Shown here: positions 1 to 64,000 of the stretch, piece by piece
Numbering within the stretch: position 1 is the first letter of the stretch
Layout of the letters: every line of letters begins with the position of its first letter
Program-made: the position numbers and the translations under genes
Origin: Notoacmeibacter sp. MSK16QG-6
GTDB taxonomy: Bacteria > Pseudomonadota > Alphaproteobacteria > Rhizobiales > Rhizobiaceae
DNA: 64,000 nucleotides
Direction: 5' to 3'
Assembly: GCF_024158145.1 (NCBI RefSeq)
Contig: NZ_JAMYXM010000001.1
Location: 682,001 to 746,000, forward strand
The notes under the pieces: model-generated
Seen by the model: the letters and a program-made list of their open reading frames with translations, nothing else
Database searches by the model: none
What the model was told of the DNA's origin: nothing

Positions 1-1146
1 GTAACGGGCCAGATAGCTTTCCAGAAGATCACGCTGCGCCGATGCCTCACGTTCGAGCGCACGGAGACCAACCTCTTCTTCATCGACACGCGCCGATTCC
101 GCCTTCAGCGAAGAGATCCGGTCGGATAATTCCTGTTCGCGCAGACGGGCGGTCTCGGCCTCGGCCGCCAACGCATTCGCTGCCTTGCGAGCCTCTGTGC
201 GGATCTGTTGATCCAACTGCGAGAGCTGGCTGCGAAGACCGCGCATGCGCGGGTGGTTGTCCAAAAGACGGGCGGACAATTCGGCGATGTCGCTCGCCAG
301 TTCCGCACGCCTCTCCTGCAGGTTTTGCACCACGGGCGATTGAAGAACAGCGGGCAGGCCATTCAATCCCTCGCCCCGGTTCAACGCCTCGCGAACGCTT
401 CTGGCCTGCGCCGCCGCGTCCGATGCCTCGGCCCGCACGCGTGACAGTTCGGCGGAGAGGTCACCAAGTTGCTGGCTGGCCAGCGTCCCGTCGCTGCGGA
501 AGGAGGGAATATCCTTCTCAGCGCGGTAGGCTGCAACTGAGGCTTCGGCTTCACGCACCCGCTTTTGAAGCTCTTCTATCTCGGGTGAAAGCCAGGCCGT
601 CGCCGATGCATTGCTATCGGCCTTCGCACGCGCCTGCACGGCTATGTATTCGTCGGCGACCGCATTGGCTCCTGCCGCGGCAAGCTCCGGGTCTTCCGAC
701 GTGAACTCTATGACGATGACACGGGAATTGGGGACGCGATATACGGCGATATGTTCGCCCACGCGCGTCAGAATATCATCGTCGGGCTCGGAGAATGGCA
801 GTAGCGATGAGGCTTGGAACTCCGGTCTGCTTGCTAGATCGAGCCGTTCGATCACATTGGTGAGCACTTCCGTCGAAGTGACCAGAGCCACCTGGCTCTC
901 CACCGCCTCCGCATCGAGCGCAGAGCGATCCGGTTCGTTCGGACGCGTAAAGACGCTTTCGCCGGTTTCCACGATGACACGCGCTTCGCCCATATAGGTC
1001 TTGGGCAGAAGGATCACGGCAAAAACCGCCAATGCAGTGCAGGCGAGCACGGCGATCAAAATTCTCGCCCAGTTGCGCCAGATTGCGCCCATCAATGTGC
1101 CCATGTCGACATCGACGTCCTGGTCGTGGTGGGAAACCTGATGCAT
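1..1146 (-). CDS. Wzz/GumC/ExoP-type polysaccharide chain-length protein (partial, C-terminus off window)
   Basis: Inner-membrane polysaccharide co-polymerase that sets polymer length and links synthesis to export. The frame opens at ATG 1144-1146 and runs 382 codons off the left edge with no stop, so the second membrane helix and any tyrosine-kinase domain cannot be seen. One hydrophobic helix lies at about residues 28-48, followed by a Wzz-type segment (GEARVIVETGESVF) and from about residue 180 a long charged coiled coil rich in E, R, A and L, as in GumC/ExoP proteins. It is divergent from the export lipoprotein at 1316 with a 169-bp shared control region. The family is clear; the exact subfamily is not. 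Confidence 0.85.
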   Translation of the reverse strand, partial: MHQVSHHDQDVDVDMGTLMGAIWRNWARILIAVLACTALAVFAVILLPKTYMGEARVIVETGESVFTRPNEPDRSALDAEAVESQVALVTSTEVLTNVIERLDLASRPEFQASSLLPFSEPDDDILTRVGEHIAVYRVPNSRVIVIEFTSEDPELAAAGANAVADEYIAVQARAKADSNASATAWLSPEIEELQKRVREAEASVAAYRAEKDIPSFRSDGTLASQQLGDLSAELSRVRAEASDAAAQARSVREALNRGEGLNGLPAVLQSPVVQNLQERRAELASDIAELSARLLDNHPRMRGLRSQLSQLDQQIRTEARKAANALAAEAETARLREQELSDRISSLKAESARVDEEEVGLRALEREASAQRDLLESYLARY

Positions 1147-1315
1147 GCGAAAACTCCGATACTCTCGGCCTGAAGGTAAAGAAGGATGGTTTCACATGCG
1201 TTAAGCCTCGCGACGCCGTGAAGCGCGCTTTACCGCGTCTTAACCCTAATAGATCGATAACGGCTTATGGCCGCCGAGTTCGAAACGGTGCGGCGCGTGT
1301 GTAGGACCGCAAACC

Positions 1316-1882
1316 ATGTTGCCGAACCGACTGCTTCTCATGCTGTTTTCCGCTTTTCTTCTGACAGCGGCAGGATGCTCTCACTATCGGCCAGCGCCCG
1401 CCGCTTTCCACGCCGCGCTTCAGGAACCGTATCGGCTGGATGCCGGCGACAACATCCGACTGCTGGTCTATGAGGAGGACGATCTGTCTCAGACCTATGC
1501 GGTCGACCAGGCTGGCTACGTTTCGATCCCGCTGGTCGGCCTGGTCCCGGCACGCGGCCGCACGGCCCAGGAGCTGGAACTGGATATTGCCGCCAAGCTG
1601 GCCAACGGCTTTCTACGCGATCCCGATGTGGCCGTCGAAGTGGACCGCTACCGTCCCGTCTTCATCATGGGTGAAGTGGGCGCTGCCGGCCAGTACCTCT
1701 ATGTCCCTGGAATGACAGTGCAAAAAGCCATCGCCGCCGCAGGAGGCTTCAGCACGCGGGCCTATCAGGGTTCGGTGGACATCACCAGAACCGTCAACGG
1801 CGAAGTCATGACAGGCCGGGTACCCATCTCCGATCCTCTGCTGCCCGGTGATACGGTTTACGTTCGTGAAAGGCTTTTCTAG
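1316..1882 (+). CDS. Polysaccharide export lipoprotein (Wza/ExoF/GumB type)
   Basis: Periplasm-facing export protein for an extracellular or capsular polysaccharide. Residues 1-21 are a lipoprotein signal peptide ending in a lipobox (TAAGC, Cys21). A polysaccharide-export (Poly_export) domain follows: YRLDAGDNIRLLVYEEDDLS at about 39-58, then a SLBB-like part from about residue 108 (FIMGEVGAAGQYLYVPGMTV). At 188 residues it is short, lacking the extra SLBB repeats and C-terminal helix of full Wza, so it resembles GumB or ExoF. AGGA lies nine bases before the ATG. It is the first gene of a plus-strand run with the glycosyltransferase, sugar transferase and polymerase genes. Confidence 0.88.
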   Translation: MLPNRLLLMLFSAFLLTAAGCSHYRPAPAAFHAALQEPYRLDAGDNIRLLVYEEDDLSQTYAVDQAGYVSIPLVGLVPARGRTAQELELDIAAKLANGFLRDPDVAVEVDRYRPVFIMGEVGAAGQYLYVPGMTVQKAIAAAGGFSTRAYQGSVDITRTVNGEVMTGRVPISDPLLPGDTVYVRERLF

Positions 1883-1917
1883 GAGCGTTGCAACAGCGAA
1901 ACCGAGGGCTGACAGTC

Positions 1918-3051
1918 ATGCGTATCGTCCATTGTTTTCGCTCTCCCGTCGGAGGCATCTTCCGCCACGTACGCGATCTGTCGCTTCGTCAGGAAGCCAT
2001 GGGACACCAGGTCGGCATCGTCTGCGATTCCACTACGGGAACGGATTTCGAGAACGAAGCGCTGGAGCGTTTCGGCAGCCAGATCACCCTTGGCCTCGAC
2101 CGCATTCCCATGCAGCGGCATATCAGCCCGCGCGATCTTTTCAGCGCCGTGGCAACCCACAAGCGCTTTATGGCGATGAAACCGGACGTTATTCACGGCC
2201 ATGGCGCGAAAGGCGGCGTCTTTGCGCGCGTTTTCGGCACATTGCCGAGCCGTGGACGCCGCCCCTTGCGCTTTTATTCGCCCCATGGCGGTAGCCTGCA
2301 CTATGACGAGACGACGCGGACCGGAAAGTTGTTTGCGGGACTTGAACGACAGTTTTCCCGCATCTGTGACGGCATCTGCTTCGTTTCGGACTATGAGCGC
2401 CAGACTTTTCTGCGCAAGGCTGGCGACCCGCACTGCGCAACCCGCCTCATCTATAACGGCCTTTCGGAAGAGGAGTTTGAGCCTGTCCCTCTTCAGGGGG
2501 ATGCGGCCGATTTTCTCTTCATCGGCATGATGCGTGACCTCAAGGGCCCGGATCTTTTCATCGATGCATTTGCAAGCCTGCCGACAAGCGATGACGGGAG
2601 GCGGCCGAGTGCCGTCATGGTCGGTGACGGTCCGGATAGAGAAGCTCTGGAATTTCAGGTTCGCGAACTCGGGCTGGCCGATGTCATCCGATTTCACGAT
2701 CCGATGCCGATCCGACGGGCCATGGAAATGGCGTGTCACGTTGTGCAACCCTCTCGCGCCGAAGCGATGCCCTATACGGTTCTCGAAGCACTCGCAGCGG
2801 GCCGAACCATGATCGCCACCCGTGTCGGCGGCATTCCGGAAATCCTCGGGTCCAACTCCATCGCGCTTATGACGCCGCACGCGCCTTCCATCGCCGACCG
2901 CATGGCCGCGCTTCTTGCCGAGCCGCAGCGTTTTGCCGCCGCCATGCCGGACCGCGAAACGATGCGAGAGAAATTTTCAATCGAGACCATGGCCAATGCC
3001 ATCACGCAGTTTTACCTCGACCAGCAACATGCGCGTTTCGGCCATTCCTGA
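1918..3051 (+). CDS. Glycosyltransferase family 4 protein
   Basis: Predicted retaining GT-B glycosyltransferase that adds a sugar to the lipid-linked repeat unit on the cytoplasmic face. The N-terminal GT4 domain begins MRIVHCFRSPVGGIFRHVRD; the C-terminal domain carries the E-x7-E signature in EAMPYTVLEALAAGRTMIA at about 281-299 and RVGGIPEIL after it. I prefer ATG 1918 (377 aa) because GAGGG lies about nine bases upstream. An in-frame TTG at 1888 would add ten residues but has AGGA only three bases away. It begins 35 bases after the lipoprotein gene and is probably cotranscribed. Donor and acceptor sugars cannot be told. Confidence 0.88.
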   Translation: MRIVHCFRSPVGGIFRHVRDLSLRQEAMGHQVGIVCDSTTGTDFENEALERFGSQITLGLDRIPMQRHISPRDLFSAVATHKRFMAMKPDVIHGHGAKGGVFARVFGTLPSRGRRPLRFYSPHGGSLHYDETTRTGKLFAGLERQFSRICDGICFVSDYERQTFLRKAGDPHCATRLIYNGLSEEEFEPVPLQGDAADFLFIGMMRDLKGPDLFIDAFASLPTSDDGRRPSAVMVGDGPDREALEFQVRELGLADVIRFHDPMPIRRAMEMACHVVQPSRAEAMPYTVLEALAAGRTMIATRVGGIPEILGSNSIALMTPHAPSIADRMAALLAEPQRFAAAMPDRETMREKFSIETMANAITQFYLDQQHARFGHS

Positions 3052-3134
3052 GTTCATTTGAGGATGTTCAAGCCTTTCTAACCATTGCCGTGGCAAGAAA
3101 GGGCGAAGCAATCATATTCGCCCGACAGAAGAGC

Positions 3135-4679
3135 ATGAACCAGACCGATCCAACCGAACGCTACAGCCGGGAAGCCGTGCACCGCACGGTCATGGATCCG
3201 CCATCGCTGGACCCGGACCATCGGCGTGCATTGAAAGCCATCGCCCGGACCGTGGCCGCCCAGTATCGCGACGACAGTCTGTCACCCGGCATGATTGCCG
3301 GCATAATGCGTCTGGTGGAATTCTCGATCATTTTCACCGCTGGGATGCTTCTTTACAGCGTGCTGGTCGGCCCGGCGATCGCATCGGCCCTGCCCTACAT
3401 TTTCCTGATTGCCGGCGGCGCCGCTGCAACAGTTGGAATGCTCTGTCTCGCAGACGGTTACGATGTCGGATGGCTGCGGCGTCCGATGGCATTTTTCGGG
3501 CGCGTTCTTCTGGGTGTTGCCGCCGCCTTTGCCTTTGTGGCTCTGGCGACCTTCTTCCTCAAGATCAGCGCCTTCTACTCCCGGTTCTGGTTCGGCTCCT
3601 GGGCGGTGACGACTCTCGGATCGCTATTTTTCCTGCGCATTATGGTCGCACGCCTGATTATGCGGTGGTCACGCAACGGTCTGATCGAACGGCGAGCCGT
3701 CATTGTCGGCGGCGGCGAACTGGCTGAAGGGCTCATCCGCCAGTTGGAGAACTCGCCCTATAATGACATCCGCATTTGCGGCATCTTCGACGATCGCGAC
3801 GATCAGCGCAGCCCACCGGTCGTTGCCGGGTATCCCAAGCTCGGAGATATCGATGACCTTGTCGAATTCGCGCGCATCGCGCAGATCGACATGCTCATCG
3901 TCACCTTGCCGCTAACGGCGGAAAGCCGCGTTCTGATGATGCTGAAGAAGCTGTGGGTCCTGCCGGTCGACATCCGGTTGGCGGCGCATTCTAATGCATT
4001 GCAATTCCGCCCGCGCTCTTATGCCTATCTCGGCGATGTGCCGACACTTGCGATCTTCGACCGGCCGATCACCGACTGGAGTTCGGTCGCGAAACGCGCT
4101 TTCGACATTGTTTTCTCGCTTGCCGGTCTGATACTCTTCGCGCCGATCATGGTTGCCACTGCGATCGCCATCAAGCTCGACAGTCCGGGACCGGTCTTCT
4201 TCAAGCAGAAGCGGCATGGCTTCAACAATGAAGAAATCGATGTCTATAAATTCAGGTCCATGTACACGGACAAGTGCGATCCGACCGCCCGAAACGCGGT
4301 AACAAAGGGCGATCCGCGGGTCACACCGGTCGGCCGTTTCATCCGAAAGACATCGATTGACGAGTTGCCGCAATTCTTCAATTCGCTGTTCGGCTCGCTC
4401 AGCCTGGTCGGTCCGCGCCCACATGCCGTGACCGCGCAGGCTCATGACAAGCTCTATGGCGAAGTCGTGGACGGCTATTTCGCGCGGCACCGGGTTAAAC
4501 CGGGCGTGACCGGGTGGGCGCAGATCAATGGCTGGCGCGGCGAGATCGACAGCGAGGAGAAAATCGAGAAGCGAACGGAATTCGATCTCTATTACATCGA
4601 AAACTGGTCGCTAATCTTCGATCTGAAGATCCTGCTCCTAACGCCGATCAGCCTTTTCAATACCGAAAACGCCTATTGA
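3135..4679 (+). CDS. Undecaprenyl-phosphate glucose/hexose phosphotransferase (polyprenyl glycosylphosphotransferase)
   Basis: Initiating enzyme of the polysaccharide pathway: it moves a sugar-1-phosphate from a nucleotide sugar to undecaprenyl phosphate. At 514 aa it has the WcaJ/WbaP layout: several hydrophobic helices at about 55-175, a CoA-binding-3/Rossmann-like domain (AVIVGGGELAEGLIRQLEN near 190), then the catalytic bacterial sugar transferase domain. Visible motifs are KRAFDIVFSLAGLILFAPI, DSPGPVFFKQKRHG, YKFRSMYTD and RKTSIDELPQFFNSLFGSLS followed by LVGPRPHA. The frame is open further upstream, but the earlier part overlaps the glycosyltransferase, so I use ATG 3135. Genes on either side support a role in exopolysaccharide initiation. 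Confidence 0.92.
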   Translation: MNQTDPTERYSREAVHRTVMDPPSLDPDHRRALKAIARTVAAQYRDDSLSPGMIAGIMRLVEFSIIFTAGMLLYSVLVGPAIASALPYIFLIAGGAAATVGMLCLADGYDVGWLRRPMAFFGRVLLGVAAAFAFVALATFFLKISAFYSRFWFGSWAVTTLGSLFFLRIMVARLIMRWSRNGLIERRAVIVGGGELAEGLIRQLENSPYNDIRICGIFDDRDDQRSPPVVAGYPKLGDIDDLVEFARIAQIDMLIVTLPLTAESRVLMMLKKLWVLPVDIRLAAHSNALQFRPRSYAYLGDVPTLAIFDRPITDWSSVAKRAFDIVFSLAGLILFAPIMVATAIAIKLDSPGPVFFKQKRHGFNNEEIDVYKFRSMYTDKCDPTARNAVTKGDPRVTPVGRFIRKTSIDELPQFFNSLFGSLSLVGPRPHAVTAQAHDKLYGEVVDGYFARHRVKPGVTGWAQINGWRGEIDSEEKIEKRTEFDLYYIENWSLIFDLKILLLTPISLFNTENAY

Positions 4680-4682
4680 GCC

Positions 4683-6032
4683 ATGAGCGCGGCCACCGGC
4701 TCAACCATCGACGGACCCTCTGCCGAACGTGAAGCGCTTCCCATTTCGCGCCTGGCCGTTCAGCGCCATTTGCTTGGCCTTGTAGCGAAGGCAGCCATCG
4801 GACTGGCGGTCCTTCTTGCAGGCTTCGTCAAATTCGAACCCGCGCCGTACGAAATCTACATGGCAGCGCTTATTCCGATCTGGGCGCTGTTCGGACTGAG
4901 GCTCGCGACATCGATCACGCCGCTGATCGTGCTTCTCGTGACGTTCAATATTGGCGGTCTGCTCTCCATGCTCGTCATGGACAAGCTTTACGACACGCCG
5001 CTCTATCTGGCGGTCTCGCTGTTTCTCGCGCTCAGCGCCATCTTTTATGCTGCCGTTATCCGCCAACGGCCCGATGTGCTGCAAACGATCATGGTAGCGT
5101 GGGCCGCCGCTGGAGTTGTCACTTCCCTACTCGGTATTGCCGGTTTTTTCGGTGTACCCGGCCTGGATCTCTTTACCCGCTACGGTCGGGCTACCGGCGT
5201 GTTCGAAGACCCAAACGTCTTCGGCCCGTTCCTCGTGCCGCCTAGCCTCTATCTTCTGCATCGCGTTGTGACAGGCCCCGTCGGGGCGATGGCTTTCCGC
5301 GCCCTGCCGCTCGTCATCATCGTGCTCGGCATTTTCTTTTCGTTCTCGCGTGGCGCGTGGGGACTGCTCCTCTTCAGCGCGATTGTCCAACTCGGTCTGC
5401 TTTTACTGCATCACCGATCAGCGCGGTTTCGCATCCGCATTCTCATCCTGGGTCTGGCTGGCCTCGCCTTGCTCGGCGTGAGCATCGCAGTCGCACTTCA
5501 AATTCCGGCTGTCGCCGAACTGTTTTCCAGTCGCGCTCAACTGGTGCAAGACTACGATGGCGGCCATATGGGCCGCTTCGACCGGCACATATACGGTTTC
5601 AAACTCGCGATGGAGTACCCGCTCGGCATCGGTCCTTTGAACTTCGGACGGATGCTCGGCGAGGACACACACAACATCTGGCTCAAAGCCCTTATGGATT
5701 ATGGCTGGCTGGGCTTCGCCAGCTGGTTGCTCATGATCGTCTGGTCGCTGGTCGGCGGTTTTCGAATTATGTTTCGCCAGCGTATCTGGCAGCCATTTCT
5801 TCTGGTCTCCTGGGTTGCACTGTTCGGCCACACCCTTCTCGGCTTTATCATCGACACCGACCATTGGCGTCACTTCTATCTTCTGCTCGGCATGGTTTGG
5901 GGCTGCATTGCGCTCGAATCGCGCTTTCATGCCGGCACACTGGATGCGGAAGGCCGACGGATCGGACGGCCTCCCCCGCCAGCATGGAGCCGGGCCGTCA
6001 CCGATACGCAAGCAGCCGGTCGACCGGTCTGA
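4683..6032 (+). CDS. O-antigen ligase / ExoQ-like polysaccharide polymerase
   Basis: Multispanning membrane protein of the O-antigen ligase family (Wzy_C), which either polymerises repeat units or ligates them to an acceptor in the periplasm. At 449 aa with about eleven hydrophobic helices, it shows RATGVFEDPNVFGPFLVPP at about 170-188, and near residue 330 EDTHNIWLKALMDYGWLGF, the conserved periplasmic segment of the family. It starts three bases after the sugar transferase stop, so translation is probably coupled. With an initiating transferase and a GT4 enzyme beside it, a polymerase role is more likely than lipid A-core ligation, but sequence alone does not decide. No Wzx flippase is visible in the window. 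Confidence 0.85.
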   Translation: MSAATGSTIDGPSAEREALPISRLAVQRHLLGLVAKAAIGLAVLLAGFVKFEPAPYEIYMAALIPIWALFGLRLATSITPLIVLLVTFNIGGLLSMLVMDKLYDTPLYLAVSLFLALSAIFYAAVIRQRPDVLQTIMVAWAAAGVVTSLLGIAGFFGVPGLDLFTRYGRATGVFEDPNVFGPFLVPPSLYLLHRVVTGPVGAMAFRALPLVIIVLGIFFSFSRGAWGLLLFSAIVQLGLLLLHHRSARFRIRILILGLAGLALLGVSIAVALQIPAVAELFSSRAQLVQDYDGGHMGRFDRHIYGFKLAMEYPLGIGPLNFGRMLGEDTHNIWLKALMDYGWLGFASWLLMIVWSLVGGFRIMFRQRIWQPFLLVSWVALFGHTLLGFIIDTDHWRHFYLLLGMVWGCIALESRFHAGTLDAEGRRIGRPPPPAWSRAVTDTQAAGRPV

Positions 6033-6078
6033 TTTGCTCTTGCGTGCTCATGCCAAGCCACGTAGAAGGCAACCGGCT

Positions 6079-6155
6079 CGGAGCGTAGCGCAGCCCGGTA
6101 GCGCACTTCACTGGGGGTGAAGGGGTCGTCGGTTCGAATCCGGCCGCTCCGACCA
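6079..6155 (+). tRNA. tRNA-Pro (anticodon GGG)
   Basis: A 77-nt cloverleaf can be folded by hand: acceptor CGGAGCG pairs with CGCTCCG, D stem GCGC/GCGC, anticodon stem CTTCA/TGAAG around loop CTGGGGG (anticodon GGG, reads CCC), T stem GTCGG/CCGGC around TTCGAAT. The CCA end is encoded (6153-6155). It stands alone after the polysaccharide genes and is followed by the convergent MerR gene. I see no repeated 3' end or integrase that would mark it as a used attachment site. Confidence 0.95.
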
Positions 6156-6189
6156 TTTTAAACGATCAGCTTTTACAAATACAGCCTCG

Positions 6190-6711
6190 TCAGCGAGCCT
6201 GATCCAGAAGGCGCTTGCACTCGAGAAGGTCGAAAAGCGCTTCCTGAAGGAGATTGCGGTGATTGCCAGACAGCGCCATCACGCCCTCTCCTGCCCCGTC
6301 TTCCTTATCGCCCGAGCGACGCGCACCGCCTCTCGCCTCTCCTAGTAGCGGATCGGCCGCCTTGGCCGCAGGACTGCGCCCACGATCATTTGCAACCTGC
6401 GCCTTACGCGCTGCCACGGCTTGCAATGCATCGCTGTCGCCCGCACCGATGGCGGCGACCTGGCCGACACCGCTCTCCTTCAGGATCTTCTGAACGCCCT
6501 TGATGGTATAACCTTCATCATAGAGCAGGTGGCGAATGCCGCGGATGAGATCGACATCCTGCGGACGGTAATAACGCCGACCGCCACCGCGTTTCATCGG
6601 TCTTATCTGGTTGAAACGCGTTTCCCAGAACCGCAGCACATGCTGTGGCAGATCGAGATCGTCAGCGACTTCGGAAATGGTTCGAAAGGCATCGGCGGCT
6701 TTGTCAGCCAT
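6190..6711 (-). CDS. MerR family transcriptional regulator
   Basis: DNA-binding regulator of 173 aa. The N-terminal winged helix-turn-helix (residues 10-80) is typical: [20 protein letters not shown], then the wing residues [15 protein letters not shown] and the second helical part [14 protein letters not shown]. The rest (about 85-173) is a low-complexity A/G/R/D linker and a short helical tail, without the Cys or aromatic sensing residues of metal or drug MerR proteins, so the ligand is unknown. It lies 127 bp downstream of ihfA on the same strand, the usual order in Hyphomicrobiales, and may be cotranscribed. It converges on tRNA-Pro. Confidence 0.88.
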
Positions 6712-6838
6712 AAGCGTCTATCCTCGGCCCGTTCAGTCGAATCGGTCCGTATCAAAGATCACGCCGCCACACTGCGCAAGCCGATGACAGACGACGAATA
6801 GTGGATGACGCCCCTGCGCGCTTTGGAAGATTTGCTTT

Positions 6839-7156
6839 CTAGCTCTTCTTGTCGCCTGCGCCATGACCGTCGAGAATACGCTGCTTGAGCACATTGGATG
6901 CCTTGAAGGTCATCACCCGGCGCGGCAGGATCGGCACTTCTTCACCGGTTTTCGGATTGCGCCCGATACGCTCATTCTTGTCGCGCACCTGGAAGGTCGC
7001 GAATGAGGAAAGTTTCACCGTTTCGCCACGAACAATGGCGTCGCATATTTCGCCGATCACTTGCTCGACCAGTTCGCCCGATTCAGATCGGGACAGTCCA
7101 ACCTGCCGATAGACAGCTTCAGAAAGATCAGCGCGGGTCAAAGTACGCGAAGCCAT
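6839..7156 (-). CDS. ihfA: Integration host factor subunit alpha
   Basis: Small DNA-bending protein that pairs with IHF-beta and acts in transcription, replication and recombination. The full 105 aa match the family length. Seen are the helical N-terminal body ([20 protein letters not shown]), the beta-saddle [20 protein letters not shown], and the arm motif [11 protein letters not shown] whose proline intercalates into the minor groove, followed by [14 protein letters not shown]. It lies between fabH upstream (62 bp) and the MerR gene downstream on the same strand, so it may share the plsX-fabH transcript. IHF-alpha rather than HU is chosen from the ENPKTG-like arm and C-terminal tail. Confidence 0.95.
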
Positions 7157-7218
7157 GGATGCTTCCTCCAGTTTGGAGAAAGGGTAGGTCGAACAATGGC
7201 ATTCGACAAGGCGGCAAT

Positions 7219-8196
7219 TTACACGCGCAGCAAAATCGCGCCCCAGGTGAAGCCGCCGCCCATCGCCTCAAGCAGGAGCGTGTCACCCGGCTGAACGCGA
7301 CCGTCCCTCACCGCTTCACGCAAAGCCAGGGGAACAGAAGCCGCCGAGGTATTGCCATGCTTATCCACGGTGACGACAACATTTTTGATGTCGATTCCAA
7401 GCTTTTTGGCGGATGCATCGATGATGCGCCGGTTCGCCTGATGCGGCACGAGCCAGTCAATCTCGCTGGCCGCGATCCCTGTTTTTTGACAGACATCCTC
7501 GATCACGTCGGTGATCATGCCGACCGCGTGGCGAAAGACCTCACGGCCTTCCATTCGCAGTTTGCCAACGGTCTGGGTGGATGACGGACCGCCATCCACA
7601 TAGAGTTTTTCCTTGTGGGAGCCGTCCGAACGCAGGGAGACGGCTAGAACACCCGGCCCTTCTCCGTCAGCCATCTGCTCCAAATCCTGCGCCTCGACCA
7701 CCATTGCCCCAGCGCCATCGCCAAACAGGACACAGGTCGTCCGATCTTCCCAGTCGAGAATGCGCGAAAAGGTCTCCGCGCCAATCACCAGGGCCCGCTT
7801 GGCCAGGCCAGCTTTCAGATGCGCATCGACGGTCGCCAGTGCGTAGATAAAGCCGGTACAGACCGCAGCGACATCGAACGCGTAACCGTGATGAATGCCA
7901 AGCCGCTTTTGGATTTCGACCGCTGTCGCCGGAAAGGTGTTGTCCGGTGTCGCTGTCGCTACGACGATCAGATCGATGGACTGAGCATCGACGCCGGCAT
8001 TGTCCAATGCAGACCGCGCAGCGTCCGCGCCGAGCGACGCGGTGGTCTCAGTCTCATCGGCGATATAGCGCTGCCGAATTCCGGTACGCTGAACGATCCA
8101 TTCGTCGGTCGTGTCGACCGTTTTTTCCAGATCGGCGTTTGTCACCACCCGTTTCGGTAGCGCCGTTCCAACGCCGAGCATTACCGTCCGCTTCAT
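7219..8196 (-). CDS. fabH: Beta-ketoacyl-ACP synthase III
   Basis: Starts type II fatty acid synthesis by condensing acetyl-CoA with malonyl-ACP. Full length at 325 aa. The catalytic triad is visible: Cys in [11 protein letters not shown] (about residue 112), His in [11 protein letters not shown] (about 250) and Asn in [14 protein letters not shown] (about 280); the C-terminus ends [13 protein letters not shown]. It overlaps the end of plsX by four bases (ATGA), which points to translational coupling in a plsX-fabH-ihfA unit. Confidence 0.97.
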
Positions 8197-9311
8197 TCTT
8201 TTTGTCCTGACTGCCCCGTTTTCGCGCTATCGCCGCGCACGAAACCATCTGCTGCGTCCGAATCCGTATCCTCGTCCGAAACGGGAGCTGGAATACGGTC
8301 GGCGTGGAATTTATCCAGATCGTCACGGATTCGGTGCTGCAGATCGCCCTTCGCCAAGTCGACCGCCAGCGAGACGGCAGCGGAAAAAGCCTGCGCATCC
8401 GCACCGCCGTGGCTTTTGACGACGAGCCCATTCAAGCCCAGGAAAACGCCGCCATTGGCCCGCGCCGGGTCCATGCGTTCGCGCAATTGGCGAAACGCGT
8501 CGCGCGCGAAAAGATAACCAACGCGGCTCATGAGACTGCTCTGCATCGCTTCGCGTAAATACCCGCCGAGCTGCTTGGCGGTGCCTTCCGCCGTCTTCAG
8601 AGCGATATTGCCTGCAAACCCTTCCGAAACCACCACATCGGTCACGCCCTGACCGATATCCGTCCCTTCCACGAAGCCGCGATAATTCAGGGTCGGCATA
8701 CGCCGTTCGCGCAGGATGCGGCCCGCCTCCTTGACCTCCTCCTGGCCCTTGATGTCTTCGGTGCCGACGTTGAGGAGACCGACGGTCGGACACTCCTTGC
8801 CGAACAAGGCGCGCGCCATGGCCGCGCCGAGAATCGCGAAATCGACCAGTTGAACGGCGTCCGCCCCGATGGTCGCACCGACATCGAGGACAATGGCCTC
8901 GCCCTTGACGGTCGGCCAGATGGCGCCAATTGCTGGCCTATCGATATTGGCCATGGTTCGTAGGCAAAAGGTCGCCATCGCCATCAACGCACCGGTATTG
9001 CCAGCAGAGACCGCGACGTCGGATTCACGCGTTTTGGTTGATTCGATTGCCTGCCACATGGATGATTTGTAGCGGCCCGACCGAAGCGCCTGGCTCGGCT
9101 TTTCGTCCATCGCCACGGCTACTTCTGTATGGTGGATGGTCGAAGCGGCCTTCAGGCGCGGGAGGTCCGCGATCGCGGCCTCCACAGTCTCACGATCGCC
9201 GTAAAGAAGGAATTTGAGGTCCGACCGCTCGCCAAGCAGCATTTCCAGACCGGGCAGGATGGCGCGTGGCCCGTGATCGCCGCCCATCGCGTCAATGGCA
9301 ATTGTTGTCAA
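8193..9311 (-). CDS. plsX: Phosphate acyltransferase PlsX
   Basis: Converts acyl-ACP to acyl-phosphate, the donor for PlsY in phospholipid synthesis; peripheral to the inner membrane. The 372-aa protein starts [20 protein letters not shown], the PlsX N-terminal signature, and shows [17 protein letters not shown] and [19 protein letters not shown], which shape the active site. The C-terminal 30 residues are an acidic, low-complexity tail ([12 protein letters not shown]) beyond the usual domain end. It is followed by fabH with a 4-bp overlap and preceded by the YceD gene (86 bp), the usual order in this order of bacteria. Confidence 0.97.
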
Positions 9312-9397
9312 ACCGATCCAATTCCTCTGTGGTCAGCGGAGAGCGGGGACCATAGTGTTTTCCCGCCCCGATACAACGCTTTTCTGTCTCTCGCCGG

Positions 9398-9943
9398 TCA
9401 ATGCGGTTTAAGGGTTGAAAGAACAGCGAAAGGGTTTTGCGCTTCGTTTGCCGGGCTCGCCTTGCCATCTGTCCCGTCCAGCAGTTCCGCGCCTTCCTGC
9501 CGGGGATAAAGCGGTATCGCCAGTTCGAAGAATTCCTCGGCCAGCGCCCCTACATCGATCCGGCCATGCGCGAAGGTTTCCGGAACATCGTCGCCCTCCG
9601 GCGAGACAATCAGTTCGCCTTCGACGATCTGCGGCCGCGCAAGCCGGCTATCCTCTGGTACGAAAACCGTCTCGACCGCCTCGTCAATGGATGTTCGAAC
9701 CGGCTCCAACGTCACCGCGCAGGGCTGGACGATAAGGGCGCTGACATCGCCCCGTATGCGTACGCCCCTGCCCTTCCACGGCGCCAGATGAAGGTTGTAG
9801 ACGAAATGTTCGACGTCCTGCAGATCGTGAGCGCGGGCCAAAGCAGCTCGCTGCTCCGCATCTGCCTCGGCTTTCACGACCATCCCCTTGTTCGGAAGTT
9901 TCGATACGGTGACAAAATGCGTCACCGGGCTGGTGCTGCTCAT
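9398..9943 (-). CDS. YceD family protein (DUF177)
   Basis: DUF177/YceD protein of 181 aa; in other bacteria the family is linked to 23S rRNA accumulation and lies next to rpmF-plsX. The core is recognisable: RGVRIRGDVSALIVQPCAVT with the conserved Cys of the QPCAVTLEP segment, and FELAIPLYPRQEGAE near the C-terminus. Here rpmF is not adjacent; plsX follows directly. The start is four bases after the stop of the cytochrome bc1 chaperone gene, so the two are probably one transcription unit. The molecular activity is not known from sequence. Confidence 0.85.
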   Translation of the reverse strand: MSSTSPVTHFVTVSKLPNKGMVVKAEADAEQRAALARAHDLQDVEHFVYNLHLAPWKGRGVRIRGDVSALIVQPCAVTLEPVRTSIDEAVETVFVPEDSRLARPQIVEGELIVSPEGDDVPETFAHGRIDVGALAEEFFELAIPLYPRQEGAELLDGTDGKASPANEAQNPFAVLSTLKPH

Positions 9944-9947
9944 CCTC

Positions 9948-10529
9948 TTACTCCTCTACACGCGGCGTTGTATCGGATATTGCGGCAAGCACTGTCGCCG
10001 CGCTTGGAAAACGGAAAGAACCATCGAGAAGCGTTGCGGCCTCCGACTGGTCAAGCGTCTTTGCCATTGTCGCGGCGTAGATCGCCAAGGGCTGTGCATC
10101 CGCATCCATGGCGCCGGCGAGCGCATTGCGGCGAAGAGCAGAAGCGAGGCCTGACCCGTCGCCTTTATCCAACGCCGCGCCATAAGCATCCAGCCGGCCG
10201 TAATACATCTTGCCCATAGCCTTCATGCGATGGCGCATTCCCAGGTCGCCAATGCCGAGTTCGCGCTGGGCATGGTCGATATCGGTAAACAAACGGTCCG
10301 TCAGCTCCTGCGCCAGCTCCTGGCAGGCGTTATCGTCTTCGATGCGTAGCCGGCGCACCACGAGTGCGACATGCAGCGCCAGCATTTCGAAACGGCCAAG
10401 CGGCGTATCGGGGACATGAGCGCTCTGGTAAAGACCGGCATCTCGTCCGGCGGCCACGATAGCGCCATACAAGCCTTGCATCAGCTCTTCGGAAGTGGGA
10501 GGCCGTCGTGAGAAGAAGCGTTTGAACAT
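9948..10529 (-). CDS. Ubiquinol-cytochrome c chaperone family protein (CBP3/UQCC1-like)
   Basis: Assembly factor for the cytochrome bc1 complex, the bacterial relative of mitochondrial CBP3. The chosen ATG at 10529 gives 193 aa starting MFKRFFSRRPPTSEELMQGL; the longer open frame upstream runs back into the divergent bamE leader and lacks family features. Seen are LYGAIVAAGRDAGLYQS, TPLGRFEMLALHVALVVRRL, ELTDRLFTDIDHAQRELGIG and the basic GMRHRMKAMGKMYYGRLDAY, all typical of the domain. It precedes YceD by four bases and is divergent from bamE, an arrangement common in Hyphomicrobiales. Confidence 0.88.
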   Translation of the reverse strand: MFKRFFSRRPPTSEELMQGLYGAIVAAGRDAGLYQSAHVPDTPLGRFEMLALHVALVVRRLRIEDDNACQELAQELTDRLFTDIDHAQRELGIGDLGMRHRMKAMGKMYYGRLDAYGAALDKGDGSGLASALRRNALAGAMDADAQPLAIYAATMAKTLDQSEAATLLDGSFRFPSAATVLAAISDTTPRVEE

Positions 10530-10656
10530 GAACGTGGACCGGACGGGTGTTTGGCAAGGCTGGTTGCGTGGCGGGAAAAGCTGGTTTACCGAATTGCGGC
10601 ACTGGCTGGAACCCGCAGCGGGACAGAATGCCGCTGTTGGATGTGTTGAGGGAAAA

Positions 10657-11142
10657 ATGGTCGTGAACAGTTTCGGATTCAAGCTGACCTTGCTTATCGT
10701 AGCGACATTGTCGCTGCCGCTTGCCGGATGCAATTCGACCGATGCGCTGTCTCTGAAGCAGGAATTCAAGCAGGGCTATGTCATTGACGAGGACGCCGTT
10801 GCGGCCACGCCGGTCGGTTCGTCGCGCGAGCAGGTGCTTCTATCCCTCGGCTCGCCGTCCATCACGCGTGATTTCGGCGAAGGCGAGCGCTTCTATTATA
10901 TTTCGCAGATCCGCCAGCGATCGGTCGGTTTTGGCAAGCGGCGCATTGTCGACCAACGTATTCTCGCCGTTTCCTTCAATGAGGAAGGCCGTGTCGACAA
11001 CATCGCCAATTACGGCCTGAAGGACGGTCGCGTGTTCGACTTCATCAGCCGCGCGACGCCGACCGGCGGTCGCGAGACCACGTTTATTGGCGGCGTTCTG
11101 TCAGGTCTCGGCAAAGGCAAACCGAGCGCGACCGGTCTCTGA
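10657..11142 (+). CDS. bamE: Outer membrane protein assembly factor BamE (SmpA/OmlA lipoprotein)
   Basis: Lipoprotein of the BAM complex, which inserts beta-barrel proteins into the outer membrane. Starting at ATG 10657 (GAGGG just upstream) it has 161 aa with a lipoprotein signal ending LSLPLAGC (Cys near residue 24), then the SmpA/OmlA domain: FKQGYVIDEDAVAATPVGSS, the segment SREQVLLSLGSPSITRDF (the BamE core after the first helix), YYISQIRQRSVGF and ILAVSFNEEGRVDNIANYGL. The upstream extension of the frame has no signal peptide and was left out. Divergent from the bc1 chaperone with 127 bp between starts. Confidence 0.92.
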   Translation: MVVNSFGFKLTLLIVATLSLPLAGCNSTDALSLKQEFKQGYVIDEDAVAATPVGSSREQVLLSLGSPSITRDFGEGERFYYISQIRQRSVGFGKRRIVDQRILAVSFNEEGRVDNIANYGLKDGRVFDFISRATPTGGRETTFIGGVLSGLGKGKPSATGL

Positions 11143-11251
11143 CCGCTTCGGGAACCGCAATTCCGCGCCAGCCTTTCAGACGAAGGCGAATAACTGTCGC
11201 TGACGTGTAGCGCTCAGGGTATTTCGCCATTTTTTACTGTGGTGAACTGCC

Positions 11252-12163
11252 ATGACCACCAATGACCGGCCTATGCTCGGCATTATGCTGATGGTCGCGT
11301 TCTGCGCGATCATTCCCCTCGGCGACTCCATGGCGAAAATCCTCGGCGGGACGATCCCGCTCATTCAGCTTCTGGTCGTGCGCCTGAGTTTTCAGGCAGT
11401 GATCCTGCTGCCGATTGTTGTCATTGCCGGCATTCCCTTTCGGCTCAGCCGGCATCATATGATCATCGTCGTGTTGCGAACGGCGATTTTCATTGCGGCG
11501 ATGGCCGCAATGTTCACGGCCTTGAGGTTCCTGCCTCTGGCCGACGCTGTTGCCATCGCCTTCGTCATGCCGTTCATCATGCTTCTTCTCGGCGCTGTCG
11601 TGCTGGGTGAAGAAGTCGGTCCGCGTCGGATCGCGGCTTGCACAGTCGGGTTTGCCGGTACGCTTCTCGTCATTCAGCCCAGTTTTGCCGAGGTGGGACT
11701 GCCTGCTCTGCTACCGCTGCTGGTCGCCGTTCTATTTGCCTTCTACATGCTTGTCTCACGACAGATCGCGCAGGATTGCGATCCGATCACGCTACAGGCA
11801 TGGAGCGGATTGCTCGGTACTCCGCCTCTGATCTTACTGTTTATGCTGACAGCATCCGAGAGCGGTCCGGTGCTTGGAGCGGTCATGCCCAATTCTGCAG
11901 AAGCGTGGCTATTGGCGGGGATTGGCGTTTTCGGAACCGGCGCGCATCTTCTGATGACATGGTCGCTGCGCTTCGCGCCGTCGGCGACATTGGCCCCGGT
12001 GCAATATCTCGAAATTCCGTTCGCAACCTTCTATGGCTGGCTGATCTTTAGCCATCTGCCTGACGGGCTTGCCGCGCTCGGCATAGCGATCATTATTGCC
12101 GCCGGTCTCTACGTTCTGTTCCGCGAACAGCGGCTCGCGCGGCCTCGTCCGCCAGAAGGCTAG
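11252..12163 (+). CDS. DMT family transporter (EamA type)
   Basis: Inner-membrane carrier of the drug/metabolite transporter superfamily, 303 aa with ten predicted helices as two EamA repeats. The first repeat ends at about residue 135 with VVLGEEVGPRRIAACTVGFA, the second near FATFYGWLIFSHLPDGLAAL. GDSMAKILGG in helix 1 and APVQYLEIPFATF in helix 9 are usual for the RhaT/YdcZ-like EamA group; the substrate cannot be inferred. It stands alone: bamE is 110 bp upstream on the same strand and the pyrophosphatase gene converges behind a shared GC hairpin. Confidence 0.88.
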   Translation: MTTNDRPMLGIMLMVAFCAIIPLGDSMAKILGGTIPLIQLLVVRLSFQAVILLPIVVIAGIPFRLSRHHMIIVVLRTAIFIAAMAAMFTALRFLPLADAVAIAFVMPFIMLLLGAVVLGEEVGPRRIAACTVGFAGTLLVIQPSFAEVGLPALLPLLVAVLFAFYMLVSRQIAQDCDPITLQAWSGLLGTPPLILLFMLTASESGPVLGAVMPNSAEAWLLAGIGVFGTGAHLLMTWSLRFAPSATLAPVQYLEIPFATFYGWLIFSHLPDGLAALGIAIIIAAGLYVLFREQRLARPRPPEG

Positions 12164-12174
12164 CAAAATCGAAA

Positions 12175-12201
12175 CGGGCCGGAAGATCGCTCCCCGGCCC
12201 G
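12175..12201. terminator. GC-rich hairpin between convergent DMT transporter and hppA
   Basis: Perfect 8-bp stem CGGGCCGG / CCGGCCCG with an 11-nt loop, in the gap between two converging genes. The plus-strand side is followed by CTCGTTCTTAA, a weak T-rich run. It may end transcription from both sides. Confidence 0.6.
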
Positions 12202-12238
12202 CTCGTTCTTAACATATTCGATTGTTCGGTCGAGAACC

Positions 12239-14401
<2,163 letters not shown>

Positions 14402-14421
14402 TTTTGACTTTCCCTCCTTAA

Positions 14422-14435
14422 CCCCGAAATCGGGG
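14422..14435 (-). other. Small hairpin in the hppA 5' leader
   Basis: CCCCG-AAAT-CGGGG, a perfect 5-bp GC stem with a 4-nt loop. On the minus strand it sits a few bases before the AGGAGG ribosome-binding site of hppA. It could be part of the mRNA leader or the end of an upstream terminator; it has no U-run, so I do not call it a terminator. Confidence 0.35.
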
Positions 14436-14515
14436 CCCTCACGGGCGGTGTATCACATGAGCCGATCTGGCCCTGCCCCGCCCGGAAAGGAGTTGAACGG
14501 CTTCACGAGCCGGCG

Positions 14516-15748
14516 TCAATACGACGAACGCCGCTTCTCCAGTCTTGTCACAGCAATCAGACCAAGAGCGCAGATGATGACGACCGGAAAGACGATGCTT
14601 ACGACAGTATTCCAGCCCAGTTCGTTCAATACTTGTCCGCTCATCAAAGATGCGAAGGCGACGACGCCGAAGAGGAGAAAGTCGTGGATGCCTTGAACCC
14701 GGCTCTTCTCCTCATCGGTGTAAGTTTCCGACACGATGGCTGTCGAACCGATAAAGCCAAAGTTCCAGCCAATCCCGAGCAGGATCAACGCAATCCAGAA
14801 ATTGGCAAGGTTGATGCCGGCCAGAGCCACTATCGAACAGGCCGCAAGAAGAAAAAGGCCGAACAGAACGACCGGTACTTTCCCGAATCTGTCGATCAAC
14901 CGCCCCGTGAAAAAGGACGGTCCGAACATTGCCAAGACATGCCAGGATATGCCGAGCGTCGCCTCATCTGTCGAAAAGCCGCAATCCACCATGGCCAGCG
15001 GCGCGCCCGTCATGACAAAGCTCATCATGGAGTAGGAGCCGATCGCGCAGAGAAGGCCGGCGATAAACTTCGGCTGAGAGAGAATGGTTACGATGGGACG
15101 CGACACGGACGCATGTTCGATGCCCGCTGAAGCCTTTGCCGGGGGCAGACGAAGAAAATTGAGCAGAAACGCACCGATCAGCGACAGACCGACCAGGCCG
15201 ACAAAAGCGCCGGCGAAGGGTACTGCCGGGGCGAAAGCGTCTTTCGTCCAGATGACGAGTTGCGGGCCGATAATGGCCGCGAAGACACCGCCCGCCAGTA
15301 CCCAGGAAATTGCTTTCGGCTTGAAGAGAGACGGCGCGGCATCGGCGGCCGCGAAGCGGTATTGCTGGACGAAACTTCCGCCAATTCCGACCGTCAGCAA
15401 TCCTAGAGCGAATAGCCAGAAGCTGACTGAGGACAGCGCTGTAGCCGCCAAGATGCCACCGAGCGCGGTGATGAATGCGCCGGCGACGAAACCGCGGCGC
15501 CGGCCCACCGCGCGCATAAGGGCCGCAGCCGGAAGCGCGCCGAGTGCGACGCCGATATTATATCCGGCAACCGGAGCGGTCGCCAGCGACTTGTCATTGC
15601 CGAGAAGATAGCTGCCGGCTATCGCGCCAAGCGCGATACAGATGGGCGCGGCAGCGCCGACAATGGCCTGACCGGCCGAGAGAATGAGCGCGGTATGACG
15701 CGCATTTTCCATCGCGGCATCGTGTTTCTGTACCGCGGATGTCGTCAT
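14516..15748 (-). CDS. MFS transporter
   Basis: Major facilitator superfamily transporter, 410 aa with about twelve hydrophobic helices after a polar N-terminus. Motif A in the N-terminal half is degenerate ([15 protein letters not shown]), and its repeat between helices 8 and 9 is [18 protein letters not shown]. Helix 4-5 shows [17 protein letters not shown]. The start overlaps the nusB stop by four bases (ATGA), so it is translated from the riboflavin/nusB transcript; that may be an accident of position or a hint of a flavin-related substrate. The substrate is not shown by the sequence. Confidence 0.88.
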
Positions 15749-16239
15749 GTTCCTGGCCGATCCGGCGTTTGGCGCAAATGCCGCGCGACACGATCCAGAG
15801 CGCCGTTGACGAGCCCCGGCTCCTGTTCGTCGTAAAAAGCGCTAGCGACATCGACATATTCGCTGACGATCACCGCTGTCGGCACGTCGGGCCGGTGCGC
15901 CAGTTCGAACGTGCCGGCGCGCAATATCGCGCGGAGCGTGGAGTCGACACGGGAAAGCGGCCAGTCTTCCGGCAACGCCCTATTGATGATCGGATCGATG
16001 GTCTTCTGGTTGGAAACGACGCCCGAGAGTATGGCGCGAAACCATGCCGCATCCACCTCTCTATATTGTGCACCGTCTATTTCGTGGCCAAGACGGAAAT
16101 GCTCGTATTCAGTGGTCGTTTCCAGAAGGCCGGTGCCGCCGATATCCATCTGATAAAGCGCCTGCACCGCGGCAAGGCGGGCAACGCCCCGCTTGTTGGC
16201 CGGTCGCGCCTGCCTGGTCTGGTTTGCCTCTTCGGCCAT
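15745..16239 (-). CDS. nusB: Transcription antitermination factor NusB
   Basis: RNA-binding factor that joins NusE (S10) on boxA RNA to allow rRNA antitermination. From ATG 16239 (GGAG five bases upstream) it has 164 aa. The family core is present: [20 protein letters not shown] at the N-terminus, [20 protein letters not shown] in the middle and [20 protein letters not shown] near the C-terminus. A further in-frame ATG at 16299 would overlap ribE and is less likely. It follows ribE after 34 bases and its end overlaps the MFS gene. Confidence 0.93.
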
Positions 16240-16273
16240 ATTCGCTCCGGTCGTCTCGCCTCGTGGCGGCGTG

Positions 16274-16888
16274 TTACGCTTCGTCCGCCACTTCCGCAAG
16301 ACGCGCCGCGTAACGCGCGATCGTATCCACTTCCAGATTGACGGTATCGCCTTGCCGGCGTTCGCCCCAAGTGGTTGCGCGCAGGCTGTGATCGATCAGA
16401 AGAACATCGAACTGCGCACCCGAAACCGCATTGACCGTAAGCGACGCGCCATCCAAGGCGACAGACCCTTTCGGCGCGATGAAACGCGCCAGATGAGGCG
16501 GCGCTTTCAACGTAAACCGTATCGCATCGCCTTCTGCTTTTCGCGAAAGGATCGTCGCCCTGGCATCCACATGACCGGATACGATGTGGCCGCCCAATTC
16601 ATCGCCCACACGCAACGCCCTCTCAAGATTAATGCGGGTTCCCTGTCGCCAATCTCCCGCGGTGGTCAACCGAAGCGCTTCTTCCCAAGCCTCCACCTCG
16701 AACCAATGCTCGTTCGAGCCGCCTTCCGGCAAGGCCACGACGGTGAGGCAGACACCGGCATGCGCTATGGAAGCGCCGATATCAATCGTGCTGGGATCGT
16801 ATGCGGTCTCGACGCGGTAGCGGCGGCCACCTTCGCGCTCGCTTACCGCGGCGATACGCCCGATATCGGTGACAATCCCTGTAAACAT
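16274..16888 (-). CDS. ribE: Riboflavin synthase (alpha subunit type)
   Basis: Dismutates 6,7-dimethyl-8-ribityllumazine to riboflavin. The 204-aa protein is two tandem lumazine-binding repeats. The N-terminal repeat opens [20 protein letters not shown] and holds [12 protein letters not shown]; the second repeat opens around [15 protein letters not shown] and has [14 protein letters not shown]. The ATG used (16886-16888) shares one base with the ribD stop (TGATG), a typical coupled start; an upstream ATG adds six residues inside ribD. It is followed by nusB, with no ribH between, unlike many alphaproteobacteria. Confidence 0.95.
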
Positions 16889-18018
16889 CAGCTTTCGCGC
16901 ACCCATTCTTCGAATTTGTCCTGCCCTAGCATGCGGGTATCCGTCAGACGATAATCCTGCGGGATAGTCTCCGCGGTCAACGGGGAGGAAATACCGCCCG
17001 CTCCGATCTCCGCCGTTCCGGTGTAAAGCCAGATACGGTCGACAAGCCCGTCCGACAAAAGCGATTGCGCAAGCGCGGCACCGCCTTCCACCATGAGCGA
17101 CCCAAGACCCCGTGCCGCCAGGTCCTCCATGATCTCCGGCAAGGCAAGTCGTCCGTCCACACGCTCCGCGCCCAAGATCAACGCTCCGTTTGCGCGCAAC
17201 GCCGCCGCTCTCGCGCCGGCCTCTTCCAAGACGGTGGCTACAATCAATGGAATGGCCGGTGCGGTTTTCACCAATCTGGATGTGAGCGGCAGCCGTCCCT
17301 CTCCATCCAGCACAACCCGCACCGGCGAGTGTTCCTCCAGCCCCGGCAGGCGACAGGTTAATTCAGGATTGTCTGCAAGCGCCGTTCCAACGCCGATAGC
17401 GATCCCGTCCATCTGGGCGCGTTGCATATGAAGGTGAGCGCGCGAAACATCGCCCGTGATCGAAACCTGCCCCTCGCCACGGCGGCCGATCATACCGTCG
17501 ACGCTGACCGCCAGCTTCAGCGTGACATGAGAACGATGACGAAATGTCCTCGACAGATAGCCGGCCATGACATCGATTGCTTGATCGGCCAAAACATTTT
17601 TCGTAAGCGCGATGCCAGCGTTCTCTAACAGCGCATAACCACGGCCAGCAACGCGGTTGTCCGGATCGGACGTCGCGCAGACGACCCTTGCGATACCTGC
17701 CGCTATCAGAGCCTCGGCGCAAGGCGGCGTGCGTCCGTGATGGGAACAAGGCTCCAGAGTGACGTATGCGGTTGCGCCCCGCGCCTGCTCGCCCGCCTCG
17801 GCCAGCGCCTGGGGCTCGGCGTGGGGCCGTCCACCCGGAGCGGTTACGCCACGGCCGACAATTCGCCCATCCGGCGTGACAATCAGAGTGCCCACAGCCG
17901 GATTGGTGCCGGTTCGGCCAAGGTGTCGCCGTGACAGACGGATCGCCGCCGCCATGAAACGCCGGTCGGCATCGGATGCCTCGCTTGACGCCTCACCCCT
18001 GTCGCTATGACTTAACAT
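16888..18018 (-). CDS. ribD: Bifunctional diaminohydroxyphosphoribosylaminopyrimidine deaminase / reductase
   Basis: Catalyses the second and third steps of riboflavin synthesis. The N-terminal deaminase domain (about 20-150) has the zinc motif: HAE in GGRPHAEPQALAEAG and the two Cys in PCSHHGRTPPCAEAL. The C-terminal reductase domain (from about 165) contains SVDGMIGRRGEGQVSITGD and near the end GLGSLMVEGGAALAQSLL, the NADPH-binding part. 376 aa is the normal length. Eight bases separate it from nrdR upstream and ribE starts on its stop codon, so nrdR-ribD-ribE-nusB reads as one operon. Confidence 0.96.
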   Translation of the reverse strand: MLSHSDRGEASSEASDADRRFMAAAIRLSRRHLGRTGTNPAVGTLIVTPDGRIVGRGVTAPGGRPHAEPQALAEAGEQARGATAYVTLEPCSHHGRTPPCAEALIAAGIARVVCATSDPDNRVAGRGYALLENAGIALTKNVLADQAIDVMAGYLSRTFRHRSHVTLKLAVSVDGMIGRRGEGQVSITGDVSRAHLHMQRAQMDGIAIGVGTALADNPELTCRLPGLEEHSPVRVVLDGEGRLPLTSRLVKTAPAIPLIVATVLEEAGARAAALRANGALILGAERVDGRLALPEIMEDLAARGLGSLMVEGGAALAQSLLSDGLVDRIWLYTGTAEIGAGGISSPLTAETIPQDYRLTDTRMLGQDKFEEWVRES

Positions 18019-18026
18019 AGGAACCG

Positions 18027-18560
18027 TTAGCCCGCCGGGCGGTCGTTGATATCAGCGCGTGGGACGCCATCCTCGCCAACCTCATCCAGATTTTCGCCGG
18101 CCTGCCCGGCCGGACCGCCAAGTTCGCCGAGCAGATCCTGAAAATCCTTGGCTTCACGGAAATTGCGGTAGACCGAGGCGTAACGAACATAGGCGACGTC
18201 ATCCATCGTCTTCAGCACGTCCATGACGAGATTGCCGATGGTTTCGGCATCGATCTCCGACTCACCGGAATTTTCGAGCTGGCGGACAATACCTGACACC
18301 GAGCGTTCCACGCGCTCCGGCTCGACATTGCGCTTGCGCAGCGCTGTCTCGAAGGACCGGGCCAGTTTGTCGCGATCGAATGGCACCTTGCGGCCAGACC
18401 GCTTAACCACCACCAGGTCGCGAAGCTGAATACGCTCAAATGTGGTGAAGCGCCCGCTGCAATCCGGGCAGACCCGCCGGCGGCGAATGGCGGCGCCATC
18501 CTCGGCCGGGCGGCTATCCTTCACCTGAGTGTCGAGGGACTGGCAGAACGGGCAGCGCAT
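18027..18560 (-). CDS. nrdR: Transcriptional repressor NrdR
   Basis: ATP/dATP-sensing repressor of ribonucleotide reductase genes. The zinc ribbon is [20 protein letters not shown] with the second Cys pair in [16 protein letters not shown], followed by the ATP-cone domain (about 50-140; [16 protein letters not shown] and the segment [14 protein letters not shown]). The last 30 residues are an acidic tail beyond the usual end near residue 150. The ATG is only seven bases from the end of the glyA terminator stem and the bases between are TTTTTCC, so there is no Shine-Dalgarno sequence; translation may be leaderless or dependent on read-through. Confidence 0.94.
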
Positions 18561-18595
18561 GGAAAAAGCCTTCGCGATTAAATCGTCGCGAAGGC
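18561..18595 (-). terminator. Rho-independent terminator of glyA, abutting nrdR
   Basis: A perfect 10-bp stem GCCTTCGCGA / TCGCGAAGGC with an 8-nt loop (18568-18595), followed on the minus strand by TTTTT and then, after CC, the nrdR ATG. It has all parts of an intrinsic terminator for glyA. Confidence 0.8.
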
Positions 18596-18630
18596 CATAA
18601 ACCGTTCAGATGGCGGAGAAAAGGCCGCGT

Positions 18631-19932
18631 TTATCCCAGATGCGGGTAGATCGGGAAACGAGCGGTCAGGGCTTCCACCTTTTCCTTGACAGCCGCTTCG
18701 ACGCGCGCATTGCCGTCCGGATCGTTGGCCTTCGACAAGCCATCCAACACTTCAGCGATCAGATTGCCGACCTCGCGGAACTCTTCGGTTCCGAAACCCC
18801 GCGTCGTCGCGGCCGGTGTTCCAAGACGAACACCCGAGGTAATCATCGGCTTCTGCGGATCGTTCGGCACGCCGTTCTTGTTGCAGGTGATACCCGCACG
18901 GCCGAGCGACTTTTCACTGTCTTTGCCGGTCAGGTTCTTCGGCCGCAAGTCAACGAGCATCAAGTGCGTGTCGGTGCCGCCAGATACGATGGCAAAGCCA
19001 TGGCCAACCAGCGTTTCCGCAAGAACATTGGCGTTTTCGACGACCTGGCGCATGTACTGCTTATAGGCTGGCTTCAAAGCCTCGCCGAAAGCCACGGCCT
19101 TGCCGGCAACGGCATGCATCAGCGGGCCGCCCTGAAGGCCTGGGAAAACCGCCGAATTGATCTTCTTGGCGATATCCTCATCGTTCGTCAGCACCATGCC
19201 GGCGCGCGGGCCGCGCAGCGTCTTGTGCGTCGTGGTGGTGACAACGTCAGCGTGCGGGAACGGGCTCGGGTGCTCGCCGCCGGCTACGAGACCGGCGAAA
19301 TGCGCCATATCGCACCAGAGTTTCGCGCCGGCGTTGTCGGCGATTTGACGGAACCGTTCGAAATCGATCTGCCGCGAATAGGCCGAACCGCCGCACACGA
19401 TAATCGTGGGCTTGTGCTCAACCGCCAGTTCCTCAACCTGATCGTAATCGATCAGACCGGTATCGAGGTCGAGGCCATACTGCACGGCGTTGAACCATTT
19501 GCCGCTCATATTTGGCTTGGCGCCATGAGTGAGATGGCCACCGGCATCGAGGCTCATGCCAAGCAGCGTGTCGCCGGGCTTGGCCAGCGCCATCATGACG
19601 GCCTGGTTGGCCTGCGAACCGGACGAGGGCTGCACATTGGCGAACTCGCAACCGAACAATTCCTTGGCGCGGTCGATGGCGAGGTTCTCGGCAATATCGA
19701 CAAACTCGCAGCCGCCATAGTAACGCCGGCCGGGATAGCCCTCGGCATACTTGTTGGTGAGGACGGAGCCCTGCGCTTCGAGAACGGCGCGCGAGACGAT
19801 ATTCTCTGAGGCGATCAGTTCGATTTCGTTCTGCTGACGACCCAGTTCCTTGCGGACCGCGTCGAAGACATCGGGATCGCTCTGTTCGAGCGTGTCGGAG
19901 AAAAAGCCGTCGTGACGCGCCTGGATGTTCAT
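18631..19932 (-). CDS. glyA: Serine hydroxymethyltransferase
   Basis: PLP enzyme that interconverts serine and glycine and charges tetrahydrofolate with a one-carbon unit. Full length at 433 aa. The PLP-binding lysine is in [19 protein letters not shown] at about residues 236-254; other signatures are [37 protein letters not shown] and [19 protein letters not shown]. It has its own strong terminator just before nrdR, and 247 bp separate its start from the end of the L,D-transpeptidase gene upstream, so it is likely monocistronic. Confidence 0.97.
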
Positions 19933-20122
19933 GCGCCTGCTCCTGTGCTGTCGTCTGCCTGACTGGGACCCTATTCACTCGCCCGGATGCGAAAGACAAT
20001 CATTCGACTCGGCCTCTGCGGCTTCCGCTCGGTGAAAGCGCGCCTTAGCAGTTTGCCGTGGCGTCATCAATGCGTTCAGGCCTATCAGGCCATCGGATTT
20101 GTTTGTTGTCGCGGCGGCGGCT

Positions 20123-20153
20123 CAAAAAAGAAAGGGCCGCCCGAAGACGGCCC
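20123..20153 (-). terminator. Rho-independent terminator after the L,D-transpeptidase gene
   Basis: Read on the minus strand, GGGCCG-TCTTCGGG-CGGCCC is followed by TTTCTTTTTTG, a GC stem plus U-run 27 bases after the ldtP stop codon. Confidence 0.8.
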
Positions 20154-20179
20154 CGTGTCATATCCGAAAGCTCTGACGA

Positions 20180-21451
20180 TCAATAAGCGCTGGAAAGCTG
20201 AAGATCGTTGGAGCCATCGCGACCGTAGATGTCATCGCGGAAGTGCACCACGCCGTTGCCTGTCGACCACGCGGAAATGTAGGTGAAGTAGTTCGGCACA
20301 GGCTGCGTCAACTGGATGGGAACGGATTCGCCGGTTTTGATCTGCGCTTCGATAGAGCGGCGATCCCAGCCAGGCGTATCGCGGAGCAGCCAGACGACCA
20401 GGTCGCGTACGTTCTGCACACGAACGCAGCCAGACGATTCAAAGCGCATGAGCTGATTGAAGAGCCCCTGCTGCGGCGTATCGTGCATATAGACGGCATG
20501 GGCATTCGGGAAGTTGATCTTCACGCTGGCCATCGCGTTGATCTTACCCGGATCCTGACGGAAGCGCAGCTTGCCGACATAATCGGGCGTACCCGGATCA
20601 TTCCAATCGATCGTCTGTGGATCGATCTCGTTTTCCAGATCGCCGGGATTGTAGATGCGGATCGCATTCTCAGCGAGATAATTCGGGTTCTTCTGCATGA
20701 GCGGAACGATATCCTTGCGGATGATCGATTCAGGCGCATTCCAGTAGGGATTGATGATGATCTCGTTGATCTTGGAATTCAGGATCGGCGTCTGACGGCT
20801 GACCTTGCCGACAATCGCCGTATGGCGCTGAACAACACGGCCGTTCTCGACCGCTTCGATCTCGGCCGCCGGAATATTCACGATCACATGCCGTTCGCCG
20901 AGGAAGCTGTTGGCCATTGTCTCAAGGCGAACCATATTTGTGCGCAGCTGCATCAATCGCGTGGAGACCGGCACATTCATCATTTTGAAGGTGTATTCGC
21001 CGACCACGCCATCGGATGGCAGGCCATGGCGGGTCTGGAAGCGCTTCACCGCCGTATCGACGTAGGAATCGAACGCATTGCTCATACCGGCATTACGGTC
21101 CAGATCACCGGAAATCATCAAGCGTTTGCGCAACGGCCCCACGGCGGGATCGACGACTCCGAGCTCAAGCTTGTTCGTTGCCGGGACAACCGGCCAGCCG
21201 CCGGACGCTTCGATCATCTGATAATCGGAGATGGCCTGCTGGACGTAATTCAACGTCGACGGGCTAAAGATAGGCTGATTGGTCTGGACTGCCTGACCGG
21301 CAGAGTAGCGACTATCGAACCGGTCGTTCCAGGCGCTGCGATTGCGCGTATTAAAAATTCGCTGGAGGACATCGTCAGCTTTCGCACCCGTGGCGGCGGA
21401 TAAAGCCATAGCGCCGGCTCCGGCGAGAAGGTGACGGCGTTTGATCGGCAT
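20180..21451 (-). CDS. ldtP: L,D-transpeptidase with peptidoglycan-binding domain (YcbB-like)
   Basis: Periplasmic enzyme that forms 3-3 cross-links in peptidoglycan or anchors proteins to it. From ATG 21451 it has 423 aa with an N-terminal signal MPIKRRHLLAGAGAMAL and Ala-rich cleavage region (residues 1-26). A peptidoglycan-binding helix bundle is at about 125-165 (AVKRFQTRHGLPSDGVVG). The YkuD catalytic domain follows: AVYMHDTPQQGLFNQ and the nucleophile motif FESSGCVRVQN, SSGC as in E. coli LdtD/YcbB. The MarR gene upstream matches ldtR, whose partner ldtP is adjacent in Liberibacter and rhizobia; the symbol rests on that synteny. Confidence 0.88.
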   Translation of the reverse strand: MPIKRRHLLAGAGAMALSAATGAKADDVLQRIFNTRNRSAWNDRFDSRYSAGQAVQTNQPIFSPSTLNYVQQAISDYQMIEASGGWPVVPATNKLELGVVDPAVGPLRKRLMISGDLDRNAGMSNAFDSYVDTAVKRFQTRHGLPSDGVVGEYTFKMMNVPVSTRLMQLRTNMVRLETMANSFLGERHVIVNIPAAEIEAVENGRVVQRHTAIVGKVSRQTPILNSKINEIIINPYWNAPESIIRKDIVPLMQKNPNYLAENAIRIYNPGDLENEIDPQTIDWNDPGTPDYVGKLRFRQDPGKINAMASVKINFPNAHAVYMHDTPQQGLFNQLMRFESSGCVRVQNVRDLVVWLLRDTPGWDRRSIEAQIKTGESVPIQLTQPVPNYFTYISAWSTGNGVVHFRDDIYGRDGSNDLQLSSAY

Positions 21452-21752
21452 GAGGGTCTTGTCCCGCTTTCGTTTCGCGCATAGCCGGCCAGAGCGCCGG
21501 ACGTGATATGTTAGAGCGGGTTCTATTAAGGCTTCGCTAACCAAGACGACGTGATCGCCATCACAAAATGATGTCCGATTGGCGCTTTTCCCCGCACACA
21601 ATCCATCTGTGCGCGCTGAATATGGCGTCAGGATGGCCCTAGAGGCGGCTTCGCCGAAAGAGTAAAACCTTAAACGCCAGTGGCCCGACAAGCGCTGAAG
21701 CGCTCATCGGGCCAATCTGGGAACGGTTTGGACGGTCAGACCGGAAATCGGT
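21452..21752 (-). other. ldtR-ldtP intergenic region (301 bp)
   Basis: Holds the ldtR terminator hairpin (21681-21714) and then about 230 bp of leader for the transpeptidase gene. TTAA-N7-CTAA at 21526-21540 resembles a CtrA box with one mismatch, but this is weak. I see no small reading frame with a ribosome-binding site and no clear -35/-10 pair. Confidence 0.5.
21681..21714 (-). terminator. Strong nested hairpin after ldtR
   Basis: TGGCCCGA and TCGGGCCA form a perfect 8-bp outer stem, and AGCGCT-GA-AGCGCT forms an inner 6-bp stem, separated by symmetric CA/CA. On the minus strand it is 38 bases past the ldtR stop and is followed by a T-rich stretch (GGCGTTTAAGGTTTTA). Likely the ldtR terminator. 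Confidence 0.65.
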
Positions 21753-22265
21753 CTACATGCGATAGGCGATTGTGTCGTTCCAAAAGCGATCCAGGCGCTG
21801 GAGAGCGCGGTTCATGCGGGTAAACTCGTCTTCGTCGATGCCGGCCACCGCCTCGATGGAGCCGATATGACGATCATAGAGACCGGCCACCACGTCGGCG
21901 ATCTCGTGACCTTCCTCGGTCAGCGAAATACGCACGGAACGGCGGTCCACCCGGCTTTTCTGGTGGTTGATGAAGCCGAGATCTACAAGCTTCTTGAGAT
22001 TGTAGGAGACGTTTGAGCCGAGATAATATCCGCGTGAGCGCAATTCTCCGGCGGTCAATTCGGAGTCGCCGATATTGAAGAGCAGCAGCGCCTGGATAGC
22101 GTTGATATCGGAACGGCCCTGCCGCTCGAATTCGTCCTTGATGACATCCAGCAGCCGGCGGTGAAGCCGCTCGACCAGATGAACCGATTCCATATAAAGA
22201 TCACGAATTTCGCCACTCTTGGCGGGCTGTTGCGGCTCGGCGGCACGCAGATTTGTCCTGGTCAT
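21753..22265 (-). CDS. ldtR: MarR family regulator LdtR
   Basis: Winged-helix regulator of 170 aa, similar in layout to LdtR of Liberibacter and Sinorhizobium, which controls the adjacent L,D-transpeptidase gene and stress tolerance. The HTH core is at about 60-125: AIQALLLFNIGDSELTAGEL, RGYYLGSNVSYNLKKLVD and the wing KSRVDRRSVRISLTEEGHE. N- and C-terminal helices (MESVHLVERLHRRLLDVIKD; MNRALQRLDRFWNDTIAYRM) form the dimer interface. AAGGAA lies a few bases before the ATG. Placement directly upstream of ldtP supports the assignment. Confidence 0.9.
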   Translation of the reverse strand: MTRTNLRAAEPQQPAKSGEIRDLYMESVHLVERLHRRLLDVIKDEFERQGRSDINAIQALLLFNIGDSELTAGELRSRGYYLGSNVSYNLKKLVDLGFINHQKSRVDRRSVRISLTEEGHEIADVVAGLYDRHIGSIEAVAGIDEDEFTRMNRALQRLDRFWNDTIAYRM

Positions 22266-22428
22266 TTTCTGTTCCTTCCAGTCTGACGCTCCGGCGGGAA
22301 CGGTTATCCGTTCTTCTCACCATGCCAGCAGACTGAACCCAGGCGCATAAAATTCGACTTAAAGGTCTCGCTTAACGAAGGCTTTCAAAAGTTCAAGTGA
22401 ATCAAAGGGTAAATAGAGCATGAGTCGT

Positions 22429-22923
22429 TCACGATTGCTCAACCTCGACAATCCGGCGAGAGCGGGCCTCATGCGCCATATAGAGACGCCAGGCTGCGTA
22501 GAGCACCGCGATCAAGATATGCAGGGCGATGTTGAGAGGCCGCGATCCGAAGACATCGGGAAAGACAACATACATCGTCAACTCCATTGCCGCGGCGCTG
22601 AACCAGAGCACCACGCCCCAGCTCGCCAGCATCCAGAGGCCCGACGCGGCAAAGGGATAAAGAACGGCCAGCGTGGACGCGGCAACGCGCCACGAGACGC
22701 TCATCCTATCGAAGCGCCACTCCGTCGCTTCATGCCAACCGATCAGGCGAAGCCAGTAGCCGATCCCCCAGACCATACCGATGACGGCGAGAAGCCGTAA
22801 GAAAACGACATAGCCGTTCTGGGACAGACTCGGCTTGGCGAGGGAATAGGCTCCCGCGTCATCAAGCCTTCCATCGTCTACCTCATCGATGCCTGTCTCT
22901 TGCTGCCGGCGAAGCCACGCCAT
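22429..22923 (-). CDS. DUF6163-type integral membrane protein
   Basis: A membrane protein of about 164 aa with four hydrophobic segments (roughly residues 40-60, 85-105, 108-128 and 135-155) and a polar N-terminus. It resembles the uncharacterised DUF6163 proteins found next to hemB in Hyphomicrobiales; I recognise the context and pattern (VVFLRLLAVIGMVWGIGYWL) rather than a function. ATG 22923 is chosen because AGGAGG lies ten bases upstream; a TTG at 22944 would place that site inside the gene. Divergent from hemB with 195 bp between starts. Confidence 0.7.
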   Translation of the reverse strand: MAWLRRQQETGIDEVDDGRLDDAGAYSLAKPSLSQNGYVVFLRLLAVIGMVWGIGYWLRLIGWHEATEWRFDRMSVSWRVAASTLAVLYPFAASGLWMLASWGVVLWFSAAAMELTMYVVFPDVFGSRPLNIALHILIAVLYAAWRLYMAHEARSRRIVEVEQS

Positions 22924-23118
22924 TCGAACTTGTCCTCCTGACAAATTTTCTGCCGTCCCTGTTTTCCGGCTGATCCGCCGATCCCGGCGAATCGATCATG
23001 TCGAGATTGCCCGAGCAGCATTCGACTGCCAAGCCGATGGCTGTTGCAGGCTCATGGAAAGACTGGCAGGAGTGACGCCGATTACGGTTTCGCCAAGGAA
23101 GTAGAGAGGTTGACAGCC

Positions 23119-24147
23119 ATGCTCGACAAAAGCTCTTTTTCGATGCGCCGGTCTGTCGATGAGATCACCGGATCGCGCCGCCTGCGGCGTATGCGAAAGG
23201 CCGATTGGTCGCGTCGGCTGGTAGCCGAAACCCGGCTGACGGTCGACGATCTGATCTGGACCTGCTTCGTGACTGAGGGCGAAGACTACGCCGAGCCTAT
23301 CACCGCCATGCCCGGTATAGAGCGCCTCTCGATCGACCGGCTGGTGGAGGAGGTCAAACGCCTCGCAGCTCTCGGCGTACCGGCCATTGCACCCTTCCCC
23401 CACATCGAAGAAGAGCGGAAGGACGAGCGCGGCAGCCATATTCTCGATGCCGACAATTTGATGAACAGGTTGATCCGCGCGATAAAGGCAGAGGTGCCGG
23501 AAATCGGCATCATTTCCGACGTCGCGCTCGATCCTTTTACGAGCCACGGCCATGACGGCGTGCTGCGGGACGGTATCATCGTCAATGACGAAACCGTGGA
23601 AATTCTGGCGCAGGCGGCCGTCGGGCAAGCGCGCGCCGGGGCCGATATCATCGCGCCATCGGATATGATGGACGGCCGCATCGGCGCTATTCGCGACGCA
23701 CTGGACGAAGCAGGCTTTCAGGATGTCGCCATAATGAGCTATGCGGCAAAATACGCATCGGGCTTTTATGGCCCCTATCGCGAAGCCATCGGCACGATGG
23801 GTCTGCTGAAGGGCGACAAGAAAACCTACTACGTCTCGCCGACCAATAGCGAAGAAGCGCTGCGCGAGGTCGAACAGGATCTGGCGGAAGGCGCCGATAT
23901 GGTGATGGTGAAGCCCGGTCTTCCCTATCTCGACATCTGTCAGCGAGTCAAAGAAACCTTCAAAGTGCCGACCTTCGCCTATCAGGTCTCAGGCGAGTAT
24001 TCGATGATCGAGGCCGCCGCCGCCGCCGGCATGCTCGACCGGGACCGCGCCATGCTGGAAAGTCTGATGGCCTTCCGTCGCGCCGGGGTCGACGGTATTC
24101 TGTCCTACTTCACCCCGACGGTTGCCGAGATGCTGGCCGAGGCCTGA
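23119..24147 (+). CDS. hemB: Delta-aminolevulinic acid dehydratase (porphobilinogen synthase)
   Basis: Condenses two 5-aminolevulinate molecules to porphobilinogen in haem and cobalamin synthesis. With ATG 23119 (GAGAGG nine bases upstream) it has 342 aa. The two Schiff-base lysines are in IMSYAAKYASGFYGPYREA (about 212) and MVMVKPGLPYLDI (about 264). DVALDPFTSHGHDGVL carries Asp and His in place of the Cys-rich zinc site, so it belongs to the Mg-dependent group. The 25 codons upstream of this ATG are open but look non-coding. Confidence 0.96.
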   Translation: MLDKSSFSMRRSVDEITGSRRLRRMRKADWSRRLVAETRLTVDDLIWTCFVTEGEDYAEPITAMPGIERLSIDRLVEEVKRLAALGVPAIAPFPHIEEERKDERGSHILDADNLMNRLIRAIKAEVPEIGIISDVALDPFTSHGHDGVLRDGIIVNDETVEILAQAAVGQARAGADIIAPSDMMDGRIGAIRDALDEAGFQDVAIMSYAAKYASGFYGPYREAIGTMGLLKGDKKTYYVSPTNSEEALREVEQDLAEGADMVMVKPGLPYLDICQRVKETFKVPTFAYQVSGEYSMIEAAAAAGMLDRDRAMLESLMAFRRAGVDGILSYFTPTVAEMLAEA

Positions 24148-24254
24148 ACGGCGCTTAGCTCCCGTCCCGATTTGCACCTGCCTGACCGCATTCCTACATA
24201 TCGTCTGCCTGCCAAAGATGCAGAGTGCAAAATATTTGCAAGGTGGACAGAATC

Positions 24255-24752
24255 GTGAGTGATACAGCCTCGGCCTCGATGTCGGAGAAGTATGAGACGG
24301 CGCAACGGCCGCTCGTCGCGCATTTCGACAATCCCGCACTCTACGATGAGGTGCTGACGCGCCGCGTCTTCGCATTCCTCTTCGACTGGACGGCGGTCGT
24401 GGTGCTCAGTCTCGTTGCTGGCATCCTGGTTTTCTTTCTCGGTATCGTGACCCTTGGTCTCGCCTGGCTTCTTTACGGCGCGATTTTCCCGCTGGTCGGT
24501 CTGATATATACAGCCTTTACGCTTGGCGGACCGGCGCAGGGAACACCCGGCATGCGGCTCTTCGGGCTGAAGATCGAGCGGTTGGATGGCCGCGCGCTCG
24601 ACCCGCTATGGGGCGCGATGCACTCCGTCCTGTTCTGGGTCGGCAATGTGATCCTGACACCTTTCATCCTGCTTGTCGCGCTGTTCACAGGACGCAGACA
24701 GACGGTGCACGATCTCTTGCTCGGCACAGTGGTCGTTCGAAAACTGTCTTAA
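24255..24752 (+). CDS. RDD family membrane protein
   Basis: Small inner-membrane protein of 165 aa from a GTG start at 24255 (AGGTGG eight bases upstream). The RDD domain covers about 35-160 with three to four hydrophobic helices; the family motif appears as TRRVFAFLFDWTAVVVLSLV, and GTPGMRLFGLKIERLDG marks the middle loop. The C-terminus TGRRQTVHDLLLGTVVVRK is typical. Some RDD proteins act as ion transporters, but nothing here points to a particular substrate. It follows hemB by 107 bp, a common neighbour in this order. Confidence 0.85.
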   Translation: MSDTASASMSEKYETAQRPLVAHFDNPALYDEVLTRRVFAFLFDWTAVVVLSLVAGILVFFLGIVTLGLAWLLYGAIFPLVGLIYTAFTLGGPAQGTPGMRLFGLKIERLDGRALDPLWGAMHSVLFWVGNVILTPFILLVALFTGRRQTVHDLLLGTVVVRKLS

Positions 24753-24901
24753 GGCGTTATCCGGCAAAACAGTTGGCGACGAAGCGCGAAGAGCGCAATA
24801 AGTTTCTACACCGTGACAATCGTCAACGGACAATGCCCTTCCTACCCCACCTGACCTGACGTATTGTCTGTCCACTGACGATGCGGGGGCCGGTCGGCTA
24901 A

Positions 24902-26734
24902 ATGGGTGACTTTCATATCTGGGCGACGATATTCATTATCGCGCTAACCATTGCCGCCTATACGTCGAACCGCTTCAGCCTCGAAGCGGTCAGCATCTTT
25001 TCCCTTGCTGCACTGCTCGCCCTCTTCACACTGTTCCCGCTTGACCGGGCCGATGCCAGTCTTCCGCCGGAGCAATTGCTCACCGGCTTTGCCAATCCAG
25101 CGCTTATCAGCGTTCTCGCGCTGATCATTATCGGCCAGGGGCTTTTCGCAACCGATGCGATGGACCGGCCAGCGCGGATGATCGGCAAACTGGGCGGACG
25201 GTCTGGCGCTTTGTCGCTCATCATCACGCTCGTCGCCGCTGCGGTGTTATCGGCTTTCCTAAACAATACGCCGGTGGTCGTCATCTTTATCCCGGTGCTG
25301 ACGGTGCTGGCGGCGCAGCGCAATCTGGACGTCGCAGGAGCGCTGCTGCCGCTTTCCTACCTGTCCATACTGGGCGGCATGACAACGCTGATCGGGTCGT
25401 CAACCAACCTGCTGGTCGCCGGAATCGCCGCCAAGCAGGGCCTTTCAATCGACATGTTCGACATTACCATCCCGGGCCTCGTCCTTTTGGCGGTCGGTGG
25501 AGCCTACGTGTTGCTCTTCGTGCCCCGAATGATTGGGCGAAAGGACACGACCGAATTTCGTGAACGGCCGGGCGCCGGCGCCCAGTTCATCGGAGAAATC
25601 CGGGTCGGCCCGGATCATCCATTCGTCGGCATGGAAAGCCGCGCGGGCCTGTTCCCGGAACTCCGTAATCTCATGCCGCGCATCATCGAACGCCGAGGCG
25701 TCAGGATCCTGCCGCCTTTCGAGGATGTCGTCATCAGTCAGGGCGATTTGATGGTTCTCGCCGGCACACGTAAGGCTTTCATGAAAGCCTTGGCGGGCGG
25801 CACCCGAGGCTCGCTGACGAATGGCGGCGAGAACGAGGGCGAAACGGCGGAACGGAGCGGCGGACCGGGTCCGGATTATCAGGTGGTGGAGGCGATTGTC
25901 GCTCCGGGCTCCCGCCATAGCGGTCGTACCGTCCGCAATTCCGGCATTCAGACCGAACACAATGTCGATGTGCTTGCCGTTCAACGAAGAAGCCGCATGG
26001 GACGGGTCTCCATGGGCGACATTCGTCTGGAGCCGGGCGACAACGTTCTGATCGGCGGCCGCACAGAGCGCCTCGTCGCCATTCGGGACAATCACGACCT
26101 GCTTGTCATGGAATGGAGCGCCGAAGCTGTACCTCAGACCCAGAAGGCATGGTTAGCGCTCTGCATCTTTGCCGGGGTGGTGTTGGCTGCGCTGAGCGGT
26201 CTTGCACCGATTTCCGTATCGGCATCCATCGGCGCGGTTCTAATGGTGGCCACCAACTGCTTAACACTCACCCAGGCCAAGCGCGCCTTCAACGAACAGA
26301 TTTTTCTGCTGGTCGGCGCGTCCATTGCCGCCGCAACAGCGCTGGAGCAGACCGGCGGCGCGCAATTCTTGGCCGAAGCCGTCATTGCCGGTATGGCTGG
26401 CTGGGCAAAGCCGTTTATTCTGTCCGGTTTCTTCCTTTTCGTTGCGGTTCTGACCAATTTTCTGTCCAACAACGCCACGGCTGTTCTGGCGACGCCCGTC
26501 GCCCTTTCGGCGGCGCAACTTTCCGGCATCCCGCTGGAGGCAATGGTGGCGACGGTCATCTTCGCATCGAACGTGTCTTTCGCAACGCCAATGGGCTATC
26601 AGACCAATCTACTGGTCATGGGTCCGGGCGGATACAGCTTCGGCGATTTCCTGCGAACCGGCATTCCGCTGGTAATCCTTGTATGGATAGCTTTCAGTCT
26701 GTTCGCTCCGTGGTATTATGGGCTCTGGAACTAG
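24902..26734 (+). CDS. SLC13 family permease with two central TrkA-C domains
   Basis: Large membrane carrier of 610 aa of the DASS/SLC13 type (sulfate, dicarboxylates or related anions). An N-terminal half of about six helices holds the first helical-hairpin motif, LIGSSTNLLVAGIA (SNT, near 165). Two soluble RCK_C/TrkA_C domains follow at about 225-305 and 325-405 (both end in LMVLAG/VLIGG-type strands). The C-terminal half has FLSNNATAVLATPVALSA and SFATPMGYQTNLLVMGPG, the second site. Bpt follows 28 bp later. Substrate not determined. Confidence 0.88.
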   Translation: MGDFHIWATIFIIALTIAAYTSNRFSLEAVSIFSLAALLALFTLFPLDRADASLPPEQLLTGFANPALISVLALIIIGQGLFATDAMDRPARMIGKLGGRSGALSLIITLVAAAVLSAFLNNTPVVVIFIPVLTVLAAQRNLDVAGALLPLSYLSILGGMTTLIGSSTNLLVAGIAAKQGLSIDMFDITIPGLVLLAVGGAYVLLFVPRMIGRKDTTEFRERPGAGAQFIGEIRVGPDHPFVGMESRAGLFPELRNLMPRIIERRGVRILPPFEDVVISQGDLMVLAGTRKAFMKALAGGTRGSLTNGGENEGETAERSGGPGPDYQVVEAIVAPGSRHSGRTVRNSGIQTEHNVDVLAVQRRSRMGRVSMGDIRLEPGDNVLIGGRTERLVAIRDNHDLLVMEWSAEAVPQTQKAWLALCIFAGVVLAALSGLAPISVSASIGAVLMVATNCLTLTQAKRAFNEQIFLLVGASIAAATALEQTGGAQFLAEAVIAGMAGWAKPFILSGFFLFVAVLTNFLSNNATAVLATPVALSAAQLSGIPLEAMVATVIFASNVSFATPMGYQTNLLVMGPGGYSFGDFLRTGIPLVILVWIAFSLFAPWYYGLWN

Positions 26735-26762
26735 GCCGTAGGAAGGACCAGATTCCGGGACG

Positions 26763-27518
26763 ATGACGCAGCATCCGACCAAAACACCGCAGTTTTTCCT
26801 GACCTCACCGTCGACCTGTCCCTATTTGCCGGATCAGCAGGAGCGCAAGGTCTTCACCCATCTGGTGGGAGAACGCGCGCCCGATCTCAACGATCTGCTC
26901 ACCCAGGGCGGGTTTCGCCGCAGCGCCAATATCGCCTATCGCCCGGCCTGCGAGACATGCCGCGCCTGCGTTTCCGTGCGGATACTGGCGGAAGAATTCG
27001 TGCCGTCGAAAAACCAGAAACGGGTTCTGAAGCGTAATGCCGACCTGGTCGGGACGACCTACGCCGCCGAGCCGAGTTCCGAGCAGTACGATCTCTTCCG
27101 TGACTATCTTCTGCATCGCCACGCGGAAGGCGGAATGGCCGAAATGAGCGTTCTGGACTATGCGATGATGGTCGAGGACAGCTTCGTCAACACCCGAATC
27201 ATCGAGTACCGACGTCGTGGTCCGGACAGCTTTCTGACTGGTGAAGGCCAAGGCAAACTGGTTGCCGTCGCCCTGACCGACGAAATGGCGGATGGGCTTT
27301 CTATGGTCTATTCCTTCTACGACCCGGAAGAGGAAAGCCGCTCACTCGGCACCTATCTCATTCTCGACCATGTCAAGCGGGCGCGCGATGCGGGCAAGCC
27401 GCATGTCTATCTCGGCTATTGGGTCGAGGGCTCGCGGAAGATGGCCTATAAGGTGCGCTTTCAGCCACAGGAACATCTGATGCCTGAAGGGTGGCGACGC
27501 TTCTCGTCTGGCGACTGA
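26763..27518 (+). CDS. bpt: Aspartate/glutamate leucyltransferase (arginyl-tRNA-protein transferase family)
   Basis: N-degron enzyme that adds Leu to proteins with N-terminal Asp or Glu, marking them for ClpS-ClpAP. The 251-aa protein starts with the family segment [20 protein letters not shown], has the Cys cluster [16 protein letters not shown] at about 60-75, and ends with the GNAT-like part [19 protein letters not shown] and [18 protein letters not shown]. Length and motifs fit bacterial Bpt. The start follows the SLC13 permease by 28 bp on the same strand. Confidence 0.94.
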
Positions 27519-27594
27519 AGCGCGCTGCCTTCTCGACAGGCTTTGGCTGGCCGGTTATGGCCGGGCGATCTTCAACCAATTGCGGATATGGCAG

Positions 27595-28512
27595 ATGTAT
27601 CAGACCGGATCGCGGTCCGCCTTGACGGGTTACGGTCTCGCTCTTGTCGGCGGGCTTTCCCTGACCGTGGATATCCCGACCCTGCGTCTCGCGGACGCAG
27701 ATCTCGCCTCGGCGCTTCTCTTCCGCTCGATGCTGGAAGTGGGCGCGGCGCTGCTGATATGGCTCGTTTGGCGAACGTTGAGCGACAAGGCGCCGGCGTT
27801 GATTCCCGGCTGGCCCGGAGTGCTGGTGAGCCTATTTTACGGAACGGGGTCGATTGTCTTCATTGTCGGCGTGCTGGCTTCGGCGGAAGACGGCGCGACA
27901 GGTGCCTTGCTCTTCCTGCTCGCGACGAGCCCTTTGCTGGCGGCCCTTCTGGTGTTCTTCTTTCTCGGCGAACGTCCTTCCATAGCGACTTGGGTCGCGC
28001 TTCTCACCGTTCTTCTCGGGGTCGGTCTTATCGCCGGCAATCCGACGGCCGGGAGCCATCTTGTCAAAATCTGCGGTTTCGGTTCGGCGCTCCTCATTGC
28101 CGGAGCCATCACAGTATCGCGATGGAGCGGCAGGGCGATGGGCTTCACACCATTGATCGCCTGCGTCCTGCCCGCCATGCTCGGCGCCGCACTTCTTCTG
28201 GGCAAGGAAGATGCATCCGCTCAAGTCGGATCGTGGTTCTGGCTGACGGTCAATGGCGGTCTGGTCTTACCCGTTGCCTTTTTTCTGCTTGCCCAGGCGC
28301 CGCGATATATCCCTGCCCCTCAGGCGGCACTCTTCTATTTGCTTGAAACGACCATCGCTCCCGTCTGGCTCTACCTGATATTCGGCGAAACACTCTCTAC
28401 CGCCGCATTGGTCGGCGGTGGGCTGATCGTTGGCGCAGTGGCTTTCGACACGGCTATGCAGGTCAGAAAGAGCAGAAGGCCGCCCGGCATTCGTCCTCGC
28501 CGGAGCGCTTGA
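27595..28512 (+). CDS. DMT family transporter (EamA type)
   Basis: Second EamA carrier in the window, 305 aa with ten hydrophobic helices. Visible features are FLGERPSIATWVALLTVLLG at the end of repeat one and ALFYLLETTIAPVWLYLIFG in helix 9. The start is uncertain: ATG 27595 has no strong ribosome-binding site and TTG 27580 would add five residues. It follows bpt by 76 bp in the same direction and converges on the RND pump gene with 22 bp between stops. Substrate unknown. Confidence 0.85.
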   Translation: MYQTGSRSALTGYGLALVGGLSLTVDIPTLRLADADLASALLFRSMLEVGAALLIWLVWRTLSDKAPALIPGWPGVLVSLFYGTGSIVFIVGVLASAEDGATGALLFLLATSPLLAALLVFFFLGERPSIATWVALLTVLLGVGLIAGNPTAGSHLVKICGFGSALLIAGAITVSRWSGRAMGFTPLIACVLPAMLGAALLLGKEDASAQVGSWFWLTVNGGLVLPVAFFLLAQAPRYIPAPQAALFYLLETTIAPVWLYLIFGETLSTAALVGGGLIVGAVAFDTAMQVRKSRRPPGIRPRRSA

Positions 28513-28534
28513 AGGGCGGCTCACGTGTCAGGGT

Positions 28535-31500
28535 TTATTCCGCCGCGTGGCCGAACCGATCCATCACTTCGCCAGCATCTTCTTTGTGCTGTTGGACATT
28601 GGCGGCGTGAATTTCGTCATCGCTGATCTCTTCCTTCTTGTTGGGCTTCAGCGCCCAACGGAAGAGAGCGCCGATGCGGCGACTGACGGAATCCATGATA
28701 TCGAACAAGCTGGGCACAAAGACCAATGTCAGTAGCGTACCGATCAGCAGGCCGCCGATCACGGCGATCGCCATCGGAGCACGGAATTCGCCGCCATCTC
28801 CGATCGCCAGTGCAGCGGGCACCATGCCTGCACTCATGGCGATGGTCGTCATGATGATGGGCCGCGCACGTTTGCGGCAGGCATCGATCATCGCCTCGCG
28901 TCTCGGCACGCCCAGCTTGATTTCCTCGATGGCGAAGTCGACCAGCATGATGGCGTTCTTCGTCACGATGCCCATGAGCATGAGGATGCCGATGACCACA
29001 GGCATGGAAATCGCCGTATTGGTGACAACCAGCGCGGCGACCACACCGCCGATAGAAAATGGCAGCGATAGAAGAATGGTCATGGAATGGAACACGGAAC
29101 CGAACAGGAGGATCAGCACAACGAGCACCAGCATCAGACCGGTGATCATGGCATCGCGGAACCCGGCGAAGACATCACCCATGATTTCGGCATTGCCCGA
29201 TTCCTGCACGCGCAACCCGTCCGGAAGGTTTTGCACTTCCGGCAGATTATTGACGATTTCCGTACCGACACCGATCTCCACACCCTCAATCATGGAAGCG
29301 CCGATCAGAATGCGGCGTTCGCGATCGAAACGCTGGATCGAGGTCGGTCCCTGACCGAATCGGATATTGGCCACGGAAGCCAGCGGAACAGTCTTGCCGG
29401 ACGGCGTCGGGATTGAGAGCTGGCGGATGACATCGATGTCTTCGCGCGCCGTCTCGGTCAACTGAACCCGGATTGGAATCTGACGGTCGTCAACCTTGAA
29501 CTTTGCGAGGTTCTGATCGAAATCGCCGATTGTCGCCACGCGCAGCACGTTAGAAAGTGTTGCCGTCGAGATATTGAGTTCCGCCAGCCGGTCCTGCCGC
29601 GGTTCGACGATTATTTCCGGTCGGTCCAGCGCCGCATTGGAGGTCACGGAGCGGAACTTGCCCGTCTTGACCATAGCCTGCTGAATATCACGCGCCGCCT
29701 GATCGAGCGGCAGATCGTCCCGCTCGGCGAGGAGGGCGATCTGCAATTCGCGCTCGCCGCGGTCGTCCACGAAATAGGCGCGGATATCCGGGACCTCTTC
29801 GACGAGATTGAGAATTTCCGTTTCGATTTGCGCCTGGGATCGTTCACGTTCCGACTTGTGAATGAGGTCGACCGTGATGGAGCCGCGCCGCAATTCGAGA
29901 TCGCCGGTCGGGCTGGCGCCGCCAACGATATAGACATTGTCGACTTCGGGAATTTCCCGGAGCCGGTCGACAAGCTCATCGGCAGACGTCCGTGTATCGG
30001 AAAGTTTGCTGCCTGGCGGCAGTTCGAGCGACAACACGACGCGCGAAGCATCTTCCTTCGGAACGAAGCCCGTCGGCAGCAGCGAGGTGCTCCAGATCGC
30101 CGCGGAAAAGAATGCCACGCCGACAATCAATGTCAGCCAGCGAAAGCGCAGCGTACCGTAGAGGAAATTGGTGTAGAGGTTCATCAGGCGTCCGGGCGCC
30201 TGGTCCTCCGGATGACCCGATCCGCGCATCAGATAAGCGGCCATCAATGGCGTTATGAGACGCGCAACGAGTAGCGAGAAGAACACCGCCACTGCGACGG
30301 TCAGACCGAACTGTTTGAAATATTGGCCGGCGATGCCGTCCATGAACGAAACCGGCGCAAAAACGGCAATGATGGTCGCCGAGATCGCGATCACGGCCAG
30401 ACCGATTTCGTCGGCGGCTTCAAGAGAGGCGCGATAGGGCGATTTGCCCATGGAGATGTGCCGAACGATGTTCTCGATCTCCACGATCGCGTCGTCGACC
30501 AGGATGCCGACGACGAGCGTCACGCCCAACAGCGACACCAGATTGAGCGAAAATCCCAGCAGGTCCAGCACCCAGAAGGTGGGGATGATGGAAAGCGGCA
30601 GCGCGAATGCGGAAATCAGTGTGGCACGCCAGTTCCGCAGAAAAAGGAAGACGACCGCCACCGACAGAAGCGCGCCCTCGTAAAGCGTGTGCATCGCGCT
30701 TTCATAGTTGCCTTCCGTATATTCCACCGAGATGTCGACCAGCCTCATCTGGAAATCCGGATTCTGCTCGCTGATCTCCGCCACTGCCTCGGATACCCGC
30801 TCAGCGACGGAAACGTCGGAGGCGCCTTTGCCGCGGAAGATGGCGAAACTGACCACGGGTTCGCCATTGAACCGGGAGAAGGATCGTTGCTCGGACCAGC
30901 CATCGGTAACCGTCGCCACCTGTTCGACGCGAACGCGGCGATTGCCGGCGAGAGGTATTTCCAGCTTGCGAAGATCCTCGATACTCTGCGTCGCGCCTAG
31001 CGCCCGGATCGTCTGTTCACGCCCGGCAATTTCCGCGCGGCCGCCCGTCAGATCGGCATTGGCCGCGCGCAGCGCATCGCTGATCTGGCCGACCGAGACG
31101 CCGAGCGCCGCCAGGCGATCCGGATCCACTTCGACCTCAATTTCACGCGTGACGCCGCCGTAGCGGTCGACGCGCGAGACGCCTTTCAGGCCCTGAAGCT
31201 CCGAGATGACGGTGTCGTCGACAAACCAGGATAGCTCTTCCAAAGTGCGTCCGGGATTGGAAACGGCATAGGTGACGATCGCCTGTCCCTCGATATCGAC
31301 CCGGTTGACGATCGGGTCGTTTGCCGAGCCGGGCAGATCGGCCTGGATGCCTTCGATTGCATCCTTGGTATCGGTAACCGCTTCCTGTGTTGGCGTATCG
31401 AGTTTGAACTGGACGACCGTAATCGAGCGGCCCTCCGTTACATTCGAAATGACCTGATCGACACCGGAAATGTTGGCGACCGCATCCTCAACGATCTTTG

Positions 31501-31690
31501 TGGTCTGCGTCACCATTTCGGATGCCGCGACGCCCGAATCCGTCACGACGACCGAAACGAGCGGAAAATCGATATTCGGAAAGCGCGTGACCGGCAGCTT
31601 GAAGAAGCTCATCATGCCGAGCGCGATCAGCACGATGAACAGCAATATTGGCGGCATCGGGTTCCGAATGGACCAGGCGGAGAAATTCAT
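28535..31690 (-). CDS. RND efflux pump inner-membrane permease (AcrB/HAE1-like)
   Basis: Proton-driven pump of a tripartite efflux system, 1051 aa with the RND pattern of twelve helices and two large periplasmic loops. Proton-relay residues are visible: the paired Asp in GILVDDAIVEIENIVRHI (about 405) and Lys in GIVTKNAIMLVDFAIEEI (about 930). The N-terminus MNFSAWSIRNPMPPILLFIV is typical of the alphaproteobacterial branch. Its ATG shares one base with the adaptor stop (TGATG), so pump and adaptor are coupled. No outer-membrane factor gene is in the operon, so a TolC from elsewhere must serve. Confidence 0.95.
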   Translation of the reverse strand: MNFSAWSIRNPMPPILLFIVLIALGMMSFFKLPVTRFPNIDFPLVSVVVTDSGVAASEMVTQTTKIVEDAVANISGVDQVISNVTEGRSITVVQFKLDTPTQEAVTDTKDAIEGIQADLPGSANDPIVNRVDIEGQAIVTYAVSNPGRTLEELSWFVDDTVISELQGLKGVSRVDRYGGVTREIEVEVDPDRLAALGVSVGQISDALRAANADLTGGRAEIAGREQTIRALGATQSIEDLRKLEIPLAGNRRVRVEQVATVTDGWSEQRSFSRFNGEPVVSFAIFRGKGASDVSVAERVSEAVAEISEQNPDFQMRLVDISVEYTEGNYESAMHTLYEGALLSVAVVFLFLRNWRATLISAFALPLSIIPTFWVLDLLGFSLNLVSLLGVTLVVGILVDDAIVEIENIVRHISMGKSPYRASLEAADEIGLAVIAISATIIAVFAPVSFMDGIAGQYFKQFGLTVAVAVFFSLLVARLITPLMAAYLMRGSGHPEDQAPGRLMNLYTNFLYGTLRFRWLTLIVGVAFFSAAIWSTSLLPTGFVPKEDASRVVLSLELPPGSKLSDTRTSADELVDRLREIPEVDNVYIVGGASPTGDLELRRGSITVDLIHKSERERSQAQIETEILNLVEEVPDIRAYFVDDRGERELQIALLAERDDLPLDQAARDIQQAMVKTGKFRSVTSNAALDRPEIIVEPRQDRLAELNISTATLSNVLRVATIGDFDQNLAKFKVDDRQIPIRVQLTETAREDIDVIRQLSIPTPSGKTVPLASVANIRFGQGPTSIQRFDRERRILIGASMIEGVEIGVGTEIVNNLPEVQNLPDGLRVQESGNAEIMGDVFAGFRDAMITGLMLVLVVLILLFGSVFHSMTILLSLPFSIGGVVAALVVTNTAISMPVVIGILMLMGIVTKNAIMLVDFAIEEIKLGVPRREAMIDACRKRARPIIMTTIAMSAGMVPAALAIGDGGEFRAPMAIAVIGGLLIGTLLTLVFVPSLFDIMDSVSRRIGALFRWALKPNKKEEISDDEIHAANVQQHKEDAGEVMDRFGHAAE

Positions 31691-32910
31691 CAGTCGATGG
31701 ACCCCGTCTTCTGGGCAGCGTCCGCCACGGATGCTGTCTCGCGAATGGGCCGGATACGGTCGCCATCGGCGACGAATGTGCCCGCCCTGCTGACAATAAG
31801 ATCACCGGCATCGACGCCATTGCGGACCTCGATGAATCCGTCCGTTCTAACGCCGATTTCGACCGGCGTTGTTTCGATCACGCTGTCGACAACCTTCTGC
31901 AATTGGGGCCGTCTTCCGTCGAAAAGAATAGCAGTCGAGGGCACCGCAACCGCCTGCCTGTCCACAGTCTGAATCTCGGCGCGAGCAAACGCGCCGGTCC
32001 GCAGGCCCGAGGTTTTTGGCAACACGATCCGCACTGTGCCCAGCCGGGTAACGGAATCGATTTCCGGGTCGACGATGCGGACGGTTCCCTCAATCGGTTC
32101 TTCGCGGCCCGGCAGAAACACATTGGCCTTCATGCCTGGTTCAAGGGATACCAACTCGGTTTCAGACACTTCCGCGGCCAGCTCCAACTGCCCGTCGACG
32201 GCAATGCGGAAAAGCGGCGAGGAGCCTGCGGCCACAACCGCACCAAGCGTTGCGTTCCGTTCGAGAACGAGCCCCGATGACAGCGCCGTTACTTCGGCAT
32301 CCGCAATCCGGCGGTCGATATCGCGAATTTGCGCATCGGAGACGGCGATTTGCGATTGCGCGGCCGTCACTGCGCGCTCCGCCGTGGACAATTTAGCGCG
32401 GGCGCTATCGAGCGAATAGCGCGAATCGTCCAACGCCGCCTTGGCGACGGTGCCGCTTTTGCGCAACTGTTCCTGGCGGCCGAGCGCGTCCTCGGCCTGG
32501 CTCACGGCCACCCGCGCATCGGCGACCTGAGACTGCGCTTGGGCGACCTGCGCCTCTGCCGCATCGCGCTGGGCAACGGCCTGAATTCGCTGAATGTCGA
32601 GCGAGTTGGTATCGAGCCGTGCAAGGACCTCGCCCTTCTCGACAAAATCGCCCTCATCGGCCAGCAGTTCCAGGATTGCCAATCCGGAAAGATTTGTCCC
32701 GACAACGGCCTCCTGACGCGGAGCGATGGTTCCATTGGCCGGCAAGGAAGCGGTCATATGGCGCTCATCCGCTTCCGTCACGCGGATCGCGGGCGGCTTG
32801 GTCTGGACTTCCGTCGGTCTCGCCGCATCGGCGTCATTGGCGAAACCGGACGAAGCAGGTCCGACGGTCAGAGCGGCGGCCATTATCGATAAAAGTAAAA
32901 AGCGACCCAT
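31690..32910 (-). CDS. RND efflux periplasmic adaptor subunit
   Basis: Membrane-fusion protein of the same efflux system, 406 aa from ATG 32910. Residues 1-24 are a signal peptide (GRFLLLSIMAAALTV; cleavage near FA/ND). A biotinyl-lipoyl half (GLAILELLADEGDFVEKGEV) is followed by a coiled-coil hairpin at about 95-195 rich in A, Q, D and S, the second lipoyl half, and a beta-barrel domain (GMKANVFLPGREEPIEGTV). The ATG lies one base beyond the tetR stop codon; a TTG at 32928 would overlap tetR. Adaptor and pump follow tetR in one operon. Confidence 0.93.
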   Translation of the reverse strand: MGRFLLLSIMAAALTVGPASSGFANDADAARPTEVQTKPPAIRVTEADERHMTASLPANGTIAPRQEAVVGTNLSGLAILELLADEGDFVEKGEVLARLDTNSLDIQRIQAVAQRDAAEAQVAQAQSQVADARVAVSQAEDALGRQEQLRKSGTVAKAALDDSRYSLDSARAKLSTAERAVTAAQSQIAVSDAQIRDIDRRIADAEVTALSSGLVLERNATLGAVVAAGSSPLFRIAVDGQLELAAEVSETELVSLEPGMKANVFLPGREEPIEGTVRIVDPEIDSVTRLGTVRIVLPKTSGLRTGAFARAEIQTVDRQAVAVPSTAILFDGRRPQLQKVVDSVIETTPVEIGVRTDGFIEVRNGVDAGDLIVSRAGTFVADGDRIRPIRETASVADAAQKTGSID

Positions 32911-32911
32911 G

Positions 32912-33595
32912 TTAAACAATTCCGTCAAGGCGAAGTTCTGATTGATCGTGCGCTACGCCAATCGGCCGCACGACCGCTGAAATAGTAGCTCGCAAAGCTT
33001 GCTGGATATCCGTGGACGACAATTGATTATCGGAGAGATCGGCCATGATAAGACCTTCGCCGACCGACATGAGTATTGTCATCACCGCGTCCAATGGAAC
33101 GATTGGACGAATACGTCCATCTTGCAAAGCCGTTTCGAGATATTGCCGAAAACTCTGCCGCACGTGATCTTCGTTTTCCTGGCAGGTCATCCGCACGGCG
33201 ACATTGCGCATGGCTTCCGCGCGAATTTCAACGAAGAGCGGTCGCAGACCTGCGTCCTCTAAAACCCGCAAATGGTTGTAAAAGGCTTCGACCATTCCCT
33301 CGACGACGTCGTCGCGGCTCGCCATCTTCGTCAGAATTTCGGCATCGTTCTTGCGCGCATCCGCGACGATCGCATCGATAATCGCTTCCTTGGACGGAAA
33401 ATAGCGATAGAGAGCGCCCGGGCTCATATCCGCTTCCTTGCAGATTTCCTGCATGGACGCACCCTGAAAACCGGACCGAACGAAGCAATGGGTTGCCGCA
33501 CGCAGAATGCGCCGAGCCTGAAGCTCACGCTTCTCGGCTCGGGTCGACTGTCCGTTAGCCGCTTTCCTGGCATGGCAGGACTTGAAGAAGTTCAT
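32912..33595 (-). CDS. TetR/AcrR family repressor of the RND operon
   Basis: Predicted local repressor, 227 aa from ATG 33595. The TetR_N helix-turn-helix is at about 25-75: QARRILRAATHCFVRSGFQG, then ASMQEICKEADMSPGALYRY and FPSKEAIIDAIV. The rest is the all-helical ligand domain. It is the first gene of tetR-adaptor-pump, transcribed from a promoter flanked by two copies of one palindrome, so autorepression together with the pump is very likely. The effector is unknown. The open frame continues upstream through the operator, which argues for the ATG used. Confidence 0.93.
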   Translation of the reverse strand: MNFFKSCHARKAANGQSTRAEKRELQARRILRAATHCFVRSGFQGASMQEICKEADMSPGALYRYFPSKEAIIDAIVADARKNDAEILTKMASRDDVVEGMVEAFYNHLRVLEDAGLRPLFVEIRAEAMRNVAVRMTCQENEDHVRQSFRQYLETALQDGRIRPIVPLDAVMTILMSVGEGLIMADLSDNQLSSTDIQQALRATISAVVRPIGVAHDQSELRLDGIV

Positions 33596-33611
33596 CGGCA
33601 CAAAACCAAAC

Positions 33612-33627
33612 GCGAATGATCGTTCGC
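33612..33627. promoter_or_regulatory. TetR operator O1 (proximal)
   Basis: GCGAATGATCGTTCGC, a 16-bp palindrome with one mismatched pair, 17 bp before the tetR ATG and touching the -10 element. Its reverse complement is found exactly at 33662-33677. Confidence 0.8.
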
Positions 33628-33655
33628 ATTTATTGCGTTGCACACGGCAGGTCAA
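33627..33655 (-). promoter_or_regulatory. Promoter of the tetR-RND operon
   Basis: On the minus strand TTGACC (33650-33655) and TAAATG (33627-33632) are 17 bp apart, a near-consensus -35/-10 pair. It lies between the two operators, so a repressor bound at either or both would block RNA polymerase. Confidence 0.75.
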
Positions 33656-33661
33656 GTAAAA

Positions 33662-33677
33662 GCGAACGATCATTCGC
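33662..33677. promoter_or_regulatory. TetR operator O2 (distal)
   Basis: GCGAACGATCATTCGC, the exact reverse complement of O1, with flanking AAA/TTT extending the symmetry. It sits just upstream of the -35 element; centres of O1 and O2 are 50 bp apart. Confidence 0.8.
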
Positions 33678-33776
33678 TTTGAAAATGGACTTGGTTAAAC
33701 GGCTCCTGCGTTCTGTGTTAAACAGAGCCGACAGCAGTTGCATTCTGAAACGATATTAAGGGTCGCGATCCGGCTT

Positions 33777-36020
33777 TCAGCCGGCGAATTTGCCGCTCTT
33801 CGGAAAGCCTTTCGGCACCATGCGGCCCGCCATGGCACGATCGCCCTTCCATTCCAGAAGATCGTCATTGGAGCGACTGAAGCTGCGACCTGCACTATCC
33901 TGCCAAGTCAGGCCATCGGGAAGGTTGAACACCTGGATATCGGAAACGCCGCCATCCTTATAGCGTTGCAGGCGTACACCCTTGCCGCGCGTCAATTCGG
34001 CGACCTGCTCGACAGGGAAAACCAGCATTTTCCGGTTCTCGCCCACAATCGCCACGGTCTCACCCTCGACGGGAACAGCGAAAGCAGCTTCGTCCGGCGC
34101 TTTAACGTTAAGCGCCTGCTTGCCCTTGCGTGTATTGGCGACGAGATCGTCCTCGCCAGCCACGAAACCGTAACCTGCCTTGCTGGCCACCAGTCGCTTC
34201 TTACCTGGCTGGTGAACGAAAGCGGTCACGATATCGTCGTCATTTTCCATATCGACCATAATGCGGATCGGTTCGCCCGCACCTCGGCCGCCCGGTAGCC
34301 GGTCAGCGCCAATCGTATACACACGACCGAAACGGGACATGACCAGAATTTTGTCGGTCGTTTGCGCATGAAATGCGATCTTGAGGCCATCTCCGTCCTT
34401 GAAGGACAGGTTCGACATGTCGGCGAGATGGCCCTTGAGTGCCCGCACCCACCCCTTGTTCGAAAGAACGACCGTGACCGGTTCCTTCTCGATCATGGCC
34501 TCTTGAATGGCCGCCAAATCCTTAGCCGGCGCATCGGCAAAATCGGTTCGCCTGCGTCCGATATCGGTCTTCGGGCCGAATATCTTTCTGACTTCGCGTA
34601 TCTGACCGGCAATGGTTTTCCACTGCTCTTCGTCGGAAGCGAGAAGCGCCTCGAGGCCGGCTTTTTCTTCGGTCAGATTTTCGTGCTCGCGGCGGATTTC
34701 CATTTCTTCGAGCTTGCGCAAATTGCGTAGCCGCATGTCCAGAATGGCGTTGGCCTGCACTTCGGTCAGATCGAAGGCGGCAATCAATTCGGCCTTGGCG
34801 TCATCCTCCTCGCGGATGATGCGGATCACCTCATCCAAATTGAGGTAGGCGATCAGCAGGCCACCCAGAACCTCCAGCCGCTGTTCGATCTTTCCGAGAC
34901 GGTGCCGCGACCGGCGGATCAAGACATCCTTGCGGTGCTCCAGCCATTGCAGCAGGCAATCCGCGAGCGACAGCACGCCCGGCACTTTGCCGCCGGACAG
35001 CACATTCATGTTCAGCGAAACGCGGCTTTCCAGATCCGTCAGGCGGAACAGGCTTTCCATCAGGAGTTCGGGGTCGACGGCGCGGCTCTTGGGCGTTAGA
35101 ACGATGCGGATGTCATCCGCGCTCTCATCGGCGATGTCCTCGAGAAGCGGCAGCTTTCTGGCGAGCAACAGTTCGGCGGTCTTCTCGATCAGGCGGCTCT
35201 TCTGCACCTGATAGGGAATCTCGGTTACGACCGCGACCCAGTTGCCCCGGCCCAAATCCTCCTTGTGCCAGCGGGCGCGGACACGAAACCCTCCGCGGCC
35301 GGTCTCATAGGCCTCGGCCATGCTGTCAGCGCTTTCGACAATGATGCCGCCGGTCGGGAAGTCCGGCCCCGGCACGAAGCGCATCAGATCGCCGCTTTTG
35401 GTGTTCGGATGCTTGATGAGATGAAGCGCTGCGTCACAAAGTTCGGCGGCATTATGCGGCGGAATGTTCGTCGCCATGCCGACCGCGATGCCCGACGAGC
35501 CATTGGCCAGCAGGTTCGGAAATGCGCCGGGAAGAACGACCGGCTCTCGATCCTCTTCATTGTACGTATCGCGGAAATCGACGGCGTCTTCGGCGATCCC
35601 CTCCAGAAGAAGCGAAGCCACTTCCGTCATCTTGGCTTCGGTATAGCGCATCGCCGCGGCGTTATCGCCATCGACATTGCCGAAATTGCCCTGCCCGTCG
35701 ACCAATGGATAGCGCACCGAGAAAGACTGGGCGAGACGCACCAGCGCGTCATAGATCGCGCTATCGCCGTGCGGATGGAATTTACCCATCACGTCGCCGA
35801 CGATCCGGGCGCATTTCACATAGCCTCGATCCGGATCGAGGCGCAGCAAGCGCATGGCATGCATGATGCGGCGATGCACCGGCTTCAGGCCATCGCGCAC
35901 ATCCGGCAATGCGCGGTGCATGATTGTCGAGAGCGCATAGGCAAGGTAGCGCTCTTCGAGCGCGTTCTTCAAATCAATCGGAGTGATGTCGTCTTTTGGC
36001 GACTCGCCTTCCTGGCCCAT
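33777..36020 (-). CDS. parC: DNA topoisomerase IV subunit A
   Basis: Cleavage subunit of topoisomerase IV, which separates linked daughter chromosomes. From ATG 36020 it has 747 aa. The winged-helix domain opens [20 protein letters not shown] and [17 protein letters not shown]; the catalytic tyrosine is in [17 protein letters not shown] (about residue 123). The C-terminal beta-pinwheel is divergent and has no QRRGG GyrA box, which supports ParC over GyrA. A GTG 78 bases upstream (36098) would add 26 residues without a ribosome-binding site. tetR and its operon follow on the same strand after about 180 bp. Confidence 0.95.
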
Positions 36021-36167
36021 AGGCTCGTCATAGCGAAATCCGCTCGTTTCACCAATCCGAAACGCCGCTTTCTTGCGGTTTTCACCGGTTTTCGACACGT
36101 TTGAGCGGGCAAGCCCCGCCGGACCGAGGGACGATCCGGCAAGGCTCGAAGATATTCAGCGCAGAAC

Positions 36168-36647
36168 CTATCGCGAGAAACACTGCTGGTTCGGCAAAGC
36201 GCGGTTGGCGGCACGACGATACCAGCGCTCTCCGATACCGAGTGTGCGGCTGAGCGAGACATCCTCTACGCCGACACCGCCTAGGCAGACGCGGTCGGGC
36301 GTAAAGCTCTGGACGGTCGCACCAAGACGGACCGAACCGGTGGCATCGCGCCGGATTTTCCGCTTGAGCGTCACAGAGAGATTTGCATGCATGCGGCAGC
36401 CATCGAAACGAACGCGGTCGACGCTGTGGATAACAAGCGTTTTGCGGCGGCTGATTTCATAGCGCGTGCCGCGGACACGGGCATTCATCTGATTGCGGAT
36501 ATCGCCGGCAAGGGCATTGCCGATTGTTTCGACGACACGGCAGTCGACCTGGGCCATGGCGGGAGCCGGCTCTGCGAATGCAGCTAGCGTGACGGCTCCT
36601 ATAGCGGCCGTGGCGCCAAGGGTCAGGGTTCTGAACAATGTGGGCAT
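36168..36647 (-). CDS. Unknown exported protein with four cysteines
   Basis: Not recognised. From ATG 36647 (AAAGGA upstream) it has 159 aa: a signal peptide at about 1-32 (LGATAAIGAVTLAAFAEP, Ala-rich, cleavage near AMA/QV) and a mature part of about 127 residues that is strongly basic. Four Cys (in VDCRV, DGCRM, RVCLG and NQQCF) could form two disulfides in the periplasm. Beta-strand-like stretches alternate (ARVRGTRYEISRRKTLVIHS; HANLSVTLKRKIRRD). It is divergent from the exported protein at 36994 across 346 bp and lies 148 bp downstream of the parC start in the opposite order. No function can be claimed. Confidence 0.75.
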   Translation of the reverse strand: MPTLFRTLTLGATAAIGAVTLAAFAEPAPAMAQVDCRVVETIGNALAGDIRNQMNARVRGTRYEISRRKTLVIHSVDRVRFDGCRMHANLSVTLKRKIRRDATGSVRLGATVQSFTPDRVCLGGVGVEDVSLSRTLGIGERWYRRAANRALPNQQCFSR

Positions 36648-36993
36648 GATTGTTTCCTTTCCTTTTTGTCTCTTCCGTGGCGGAAGCAAGGCAATCATGG
36701 CAGGGCCACCCTATCGCGGCCATGAAGCCGCCGTTCAGTTCGGGTTCACCTCACGGACCGGGAGATCGCAATGTGCTGGATGGTTATCCAACCCTGAACG
36801 TCCTAACCGGCGGTGCCGGCAGACGATTTGGCGTTTCAATTGACGCTGAAAGCTTGATGACGCGCCTATAGCTAGCCATCTCGTTCAACTCGATGTGAGC
36901 GATTGTGTCTTTTCGTGCCCATTTTGAGCGATAGGTTGCCTTCAAACGCCCGCTCACGGCGGCCTATTACAAATGACCCAAAGGATTTTTGAA
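36648..36993. other. 346-bp divergent intergenic region
   Basis: Separates two outward-facing genes for exported proteins. It contains the AAAGGA ribosome-binding sites of both at its ends. A short open frame at 36650-36871 has no ribosome-binding site and unlikely composition, so I do not call it. TTGACG near 36840 and TATAGC near 36867 are 21 bp apart, too far for a standard promoter. No repeat or RNA gene is evident. Confidence 0.5.
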
Positions 36994-38199
36994 ATGCGCC
37001 AGTTCTTGCTCACTGCAGGCCTCGGCCTTGCTCTCATGCCGGCCATCGCAATGCCGGCATGGGCTGTCGACGCGCAATCCGTCTCCGACCGCCTGGTCAA
37101 ACTGCTCGGCGATGAAGGTGTGGAAATCGAAGTCGGGTCGGCAAAAGAAGATGGCGATGACGTCGTTCTGGCCGATGTGCAAGTCGGCGACGGCGACAAA
37201 CAATTCTCCTACGACGAGATCCGCCTTGAGGATGTCACGGAGGACGGAGACTATTTCCGCATCCAGCGCGCCGAGCTACCCGCCAGAGCCGTCGACTTGG
37301 ACGAAGAGACGAAGCTCGACCTTTCGGCCATTTCTTTCGAGCAGCTCCAGCTTCTTCGTCAGGACGATCCCGACAATATCGCCCCGATCCAGGTCGAAGC
37401 GTTCCAGATGGACAGATTGGCTGTCTCGGTGCCGGCTGGTGAATTCGTCAGGATGGAAAATCTGTCCGCCACCGGCATGAGCTACGATCCGGAAAAGCCG
37501 ATGTCCTCGACCGGGTCGATCGGACGTTTTGTTTTCAATACGCAGCTCCCATACGGAGATGAGAGCAATGCGGAGAGTAGCCGCGCGATGCGCCAGCAAT
37601 TGGCCGATCTTGGCTATTCCACCATTGAAGGCCGCGGCGAAGGCTCCGGCCGCTATGACCCGCAAAACGGCACTCTCACCTTCGTCCAGCGTATGGAATT
37701 CGACGATGCCGCCACCTTGCAATTCGAAGGGAAAGCTTCGGCGGTAACGCCCGAACTGATGCTGGAATTCCAGAAGCTCGACCGGAAAATCAGCCAGGTC
37801 GACGATGAAGAGCGTCAGTTCGAGATGATGACGCAAGAAATGGCGCCGCTCTACCGCCAGGTTGTGCTGAACAAATTTTCCCTTCGGATCGATGACGCCT
37901 CGCTGACCGACAAGATCATCGGCGTCGCTGCCAAGCGGCAGAATGCGCAGCCGGAGCAGTTAAAGCTCCAAATGGCTATGATTGCTCCCGCCGTTCTCGC
38001 ATCTTACGTGCCGGCGGATCTGGCGCAGAAGGTGGGCGCGGCGCTTCAGACCTATCTGAACGATCCGCAGTCGCTCTCGATCATGATCGAGCCGAAGGAC
38101 GGCACCACAGTGGGACAAATCGCCGATACTGCCAAATCCAACCCGCAGGAACTGCCGGCGCTTCTCAACCCGGACATTATGGCCAATCAGGCCGAGTGA
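36994..38199 (+). CDS. Unknown exported acidic protein
   Basis: Not recognised. From ATG 36994 (AAAGGA eight bases upstream; another ATG at 36973 adds seven residues) it has 401 aa. Residues 1-25 form a signal peptide ending PAWA/VDA. The mature protein is acidic and D/E/Q-rich, without Cys or further membrane helices: an N-terminal part with short repeated acidic strands (VEIEVGSAKEDGDDVVLADV), a middle with RMEFDDAATLQFEG, and a helical C-terminal half. The layout suggests a soluble periplasmic protein, perhaps lipid- or envelope-related, but this is a guess. A strong terminator follows at 38229. Confidence 0.8.
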   Translation: MRQFLLTAGLGLALMPAIAMPAWAVDAQSVSDRLVKLLGDEGVEIEVGSAKEDGDDVVLADVQVGDGDKQFSYDEIRLEDVTEDGDYFRIQRAELPARAVDLDEETKLDLSAISFEQLQLLRQDDPDNIAPIQVEAFQMDRLAVSVPAGEFVRMENLSATGMSYDPEKPMSSTGSIGRFVFNTQLPYGDESNAESSRAMRQQLADLGYSTIEGRGEGSGRYDPQNGTLTFVQRMEFDDAATLQFEGKASAVTPELMLEFQKLDRKISQVDDEERQFEMMTQEMAPLYRQVVLNKFSLRIDDASLTDKIIGVAAKRQNAQPEQLKLQMAMIAPAVLASYVPADLAQKVGAALQTYLNDPQSLSIMIEPKDGTTVGQIADTAKSNPQELPALLNPDIMANQAE

Positions 38200-38228
38200 C
38201 GGCGACAGGCTCTCGCTATAAGATGAGA

Positions 38229-38266
38229 GCCCGCCGAGAGACTGCTCTACGCCTCGGCGGGCTTTT
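38229..38266 (+). terminator. Rho-independent terminator overlapping the pcp 3' end
   Basis: GCCCGCCGAG and CTCGGCGGGC form a perfect 10-bp stem with an 18-nt loop, followed by TTTTC. It ends the exported-protein gene, and its right arm lies inside the last codons and stop of the convergent gene at 38247. Confidence 0.85.
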
Positions 38267-38906
38267 CAATTCTGTAGGCTGCCAGCGCCGTACCGACGAT
38301 GATCTGTACGCCGAGAAGAAGCTCGCTTTCGGTAAGAGCGAACAGTTCGTTCTGGCCGTCGCCGCGCATACGATCCAGCAGCGGAACATGAACGAAGCCG
38401 GCCATTGCCGGCGCGTAGTCCGGCATGATTCGCTCCGACAGAGCGTGAAACATCACAAGATTGCAGAGATAACCGCCCGCGTCGTCACTCCATTCGACCG
38501 GCAGGTCGGCCGAAGCGAGGCGTTCGGCGATGCTCTCATTTGGCAGTGTAGAAATGCAATCGGATGCACCCTCTATGATCGGCTGGCGGGCGCGGCTAAC
38601 GCCAGCATTGTCCGGCAGGTCTGAAGAGCAGAGATTACGCGCCAACCGTTCGAGACGAAAGCCGGTCGCGGCAAGCGCCAGACCGAAGTGAATGGCAATA
38701 TCCGGGCGAAAATCCGCGCCGATGGCTTCCAATACACGCGGAGCCGCGGCGTAATCGACAGGCAGGATCGCGGTCGCGATATCGGCGCCGGCGGGACGCC
38801 AGCCGGCCAGCGCCTCCATCAGCCATTCGGTCGGATTGTCTGGCGCGCCGGGAAAAGCGGTAAACCCCGTTACCAGGATCTTGACCGCTCCTTCCCGACC
38901 GCTCAT
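38247..38906 (-). CDS. Pyroglutamyl-peptidase I-like protein (peptidase C15)
   Basis: Cytosolic cysteine peptidase family that removes N-terminal pyroglutamate. The 219-aa frame shows the fold motifs KILVTGFTAFPGAPDNPTEW and IAIHFGLALAATGFRLERLA. The Cys-His pair is in WSDDAGGYLCNLVMFHAL (Cys) and AGFVHVPLLDRM (His). The Glu expected in the GLA.. segment is less clear because FGLALAATGF replaces the usual VGL(A/G)GGR-type stretch, so activity is likely but not certain. The ATG is four bases after the aspS stop; a GTG at 38924 would overlap aspS. Probably coupled to aspS. Confidence 0.82.
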   Translation of the reverse strand: MSGREGAVKILVTGFTAFPGAPDNPTEWLMEALAGWRPAGADIATAILPVDYAAAPRVLEAIGADFRPDIAIHFGLALAATGFRLERLARNLCSSDLPDNAGVSRARQPIIEGASDCISTLPNESIAERLASADLPVEWSDDAGGYLCNLVMFHALSERIMPDYAPAMAGFVHVPLLDRMRGDGQNELFALTESELLLGVQIIVGTALAAYRIEKPAEA

Positions 38907-38910
38907 CGCG

Positions 38911-40728
38911 TCAGTCTTTTTCACGCGGGATGACCCGCATGTTCAGTTCGCGAAGCTGTGTGTTGGTCGCCGGGGCAGGAGCGCCCATCAGAAGGTCGCG
39001 CGCCTGCTGGTTCATCGGGAACAGCGCCACGTCTCGCAGGTTCTTCGCACCCGCCAGCAGCATGATGACGCGGTCGACGCCGGCCGCCATGCCGCCATGG
39101 GGCGGCGCGCCATACTGGAAAGCGCGATAGAGGCCGCCAAAGCGCTCCTCGACCACTTCTTTCGACAGGCCCGCAAGTTCAAATGCCTTGACCATGGTCT
39201 CCGGCAGATGGTTGCGGATGCCGCCCGATGCGATCTCGAATCCATTACAGACCATATCGTATTGAAACGCCTTCAGGCCAAGCAGCGCTTCGTCGCCACC
39301 CTTCTCCGCCTCGATCAGCGCGTCCATGCCGCCCTGCGGCATCGAGAATGGGTTGTGAGCGAATTCGATCCGCTTTTCTTCCTCGTTCCATTCGAAGAAC
39401 GGAAAATCGACGATCCAGCAGAGTTCGAACCGGTCTTCATCGACCAGTCCGAGTTCCTGACCCGCACGATCGCGCGCAGCGCCGGCGAAAGTTGCAAAGC
39501 TTTTCGGATCGCCCGCCACGAAGAAGCAGGCATCGCCGGCTTGCAGACCAAGCTGGTTGCGGACGGCCTCGGTCCGCTCCGGACCGATATTCTTGGCAAG
39601 CGGGCCGGCGCCCGCGATTGCGCCTTCTTCCTCGCGCCAGAAGATATAGCCGAGGCCCGGCTGCCCCTGGCCCTGCGCCCAGGAGTTCATGCGGTCGCAG
39701 AAGGCGCGGCTGCCACCGCTCTTCGCAGGAATCGCCCAGACCTGATTCTTCGGAGACGACGCAAGAATGTTCGCGAAGACCTTGAAACCGGAATCGCGAA
39801 AATGGTCGGAAACCTCTTCCATCTCGATCGGGTTGCGCAAATCCGGCTTGTCGGAGCCATATTTGCGGATCGCCTCGTCGTAAGGAATGCGGCGGAAGGT
39901 TTCCGTCACCGGCTTGCCGTCCGCGAATGTCTGGATGACATCCCGCATGACCGGCTCCATAGTGCCGAGCACATCGTCCTGCGTGACAAAGCTCATTTCC
40001 AGGTCGAGCTGGTAAAACTCGCCCGGCAGGCGGTCGGCGCGCGGGTCTTCATCACGGAAGCACGGCGCGATCTGGAAATAGCGGTCGAAGCCAGAGACCA
40101 TAAGCAGCTGCTTGTAGATCTGCGGCGCCTGCGGCAGGGCATAGAATTCGCCGGCGTGGATGCGGCTCGGCACCAGAAAGTCGCGCGCGCCTTCGGGCGA
40201 CGATGCCGTCAGGATGGGCGTCGAATATTCGGTGAAGTTTGCCAGCGTCATCTGCCGGCGCATCTCAGCGACCACCTTGGTGCGCAGGACGATATTGTTG
40301 TGCAGCTTCTCGCGTCGCAGATCGAGAAAGCGGTACTTCAGGCGGACCTCTTCCGGATAATCCAGATCGCCGAAGACCGGCAGAGGCAGTTCCTTGGCCT
40401 CGCTCAGAACCTCGATATGACGAGCAAACACTTCGATATTGCCGGTCGACAGGTTAGGATTGACCGCCTCGGCATCGCGTTGCTTCACCGTGCCATCAAT
40501 GCGAATGACCCATTCGCTGCGCAATTTCTCTGCGGTGGTAAAGGCTGGAGAATCCGGGTCTGCCACGATCTGGGTGATGCCGTAATGGTCGCGCAGATCG
40601 ATGAAGAGTAGGCCGCCATGGTCGCGTACGCGATGAACCCAGCCCGAAAGGCGCACCGTCTGACCGGTTTCGGAAAGCGAAAGCGCACCGCAATTATGCG
40701 TGCGATAGCGATGGATGGAATCGTCCAT
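38911..40728 (-). CDS. aspS: Aspartate-tRNA ligase
   Basis: Class II aminoacyl-tRNA synthetase, 605 aa, the bacterial form with an inserted GAD domain. The N-terminal OB anticodon domain is [20 protein letters not shown]; motif 2 is around [20 protein letters not shown]; the GAD insertion is about residues 290-420; motif 3 is [20 protein letters not shown]. Whether it also charges tRNA-Asn, as many alphaproteobacterial AspRS do together with GatCAB, cannot be read from the window. The peptidase C15 gene follows four bases after the stop. Divergent from rnd with 231 bp between starts. Confidence 0.97.
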
Positions 40729-40959
40729 TTCTCTAAAAACCCTTGAGGTCTAAGCGGGCGCCGGCCCGTCAATATCCGATGCTGGAATGCGCCTTCGAAG
40801 AGGCGACGTGGACCAGCGAAAACCGGCGCGGACAAGCGCATGGGAAATGGCCTGTGTCAAGGCGAACACGGGATGCGCCTTGACGACGACCGGTAGCGGC
40901 CCTTAACGGATGGGCCGGATGAAGGCAACCAAAAGACGATTTGCCAGGAAAGAGGCGCA

Positions 40960-42111
40960 ATGCAGATCATTACCCGGACGGATGAACTCGACGCAGTCGT
41001 CGATGAGCTCTCCAAAGCGGAATTCGTCACGGTGGATACCGAATTCATTCGCGAAACGACCTTCTGGCCCGAACTCTGCCTGATCCAGATCGCCGACGAT
41101 GAAAATGTCTATCTCATCGATCCGCTGGCCGAAGAGATCGATCTGTCTTCGTTCTTCGCGCTGATGGGCAATGAAGCGGTGGTCAAGGTCTTTCACGCCG
41201 CGCGGCAGGATCTCGAAATCATCTACAAGATGGGCGATCTCATCCCGCATCCCATCTTCGACACGCAGATCGCCGCTATGGTCTGCGGTTATGGCGATTC
41301 GGTTTCCTATGATGCGCTGGTTCAGAAAGTGACCGGCAAGCAGTTGGACAAATCCAGCCGCTTCACCGATTGGCGACGCCGCCCACTTTCGGAGAAGCAA
41401 CTGAACTACGCTGCCGCGGACGTGACGCATCTTCGCGATGTATACCGCGAACTGAAGCAGAAGCTCGAGAGCACGGGCCGGACCCATTGGGTGGCGGAGG
41501 AGATGGATGTTCTGACATCGCCGACCACTTACGACCTGAAACCTGAAGATGCCTGGCGACGCCTGAAGATGCGGGTGCGCAAGCCACGCGAACTGGCCGT
41601 CATGCAATCCGTCGCGAAATGGCGGGAAGAACAGGCTCGTGCACGCAACGTGCCGCGCGGACGCGTTATAAAGGACGATGCCATCTACGAAATCGCGCAG
41701 CAGCAGCCGAAAACACAAGAGGCGCTCAGCCGCCTTCGGGCCGTGCCGAAAGGCTGGGAGCGATCCCAATATGCGCAGGGCCTGACCGAGGCCGTTAACG
41801 AGGCCCTGGCCCTTACAGACGATGAGCTACCCAAACTGGAACGCCAGCGCCGTTCACCTGAAGGCGCGGGCGCGGCCAGCGAACTTCTCAAGGTTCTGCT
41901 GCGGCTGATTGCAGAGCGCGAAGGCGTCGCCACCAAGGTGCTTGCAACCACCGACCAGATCGACAAGATCGCGGCCTTGGGGGAGCGGGCCGACGTGCAG
42001 GCACTGTCGGGTTGGCGTCGTGATGTGTTCGGAGACGAAGCGCTCAAGCTGCTGAGCGGGAAAGTTGGCCTGGCCTTCCGCGACAGGAAGATTGCCGCCA
42101 TCGAACTCTAG
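40960..42111 (+). CDS. rnd: Ribonuclease D
   Basis: 3'-5' exoribonuclease that trims tRNA and other stable RNAs. The 383-aa protein has the DEDDy catalytic residues: Asp and Glu in FVTVDTEFIRETTFWP (about 27), Asp in KVFHAARQDLEIIYKM (about 85) and Tyr/Asp in QLNYAAADVTHLRDVY (about 150). An HRDC domain follows at about 205-285 (LAVMQSVAKWREEQARARNV). AGGAAAGAGG lies just before the ATG. It is 44 bp upstream of the CBS-domain membrane protein. Confidence 0.96.
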   Translation: MQIITRTDELDAVVDELSKAEFVTVDTEFIRETTFWPELCLIQIADDENVYLIDPLAEEIDLSSFFALMGNEAVVKVFHAARQDLEIIYKMGDLIPHPIFDTQIAAMVCGYGDSVSYDALVQKVTGKQLDKSSRFTDWRRRPLSEKQLNYAAADVTHLRDVYRELKQKLESTGRTHWVAEEMDVLTSPTTYDLKPEDAWRRLKMRVRKPRELAVMQSVAKWREEQARARNVPRGRVIKDDAIYEIAQQQPKTQEALSRLRAVPKGWERSQYAQGLTEAVNEALALTDDELPKLERQRRSPEGAGAASELLKVLLRLIAEREGVATKVLATTDQIDKIAALGERADVQALSGWRRDVFGDEALKLLSGKVGLAFRDRKIAAIEL

Positions 42112-42155
42112 ATCGATTTGCAGCCGGTGCTTTCCGTGCCGTGCGGGCGGCCTAG

Positions 42156-43523
42156 ATGGGTAACGAGCCAAAAAGGCCAATGCCCACCCGGATTAGACCC
42201 TTGCTGACCAATATTCTTATCATTCTCGCTCTTTTCGTTGTCAACGGCATTCTGGCCATGAGCGAACTGGCCGTGGTATCCGCCCGTCCGGCGCGGCTGA
42301 GAACCAAAGCGGACGAGGGGTCGATTGGGGCGGCCATGGCGCTTCAACTGGCGGAGGATTCAGGCCGGTTTCTGTCCACGGTTCAGATTGGCATCACGCT
42401 GGTCGGCATCGTTTCGGGCGCTTTTTCGGGAGCGACGCTCGGCCTGCAACTCGCCGACATTCTGAAAGACATGGGATGGAATGCCGATACCGCCGATACG
42501 CTTGGCGTTGGCATCACCGTCGCCGCTGTAACCTATCTGTCGCTGGTGATCGGCGAACTGGTGCCCAAGCAGATCGCCCTTCGCCATCCGGAAGCGATTG
42601 CGACAAAGGTCGCCGGACCGATGCGCTTTCTGTCGAAGATCGCCGCGCCGCTTGTCTGGATTCTCGATATGAGCGGCAAAGCGGTGCTGTTTCTGCTCGG
42701 CCAAAGCCGTGAACTGAAGCAGACCGTCACGGACGAAGAGGTGAAAAGCGTCCTCAACGAGGCGGAGGAAGCCGGCACGATCGAGGCGGAAGAAAAGGAG
42801 ATGATCAGTGGCGTGATGCGGTTTGCCGATCGCCAGGCCAAGGCGCTGATGACGCCCGCTATCGAAGTGGAGATGCTAGACGTCGGCCAGAACGACCAGT
42901 CCATCCGAGAGCAAATCGAGGCGACGCGCCGATCTCGCCTGCCGGTCAGGGATGGATCGGATGACAACATTCTCGGCGTTGTGCGAACGCAGGATCTGCT
43001 GATTGCCTATGGTAGGGGCGAACAGGTGGACCTTCGCAAACTGATGCAGAAAGCGCCCGTCATCTACGAGAACGCCCGCTCCATACAGGTGCTCGACAAG
43101 CTGAGGGAATCCGCCGTCAATATGGGACTTGTCTTCGACGAGTATGGCCATTTCGAAGGCGTCATCACGACCGAGGATATTTTGGCGGCCATCGCAGGCG
43201 TCTTCGAAGAAGACGACGATGGCGAACCGGCTTTCGTCCAGCGCGAAGACGGCAGCTATCTCGTTTCAGGCTGGATGCCTGTCGATGAGTTCCGCGATGC
43301 GTTCAAGGTGGCCATCCCGCCAGGCGATTATGAAACCGTCGGCGGGTTAACGCTGGAATCGGTCGGACATCTGCCTGCCGTGGGAGAAGTGTTCGAGGTG
43401 TCCGATTGGACATTCGAAGTCGTCGATCTGGATGGACGGCGGGTCGACAAGCTCTTGATTACGCCACCCAGCCAGCCCGATAGTGCCGAGAATGACGCGA
43501 CCGACACGAGTGAGCAGAGCTGA
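42156..43523 (+). CDS. CNNM/CorC-type hemolysin family membrane protein
   Basis: Four-helix DUF21 (CNNM) membrane domain followed by paired CBS domains and a C-terminal CorC/HlyC domain, 455 aa; the family is linked to Mg2+ or Co2+ extrusion and acid or heat tolerance. Seen are NGILAMSELAVVSARPARLR in the first helix region, the CBS pair at about 220-345 (FADRQAKALMTPAIEVEMLD; VVRTQDLLIAYGRGEQVDLR), and YLVSGWMPVDEFRDAFKVAI in the CorC domain. ATG 42156 is used; ATG 42180 is a possible alternative. It follows rnd and converges on ppx. Confidence 0.9.
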   Translation: MGNEPKRPMPTRIRPLLTNILIILALFVVNGILAMSELAVVSARPARLRTKADEGSIGAAMALQLAEDSGRFLSTVQIGITLVGIVSGAFSGATLGLQLADILKDMGWNADTADTLGVGITVAAVTYLSLVIGELVPKQIALRHPEAIATKVAGPMRFLSKIAAPLVWILDMSGKAVLFLLGQSRELKQTVTDEEVKSVLNEAEEAGTIEAEEKEMISGVMRFADRQAKALMTPAIEVEMLDVGQNDQSIREQIEATRRSRLPVRDGSDDNILGVVRTQDLLIAYGRGEQVDLRKLMQKAPVIYENARSIQVLDKLRESAVNMGLVFDEYGHFEGVITTEDILAAIAGVFEEDDDGEPAFVQREDGSYLVSGWMPVDEFRDAFKVAIPPGDYETVGGLTLESVGHLPAVGEVFEVSDWTFEVVDLDGRRVDKLLITPPSQPDSAENDATDTSEQS

Positions 43524-43549
43524 GAGCCCGAAAGCGCGCCACAGTCCGC

Positions 43550-45067
43550 TCAGTTCACGACCAGCCGCATCGGTCTATCGAGGTATTTCGAAAGCTTGGC
43601 GAGCCGATTGCTGGGCCGGACGCCGTGTAGCGCGCTCAAGGCTGCCGGAATAGCGATTTCTATGGTTCCGTCATCGTCAGTGCGGATCGTCAAACGCGGA
43701 AGCACGCCCGGCATCGAGGCCGAAAGCACATAGAGCACCCGCATGAGGAGACCCATCGTCCGGGCGCGGTGGATCATTCTTTCATCCATCAGCTTCAGAA
43801 GCTCGGTCGACCAGCCCTCATCCTTCACGCCATTATAGCGGTAGAAATTGGCAAGCGACAGAAAAGCGCGCCCGCCGTGACCGATCGCTGTGAGCGCTGA
43901 ATAGGCGATCACGTTCATCGACTGCATTCCGCGATAGTCGGGATGCGCGCGCCAACCGAGATCGGCGATCAGACAGGTTGCACGTCGCAGGCGTTGTTCG
44001 TCTTCGGTTTCATCCAGGCCGAATTCCGCAAATGCCATATCGGTCCAGTCCGCCAGTTCTTCGGCATGTTTGACTGAACGCGCGCGCAGGATCGCCATCT
44101 CCCGCGCACCGACGAGCAACGGATCTTCCTGCCGATCCTCCTCGTCCAAAAGCGAAAAAAGATAGCCTTCTCGGACACCCACACCTGACGTGACAATCCG
44201 GGCCGGTTTCATCGCATCGATAATCGCAAGAAGGACAGCCGCGCCGTATGGCAGCAGGGATCGGCGGTTCTTCGAAACATCGCCGATACCATCGAAACGG
44301 TCGAGATCGCCAGCGGCGACAGTCTCCAGAAATTTGATCGTCGCAGGGGCGCGCGCATCGATGGCGTATTCGTGCAGGACCGAGAGTGGATAGTCGATGG
44401 TCGACATATGAAGGCGGGCGAGGTTACGCCATGTGCCGCCCACGGCGAAGAAATCGGCGCCTTCCGCTTCGCGCAGAAACGACGCGCGCTTCAACTCTTC
44501 GGCGGCAACCGCCCCCGCCTTCTGCGGATCGCCATCGGTAACGTCGGACAGGCGAAGGCCGCCCAGCGGCAAGGTAATGCCTTGTTCTGGGTGATCGCCG
44601 TTGACGCGGATCAGTTCCAGCGATCCACCGCCGAGGTCACCGGCTATTCCCGCCGGCTTATAGAAATGGGCCTTGACGGCCAGAGCCGCATAATAGGCTT
44701 CTTCCCGACCGGACAGCACGCGGATTTCCGTTCCGAGGCGCTTTTGAGCTTCCGCGATGAATTCCTCGCCATTCTCGGCTTCGCGTGCGGCTGCTGTCGC
44801 TATGACGTGAATTTCAGTCGCGCCGGCCTGTTCCGCCAATGCGCGAAAACGGCTGAAGGACTGGAGCGCCGCCTCGACCCCCTCGGTGTTCAAGCGCCCC
44901 GTATCAACGAGCGAACGGCCCAGGCCCGCCAGCATTTTCTCATTGAAGAAAAGCGTCGGCGCACGCGTGACGCCTTCGAAGATTACAAGACGGACCGAGT
45001 TCGAACCGATATCGACAATCGCGACGGGATCGCGGCCCGGCAGGCGGCCCTGAGACTGCAGCCTCAT
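43550..45067 (-). CDS. ppx: Exopolyphosphatase (Ppx/GppA family)
   Basis: Releases phosphate from polyphosphate, or hydrolyses pppGpp. The 505-aa protein has the actin-like ATPase fold: PHOSPHATE 1 motif [18 protein letters not shown] at about 17-34, Glu in [18 protein letters not shown], and PHOSPHATE 2 [16 protein letters not shown] helical C-terminal domain of about 190 residues follows. The start overlaps the ppk stop by four bases (ATGA), so synthesis and breakdown of polyphosphate are translated from one transcript. Confidence 0.94.
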
Positions 45068-47319
45068 CCCTTGCCGGTTCCCGGTTCAGTTGCCGAGACC
45101 GACTGCTTGCGGCGGCGGCGGTAATTGGCAAAGCGCTTGGGCGCGTGACTCTTTATCGAAGCGCCGCGACCGGAAAGCGATGGATAGTTCATAAAATATT
45201 CCTGAACGCTGAAGGCTTCCTCGCCCTCCTCTCGCACGATTCGCTGCGAGCTGCCATCGGGCAGAATTTCCCAACTCTGCTGGTTGTCGATAATGTTGGC
45301 GACCATGATCTGATCGAGAATCTGCTCATGGACGGTCGAATTCTTGATCGGGACATGGACCTCGACGCGCCGGTCCAGATTGCGCGGCATCATATCGGCG
45401 CTGCCGATATAAACGATTGCCTGATCGCTCGGCAGACCCCGACCATTGCCAAAGCATATGATACGGCTGTGCTCCAGAAAACGGCCAACGATCGATTTGA
45501 CGGATATGTTCTCCGACAGGCCCGGTACGCCCGGTCGCAAAGAGCATATACCCCGGATGACGAGGTCGATATCCACGCCGGCCTCGCTGGCGCGGTAAAG
45601 CGCGTCGATGATCGCCGGATCGAGCAGGCTGTTCAGCTTCATCCAAATCTGCGCAGGCCGGCCCGCTTTGGCATGAGCGATCTCGTCTTCGATATGGCCG
45701 ATCATGCGGTCGCGCATGATAAAGGGCGAATAGGCCAGCCCGATCTCATCGGCCGGTTCGGCGTAGCCGGTGACGAAATTGAAGATTTGCGCCACGTCAT
45801 GGGCAATCGTCTCATCGACCGTGAAGTAGGATAGGTCTGTATAAACCTTGGCGGTGATCGGGTGGTAGTTGCCAGTGCCGACATGGCAGTATGTCACCAA
45901 CCCCTTCTCTTCCTTGCGGACAACGGTGGTCAGCTTGGCGTGGGTCTTCATTTCCAGAAATCCGAAAACGACCTGAACGCCTGCCCGTTCCAGATCGCGC
46001 GCCCAGCGGATATTGGCCTCTTCGTCAAACCGCGCCTTCAGCTCGACAAGGGCGGTCACGCTTTTGCCCGCCTCGGCCGCATCGATCAACGCACGGATGA
46101 TGGGGCTATCGTTCGATGTGCGATAGAGCGTTCCCTTGATCGCTACGACATTGGGATCCTGCGCTGCCTGACGCAGAAACTGGACGACGACATCGAAGCT
46201 TTCATAGGGGTGATGGACAACAATATCCTTCTCATGAATGGCGGCAAAACAATCACCGTCATGTTCTCGGATGCGCTCCGGGAACCGCGCCGAATAGGAC
46301 TCGAACTTCAAGTCCTCACGTGGCAGCGAAACGATCTCCGAAATCTGATTGAGCGCCAGAGGGCCTTCGACAACCGAAATACGGTTGCCGGCCACCTCAA
46401 GGTGTTCGGCGACGAAATCACGCAGAGCCTCCGGCATGTCCGACGAAAATTCCACCCTGACCACGGTGCCCTTGCGGCGACGTTTCAGAGCGCTCTCGAA
46501 ATAACGGACGAGATCCTCGGATTCCTCCTCGACCTCGATATCGCTGTCGCGGATGACGCGAAAAGTGCCGGAGCCGATCACCTCGAAGCCCGGAAAGAGC
46601 TTCGGTACGAAAAGCTCGATCACCGCTTCCAGTGTGATGAAGCGGGTCGGCTGACCGGCCCTGTCGGGCAATTGGATGAAACGGGTCAGAGCAGGCGGCA
46701 AACGTAGAAGCGCGCTCATCTGCTCACGCGTTGTTTTGCGTTTCAGCTGCAATGCAATCGAGAAGCCGAGATTGGGTATGAACGGAAAGGGGTGGGCCGG
46801 ATCGATGGACAGCGGGGTAAGTACCGGAAACACCGAATCATCGAAATGTTCGGTGATCCATTTGCGGTCCGCCTGGCTGAGTTTTCCGGCCTGGACCAGT
46901 TCGATATTATGCTCTTTCAGATCGTCTAGAAGTTGAACGAGCACCTTCTGCTGTTCGTCCTGCAGGCGACCGGCTTCCTTCAGGATGACGTCGAGTTGCT
47001 GGGCAGGAGTGCGGCCATCGGCAGATCGCACGGTAACGCCGGCCTTGATCTGACCGGCAAGCCCGGCCACTCGGACCATGAAAAACTCGTCCAGATTATC
47101 AGCTGAGATCGAAAGAAACCGGAGGCGCTCCAAAAGCGGGTGGTTCTCGTTGGTCGCCTCTTCAAGAACTCGCCGGTTGAACTGGAGCCAGGACAGTTCG
47201 CGATTGACGAAGCGCTCGGGCCGTTCGCTCAGGGGTACATCGCCGGAATCGGGCACAGGATCGACCATCGATCCGTTGGCGGCAATTTCAATCCGCCCTT
47301 CTTCGCTCGTTAAATCCAT
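45064..47319 (-). CDS. ppk1: Polyphosphate kinase 1
   Basis: Makes polyphosphate from ATP. About 751 aa with the four PPK domains: N-terminal [20 protein letters not shown], head domain around [18 protein letters not shown], and the two C-terminal phospholipase D-like domains. The autophosphorylated His is in [18 protein letters not shown] (about 440), with [19 protein letters not shown] after it and [20 protein letters not shown] near 600. ATG 47319 is used; ATG 47352 in the same frame would add eleven residues, and neither has a clear ribosome-binding site. Divergent from the zinc protein gene at 47506. Confidence 0.95.
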
Positions 47320-47505
47320 CGCTAAGCCTATGATACCCTTCGTCTTCCCCATTGTCGCGATGCGGAATTATCGCGATCGCGTAACAGTTCTGCGACAATC
47401 CGGAGCCGTGATCCAGAGCTTGCAATGAACGGCTCTATGATACAAACCCCCAATCAGGCCGGGTTTCTGAGATACCGGCGCAAAGTCGGCTTACGGAGAG
47501 ATATG

Positions 47506-47748
47506 ATGGCCAGTCGCATCGCCCACTTTCAGAACAGTTCCGGGCACGACCGCATCGAAATCGGCGTACGGGAATTCATGTGCGTCGGCGCCAATCCACC
47601 TTTCGATCATCCGCATGTCTTTCTGGATATGGGGCGGGACGATGAAAAAGTCTGCCCCTATTGTTCGACGCTATATGTTTTCAACGGAGCGCTGGCATCC
47701 GACGAAACGGAGCCGAAGGACTGTCTCTACCGGGTGGCCGCTGCCTGA
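47506..47748 (+). CDS. Zinc-finger protein of the NDUFS6-like CHCC family
   Basis: Small protein of 80 aa with one zf-CHCC domain, the bacterial relative of the complex I accessory subunit NDUFS6 kept in alphaproteobacteria. Zinc ligands are Cys in EFMCVGANPPFDHPHVFLDM, one His of that segment, and the two Cys of VCPYCSTLY. Start at ATG 47506 with GGAGAG seven bases upstream; the preceding ATG 47503 is also possible. The longer open frame upstream has no family similarity. The monooxygenase gene starts 14 bp after its stop and uses the same transcript. Confidence 0.85.
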   Translation: MASRIAHFQNSSGHDRIEIGVREFMCVGANPPFDHPHVFLDMGRDDEKVCPYCSTLYVFNGALASDETEPKDCLYRVAAA

Positions 47749-47761
47749 GAGGCGATAGCGG

Positions 47762-48970
47762 TTGGAACCCCCTCGATCAATCATCGTCGCAGGCGCCGGT
47801 ATTGGCGGTCTCACCGCGGCGCTGGTTTTGGCGCGGCAGGGGCGGCCCGTCACGATCATCGAGCGGTTCGAAAAGCCGACCGAAGTGGGTGCCGGCTTAC
47901 AGCTTTCGCCCAATGCAAGCCGCATCCTTTTCCGTCTTGGCCTCGAAGGCCCGTTGCGCGATCAATCTCAACGACCGGAGGTCATCCGTCTTATAGCGGG
48001 CGGACGTGGAGACGCCATCACCGAATTGCCGTTAGGCGAACGGGCGGAGAAGCGCTGGGGTGCTCCCTACCTGACAATTCACCGCGCCCGGCTGCACGCC
48101 ATTCTCTGGGATGCGGTCGAAGCCGAACCACAGATCACAATCGAGACCGGGCGTGAAGTGACCGGAACCGCGACCGATGCGGTCGGTCCGCGCGCGATCA
48201 TCAGGGGACCGAATGGGGCCGAGGAAGAGCGGTGGGGACATCTTGTCGTCGGGGCCGACGGGGTCCATTCGAGGGTCCGGACAGCGATGCCGAAAGGGCT
48301 GCCGCCCCGCTATAGCGGAGAAATCGCTTTTCGTGCGGTTTTGACAGGACCTGACGCGCTGAAGAAGGCTGCTGCGGCCGGCATCGATACGGAGTGCGTC
48401 TCCGCATTCCTGGCGCCTTCAGTGCATCTGGTCGCTTATCCGCTCGGCGGAGACAGAGGCATCAATCTCGTCGCCAATACGGCGGGTAGAGATCCTGGCC
48501 CAAGTTGGAGCGAAGTTTTCTCCACGGTGACTGCGCAGTGGGCCATCAGCCATATCTCACCGGCGCTCGGCGAACTTGCGGGAGAGTTGGACTGGCTGGC
48601 GTGGGGTCTCCATGCCGTTGCGCCTCGCACGCCTTACGTCGACACTGGCGGCATCGCCCTTATCGGCGATGCTGCGCACGCCATGACGCCATTTGCAGCG
48701 CAGGGCGCCGCCATGGCCGTCGAAGATGCCGCCGTTCTCGCTCACTGCGTCAAAGGCTGGAGGGAGGACCGGCGCGCCGCATTGCTGCAGTATGAGGCGG
48801 AACGCCGCCCCCGAATTGCCCGTACAAGGCGACGTGGGGCTTTCAATCATTTCGTCTGGCACGCCCCTTTTCCCATCTCCCTCGGACGAGACATCGTTCT
48901 TCGCGCAAGAGACGGCGAAAGCCTTCTTTCCGATCTGGACTGGCTCTACGGCTACGATGCCGGGCGCTGA
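47762..48970 (+). CDS. FAD-dependent aromatic-ring-type monooxygenase (TTG start)
   Basis: Group A flavoprotein monooxygenase, 402 aa, of the UbiH / salicylate-hydroxylase type. Motifs are GxGxxG in VAGAGIGGLTAALVLARQ at about residue 10, DG in VVGADGVHSRVRTAM (about 160) and GD in IALIGDAAHAMTPFAAQGAA (about 300). The start must be TTG 47762: an in-frame TAG lies at 47756-47758, there is no ATG before the Rossmann motif, and GAGAGG lies nine bases upstream. The substrate is not shown by sequence. It follows the CHCC protein by 14 bp and precedes the cystathionine lyase gene by 83 bp. Confidence 0.88.
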   Translation: MEPPRSIIVAGAGIGGLTAALVLARQGRPVTIIERFEKPTEVGAGLQLSPNASRILFRLGLEGPLRDQSQRPEVIRLIAGGRGDAITELPLGERAEKRWGAPYLTIHRARLHAILWDAVEAEPQITIETGREVTGTATDAVGPRAIIRGPNGAEEERWGHLVVGADGVHSRVRTAMPKGLPPRYSGEIAFRAVLTGPDALKKAAAAGIDTECVSAFLAPSVHLVAYPLGGDRGINLVANTAGRDPGPSWSEVFSTVTAQWAISHISPALGELAGELDWLAWGLHAVAPRTPYVDTGGIALIGDAAHAMTPFAAQGAAMAVEDAAVLAHCVKGWREDRRAALLQYEAERRPRIARTRRRGAFNHFVWHAPFPISLGRDIVLRARDGESLLSDLDWLYGYDAGR

Positions 48971-49053
48971 GGCGACGCTGTCTTTCTCGCTGCCACGACC
49001 ATTCGACGCGACCAGCCCATCCTCAAACAAAGCATAGCTTGGAGCAACGACCG

Positions 49054-50226
49054 ATGACAAAGCTACCGGACGATATCGGGATCAATACATTGCTGGCCCA
49101 TGCCGGGCACAACCCCCGGGATTTTCACGGTTTCGTTCAGCCCCCGGTCGTCCATGCCTCGACTGTTCTTTTTCCCGACGCAGAAACCATGCTGGGCCGC
49201 AAGCAGCGCTATACTTACGGCACACGCGGCACGCCCACCACGGATGCGCTGGCGAGCGCCGTGGACGCGCTGGAAGGATCGGCCGGAACAGTTTGCGTAC
49301 CGAGTGGCCTTGCCGCCGTGACGATCCCACTGCTTACATTTCTTTCTGCAGGCGATCACCTTCTCTGTGTCGACAGCGTTTATAATCCCACAAGGCGCTT
49401 TGCCGATGGCCTTCTGACGCGAATGGGGATCGAGACGACCTACTATCCGCCGGAAGTTGGGAAGGCCATAGCGGACTATATGAAGTCGAATACCAAGGTT
49501 GTCTGGACCGAAAGTCCCGGCTCCAACACGTTCGAGATGCAGGACATCCCAGCCATTTGCGAGATCGCGCACGAGCGGAACGCCCTCGTCATGATGGACA
49601 ACACCTGGGCGACGCCGCTCTATTTCAAGCCGCTCGATTTCGGCGTCGATATCTCGGTTCATGCAGCCACCAAATATCCGGGCGGCCATTCGGACGTGCT
49701 GCTCGGCCTCGTCTCGGCTAATGAACAGTGCTGGGAGCAGCTTTACGACACTTTTCTCTGGATGGGCTGCATTGCCGGCCCGGACGATGTCTATCAGGTA
49801 CAACGTGGGTTGAAGACCATGGGTATTCGCCTCGCTCGCCATCAGGAAAGCGCTCTGGAGATCGCCCGCTGGTGTGAAGAGCAGCGGGGTATAGAAGCCG
49901 TGCTGCATCCAGCATTGCAAAGCCATCCGGGGCACGATTTATGGAAGCGGGATTTTTCAGGCTCTTCCGGCCTGTTTTCCATCGTGCTCCAGGGTGAAGG
50001 CCCAAGCGCCGGCGCGGCCTTTCTCGACGCTTTGAAAATCTTCGGTCTCGGCTATAGCTGGGGCGGCCATGAAAGCCTCGCCGTGCTGGTAAATCTGTCC
50101 GATCGAACGGTGACCAAAACCGATTATCGCGGGCCGGTTATCCGGCTCCAGATTGGTCTGGAAGACCCCAAGGATTTGATTGCCGACCTCCAGCGTGGGC
50201 TGGACGCTGTCAGAGCGCTCGGCTGA
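49054..50226 (+). CDS. metC: Cystathionine beta-lyase (Cys/Met metabolism PLP enzyme)
   Basis: PLP enzyme that cleaves cystathionine to homocysteine, pyruvate and ammonia in methionine synthesis. From ATG 49054 (GGAG about nine bases upstream; in-frame TTG 49039 adds five residues) it has 390 aa. The PLP lysine is in SVHAATKYPGGHSDVLLG (about 205), with VWTESPGSNTFEMQDIPAIC and MMDNTWATPLYFKPLDFGVD before it. The C-terminal GYSWGGHESLAVLVN is typical of MetC rather than MetB. Cotranscription with the monooxygenase is possible. Confidence 0.92.
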   Translation: MTKLPDDIGINTLLAHAGHNPRDFHGFVQPPVVHASTVLFPDAETMLGRKQRYTYGTRGTPTTDALASAVDALEGSAGTVCVPSGLAAVTIPLLTFLSAGDHLLCVDSVYNPTRRFADGLLTRMGIETTYYPPEVGKAIADYMKSNTKVVWTESPGSNTFEMQDIPAICEIAHERNALVMMDNTWATPLYFKPLDFGVDISVHAATKYPGGHSDVLLGLVSANEQCWEQLYDTFLWMGCIAGPDDVYQVQRGLKTMGIRLARHQESALEIARWCEEQRGIEAVLHPALQSHPGHDLWKRDFSGSSGLFSIVLQGEGPSAGAAFLDALKIFGLGYSWGGHESLAVLVNLSDRTVTKTDYRGPVIRLQIGLEDPKDLIADLQRGLDAVRALG

Positions 50227-50253
50227 GGCTAAAGGCCTCCTCTTGCACGCACC

Positions 50254-50273
50254 GACATACCGGGTAGTATGTC
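50254..50273. promoter_or_regulatory. Palindromic operator candidate upstream of the beta-oxidation operon
   Basis: GACATAC-CGGGTA-GTATGTC: perfect 7-bp arms with a 6-bp spacer, 84 bp before the first ATG of the operon. Spacing and size fit a TetR-family site. No regulator gene is adjacent. Confidence 0.55.
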
Positions 50274-50356
50274 AGGAGGAGATATCGTAACTTCGTCTGG
50301 CGCTACTCAGTAGGAGAGTTGGAAAGATCGCGATATGCTCCGAGGAGGAGGATTTG

Positions 50357-52453
50357 ATGAGCGATCTCGTGGCCACGCGGATGGAGGGCGATATTGCCGT
50401 CGTCACCATCGACAATCCGCCGGTAAATGCGCTCAGCCACGCGCTGAGGACAGCAATTCACACGGCATTGGAGCGCGCCAAGGGTGATAGCGCCGCTCGT
50501 GCAATCGTCCTGACCGGCGCTGGCCCTACATTTGTGGCGGGCGCGGAGATCAAGGAGTTCGGCAGCGATAAAGCCAAGGCCGATCCTAGCCTGCCTGATT
50601 TGATTGCACTGCTGGAAAGCATCGACAAGCCGACTGTCGCCGCCATTCACGGAACCGCGCTCGGTGGCGGGCTGGAACTCTCCTTCGGCTGTCATTACCG
50701 CGTGGCGCTGGCCGGCTCGAAGGTCGGTTTGCCGGAAATCAACCTCGGCCTCATTCCCGGCGCCGGAGGCACCCAGCGCATGCCGCGGCTGGTCGGGCCG
50801 GAGCGCGCGCTCGACATCATCGTTTCCGGCAAGCCGATTGCGGTTGAGACGGCTCTGAAAGATGGAATCGTCGATGCCGTGTTCGAAAGCGAACTTGTCG
50901 AAAATGCCGTCGCCTTCGCACGGGCCAAGGCGGATAGCGGCGAGACCACCGTCCATATTCGCGACCGTGACGACAAGATCGTCGAGTGGAAAGACGACCC
51001 GGACCGGTTCGACACGGTCATCGCCGAGAAAACAAAGAAGAGCCGTGGCCTCGACGCCCCTGTAGCGGCCGGAAAGGCGGTCAAGGCCGCGCTGACAATG
51101 GGTATCGACGACGGTCTGAAATTCGAGCGCAATCAATTTCTTCGATTGGTCACAGGAGAACAGTCCGAGGCGCAACGCCATATCTTCTTCGCCCAGCGCG
51201 AAGCGACGAAGGTGCCCGGCGTCGGAAAGGACGTGAAACCGCGAACCGTCAAGACAATCGGCGTGATCGGCGCCGGCACGATGGGCGGCGGCATCGCCAT
51301 GTCGATGGCCAATGGCGGCTACGATGTCACGATTCTTGAGATGAACCGCGAGGCGCTCGACAAGGGTCTGGACCGCATCTCGAAGACCTACGACATCTCC
51401 GTCAAACGCGGGTCGATGACCCAGGACGCCAAGGCTAAGCGTATGGCGCGGCTTTCCGGCACGACATCCTATGACGATCTGAGCGATTGCGACCTCATCA
51501 TCGAAGCCGTTTTCGAAGATATCGGCGTCAAGGAAGATGTCTTCGGCAAGCTCGACGGCATCGCCAAAGACGGCGCAATCCTTGCTTCCAACACTTCTTA
51601 TCTCGATGTCGACAGGATCGCGGGATTTACAAAGCGGCCGGACGATGTGCTCGGCACCCACTTCTTCTCGCCAGCCAACGTGATGAAGCTGCTTGAGATC
51701 GTCCGCGGTGAGAAGACCGCGCCAGATGTGGTCGCTACAGCCCTCGAAGTCGGCAAACGCGCAGGCAAGGTTCCGGTGGTCGTCGGCGTCTGTCACGGCT
51801 TCGTCGGCAACCGGATGCTGGAAGCCCGCTCAGCCGAAGCGGAAGACCTGCTGCTGGAAGGCGCGACGCCCGCCCAGGTCGACAAGGCTTTTCGCGATTT
51901 CGGCTGGCCGATGGGTCCCTACCAGATGAGCGACCTCGCCGGCATCGATATCGGATGGCGCAAGCGCCAGGCGCGCGGCGAACGCGCCGAGATCGCCGAT
52001 ACGCTCGCCGAACAGGGCGATTTCGGCCAGAAGACCGGCAAGGGCTATTACAGCTATGAGGACGGCCGGACGCCGGTTCCGCGTGGCGAGACACAGGACA
52101 TTATCGAGCGCGTCGCCAAAGAGAAGGGCGTCGAGCGTCGCGATATTTCAGACGAGGAAATCCTGGAACGGACGCTCTATCCGATGATCAATGAGGGCGC
52201 GAAGATCCTGGAAGAAGGTATCGCGACCCGCCCATCAGATATCGATGTCGTTTGGGTCTATGGCTACGGCTTCCCGGTCGGTAAGGGCGGGCCGATGCAC
52301 TGGGCCGACCGACATGGTCTGGCGAAGATCGTTGAGCGACTTGAGCATTGGGGCAGAGAGACCGGCAAGGATGTCTATACGGTCTCCCCGTTGCTGAAGA
52401 CGCTTGCCGGAGAAGGCGGCAGTTTCGCGGAATACCAGAAACAGGGTGCCTGA
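50357..52453 (+). CDS. Bifunctional enoyl-CoA hydratase / 3-hydroxyacyl-CoA dehydrogenase (FadB/PimF type)
   Basis: Two steps of beta-oxidation on one chain, 698 aa. The N-terminal crotonase domain has the catalytic Glu residues in [19 protein letters not shown] (about 109) and [19 protein letters not shown] (about 129), with [11 protein letters not shown] before them. The NAD-binding dehydrogenase domain begins [20 protein letters not shown] (about 298) and includes [19 protein letters not shown]; the C-terminal dimerisation domain ends near [20 protein letters not shown] strong GAGGAGGAGGA lies before ATG 50357. First gene of an operon with two acyl-CoA dehydrogenases, as in the pim operon of Rhodopseudomonas. 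Confidence 0.94.
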
Positions 52454-52498
52454 GCGCACTTGAATTGAGGAGTGCGCCCCGGCGCAGGGAGGTAGACA

Positions 52499-52570
52499 AT
52501 GGTCGAAGCCGTCATAACCATGTGCGTCGGCGGCGGCATGGGCGCAGCCGGGCTGATCGAAATCGTCTGA
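52499..52570 (+). pseudogene. Thiolase remnant: 23-codon frame joining N-terminal and C-terminal ends
   Basis: An intact mini-frame of 23 codons with its own ribosome-binding site (GGGAGG, five to seven bases before the ATG). Its first six residues, MVEAVI, match the usual start of acyl-CoA thiolases (MxEAVIVSTARTPIG), and its last seventeen, TMCVGGGMGAAGLIEIV, match the C-terminal end (CxGGGMG, with the active-site Cys). The roughly 370 residues between are missing without a frame change. It stands between the hydratase/dehydrogenase and the acyl-CoA dehydrogenase genes, where pim-type operons carry the thiolase pimB. Best read as an in-frame deletion scar; it cannot be an active enzyme. Confidence 0.8.
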
Positions 52571-52585
52571 CGGAGGAAAGGTTCA

Positions 52586-53791
52586 ATGGATTTGAAATTG
52601 AGCGACGAGCAGCGCGCTTTTCGCGACGAGGTCCGCACCTTTTTCAAGGAAAACGTACCGGACGATATTCGTGAAACGATGGTCGAGAGCGGCCATCCGT
52701 CCAAGGAGCAGTTCCAGCGCTGGACGAAGATCCTGGCCGACAAGGGCTGGGGCGCGCCGCATTGGCCCGAGGAACATGGCGGCACGGGCTGGGGCCCGGT
52801 CGAACAATACATCTTCCTGGAAGAGTTGCAGGCCTATCCCGCGCCAGCTCCCCTGCCCTTCGGCGTCAACATGGTCGGCCCTGTCATATATACGTTCGGA
52901 AACGAGGAGCAGAAGCAGACCTATCTGCCGCGCATTCTCGATCTGACCGACTGGTGGTGCCAGGGCTTCTCCGAGCCGGGCGCGGGCTCCGACCTCGCTT
53001 CGCTAAAGACGCGCGCGGTGAAGGAAGGCGATTACTACATCGTCAACGGCCAGAAGACCTGGACAACGTTGGCACAGCATGCGGACTGGATTTTCTGTCT
53101 GGTGCGCACCGACCCCGACGCCGACAAGCCGCAAAAGGGTATTTCCTTCCTGCTCATCGACATGAAGAGCGAGGGCATCACCGTGCGTCCGATCCAGACC
53201 GCCGATGGCGGAGTCGAGGTCAATGAAGTGTTCTTCGACGATGTGAAAGTGCCGGTCGAGAACCTCGTCGGCGAGGAAAACAAGGGTTGGGATTACGCCA
53301 AGTTCCTGCTCGGCAATGAGCGGACGAACATTGCCCGGATCGGCATGAGCAAGCATGCCGCCAAACGCATCCGCGAGCTCGCTGGCATTGAACTCGCCGG
53401 CGGCAAGCCGCTGATCGAGGATCGCCGTTTCGCCGAAAAGCTGGCATTACTGGAGATCGACCTGAAATCGCTGGAGATCACCCAGATGCGGGTCGTCGCC
53501 GATGACGCCAAGAACCCGAATGCGAAAACGCCGAACCCGGCCTCGTCCATCCTCAAGATCAAGGGCAGCGAAATCCAGCAGCGTTGCACCGAGTTGCTGA
53601 TGGAGGTGATGGGGCCTTATGCCGCGCCGCGCCAGCATGACGACTATCTCGGCCATAACGAGCCGCCAATCGGCCCGGACTATGCGGCCCATGCGGCACC
53701 GAACTATTTCAACTACCGCAAGGTCTCGATCTATGGCGGGTCAAACGAAATCCAGAAGAACATTATCGCCAAGGCGGTGCTCGGTTTCTGA
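52586..53791 (+). CDS. Acyl-CoA dehydrogenase, large-subunit (PimC) type
   Basis: FAD enzyme that makes the 2,3-double bond in acyl-CoA, 401 aa. Domains in order: N-terminal helical (MDLKLSDEQRAFRDEVRTFF), middle beta (WWCQGFSEPGAGSDLASLKT; NGQKTWTTLAQHADWIFCLV), C-terminal helical ending VSIYGGSNEIQKNIIAKAVL with the flavin-contacting GGSNEIQ. The pairing with a second, smaller dehydrogenase at 53829 is like PimC/PimD, thought to act as a heteromer on dicarboxyl-CoA. GGAGGAAAGG precedes the ATG. The 15 bp after the thiolase remnant may be translated by reinitiation. Confidence 0.93.
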   Translation: MDLKLSDEQRAFRDEVRTFFKENVPDDIRETMVESGHPSKEQFQRWTKILADKGWGAPHWPEEHGGTGWGPVEQYIFLEELQAYPAPAPLPFGVNMVGPVIYTFGNEEQKQTYLPRILDLTDWWCQGFSEPGAGSDLASLKTRAVKEGDYYIVNGQKTWTTLAQHADWIFCLVRTDPDADKPQKGISFLLIDMKSEGITVRPIQTADGGVEVNEVFFDDVKVPVENLVGEENKGWDYAKFLLGNERTNIARIGMSKHAAKRIRELAGIELAGGKPLIEDRRFAEKLALLEIDLKSLEITQMRVVADDAKNPNAKTPNPASSILKIKGSEIQQRCTELLMEVMGPYAAPRQHDDYLGHNEPPIGPDYAAHAAPNYFNYRKVSIYGGSNEIQKNIIAKAVLGF

Positions 53792-53828
53792 GTCCGTCTG
53801 ACGCGACTGCGAATGGAGGAATGATCGA

Positions 53829-54977
53829 ATGGATTTCGATCTCACCGAAGAACAATCGATGCTCAAGGACAGTCTCGACCGACTGCTGTCCGACAAATAC
53901 GGTTTCGAGGATCGCGAAAAGATCCGCAAAGGCGAGCCGGGCTGGTCGAAGGATGTCTGGAGCCAGCTCGCCGAGCTCGGCCTTCTGATGCTGCCCTTCG
54001 CCGAGGAGGACGGCGGTTTCGGCGGCGGGCCGGAAGACGTCATGATCGCCATGGAAAGTCTTGGCGGCGTTCTCTCACTGGAGCCGTTCCTTGCGACAGT
54101 TGTCCTGGCGGGCGGCATGCTGCGCGAAGCAGGCACAGGCGAGCAGCGCGGCGAACTGGTGCCGCGGATCGTCGGCGGTGAACTCATCATGGCGCTGGCG
54201 CATTGCGAGCGCGGGGCGCGCTACACGCTGAGCCATGTCGAAACGACAGCAAAGAAGGACGGTGACAGCTATGTGCTGAACGGCGAGAAGAGTCTTGTCT
54301 TGCATGGCGCCGATGCCGGTAAGTTCATTGTCTCGGCTCGGACCTCCGGCGAGACAGGCGATGAAGACGGTATCAGTCTTTTTCTCGTCGATGCGGACGC
54401 AGACGGCATCTCTCGCCGTGGTTACAGGCTGCAGGACGACCGACCCGCCGCCGAGATCACGCTATCGGACGTTAAAGTGCCGGCTTCGGCGCTTCTGGGC
54501 GAAGAGGGCCAGGGCTACGGCGCTCTTGCAAAGGTGCACGATCAGGCGATTGCTGCTTTGGCCGGCGAGGCGGTTGGCCTTCTGACACGCATTCTGGCGA
54601 CGACCACGCAATATCTGAAGGATCGCAAGCAGTTCGGTGTACCGATCGCGAAGTTCCAAGTCTTGCAGCATGATAGCGTCGACATCTTTATCGCGCTGGA
54701 GCAGATGCGCTCGATTGCGATGTACGCGACGGCGGAAGCCGGCAGTGACGAAGTGGCTGAACGGGCGCGGGCTGCGGCGGCAGCAAAGGTCATGATGGGC
54801 CAGGAGGGACGGAAGGCCGCTGAGACGGCCATCCAGCTCCATGGCGGTGTCGGCGTCACCATGGAATATGCGATCAGCCATTATTTCAAACGCGTGACCG
54901 TCAACGACATGCTGTTCGGCAATGCAGACCACCATATAAGCCGGCTGGCGGAGATGGGATCGCTTCTTGATCCTTAG
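53829..54977 (+). CDS. Acyl-CoA dehydrogenase, small-subunit (PimD) type
   Basis: Second dehydrogenase of the operon, 382 aa. It starts MDFDLTEEQSMLKDSLDRLL and has the middle-domain parts VLNGEKSLVLHGADAGKFIV and GYRLQDDRPAAEITLSDVKV. The C-terminus IQLHGGVGVTMEYAISHYFK carries the family segment, followed by MLFGNADHHISRLAEMGSLL. The first 30 residues resemble the PimD type, and the sequence is more divergent than the 52586 gene, as expected of the partner subunit. GGAGGA is just upstream of the ATG. A strong terminator follows at 55013. Confidence 0.92.
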   Translation: MDFDLTEEQSMLKDSLDRLLSDKYGFEDREKIRKGEPGWSKDVWSQLAELGLLMLPFAEEDGGFGGGPEDVMIAMESLGGVLSLEPFLATVVLAGGMLREAGTGEQRGELVPRIVGGELIMALAHCERGARYTLSHVETTAKKDGDSYVLNGEKSLVLHGADAGKFIVSARTSGETGDEDGISLFLVDADADGISRRGYRLQDDRPAAEITLSDVKVPASALLGEEGQGYGALAKVHDQAIAALAGEAVGLLTRILATTTQYLKDRKQFGVPIAKFQVLQHDSVDIFIALEQMRSIAMYATAEAGSDEVAERARAAAAAKVMMGQEGRKAAETAIQLHGGVGVTMEYAISHYFKRVTVNDMLFGNADHHISRLAEMGSLLDP

Positions 54978-55012
54978 ACGATCGGACCAGACTGGCGGTT
55001 CTGGATTAGCAG

Positions 55013-55041
55013 GCGCGGCTTTTCTGCCGCGCTTTTCTTTT
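55013..55041 (+). terminator. Rho-independent terminator of the beta-oxidation operon
   Basis: GCGCGGC-TTTTCT-GCCGCGC, a perfect 7-bp GC stem, followed by TTTTCTTTT. Closes the operon that starts at 50357. Confidence 0.9.
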
Positions 55042-55084
55042 GCGTCAAAACCCGACTGTCGTGGTCTTGAAAGAGTTCTCCATA

Positions 55085-55110
55085 TAACATATAGAAAATT
55101 TCATATGTTA
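55085..55110. promoter_or_regulatory. AT-rich inverted repeat upstream of the YeeE pair
   Basis: TAACATAT-N10-ATATGTTA: perfect 8-bp arms, 23 bp before the first YeeE ATG, with a GAAAATTTC core between. The AT-rich dyad in front of YeeE and BLH-type genes is like operators of the ArsR-type repressor BigR. No ArsR gene is seen nearby. Confidence 0.55.
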
Positions 55111-55132
55111 AAAATTCCAGCAGGGGCAGTCT

Positions 55133-55570
55133 ATGGAATTTATGCCAACGGATTTTACGCCGTGGTTGTCTCTTGGCGGCGGCGTTCTCATCGGTCTATC
55201 CGCCGTCTTTCTCATGGCGTTCAACGGCCGCATTGCCGGGATGACAAGCATCCTCTCCATTCTGGTCAAGCCGCGTGACTGGGCAGACCAGCCATGGAAA
55301 TTCGCCTTTCTCGCAGCGGCTATCGCCGCGCCGCTCGTCCTTTTCATGTCCGGCTACGACATTGCGGTTCAAGTGCCGGCGTCGGCGCCTTTGCTCGTAA
55401 TCGGTGGCTTGCTCGTCGGGATCGGCACGATGCTGGGTAGCGGCTGCACGTCGGGTCATGGCGTCTGCGGCAATGCCCGCCTCTCGCCCCGTTCCATGGC
55501 CGCGACGGCGACGTTTCTCGGCTTCGCGGTCGTAACGGTGTTCATGATACGCCTGATCACGGGAGCTTAA
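55133..55570 (+). CDS. YeeE/YedE family sulfur transporter half (PmpA-like)
   Basis: Half-size membrane protein of 145 aa with four hydrophobic helices from the YeeE/YedE (sulf_transp) family, linked to uptake or exchange of thiosulfate or sulfane sulfur. The Cys motif is GSGCTSGHGVCGNARLSPRS at about 102-121, preceded by LVIGGLLVGIGTMLG. AGGGG lies upstream of the ATG. A second half-transporter starts six bp after the stop, so the pair equals one full YeeE-like unit, as in PmpA/PmpB. Regulated perhaps by the inverted repeat upstream. Confidence 0.88.
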   Translation: MEFMPTDFTPWLSLGGGVLIGLSAVFLMAFNGRIAGMTSILSILVKPRDWADQPWKFAFLAAAIAAPLVLFMSGYDIAVQVPASAPLLVIGGLLVGIGTMLGSGCTSGHGVCGNARLSPRSMAATATFLGFAVVTVFMIRLITGA

Positions 55571-55575
55571 AGATA

Positions 55576-56016
55576 ATGATCCGTCAGATCTTTGCCGGCA
55601 TCATAGCCGGTGTTCTCTTCGGCCTCGGCATCGCACTTTCCGGCATGATCAATCCTGCCAAAGTCATCAGCTTCTTCGACATCGCTGGTGACTGGGATCC
55701 GTCTCTCATCTTTGTCATGGGCGGAGCGTTGGCGACGGCTTTCGTCGGCTACCGTGTGATATTCGGCAATTGGTCGCATCCGGTGTTCGACACAGAATTT
55801 CACCTGCCCGACGCAAAAGCGATCGATACCCGCCTCATAAGCGGCGCAGCCATTTTCGGCGTAGGCTGGGGAATTGCCGGTTTCTGCCCGGGCGGCTCCC
55901 CGCCGGCGGTGCTTCTCAATCCTGCGCCCACCCTTCTTTTTATCGGCTCGCTGCTGGCCGGCAACGTCATTGCGCGCCTGTTCATCGCACCGCGTTTTCA
56001 GGATACGAAGGCTTGA
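55576..56016 (+). CDS. YeeE/YedE family sulfur transporter half (PmpB-like)
   Basis: Second half-transporter of 146 aa with four hydrophobic helices. Typical segments are LFGLGIALSGMINPAKVISF near the N-terminus and GVGWGIAGFCPGGSPPAVLL with the conserved Cys-Pro-Gly at about residue 103. It starts six bp after the first half and is followed by the BLH-type gene after 67 bp, so the three form one operon. The membrane position and sulfur role are inferred from family and neighbours. Confidence 0.88.
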   Translation: MIRQIFAGIIAGVLFGLGIALSGMINPAKVISFFDIAGDWDPSLIFVMGGALATAFVGYRVIFGNWSHPVFDTEFHLPDAKAIDTRLISGAAIFGVGWGIAGFCPGGSPPAVLLNPAPTLLFIGSLLAGNVIARLFIAPRFQDTKA

Positions 56017-56083
56017 GAAGGTTCTGCTGACAGGCGATAAGGTACGGGATCAAACGCGTCTTATCTCCAAGGATCAAGGACAG

Positions 56084-56419
56084 ATGGATCTCCGCTACCT
56101 CACTGAAGATCTGGCCGTTGCGGGCCAGATTTCGCCAAACGATATTCCCGTCATTGCCGGTCAGGGCTTTCGCTCAGTCGTCTGCAACAGGCCGGACAGC
56201 GAGGATGGCGCCGTAGCGCATCAAGAGGTGGAGAGCGCGGCATCGCAAGCCGGCCTGCAGTTTCGTTATATTCCGGTCGTCTCGGGCGGTATCGTCGCCG
56301 ATAATGTCACGGATATGGGCGAAGCGCTGAAAGATCTACCGAAGCCGGTTCTCGCCTACTGCCGATCCGGCGCGCGCTGCACCAATCTCTTCGCACTGAC
56401 CAAGCAGGCCGGCTACTAA
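56084..56419 (+). CDS. BLH-type phosphatase-like protein (DUF442 / TIGR01244 family)
   Basis: Small cytosolic protein of 111 aa, the stand-alone form of the N-terminal domain of beta-lactamase-hydrolase-like (BLH) proteins. It opens MDLRYLTEDLAVAGQISPND and has the dual-specificity-phosphatase-like loop VLAYCRSGARCTNLFAL with Cys and Arg of the C-x5-R motif at about 92-98, plus an extra Cys after it. In Xylella and Agrobacterium BLH proteins act in hydrogen sulfide detoxification under BigR control; here the sulfur dioxygenase domain is missing. AAGGA is before the ATG at 56084; the longer frame upstream overlaps YeeE. Confidence 0.85.
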   Translation: MDLRYLTEDLAVAGQISPNDIPVIAGQGFRSVVCNRPDSEDGAVAHQEVESAASQAGLQFRYIPVVSGGIVADNVTDMGEALKDLPKPVLAYCRSGARCTNLFALTKQAGY

Positions 56420-56493
56420 CCGGCAGGATTCAGGATACATCGCGTTCGCCGAAAAATCTTACGGCCGTCTTTAGCGTCCGCCTGCTTGCTCAC

Positions 56494-57816
56494 TCAGAAG
56501 ACCCGAAGAAGCCCCAGCGTCAGAATGGGGAAAGCGACGAGTATGACGACCCGGATAAGGTCGGATGCGACGAAGGGCAGCACACCCACGAAAGTCTGAC
56601 GGATCGGGATTTCTCTCTTCGCCATCGAATTGATGATGAAGAGGTTCATGCCGACTGGTGGCGTGATCAGCCCCACCTCCACGACAATCAGCGCCAGAAT
56701 GCCGAACCAGATGGAGAAATCCTCCACACTCATCCCGAAATCGAGTTGCGTCACGATGGGGTAGAAGATCGGGATGGTCAGCAGGATCATGGAAAGCGAG
56801 TCCATGACGCAGCCCATCAGCAGATAGAAGACCAGGATGATGATGAGCACCACCATTGGTGCGAAGCCCTGATCCGTCACCCAGGCAGCCGCCTCCTGAG
56901 GCACCTGCGTAAGCGCCAGGAAGCCGTTGTAGATACCCGCACCGAGCACGATGAGGAAGATCATCGCCGTCGCCGATGCTGTGGCCAGAATGCTTTCGGA
57001 GAAGGTCCGCCAGTTCATTCCGCCATTGAAGAGTGCGATCAGCCCAGTGCCGGCGGCGCCGACGGCCGCGCCTTCCGTCGGCGTAAACCAGCCGCCATAA
57101 ATGCCGCCGACCACCAGAAGGAAAATCACGAGTACGGGCCAGACTTCACCAAGTGCAATGAAGCGCTCACGGTACGAGACTCGGTCGCGCAGGCCCGCGC
57201 TATCTGGCTTCAGCCGCACATAGATGGAGATCGTAATCATGTAGCCGATGGCCGCCAGAATGCCCGGAATAAAGGCTGCCACGAACAGTTTGGCGATGTT
57301 CTGCTCTGTCAGAATGGCGTAGATGACGAGGATAACGGAGGGCGGGATAAGAATGCCGAGCGTACCGCCTGCCGCGAGTGTGCCGGACGCCAGTGCGCCG
57401 CTATAGCCATAGCGGCGCAGTTCCGGCAGTGCGACCTGTCCCATGGTCGCGGCAGTGGCCAGAGATGATCCGCAGATCGCTCCGAAGCCGGCGCAGGCGC
57501 CGACAGCAGCCATTGCGACGCCGCCCTTGCGATGACCGAGCCAGACCTCGGCGGATTTGAACAGGCTCTGGCTCATGCCGCCCAGCGTGGCGAATTGGCC
57601 CATGAGCAGAAAAAGCGGGACAATGGACAGCGAGTAGGAGGAGAAGGTGGTGTAGGTCTCGCTCTTCAGCTTGGCGAGGATCATGAGGGTCGATCCGCCG
57701 ACCATCCACGAGCCGCAGAAACCGACGACCAGCATGGCCAGGCCGATCGGCATACGCAGGAAAATCAGAAGCAGAAGAACCGGAAACGACCAAAGGCCGA
57801 GTTCGAGATTTGTCAA
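56494..57816 (-). CDS. dctM: TRAP transporter large permease (DctM)
   Basis: Large membrane subunit of a TRAP transporter, 440 aa with about twelve helices, which moves a carboxylate or related solute with Na+. Family segments are FLLMGQFATLGGMSQSLFKS near 75, GGTLGILIPPSVILVIYAIL near 155, the central FTPTEGAAVGAAGTGLIALF and VGLITPPVGMNLFIINSMAK near 385. The start overlaps the dctQ stop by four bases (ATGA). Substrate unknown from sequence. Confidence 0.94.
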   Translation of the reverse strand: MTNLELGLWSFPVLLLLIFLRMPIGLAMLVVGFCGSWMVGGSTLMILAKLKSETYTTFSSYSLSIVPLFLLMGQFATLGGMSQSLFKSAEVWLGHRKGGVAMAAVGACAGFGAICGSSLATAATMGQVALPELRRYGYSGALASGTLAAGGTLGILIPPSVILVIYAILTEQNIAKLFVAAFIPGILAAIGYMITISIYVRLKPDSAGLRDRVSYRERFIALGEVWPVLVIFLLVVGGIYGGWFTPTEGAAVGAAGTGLIALFNGGMNWRTFSESILATASATAMIFLIVLGAGIYNGFLALTQVPQEAAAWVTDQGFAPMVVLIIILVFYLLMGCVMDSLSMILLTIPIFYPIVTQLDFGMSVEDFSIWFGILALIVVEVGLITPPVGMNLFIINSMAKREIPIRQTFVGVLPFVASDLIRVVILVAFPILTLGLLRVF

Positions 57817-58331
57817 TGAATTGTCCCCCCGGCCTCGACCGGCCGCTTGTCGGACAGTTCACCAATGCGGACATACACCATGTAAATGGATACGATGCAG
57901 GCGATGACGGCGGGTACGAACGCTGCCGCGTAGCCCCACCAGACCGGAAACTGCAGAATGAAGGTCGTCTCGCCATAGCGGAATTTGTCGGTAAGGCCGT
58001 GATAGAGGCGCCAGGTGATAACGATCAACGCCGCTGTCATCACGATCTCGCTGACAACGTCGATCCATCGGTTGACGCGAGCTGGCAGTCTGGACGTAAA
58101 GAGATCCACCATCGCATGGGCGCGTCGCAACTGACACCAGGGCAGGAATGCGAAGATAGCAAAAGCGACGCCTGCTTCGATCAGTTCGAAATCGCCCTTC
58201 ACCGGCTTCAGACCAATCGAAAGGCCCGCCCGGCCGATAATGCTGATACAGGTCATGATCGTCAGCAGCACGAGCACGATACCGCCCGACATCGCGCTGG
58301 CCCGAGCCAGGCGCTCGATCCATCTGCCCAT
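57813..58331 (-). CDS. dctQ: TRAP transporter small permease (DctQ)
   Basis: Small membrane subunit of the TRAP system, 172 aa with four helices. The DctQ signature region is FAIFAFLPWCQLRRAHAMVD at about 70-89, followed by LFTSRLPARVNRWIDVVSE. ATG 58331 has GGAAGGGG six bases upstream; a GTG at 58361 is less likely. It lies 124 bp after the dctP stop and overlaps dctM. Confidence 0.92.
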   Translation of the reverse strand: MGRWIERLARASAMSGGIVLVLLTIMTCISIIGRAGLSIGLKPVKGDFELIEAGVAFAIFAFLPWCQLRRAHAMVDLFTSRLPARVNRWIDVVSEIVMTAALIVITWRLYHGLTDKFRYGETTFILQFPVWWGYAAAFVPAVIACIVSIYMVYVRIGELSDKRPVEAGGTIH

Positions 58332-58455
58332 GGAAAGCCCCTTCCGAGAAATCGGCCACACCTACATCGAGAAGCCAATCACATCATCATCCTCACGCGG
58401 CTAGCACGGCGGACCGGCATCTCTCAAGCGCACCGGTCCGCTGCGAGCGCCAGGA

Positions 58456-59586
58456 TCAGTTGGCCGTTTCTTCCTTGGCCTCGGCGCCAGCGTCGCTAGC
58501 GCCATCATCGAGCGGTCCGACTGAACTGTTGCCTTCCTTCAGCCAGTCGTTCTCTTCCTTGATGAGCATCTTTGCTTCTTCGAGAAGGGCCTTGCCATCG
58601 ATTCCCTCGGAGCTGACATCTTCGGTCCAGGCTTCGACGACCGGCTCGGCCGCGTCCTTGAAGCCCTGGAGCGCGTCTCCTTCCAGAACGATAATGTTGT
58701 TGCCCATCTCGACAGCCTGCTCGCGCGAGGGTCCGTCAGCGCCGGCCTGCGTTCGACCGGCAAAGCCGGAAAACTCAATGCCGGAATTATCATCGATAAC
58801 TTTTTTCAGATCGTCGGGCAGGCTCTCATACTTGTCCTTGTTCATGGCCAGAACGAAGGTGAGTGTATAGAGCGCAGGCGTACCGAACTCGGTATGGTTC
58901 TTGACGAGCTCGGATACCTTGATGGCCGGCACGACTTCCCAAGGGATCGTCGTTCCGTTGATGACGCCCTTCGACAAAGCTTCCGACACCGCGGGAACGG
59001 GAAGACCCACAGGCTCAGCGCCAAGCTCGGTCAGAAGATTGTTGATGGTCCGCGAGCCGCCGCGAATTTTCATTCCGGCAAGATCGTCGACGCTTTCGAT
59101 CGGCTCGTCGGAATGGAAGATGCCAGGGCCGTGCACCCAGGTGCCGAGAATTTTGAAGTCCTTAAACTCGGTATCCTTCATATCCTTTTCGAAGAGACGC
59201 CAGAACGCGCGGGAGGTCGCCTCGGCGTTTTCCATGATGAAGGGCTGCTCGAACACTTCGCTGCTGGGAAAGAGGCCGGGCTTGTATCCGATGACATACC
59301 AGGTGACGTCGATCACTCCGTCACGCACCTGATTGATCAATTCGGGCGGTGTGCCGCCGAGCTGCATGGCGGGATAGATTTCGACCTTGATTCGCTCGTC
59401 TGAATCCTGCTCGACCGCTTTGGCCCAAGGCTCCAGGATCAGCTTGGGCACATTGGCCTGTGCCGGTAGAAAATGCTCCATGCGCAGGAGAACTTCCTCG
59501 GCCATCGAGCCTGCCGAAGAGGCGAAGATCGTGGCAGCTCCGATAAATGTCCCAAGTGCCATACGGCGCAGTGAGATTGTCGACAT
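58456..59586 (-). CDS. dctP: TRAP transporter substrate-binding protein (DctP)
   Basis: Periplasmic binding protein that delivers the solute to DctQM, 376 aa. A signal peptide covers about 1-29 (LRRMALGTFIGAATIFASSA). The core has MEHFLPAQANVPKLILEPWA, the conserved Arg in AGMKIRGGSRTINNLLTELG near residue 175 and EALSKGVINGTTIPWEVVPA. An unusual acidic tail of about 25 residues ends the protein (DDGASDAGAEAKEETAN). GGGAGG lies seven bases before the ATG. First gene of dctP-dctQ-dctM; the ligand is not known. Confidence 0.93.
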   Translation of the reverse strand: MSTISLRRMALGTFIGAATIFASSAGSMAEEVLLRMEHFLPAQANVPKLILEPWAKAVEQDSDERIKVEIYPAMQLGGTPPELINQVRDGVIDVTWYVIGYKPGLFPSSEVFEQPFIMENAEATSRAFWRLFEKDMKDTEFKDFKILGTWVHGPGIFHSDEPIESVDDLAGMKIRGGSRTINNLLTELGAEPVGLPVPAVSEALSKGVINGTTIPWEVVPAIKVSELVKNHTEFGTPALYTLTFVLAMNKDKYESLPDDLKKVIDDNSGIEFSGFAGRTQAGADGPSREQAVEMGNNIIVLEGDALQGFKDAAEPVVEAWTEDVSSEGIDGKALLEEAKMLIKEENDWLKEGNSSVGPLDDGASDAGAEAKEETAN

Positions 59587-59716
59587 ATATTCCTCCCGTT
59601 ATGATTTCTGCATCGGACGAGCGCCACATTTCCTCAACGCCACCCGACCGGCCAAGGCATTGTACCGGTGATGCGCCCATTCCCATAGGGGGTATATGCG
59701 GGCAGAATCTATTAAA

Positions 59717-59732
59717 GACCGACCAGCCGGTC
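59717..59732. promoter_or_regulatory. Imperfect palindrome between dctP and queF
   Basis: GACCGACCAGCCGGTC: 16 bp, six of eight base pairs symmetric. It lies 131 bp before the dctP ATG and 96 bp before the queF ATG. A TetR-like site is possible; nothing adjacent confirms it. Confidence 0.35.
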
Positions 59733-59827
59733 ATGTAAATGCAATTCATCTTGCCGTGCCCAATTTCACTGACTTGATGAGGCGCTCGCCGACCTTTACA
59801 GCCTCTTTGGAGAGCGCGAAGGAGACC

Positions 59828-60292
59828 ATGGTGACGGATACATCCGATCTGAAGATGCTCGGCAGCCACACCGAGCAGCCGACCGATCCCGACGAGGCCG
59901 TGCTTGAAACCGTGCCCTATTCGGGTGCTTCGGAAGCGCCGTGCGTCGTCCGCTTCACCTGTCCGGAGTTTACCTCGCTTTGCCCGATGACGGGCCAGCC
60001 CGACTTTGCTCATCTGGTCATCGACTATGTGCCGGGACCGAAGCTCGTCGAGAGCAAGAGCCTCAAACTGTTCCTGACATCGTTCCGCAATCATGGCGCT
60101 TTTCACGAGGATTGCACGCGGATGGTGGGACGCCGGATCGCCGAAGCGACCGAATGCCGGTGGCTGCGCATTGGCGGTTACTGGTATCCGCGCGGCGGCA
60201 TTCCCATCGACGTGTTCTGGCAGACAGGCCCGATGCCGGACGATGTCTGGATTCCCGATCAGGGCGTGCCGCCCTATCGCGGCCGCGGGTAG
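59828..60292 (+). CDS. queF: NADPH-dependent 7-cyano-7-deazaguanine reductase
   Basis: Reduces preQ0 to preQ1 in queuosine synthesis; 154 aa, the short single-domain (YkvM-type) form. The nucleophilic Cys is in [17 protein letters not shown] with the neighbouring Asp in [14 protein letters not shown], and the NADPH-binding [20 protein letters not shown] (the E-S-K-S-L-K segment) follows. ATG 59828 has AAGGAG four bases upstream; the longer frame to 59696 has no family similarity. No other queuosine gene is in the window. mutL starts 78 bp after the stop. Confidence 0.95.
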
Positions 60293-60370
60293 GTTCGCCG
60301 GCGACGAGAAGCCGGTGGAAACCGCGATGGTGGTTTCGATTTCAGCTCGAATTTGGCGTATGATCGACGG

Positions 60371-62212
60371 ATGACCATCCGCCAGCTTCCCGAAACGATC
60401 GTCAACCGCATCGCCGCTGGCGAGGTCGTCGAGCGTCCCGCTTCCGTGGTGAAGGAACTAGTCGAAAATGCCATCGATGCCGGCGCGCATCGCGTCGAGA
60501 TCGCAACCGCCGGCGGGGGTCTTTCTCTGCTGCGAGTCAGCGACGATGGCTCGGGTATGACGCAGGACGAACTGCCTCTTTCCATTGCGCGACACTGCAC
60601 CAGCAAGCTGACGGACGATATTTTCGACATCCGGTCACTCGGATTTCGTGGCGAGGCCCTTCCTTCTATAGGCTCGGTCTCCCGGCTCTCGATCCGCTCG
60701 GCGACAGCGAGTGGCGAAGGCGCGGAAATCACGGTGGAAGGCGGTAAGGTCTCGCCGATCCGCCCTGCGGCTTGCAATCGCGGAACGATCGTCGAGGTGC
60801 GCGACCTTTTCTTCGCGACGCCGGCACGGTTGAAATTCATGAAAAGCGAGCGGGCGGAGAGTGCCGCCATCAGTGAGCAGGTCCGTCGAATTGCGCTCGC
60901 GTTTCCCGATGTCCGCTTCGCGCTTACGGGACCGGACCGGACTTCGCTGGAGCTGCCGCCCTGCGATGGCGACGCTGAAATAGCTGCAAAGACGCGGATG
61001 GCCGACATACTCGGCAAAACCTTTACCGACAATTCGCTGCCTATCGACGCCATGCGTGACGGTGTCCGGCTTACGGGACGGGTTTCCGTTCCATCTTACA
61101 GCCGAGGCAACGCTCAGCACCAATACGTGATGGTCAACGGTCGGCCCGTCCGCGACAAACGACTGTCGGGCGCGATTAGAGGCGCTTACGCCGACGCCCT
61201 GCCGCGCAATCGCCACGCTGCCGTTGTGTTATTCATCGATCTCGACCCGGCATTGGTGGACGTCAATGTTCATCCGCAGAAGGCGGATGTCCGCTTTCGT
61301 GATAGCGGCCTGATCTCCGGGCTGATCGTCGGCGCTATCCGTCAGGCGCTATCGACGGCGGGCATCCGTCCCTCGACCACCGCCACGGACGCCATGGCAG
61401 CCGCATTCAAACCTGCAACTGCAAGTTCGACGGCCGCCTCAAGCGGCCTACGTCACCATTCGAACGACTTCGCGTTTCCCCCTTCGGCCCGGAGCGATGC
61501 GCCCTTCGCCCACCTAAACGACCCCTCCCCTTATGCGCCGATTGAATCTGGAGGCTTTGCGGAGACGGCGCAGGCTGACTTCAAAAGGCAAGACCGGTCG
61601 AGCGATGAGGTTCTTCAAAAAGAGCCGGCCGAGTTTCCTTTGGGCGCGCCAAGGGCGCAAATCCACGAAAATTATATCGTCGCGCAAACAGCGGATTCGC
61701 TGGTGCTCGTCGATCAACACGCTGCGCATGAGCGTCTTGTTTATGAAAAACTTAAAGCCGCGATGGGAGGACGATCCCTCCCCGGCCAGCATCTACTGAT
61801 ACCGGAAATCGTCGACCTTCCCGCCGATGATGTGAACCGATTGGAGGATGTTGCTGATGAACTGGCCCAATTCGGCCTCATCGTCGAACGGTTCGGACCG
61901 GGGGCCGTGGCCGTGCAGGCCACCCCGTCAATGCTGGGCGAGATCGATGCGGGCGCGCTCGTTCGCGACCTCTGCGACGAACTGGCGGATGAGCATGGCA
62001 GTGACGGGCTCCGCCTGCGGCTCAACCATGTTGCCGCGACCATGGCCTGCCACGGCTCTGTGCGGTCCGGCAGGAGGCTACGAATGGAAGAGATGAACGC
62101 TTTGCTGCGGCAGATGGAAGCCACTCCCGGCTCTGGCACGTGTAATCACGGTCGGCCGACCTATATCGAACTCAAACTGGCGGATATTGAAAGACTGTTC
62201 GGTCGCCGCTAG
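60371..62212 (+). CDS. mutL: DNA mismatch repair endonuclease MutL
   Basis: Mismatch repair ATPase and nicking endonuclease, 613 aa. N-terminal GHKL ATPase domain: [36 protein letters not shown] and [17 protein letters not shown]; a low-complexity linker at about 335-430; C-terminal dimerisation domain. The endonuclease motif DQHA-x2-E-x4-E is present as [16 protein letters not shown] (about 447), with [12 protein letters not shown] and [11 protein letters not shown] completing the metal site. This fits organisms without MutH. ATG 60371 is the family start; an upstream in-frame start at 60353 adds six residues. Confidence 0.96.
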
Positions 62213-62262
62213 AGAACATCCTAACCTCTGCACTTGCCGGAACCGCTCAGGACCATTCCATT

Positions 62263-62499
62263 ATGAATCATCTGGATTTTCTGTCGTCCCGCGAGGCCGA
62301 AGTTCAATATCTGGACGGCGATTACCGTATCAAGCGCAATGGCAGCTTCGTCCGGTGCGCGGTGACGGGCGAGCCTATACCTTTGGAAGAGTTGAAATAT
62401 TGGAGCGTTGACCGGCAGGAAGCCTATCGCGACTGCAATATCTCATTGCAGCGCGAGCTCGAGCTCAATCCGGACCTGCGCAAGCGCAGGAAGGATTAG
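62263..62499 (+). CDS. DUF2093 domain-containing protein
   Basis: Small protein of 78 aa matching the DUF2093 family, found between mutL and lpxK in Hyphomicrobiales. Conserved stretches are VQYLDGDYRIKRNGSFVRCA, then VTGEPIPLEELKYWSVDRQE and AYRDCNISLQRELELNPDLR; the two Cys might bind metal but this is not shown. It is 50 bp after mutL. Its stop overlaps the convergent lpxK stop by four bases. Function unknown. Confidence 0.85.
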   Translation: MNHLDFLSSREAEVQYLDGDYRIKRNGSFVRCAVTGEPIPLEELKYWSVDRQEAYRDCNISLQRELELNPDLRKRRKD

Positions 62500-63539
62500 G
62501 TTCTGTTGCCGTCGGCCAATCGCCGACGCTTATAGGCGTCGATTGTCGCTTCGATGATCCGCGCGGCGGCCGTCGGATTGTCGAATTTCGCATCCACAGG
62601 AAGAACGATGCTTTCATCGTAAAGCGTCTGCAGCGCGCCCTTCCCACCCCGCAATCGAATGGCGTCTTTTTCCGTGGTGACGAGAGGCAAGCCATTCCGA
62701 TGCGCGTCGGCGAGCAGTTCGGCCGCGTCATCTTCGGTGAAGGCATGGTGATCTGGGAATGAGCGGGTCATCGCGAGCTGCGCGCCCATTTCTTCGAGTG
62801 TGATGTAAAACTTTTCCGGCACCCCGATACCGGCGAAGGCGAAGCATGGCTTGCCTGACAGATCCGGCGAGCTTTTCGGGATGATCCGGGCGCGATGGAT
62901 GGGAAGAGCCGCCCGCGCGGCGACACGCACCACATGGTCGGCCGCGTCTCCTTCACCCATCACAAGCAAACTGTCGGCATGGCGGAGTTGAGTGCGAAGC
63001 GGCGCTCGCAACGGACCCGCTGGTATGATGTGGCCGTTGCCGAACCCATGGTGCGCATCCACAACAAGCATGGCGTGATCGATGGCAATACGCGCGCTTT
63101 GAAAACCGTCGTCCATGATCAGCAGGTCACATTGCCGCTCTTCCATCAAAAGACGCGCGCCGGCCAGACGATTTGGCGTGACAGCGACGGGCGCCGCCCG
63201 CGCCAGCAAAAGCGGTTCATCGCCAACATGGCGGGCGAGATCGTGATCCGGGTCGACCAAACGCGGCCGATCGAGGTTGCCGCCATAGCCGCGTGAAAGT
63301 ATGCCGGGCTTCCGACCCAGTCGTCCTGCGGCGCGCGCCAGTTCAATGGCGACTGGCGTTTTGCCGGCTCCTCCAACGGTGAAGTTGCCGACGCAGAGAA
63401 CCGGAACCTCGACAGGTCGGCGCGGCGCTCGATCCTGGCGATAGCCAGCGACGGCGCCGTAAACCCATCCTGCCGGAGCCATGGCATAACCGCGCCAATC
63501 GCCCTTTATCCACCAGAAAGGAGGAGCTTCGCTCGCCAT
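62496..63539 (-). CDS. lpxK: Tetraacyldisaccharide 4'-kinase
   Basis: Phosphorylates the lipid A precursor at the 4' position at the inner-membrane surface. Full length at 347 aa. Start region MASEAPPFWWIKGDWRGYAM, then the P-loop VGNFTVGGAGKTPVAIELAR (about 52-71), ILSRGYGGN after it and DLLIMDDGFQSARIAIDHAM with the Asp pair (about 135). Near the end, FPDHHAFTEDDAAELL is a family segment. It lies 14 bp downstream of waaA on the same strand, the usual lipid A gene order. Confidence 0.95.
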   Translation of the reverse strand: MASEAPPFWWIKGDWRGYAMAPAGWVYGAVAGYRQDRAPRRPVEVPVLCVGNFTVGGAGKTPVAIELARAAGRLGRKPGILSRGYGGNLDRPRLVDPDHDLARHVGDEPLLLARAAPVAVTPNRLAGARLLMEERQCDLLIMDDGFQSARIAIDHAMLVVDAHHGFGNGHIIPAGPLRAPLRTQLRHADSLLVMGEGDAADHVVRVAARAALPIHRARIIPKSSPDLSGKPCFAFAGIGVPEKFYITLEEMGAQLAMTRSFPDHHAFTEDDAAELLADAHRNGLPLVTTEKDAIRLRGGKGALQTLYDESIVLPVDAKFDNPTAAARIIEATIDAYKRRRLADGNRT

Positions 63540-63553
63540 AGACCCGCTTTCGC

Positions 63554-64000
63554 CTAGTGAAATTCGTCGGTTTCGTTGCGGAACGTCGCGTCCATGATAA
63601 GCGGATGGATAAAGCGGTCCAGTTCGCGAAGAGTCGCATCCAGCGCGCCTCGCATCTTGCCTGCCGCATCGGCGGCTGCGGCGGCCATGCGATTACGCAT
63701 CGACGGTCGCGTCAGAAGGAAGTTGACCGCCCCGGCAAGCGTCTCCTTATCCTTTACCATCTTGGCGCCACCCGCCTTGCGCAGCCGCTCGAAGGCATCA
63801 CGAAAATTGGTGTATTCCGGACCGGTCAGTATCGCGGTGTCCAGCATCGCAGCCTCAAGGGGGTTCTGTCCGCCGGTGGCTTCTTCCGCGAGCGAGCGGC
63901 CCATGAAAGCGATCCCCGTTAAACGAAGATAAAGGCCCAGTTCGTTCATTGTATCGCCCAGCCAGACGTCAGTCTGGCGATCCGGAACCTCGCCCTTGCT
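63554..64000 (-). CDS. waaA: 3-deoxy-D-manno-octulosonic acid transferase (partial, N-terminus off window)
   Basis: Transfers Kdo from CMP-Kdo to lipid IVA. Only the last 148 codons are visible; the frame is open to the right edge. Conserved C-terminal GT-B parts: DVWLGDTMNELGLYLRLTGI, AFMGRSLAEE and the loop GGQNPLEAAMLDTAILTGPE, which binds CMP. It converges with nothing and is followed by lpxK after 14 bp, so the two are one unit. Confidence 0.93.
   Translation of the reverse strand, partial: SKGEVPDRQTDVWLGDTMNELGLYLRLTGIAFMGRSLAEEATGGQNPLEAAMLDTAILTGPEYTNFRDAFERLRKAGGAKMVKDKETLAGAVNFLLTRPSMRNRMAAAAADAAGKMRGALDATLRELDRFIHPLIMDATFRNETDEFH

Follow-up and report, generated by a model that had tools for sequence, protein, structure and literature searches.

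The window analysed here, the whole 64,000-nt stretch, comes from Notoacmeibacter sp. MSK16QG-6, whose genome (G000) measures 3.54 Mb. Toward its right end, three short plus-strand genes, two encoding half-transporters and one a sulfur transferase, follow a palindromic dyad and are followed in turn by a convergent TRAP transporter gene. The features of the locus are:

53829..54977, plus strand: acyl-CoA dehydrogenase gene (pimD-like), left flank kept in relatives, outside the cassette; profile match
55011..55034, plus strand: terminator-like stem-loop with a T-rich tail, 3' of the acyl-CoA dehydrogenase gene; pattern match
55085..55110, no strand: putative ArsR-family operator, dyad TAACATAT-N10-ATATGTTA; exact match, like the dyad at the dioxygenase/SulP promoter
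55133..55570, plus strand: pmpA-like gene (Y1), YeeE/YedE C-terminal half with GCTSGHGVCG; Pfam and motif alignment
55576..56016, plus strand: pmpB-like gene (Y2), YeeE/YedE N-terminal half, DUF6691, with GFCPG; Pfam, N-terminal assignment after the description in PMC11582611
56084..56419, plus strand: stand-alone BLH/DUF442 sulfur transferase gene (TIGR01244) with a CRSGARC loop; Pfam and TIGR profiles
56494..57816, minus strand: TRAP transporter large permease gene (DctM), right flank kept in relatives, outside the cassette; profile match

A bigR operon combines an adjacent cysteine-pair ArsR with a linked dioxygenase. The cassette has neither: the 155-nt gap between the acyl-CoA dehydrogenase gene and pmpA holds no arsR, and the BLH gene is followed directly by the DctM gene. 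A consensus sigma-70 promoter was looked for at the cassette and none was found. The hairpin at 55011-55034 may form the boundary between the cassette and the upstream operon; two terminator-like patterns were counted in the sequence against 1.6 expected from shuffles, which lends it weak support.

Profile searches identify the first two products as half-transporters. Y1 (145 aa) matches the Pfam Sulf_transp profile weakly, at 23.8 bits (cut-off 27), over positions 176-305 of 310, which is the C-terminal half, and also matches the C-terminal part of the solved YeeE-type transporter 6leo (residues 270-317, E 0.0014). Y2 (146 aa) matches DUF6691 at 126.9 bits (cut-off 27); a PDB profile search with Y2 returned nothing up to E=1, and an AlphaFold model, made for Y2 only, had a mean pLDDT of 58 and was too poor for a structure search. 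The Y1 cysteines C105 and C112 lie within GCTSGHGVCG, a motif invariant as GCTSGHG(V/I)CG in 11/11 aligned sequences, and C104 of Y2 lies within GFCPG, invariant in 14/14. The original prediction of two YeeE halves, each with its own cysteine motif, is thus confirmed, while its four helices per half agree only roughly with a simple hydropathy scan, which gives five segments in each, two of them overlapping.

At 145 and 146 aa, neither protein is a full-length YeeE/SoxT, described in PMC11582611 as a single chain of 330-350 aa with nine helices; the genome encodes a separate full-length YeeE-type member on C12 (361 aa, 170.3 bits). The half-YeeE match, the cysteine motif, the neighbouring genes and the length of about 130-146 aa are all as in PmpA/PmpB (YedE1/YedE2), and the data fit a reading of Y1 as a putative PmpA (C-terminal half) and Y2 as a putative PmpB (N-terminal half) in the sense of PMC11582611, which also describes the two half-transporters of Serratia pmpAB. 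Cupriavidus pinatubonensis YedE1E2 likewise comprises two short neighbouring YeeE-type proteins with one conserved cysteine motif each, and for it zero-valent sulfur uptake is reported to need both halves and both conserved cysteines (PMC10812762); transport by Y1 and Y2 is putative.

The third gene had been predicted to encode a 111-aa stand-alone BLH phosphatase domain with a CRSGARC loop, and both profiles agree. The protein scores 99.6 bits on BLH_phosphatase (cut-off 26.1) and 105.7 bits on the TIGR01244 sulfur transferase model (cut-off 85.85), with the CxxGxR loop present, and its gene is the genome's single PF04273 match. It is not a bifunctional Blh, in which the transferase (ST) and an ETHE1-like sulfur dioxygenase (SDO) share one chain, since it covers only positions 3-105 of the 423 of that model, at 72.8 bits (cut-off 625); a family relative, L065, encodes the fused version (722.9 bits against the same cut-off). 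Its cysteines are C93 and C99, both in CRSGARC, and C34. Cys93, Gly96 and Arg98 are invariant in 12/12 aligned sequences, and Cys93 is the expected catalytic residue. The DUF442 domain of C. pinatubonensis SQR is homologous, with Cys94 reported as essential, and that domain and PDB 2f46 (from Neisseria according to PMC6441731) have the domain type, a catalytic loop cysteine and the extra Cys34 in common with the window protein (PMC6441731). What sets the latter apart from other DUF442/TIGR01244 proteins is its pairing with pmpAB and the lack of a linked dioxygenase.

To place the cassette in an evolutionary context, 121 loci were compared, a number that includes duplicate records (e.g. L047/L202, L055/L240 and L049/L210). 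Relatives were the best 80 of 581, and their genes were called with a home-made codon-usage finder and phmmer using our own seed proteins. Four loci (L050, L051, L053 and L199, the last from Nitratireductor arenosus) hold a full cluster, arsR<->pmpA-pmpB-dioxygenase-BLH-SulP, between the same acyl-CoA dehydrogenase and TRAP flanks, and L213 shows the same order as far as its contig end. The dioxygenase of these clusters has a metallo-beta-lactamase fold. Because four loci carry the full set between the same two flanks, the view of the cassette as a reduced unit, already proposed in the original prediction, is supported.

The reduction is shared by the genus. All three genomes compared (the window, L044 of G002 and L045 of G001) have pmpA-pmpB-BLH alone at the site, with arsR, the dioxygenase gene and SulP absent from it in each. 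Only these three genes are present in L200 as well, and in L197, where the left flank is not nearby; in the Mesorhizobium loci L188, L194 and L208 they lie beside different neighbours. Altogether 9/121 loci carry Y1-Y2-BLH without a linked dioxygenase, namely the window and these seven others together with L046, in which a contig end cuts the locus and leaves only Y2-BLH visible. As variants recur among the loci compared, gene content is fluid, and the reduced cassette of the window is one of several. A different reduction of the same island is seen in G035 (L165, 4883-6164), where the dioxygenase and BLH genes are retained and pmpAB, arsR and SulP are absent; a search of the whole G035 genome gave no Y2 match. 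In G001 (L045, 4900-6500), both pmpA and pmpB have a frame break close to the cysteine motif, through decay or assembly error, so the cassette may be decaying there.

The dyad ahead of the first gene, TAACATATAGAAAATTTCATATGTTA, is exact at 55085-55110 as originally described, with 22 nt between its end and the ATG (55133) instead of the 23 given. With up to 3 mismatches allowed, nothing else in the window matches (mean 0.02 in 100 shuffles, matches in two), and with up to 2 no other place in the 3.54-Mb genome does. A strict pattern, ACATAT-N10..12-ATATGT, was then scanned with its reversal as control. It occurs at three places in the 3.54 Mb: at the cassette, in the gap between a dioxygenase gene and a SulP permease gene, and once at C8:294,108. 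This third site falls within a coding sequence predicted on the reverse strand and was taken as chance. By chance ~0.3 per genome would be expected, as estimated with a third-order Markov model (173 kb of genome sequence for training; 2 hits in 24 Mb). Whole-genome scans found the strict dyad once in G002, at the dioxygenase/SulP gap, and not at all in G001; the reversed control gave no match in G000, G001 or G002.

Genome searches recovered a candidate partner of the transferase at this second site. The original prediction had suggested looking for a separate dioxygenase, and a search with the dioxygenase of the full cluster L051 found one: a stand-alone gene at C7:172,874-173,758 with 47% identity, plus three weaker matches. 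The statement that repressor and dioxygenase are missing is thus correct for the cassette locus and incorrect, as regards a dioxygenase of this kind, for the genome. The gene lies 563 kb from the cassette and is divergent from the neighbouring SulP permease gene; its product matches the Blh model at 552.6 bits over positions 141-423 only, which is the dioxygenase part. Its best relatives share 70-91% identity, 91% being to G002 and 70-77% to matches in G001, G004, G013, G019, G025, G026, G030, G032, G033 and G034, including the dioxygenase domain of a fused Blh in G026 (73%). Against the dioxygenases of four full clusters (G009, G023, G027 and G065), identity is 46-50%. With its Blh lineage and this low identity, it is a different gene, and the possibility that it is the cluster gene moved elsewhere is ruled out.

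The same dioxygenase/SulP pair is found in G002, and G001 has the dioxygenase gene, with no SulP in the surrounding 10-kb stretch. The gap between the pair contains TTTACATATTCATATGTTCATATATGTTC in the window genome and TTTACATATTCATTTTTCTATATATGTTC in G002. Compared with the cassette dyad, the spacer is 12 instead of 10 and the inner sequence differs. Dyads of the same kind therefore stand ahead of both gene sets, as a common operator would in a BigR/SqrR-type regulon.

Looser patterns were examined for conservation across genomes; the loose pattern (ATAT-N8..14-ATAT) and the five comparison cassettes were picked after inspection. It is present at 3/3 pmpA promoters and 3/3 dioxygenase promoters of the genus, the start of G002 pmpA being set by alignment with the window protein because the gene finder's start fell inside the dyad. 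The letters of the pmpA dyads have diverged among the three members, and one site lies in very AT-rich DNA. Beyond the genus, the pattern was found in 4/5 full clusters with a divergent arsR, L213 being off by one letter, and in 0/5 reduced cassettes of other genera. The expectation that the dyad would be conserved upstream of orthologous cassettes thus holds within the genus, with diverged letters, and fails for the reduced cassettes outside it. As background, loose matches occur in 9/580 overlapping window tiles, two of them covering the 55085-55110 site; a further 109 kb from elsewhere in the genome has nine matching start positions, one being the dioxygenase/SulP site. An intermediate form, CATAT-N8..14-ATATGWW, matches at seven genomic positions (control: one), two of which are the cassette and dioxygenase/SulP sites; another, C7:180,347, is inside a predicted coding sequence. 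Also among the seven is an intergenic dyad at C8:600.5 kb (L092, 6509-6540), flanked by a cold-shock gene and a gene for a 160-aa protein. Because loose forms turn up at other places in window and genome alike, only the strict dyad discriminates.

Four of the five reduced non-genus cassettes were also searched as genomes (G061-G064), along with two unreduced genomes. A Blh-lineage dioxygenase is encoded elsewhere in G061 (71%) and G063 (67%) and a cluster-type dioxygenase elsewhere in G064 (47%); the search of G062 gave no dioxygenase at the cut-off. No loose dyad was found before the starts of the three dioxygenase genes of G061, G063 and G064; one match in L276 lies downstream of the dioxygenase gene. 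The split between transferase and dioxygenase is therefore recurrent in other genomes; the window's genus was the only one seen to have a dyad at each of the two places. In G064 the dioxygenase gene belongs to a dioxygenase-BLH-SulP set apart from the pmpAB-BLH cassette of that genome, and is preceded by an AT-rich stretch with ATAT repeats (L279, about 1430-1480) that misses the loose pattern and is possibly a degenerate operator.

Together, the gene content and the matching dyads suggest that the cassette and the distant dioxygenase/SulP pair probably form a two-locus, co-regulated system for sulfane sulfur, whichever protein binds. By analogy with the families involved, PmpA and PmpB would import zero-valent sulfur or polysulfide and pass the sulfur to glutathione, BLH would exchange sulfane sulfur among glutathione persulfide, thiosulfate and sulfite, the dioxygenase at the distant locus would oxidise glutathione persulfide to sulfite, and transport of that oxyanion may fall to SulP. 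A single ArsR-type repressor with its gene elsewhere would bind both dyads and be released when persulfide bridges its cysteine pair; with one repressor on both, the two halves would be induced together. Separate encoding need not abolish function, since in Blh each of the two domains, ST and SDO, is reported to retain activity after separate purification, and adding the SDO domain increased O2 uptake (PMC5823870). The original prediction, a reduced sulfide or persulfide response unit under a regulator located elsewhere, is largely right in form: the same-kind dyad between a stand-alone Blh-type dioxygenase gene and SulP 563 kb away supports it indirectly. It needs correcting on two points: a dioxygenase of this kind is encoded in the genome, and the likely regulon extends over both loci.

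Persulfide dioxygenases and BLH-type sulfur transferases are familiar mainly as a single fused enzyme or from a single operon. The bigR operons of Agrobacterium and Xylella draw on the same families, a BigR/SqrR-group ArsR, a BLH transferase, a dioxygenase and half-transporters, as described in PMC5823870 and PMC10812762, whereas here ST and SDO are separate proteins encoded 563 kb apart with no adjacent repressor gene. The yeeE-yedE-pdo2 genes of Acinetobacter baumannii, under BigR, similarly comprise two half-transporters and a persulfide dioxygenase with a dithiol ArsR repressor; the window differs from that description in linking a transferase in place of the dioxygenase, and again in having no adjacent repressor gene (PMC7315123). 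All parts belong to known families, and what is new is the two-locus layout under a shared dyad. In the titles and abstract openings of the open-access literature, no description of a split transferase/dioxygenase arrangement was found, and a search of open-access literature for orphan operators of the same kind found no relevant paper. The genome comparison suggests that transferase and dioxygenase came apart, that the dioxygenase is of another lineage, and that both are maybe under a common operator though the local repressor gene is gone. If so, the genus offers a small, clean system for following how a persulfide regulon survives rearrangement and sensor exchange. By neighbourhood alone the cassette had been called an orphan, and the partner locus was missed.

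The search for bigR/sqrR that the original prediction had proposed yielded 11 ArsR-type matches in the genome, eight of which (all except L010, L011 and L013) were inspected for cysteines. Three carry BigR-like cysteines: one adjacent to sox genes (C12:141 kb), one at C8:486.5 kb, and one at C8:654.4 kb beside a SpoU-type methylase gene. The term BigR-like, taken over from that prediction, is loose. The repressor of the full cluster L051 reaches 86 bits on the BigR model (cut-off 155) and is thus a BigR/SqrR relative, not BigR itself, and the methylase-adjacent ArsR (104 aa; nearest solved relatives NolR and HlyU) scores 71.1 bits on the BigR equivalog NF040642 (cut-off 155).

Read by eye, the likely recognition helix of the methylase-adjacent ArsR, SQSALSQHLSKLR, is the closest of the three candidates to that of the cluster ArsR, SQSALSQQLSKLR. 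Two cysteines are present in 3/3 genus members, one at the BigR position and the second near the C-terminus, one residue off the usual position as counted by eye. Its best matches outside the genus share 53-61% (G005, G021, G023, G027 and G033), against 43-55% for the divergent cluster repressors. No dyad was found at its own promoter in G000, G001 or G002. In G023, G027 and G033, the ArsR encoded closest to the methylase gene lacks the cysteine pair; orthology is not certain for G023, because its arsR and methylase gene are about 2.5 kb apart. G023 and G027 retain the cluster arsR as well, and since they carry both, it is ruled out that the methylase-adjacent gene is the cluster arsR relocated. 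An ArsR tree, in which branches were long and 11 of the 38 forks open, grouped the methylase-adjacent ArsR proteins weakly. We regard this protein as the leading candidate repressor for both dyads, at a low level of confidence. It is correspondingly doubtful, though conceivable, that after loss of the cluster arsR this paralogous ArsR took over both dyads. Such a replacement, if true, would mean that the persulfide sensor was swapped with the operator and regulon retained, holding together a transferase and a dioxygenase from different lineages.

Regulation of both loci by another protein is compatible with the two-locus reading, differing only in the identity of the repressor, and is a real possibility, if short of an even chance. 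It could be the sox-adjacent or the C8:486.5-kb ArsR, another BigR/SqrR/SoxR relative, or a protein not considered here. In both named ArsR the two cysteines are spaced as usual, the latter protein being read from its G001 and G002 copies, and in Hyphomicrobium SoxR and sHdrR are reported to bind several promoters (PMC10451225, PMC12423496). Against this, their likely recognition helices (PQATVSQHLARLR and PQAAVSQQLARLR, by eye) differ from SQSALSQQLSKLR of the cluster ArsR, to which SQSALSQHLSKLR of the methylase-adjacent protein comes closer, and the reading frame of the C8:486.5-kb gene is broken in the window genome. There (L090, 8463-8693), this SqrR/BigR-like arsR is frameshifted by a short tandem duplication, beside the gene for a 355-aa metallo-hydrolase; in G002 (L174) and G001 (L177) its reading frame is open.

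Less likely is a relic operator, in which the dyad would be the leftover site of the lost local repressor, unbound here, with the cassette expressed constitutively and the likeness to the dioxygenase/SulP site due to AT-rich promoter sequence. The absence of the cluster arsR, the variable dyad letters among the three genus members and the frame breaks in both G001 half-transporter genes would suit it, as would the five non-genus reduced cassettes, which presumably manage without a dyad. However, the strict dyad is perfect here, and the only other promoter to carry it is the one of the functionally matching dioxygenase gene, against ~0.3 expected. That promoter serves a dioxygenase of another lineage, so its dyad is no remnant of the lost cluster.

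An ordinary operon for housekeeping sulfur trafficking, read from an unrelated local promoter with the dyad a chance or structural AT-rich palindrome, would agree with loose dyads elsewhere in window and genome and with H. denitrificans pmpA and pmpB, reported as not responding to thiosulfate (PMC11582611), but is improbable given a chance expectation of 0.02 per window even at 3 mismatches and a position close before the start codon that dyads of this kind also occupy within the genus and in relatives whose arsR is divergent.

Against the two-locus system itself count the unequal spacers and inner letters of the two dyads, the lack of the strict dyad in G001 and at the G002 cassette, the low specificity of the looser patterns, the G001 frame breaks and the thiosulfate result for H. 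denitrificans. Two further loci may concern sulfur metabolism. On C12 (L091, 6804-16604), a sox-type cluster with SoxY and SoxZ by Pfam also includes an ArsR of its own and the 361-aa full-length YeeE-type protein; the organism may be capable of Sox-type thiosulfate oxidation. Within the window, a few kb upstream of the cassette, a plus-strand gene at 49054-50226 encodes a Cys/Met metabolism PLP enzyme (PF01053, 353 bits), perhaps a cystathionine beta-lyase and hence a possible source of sulfide.
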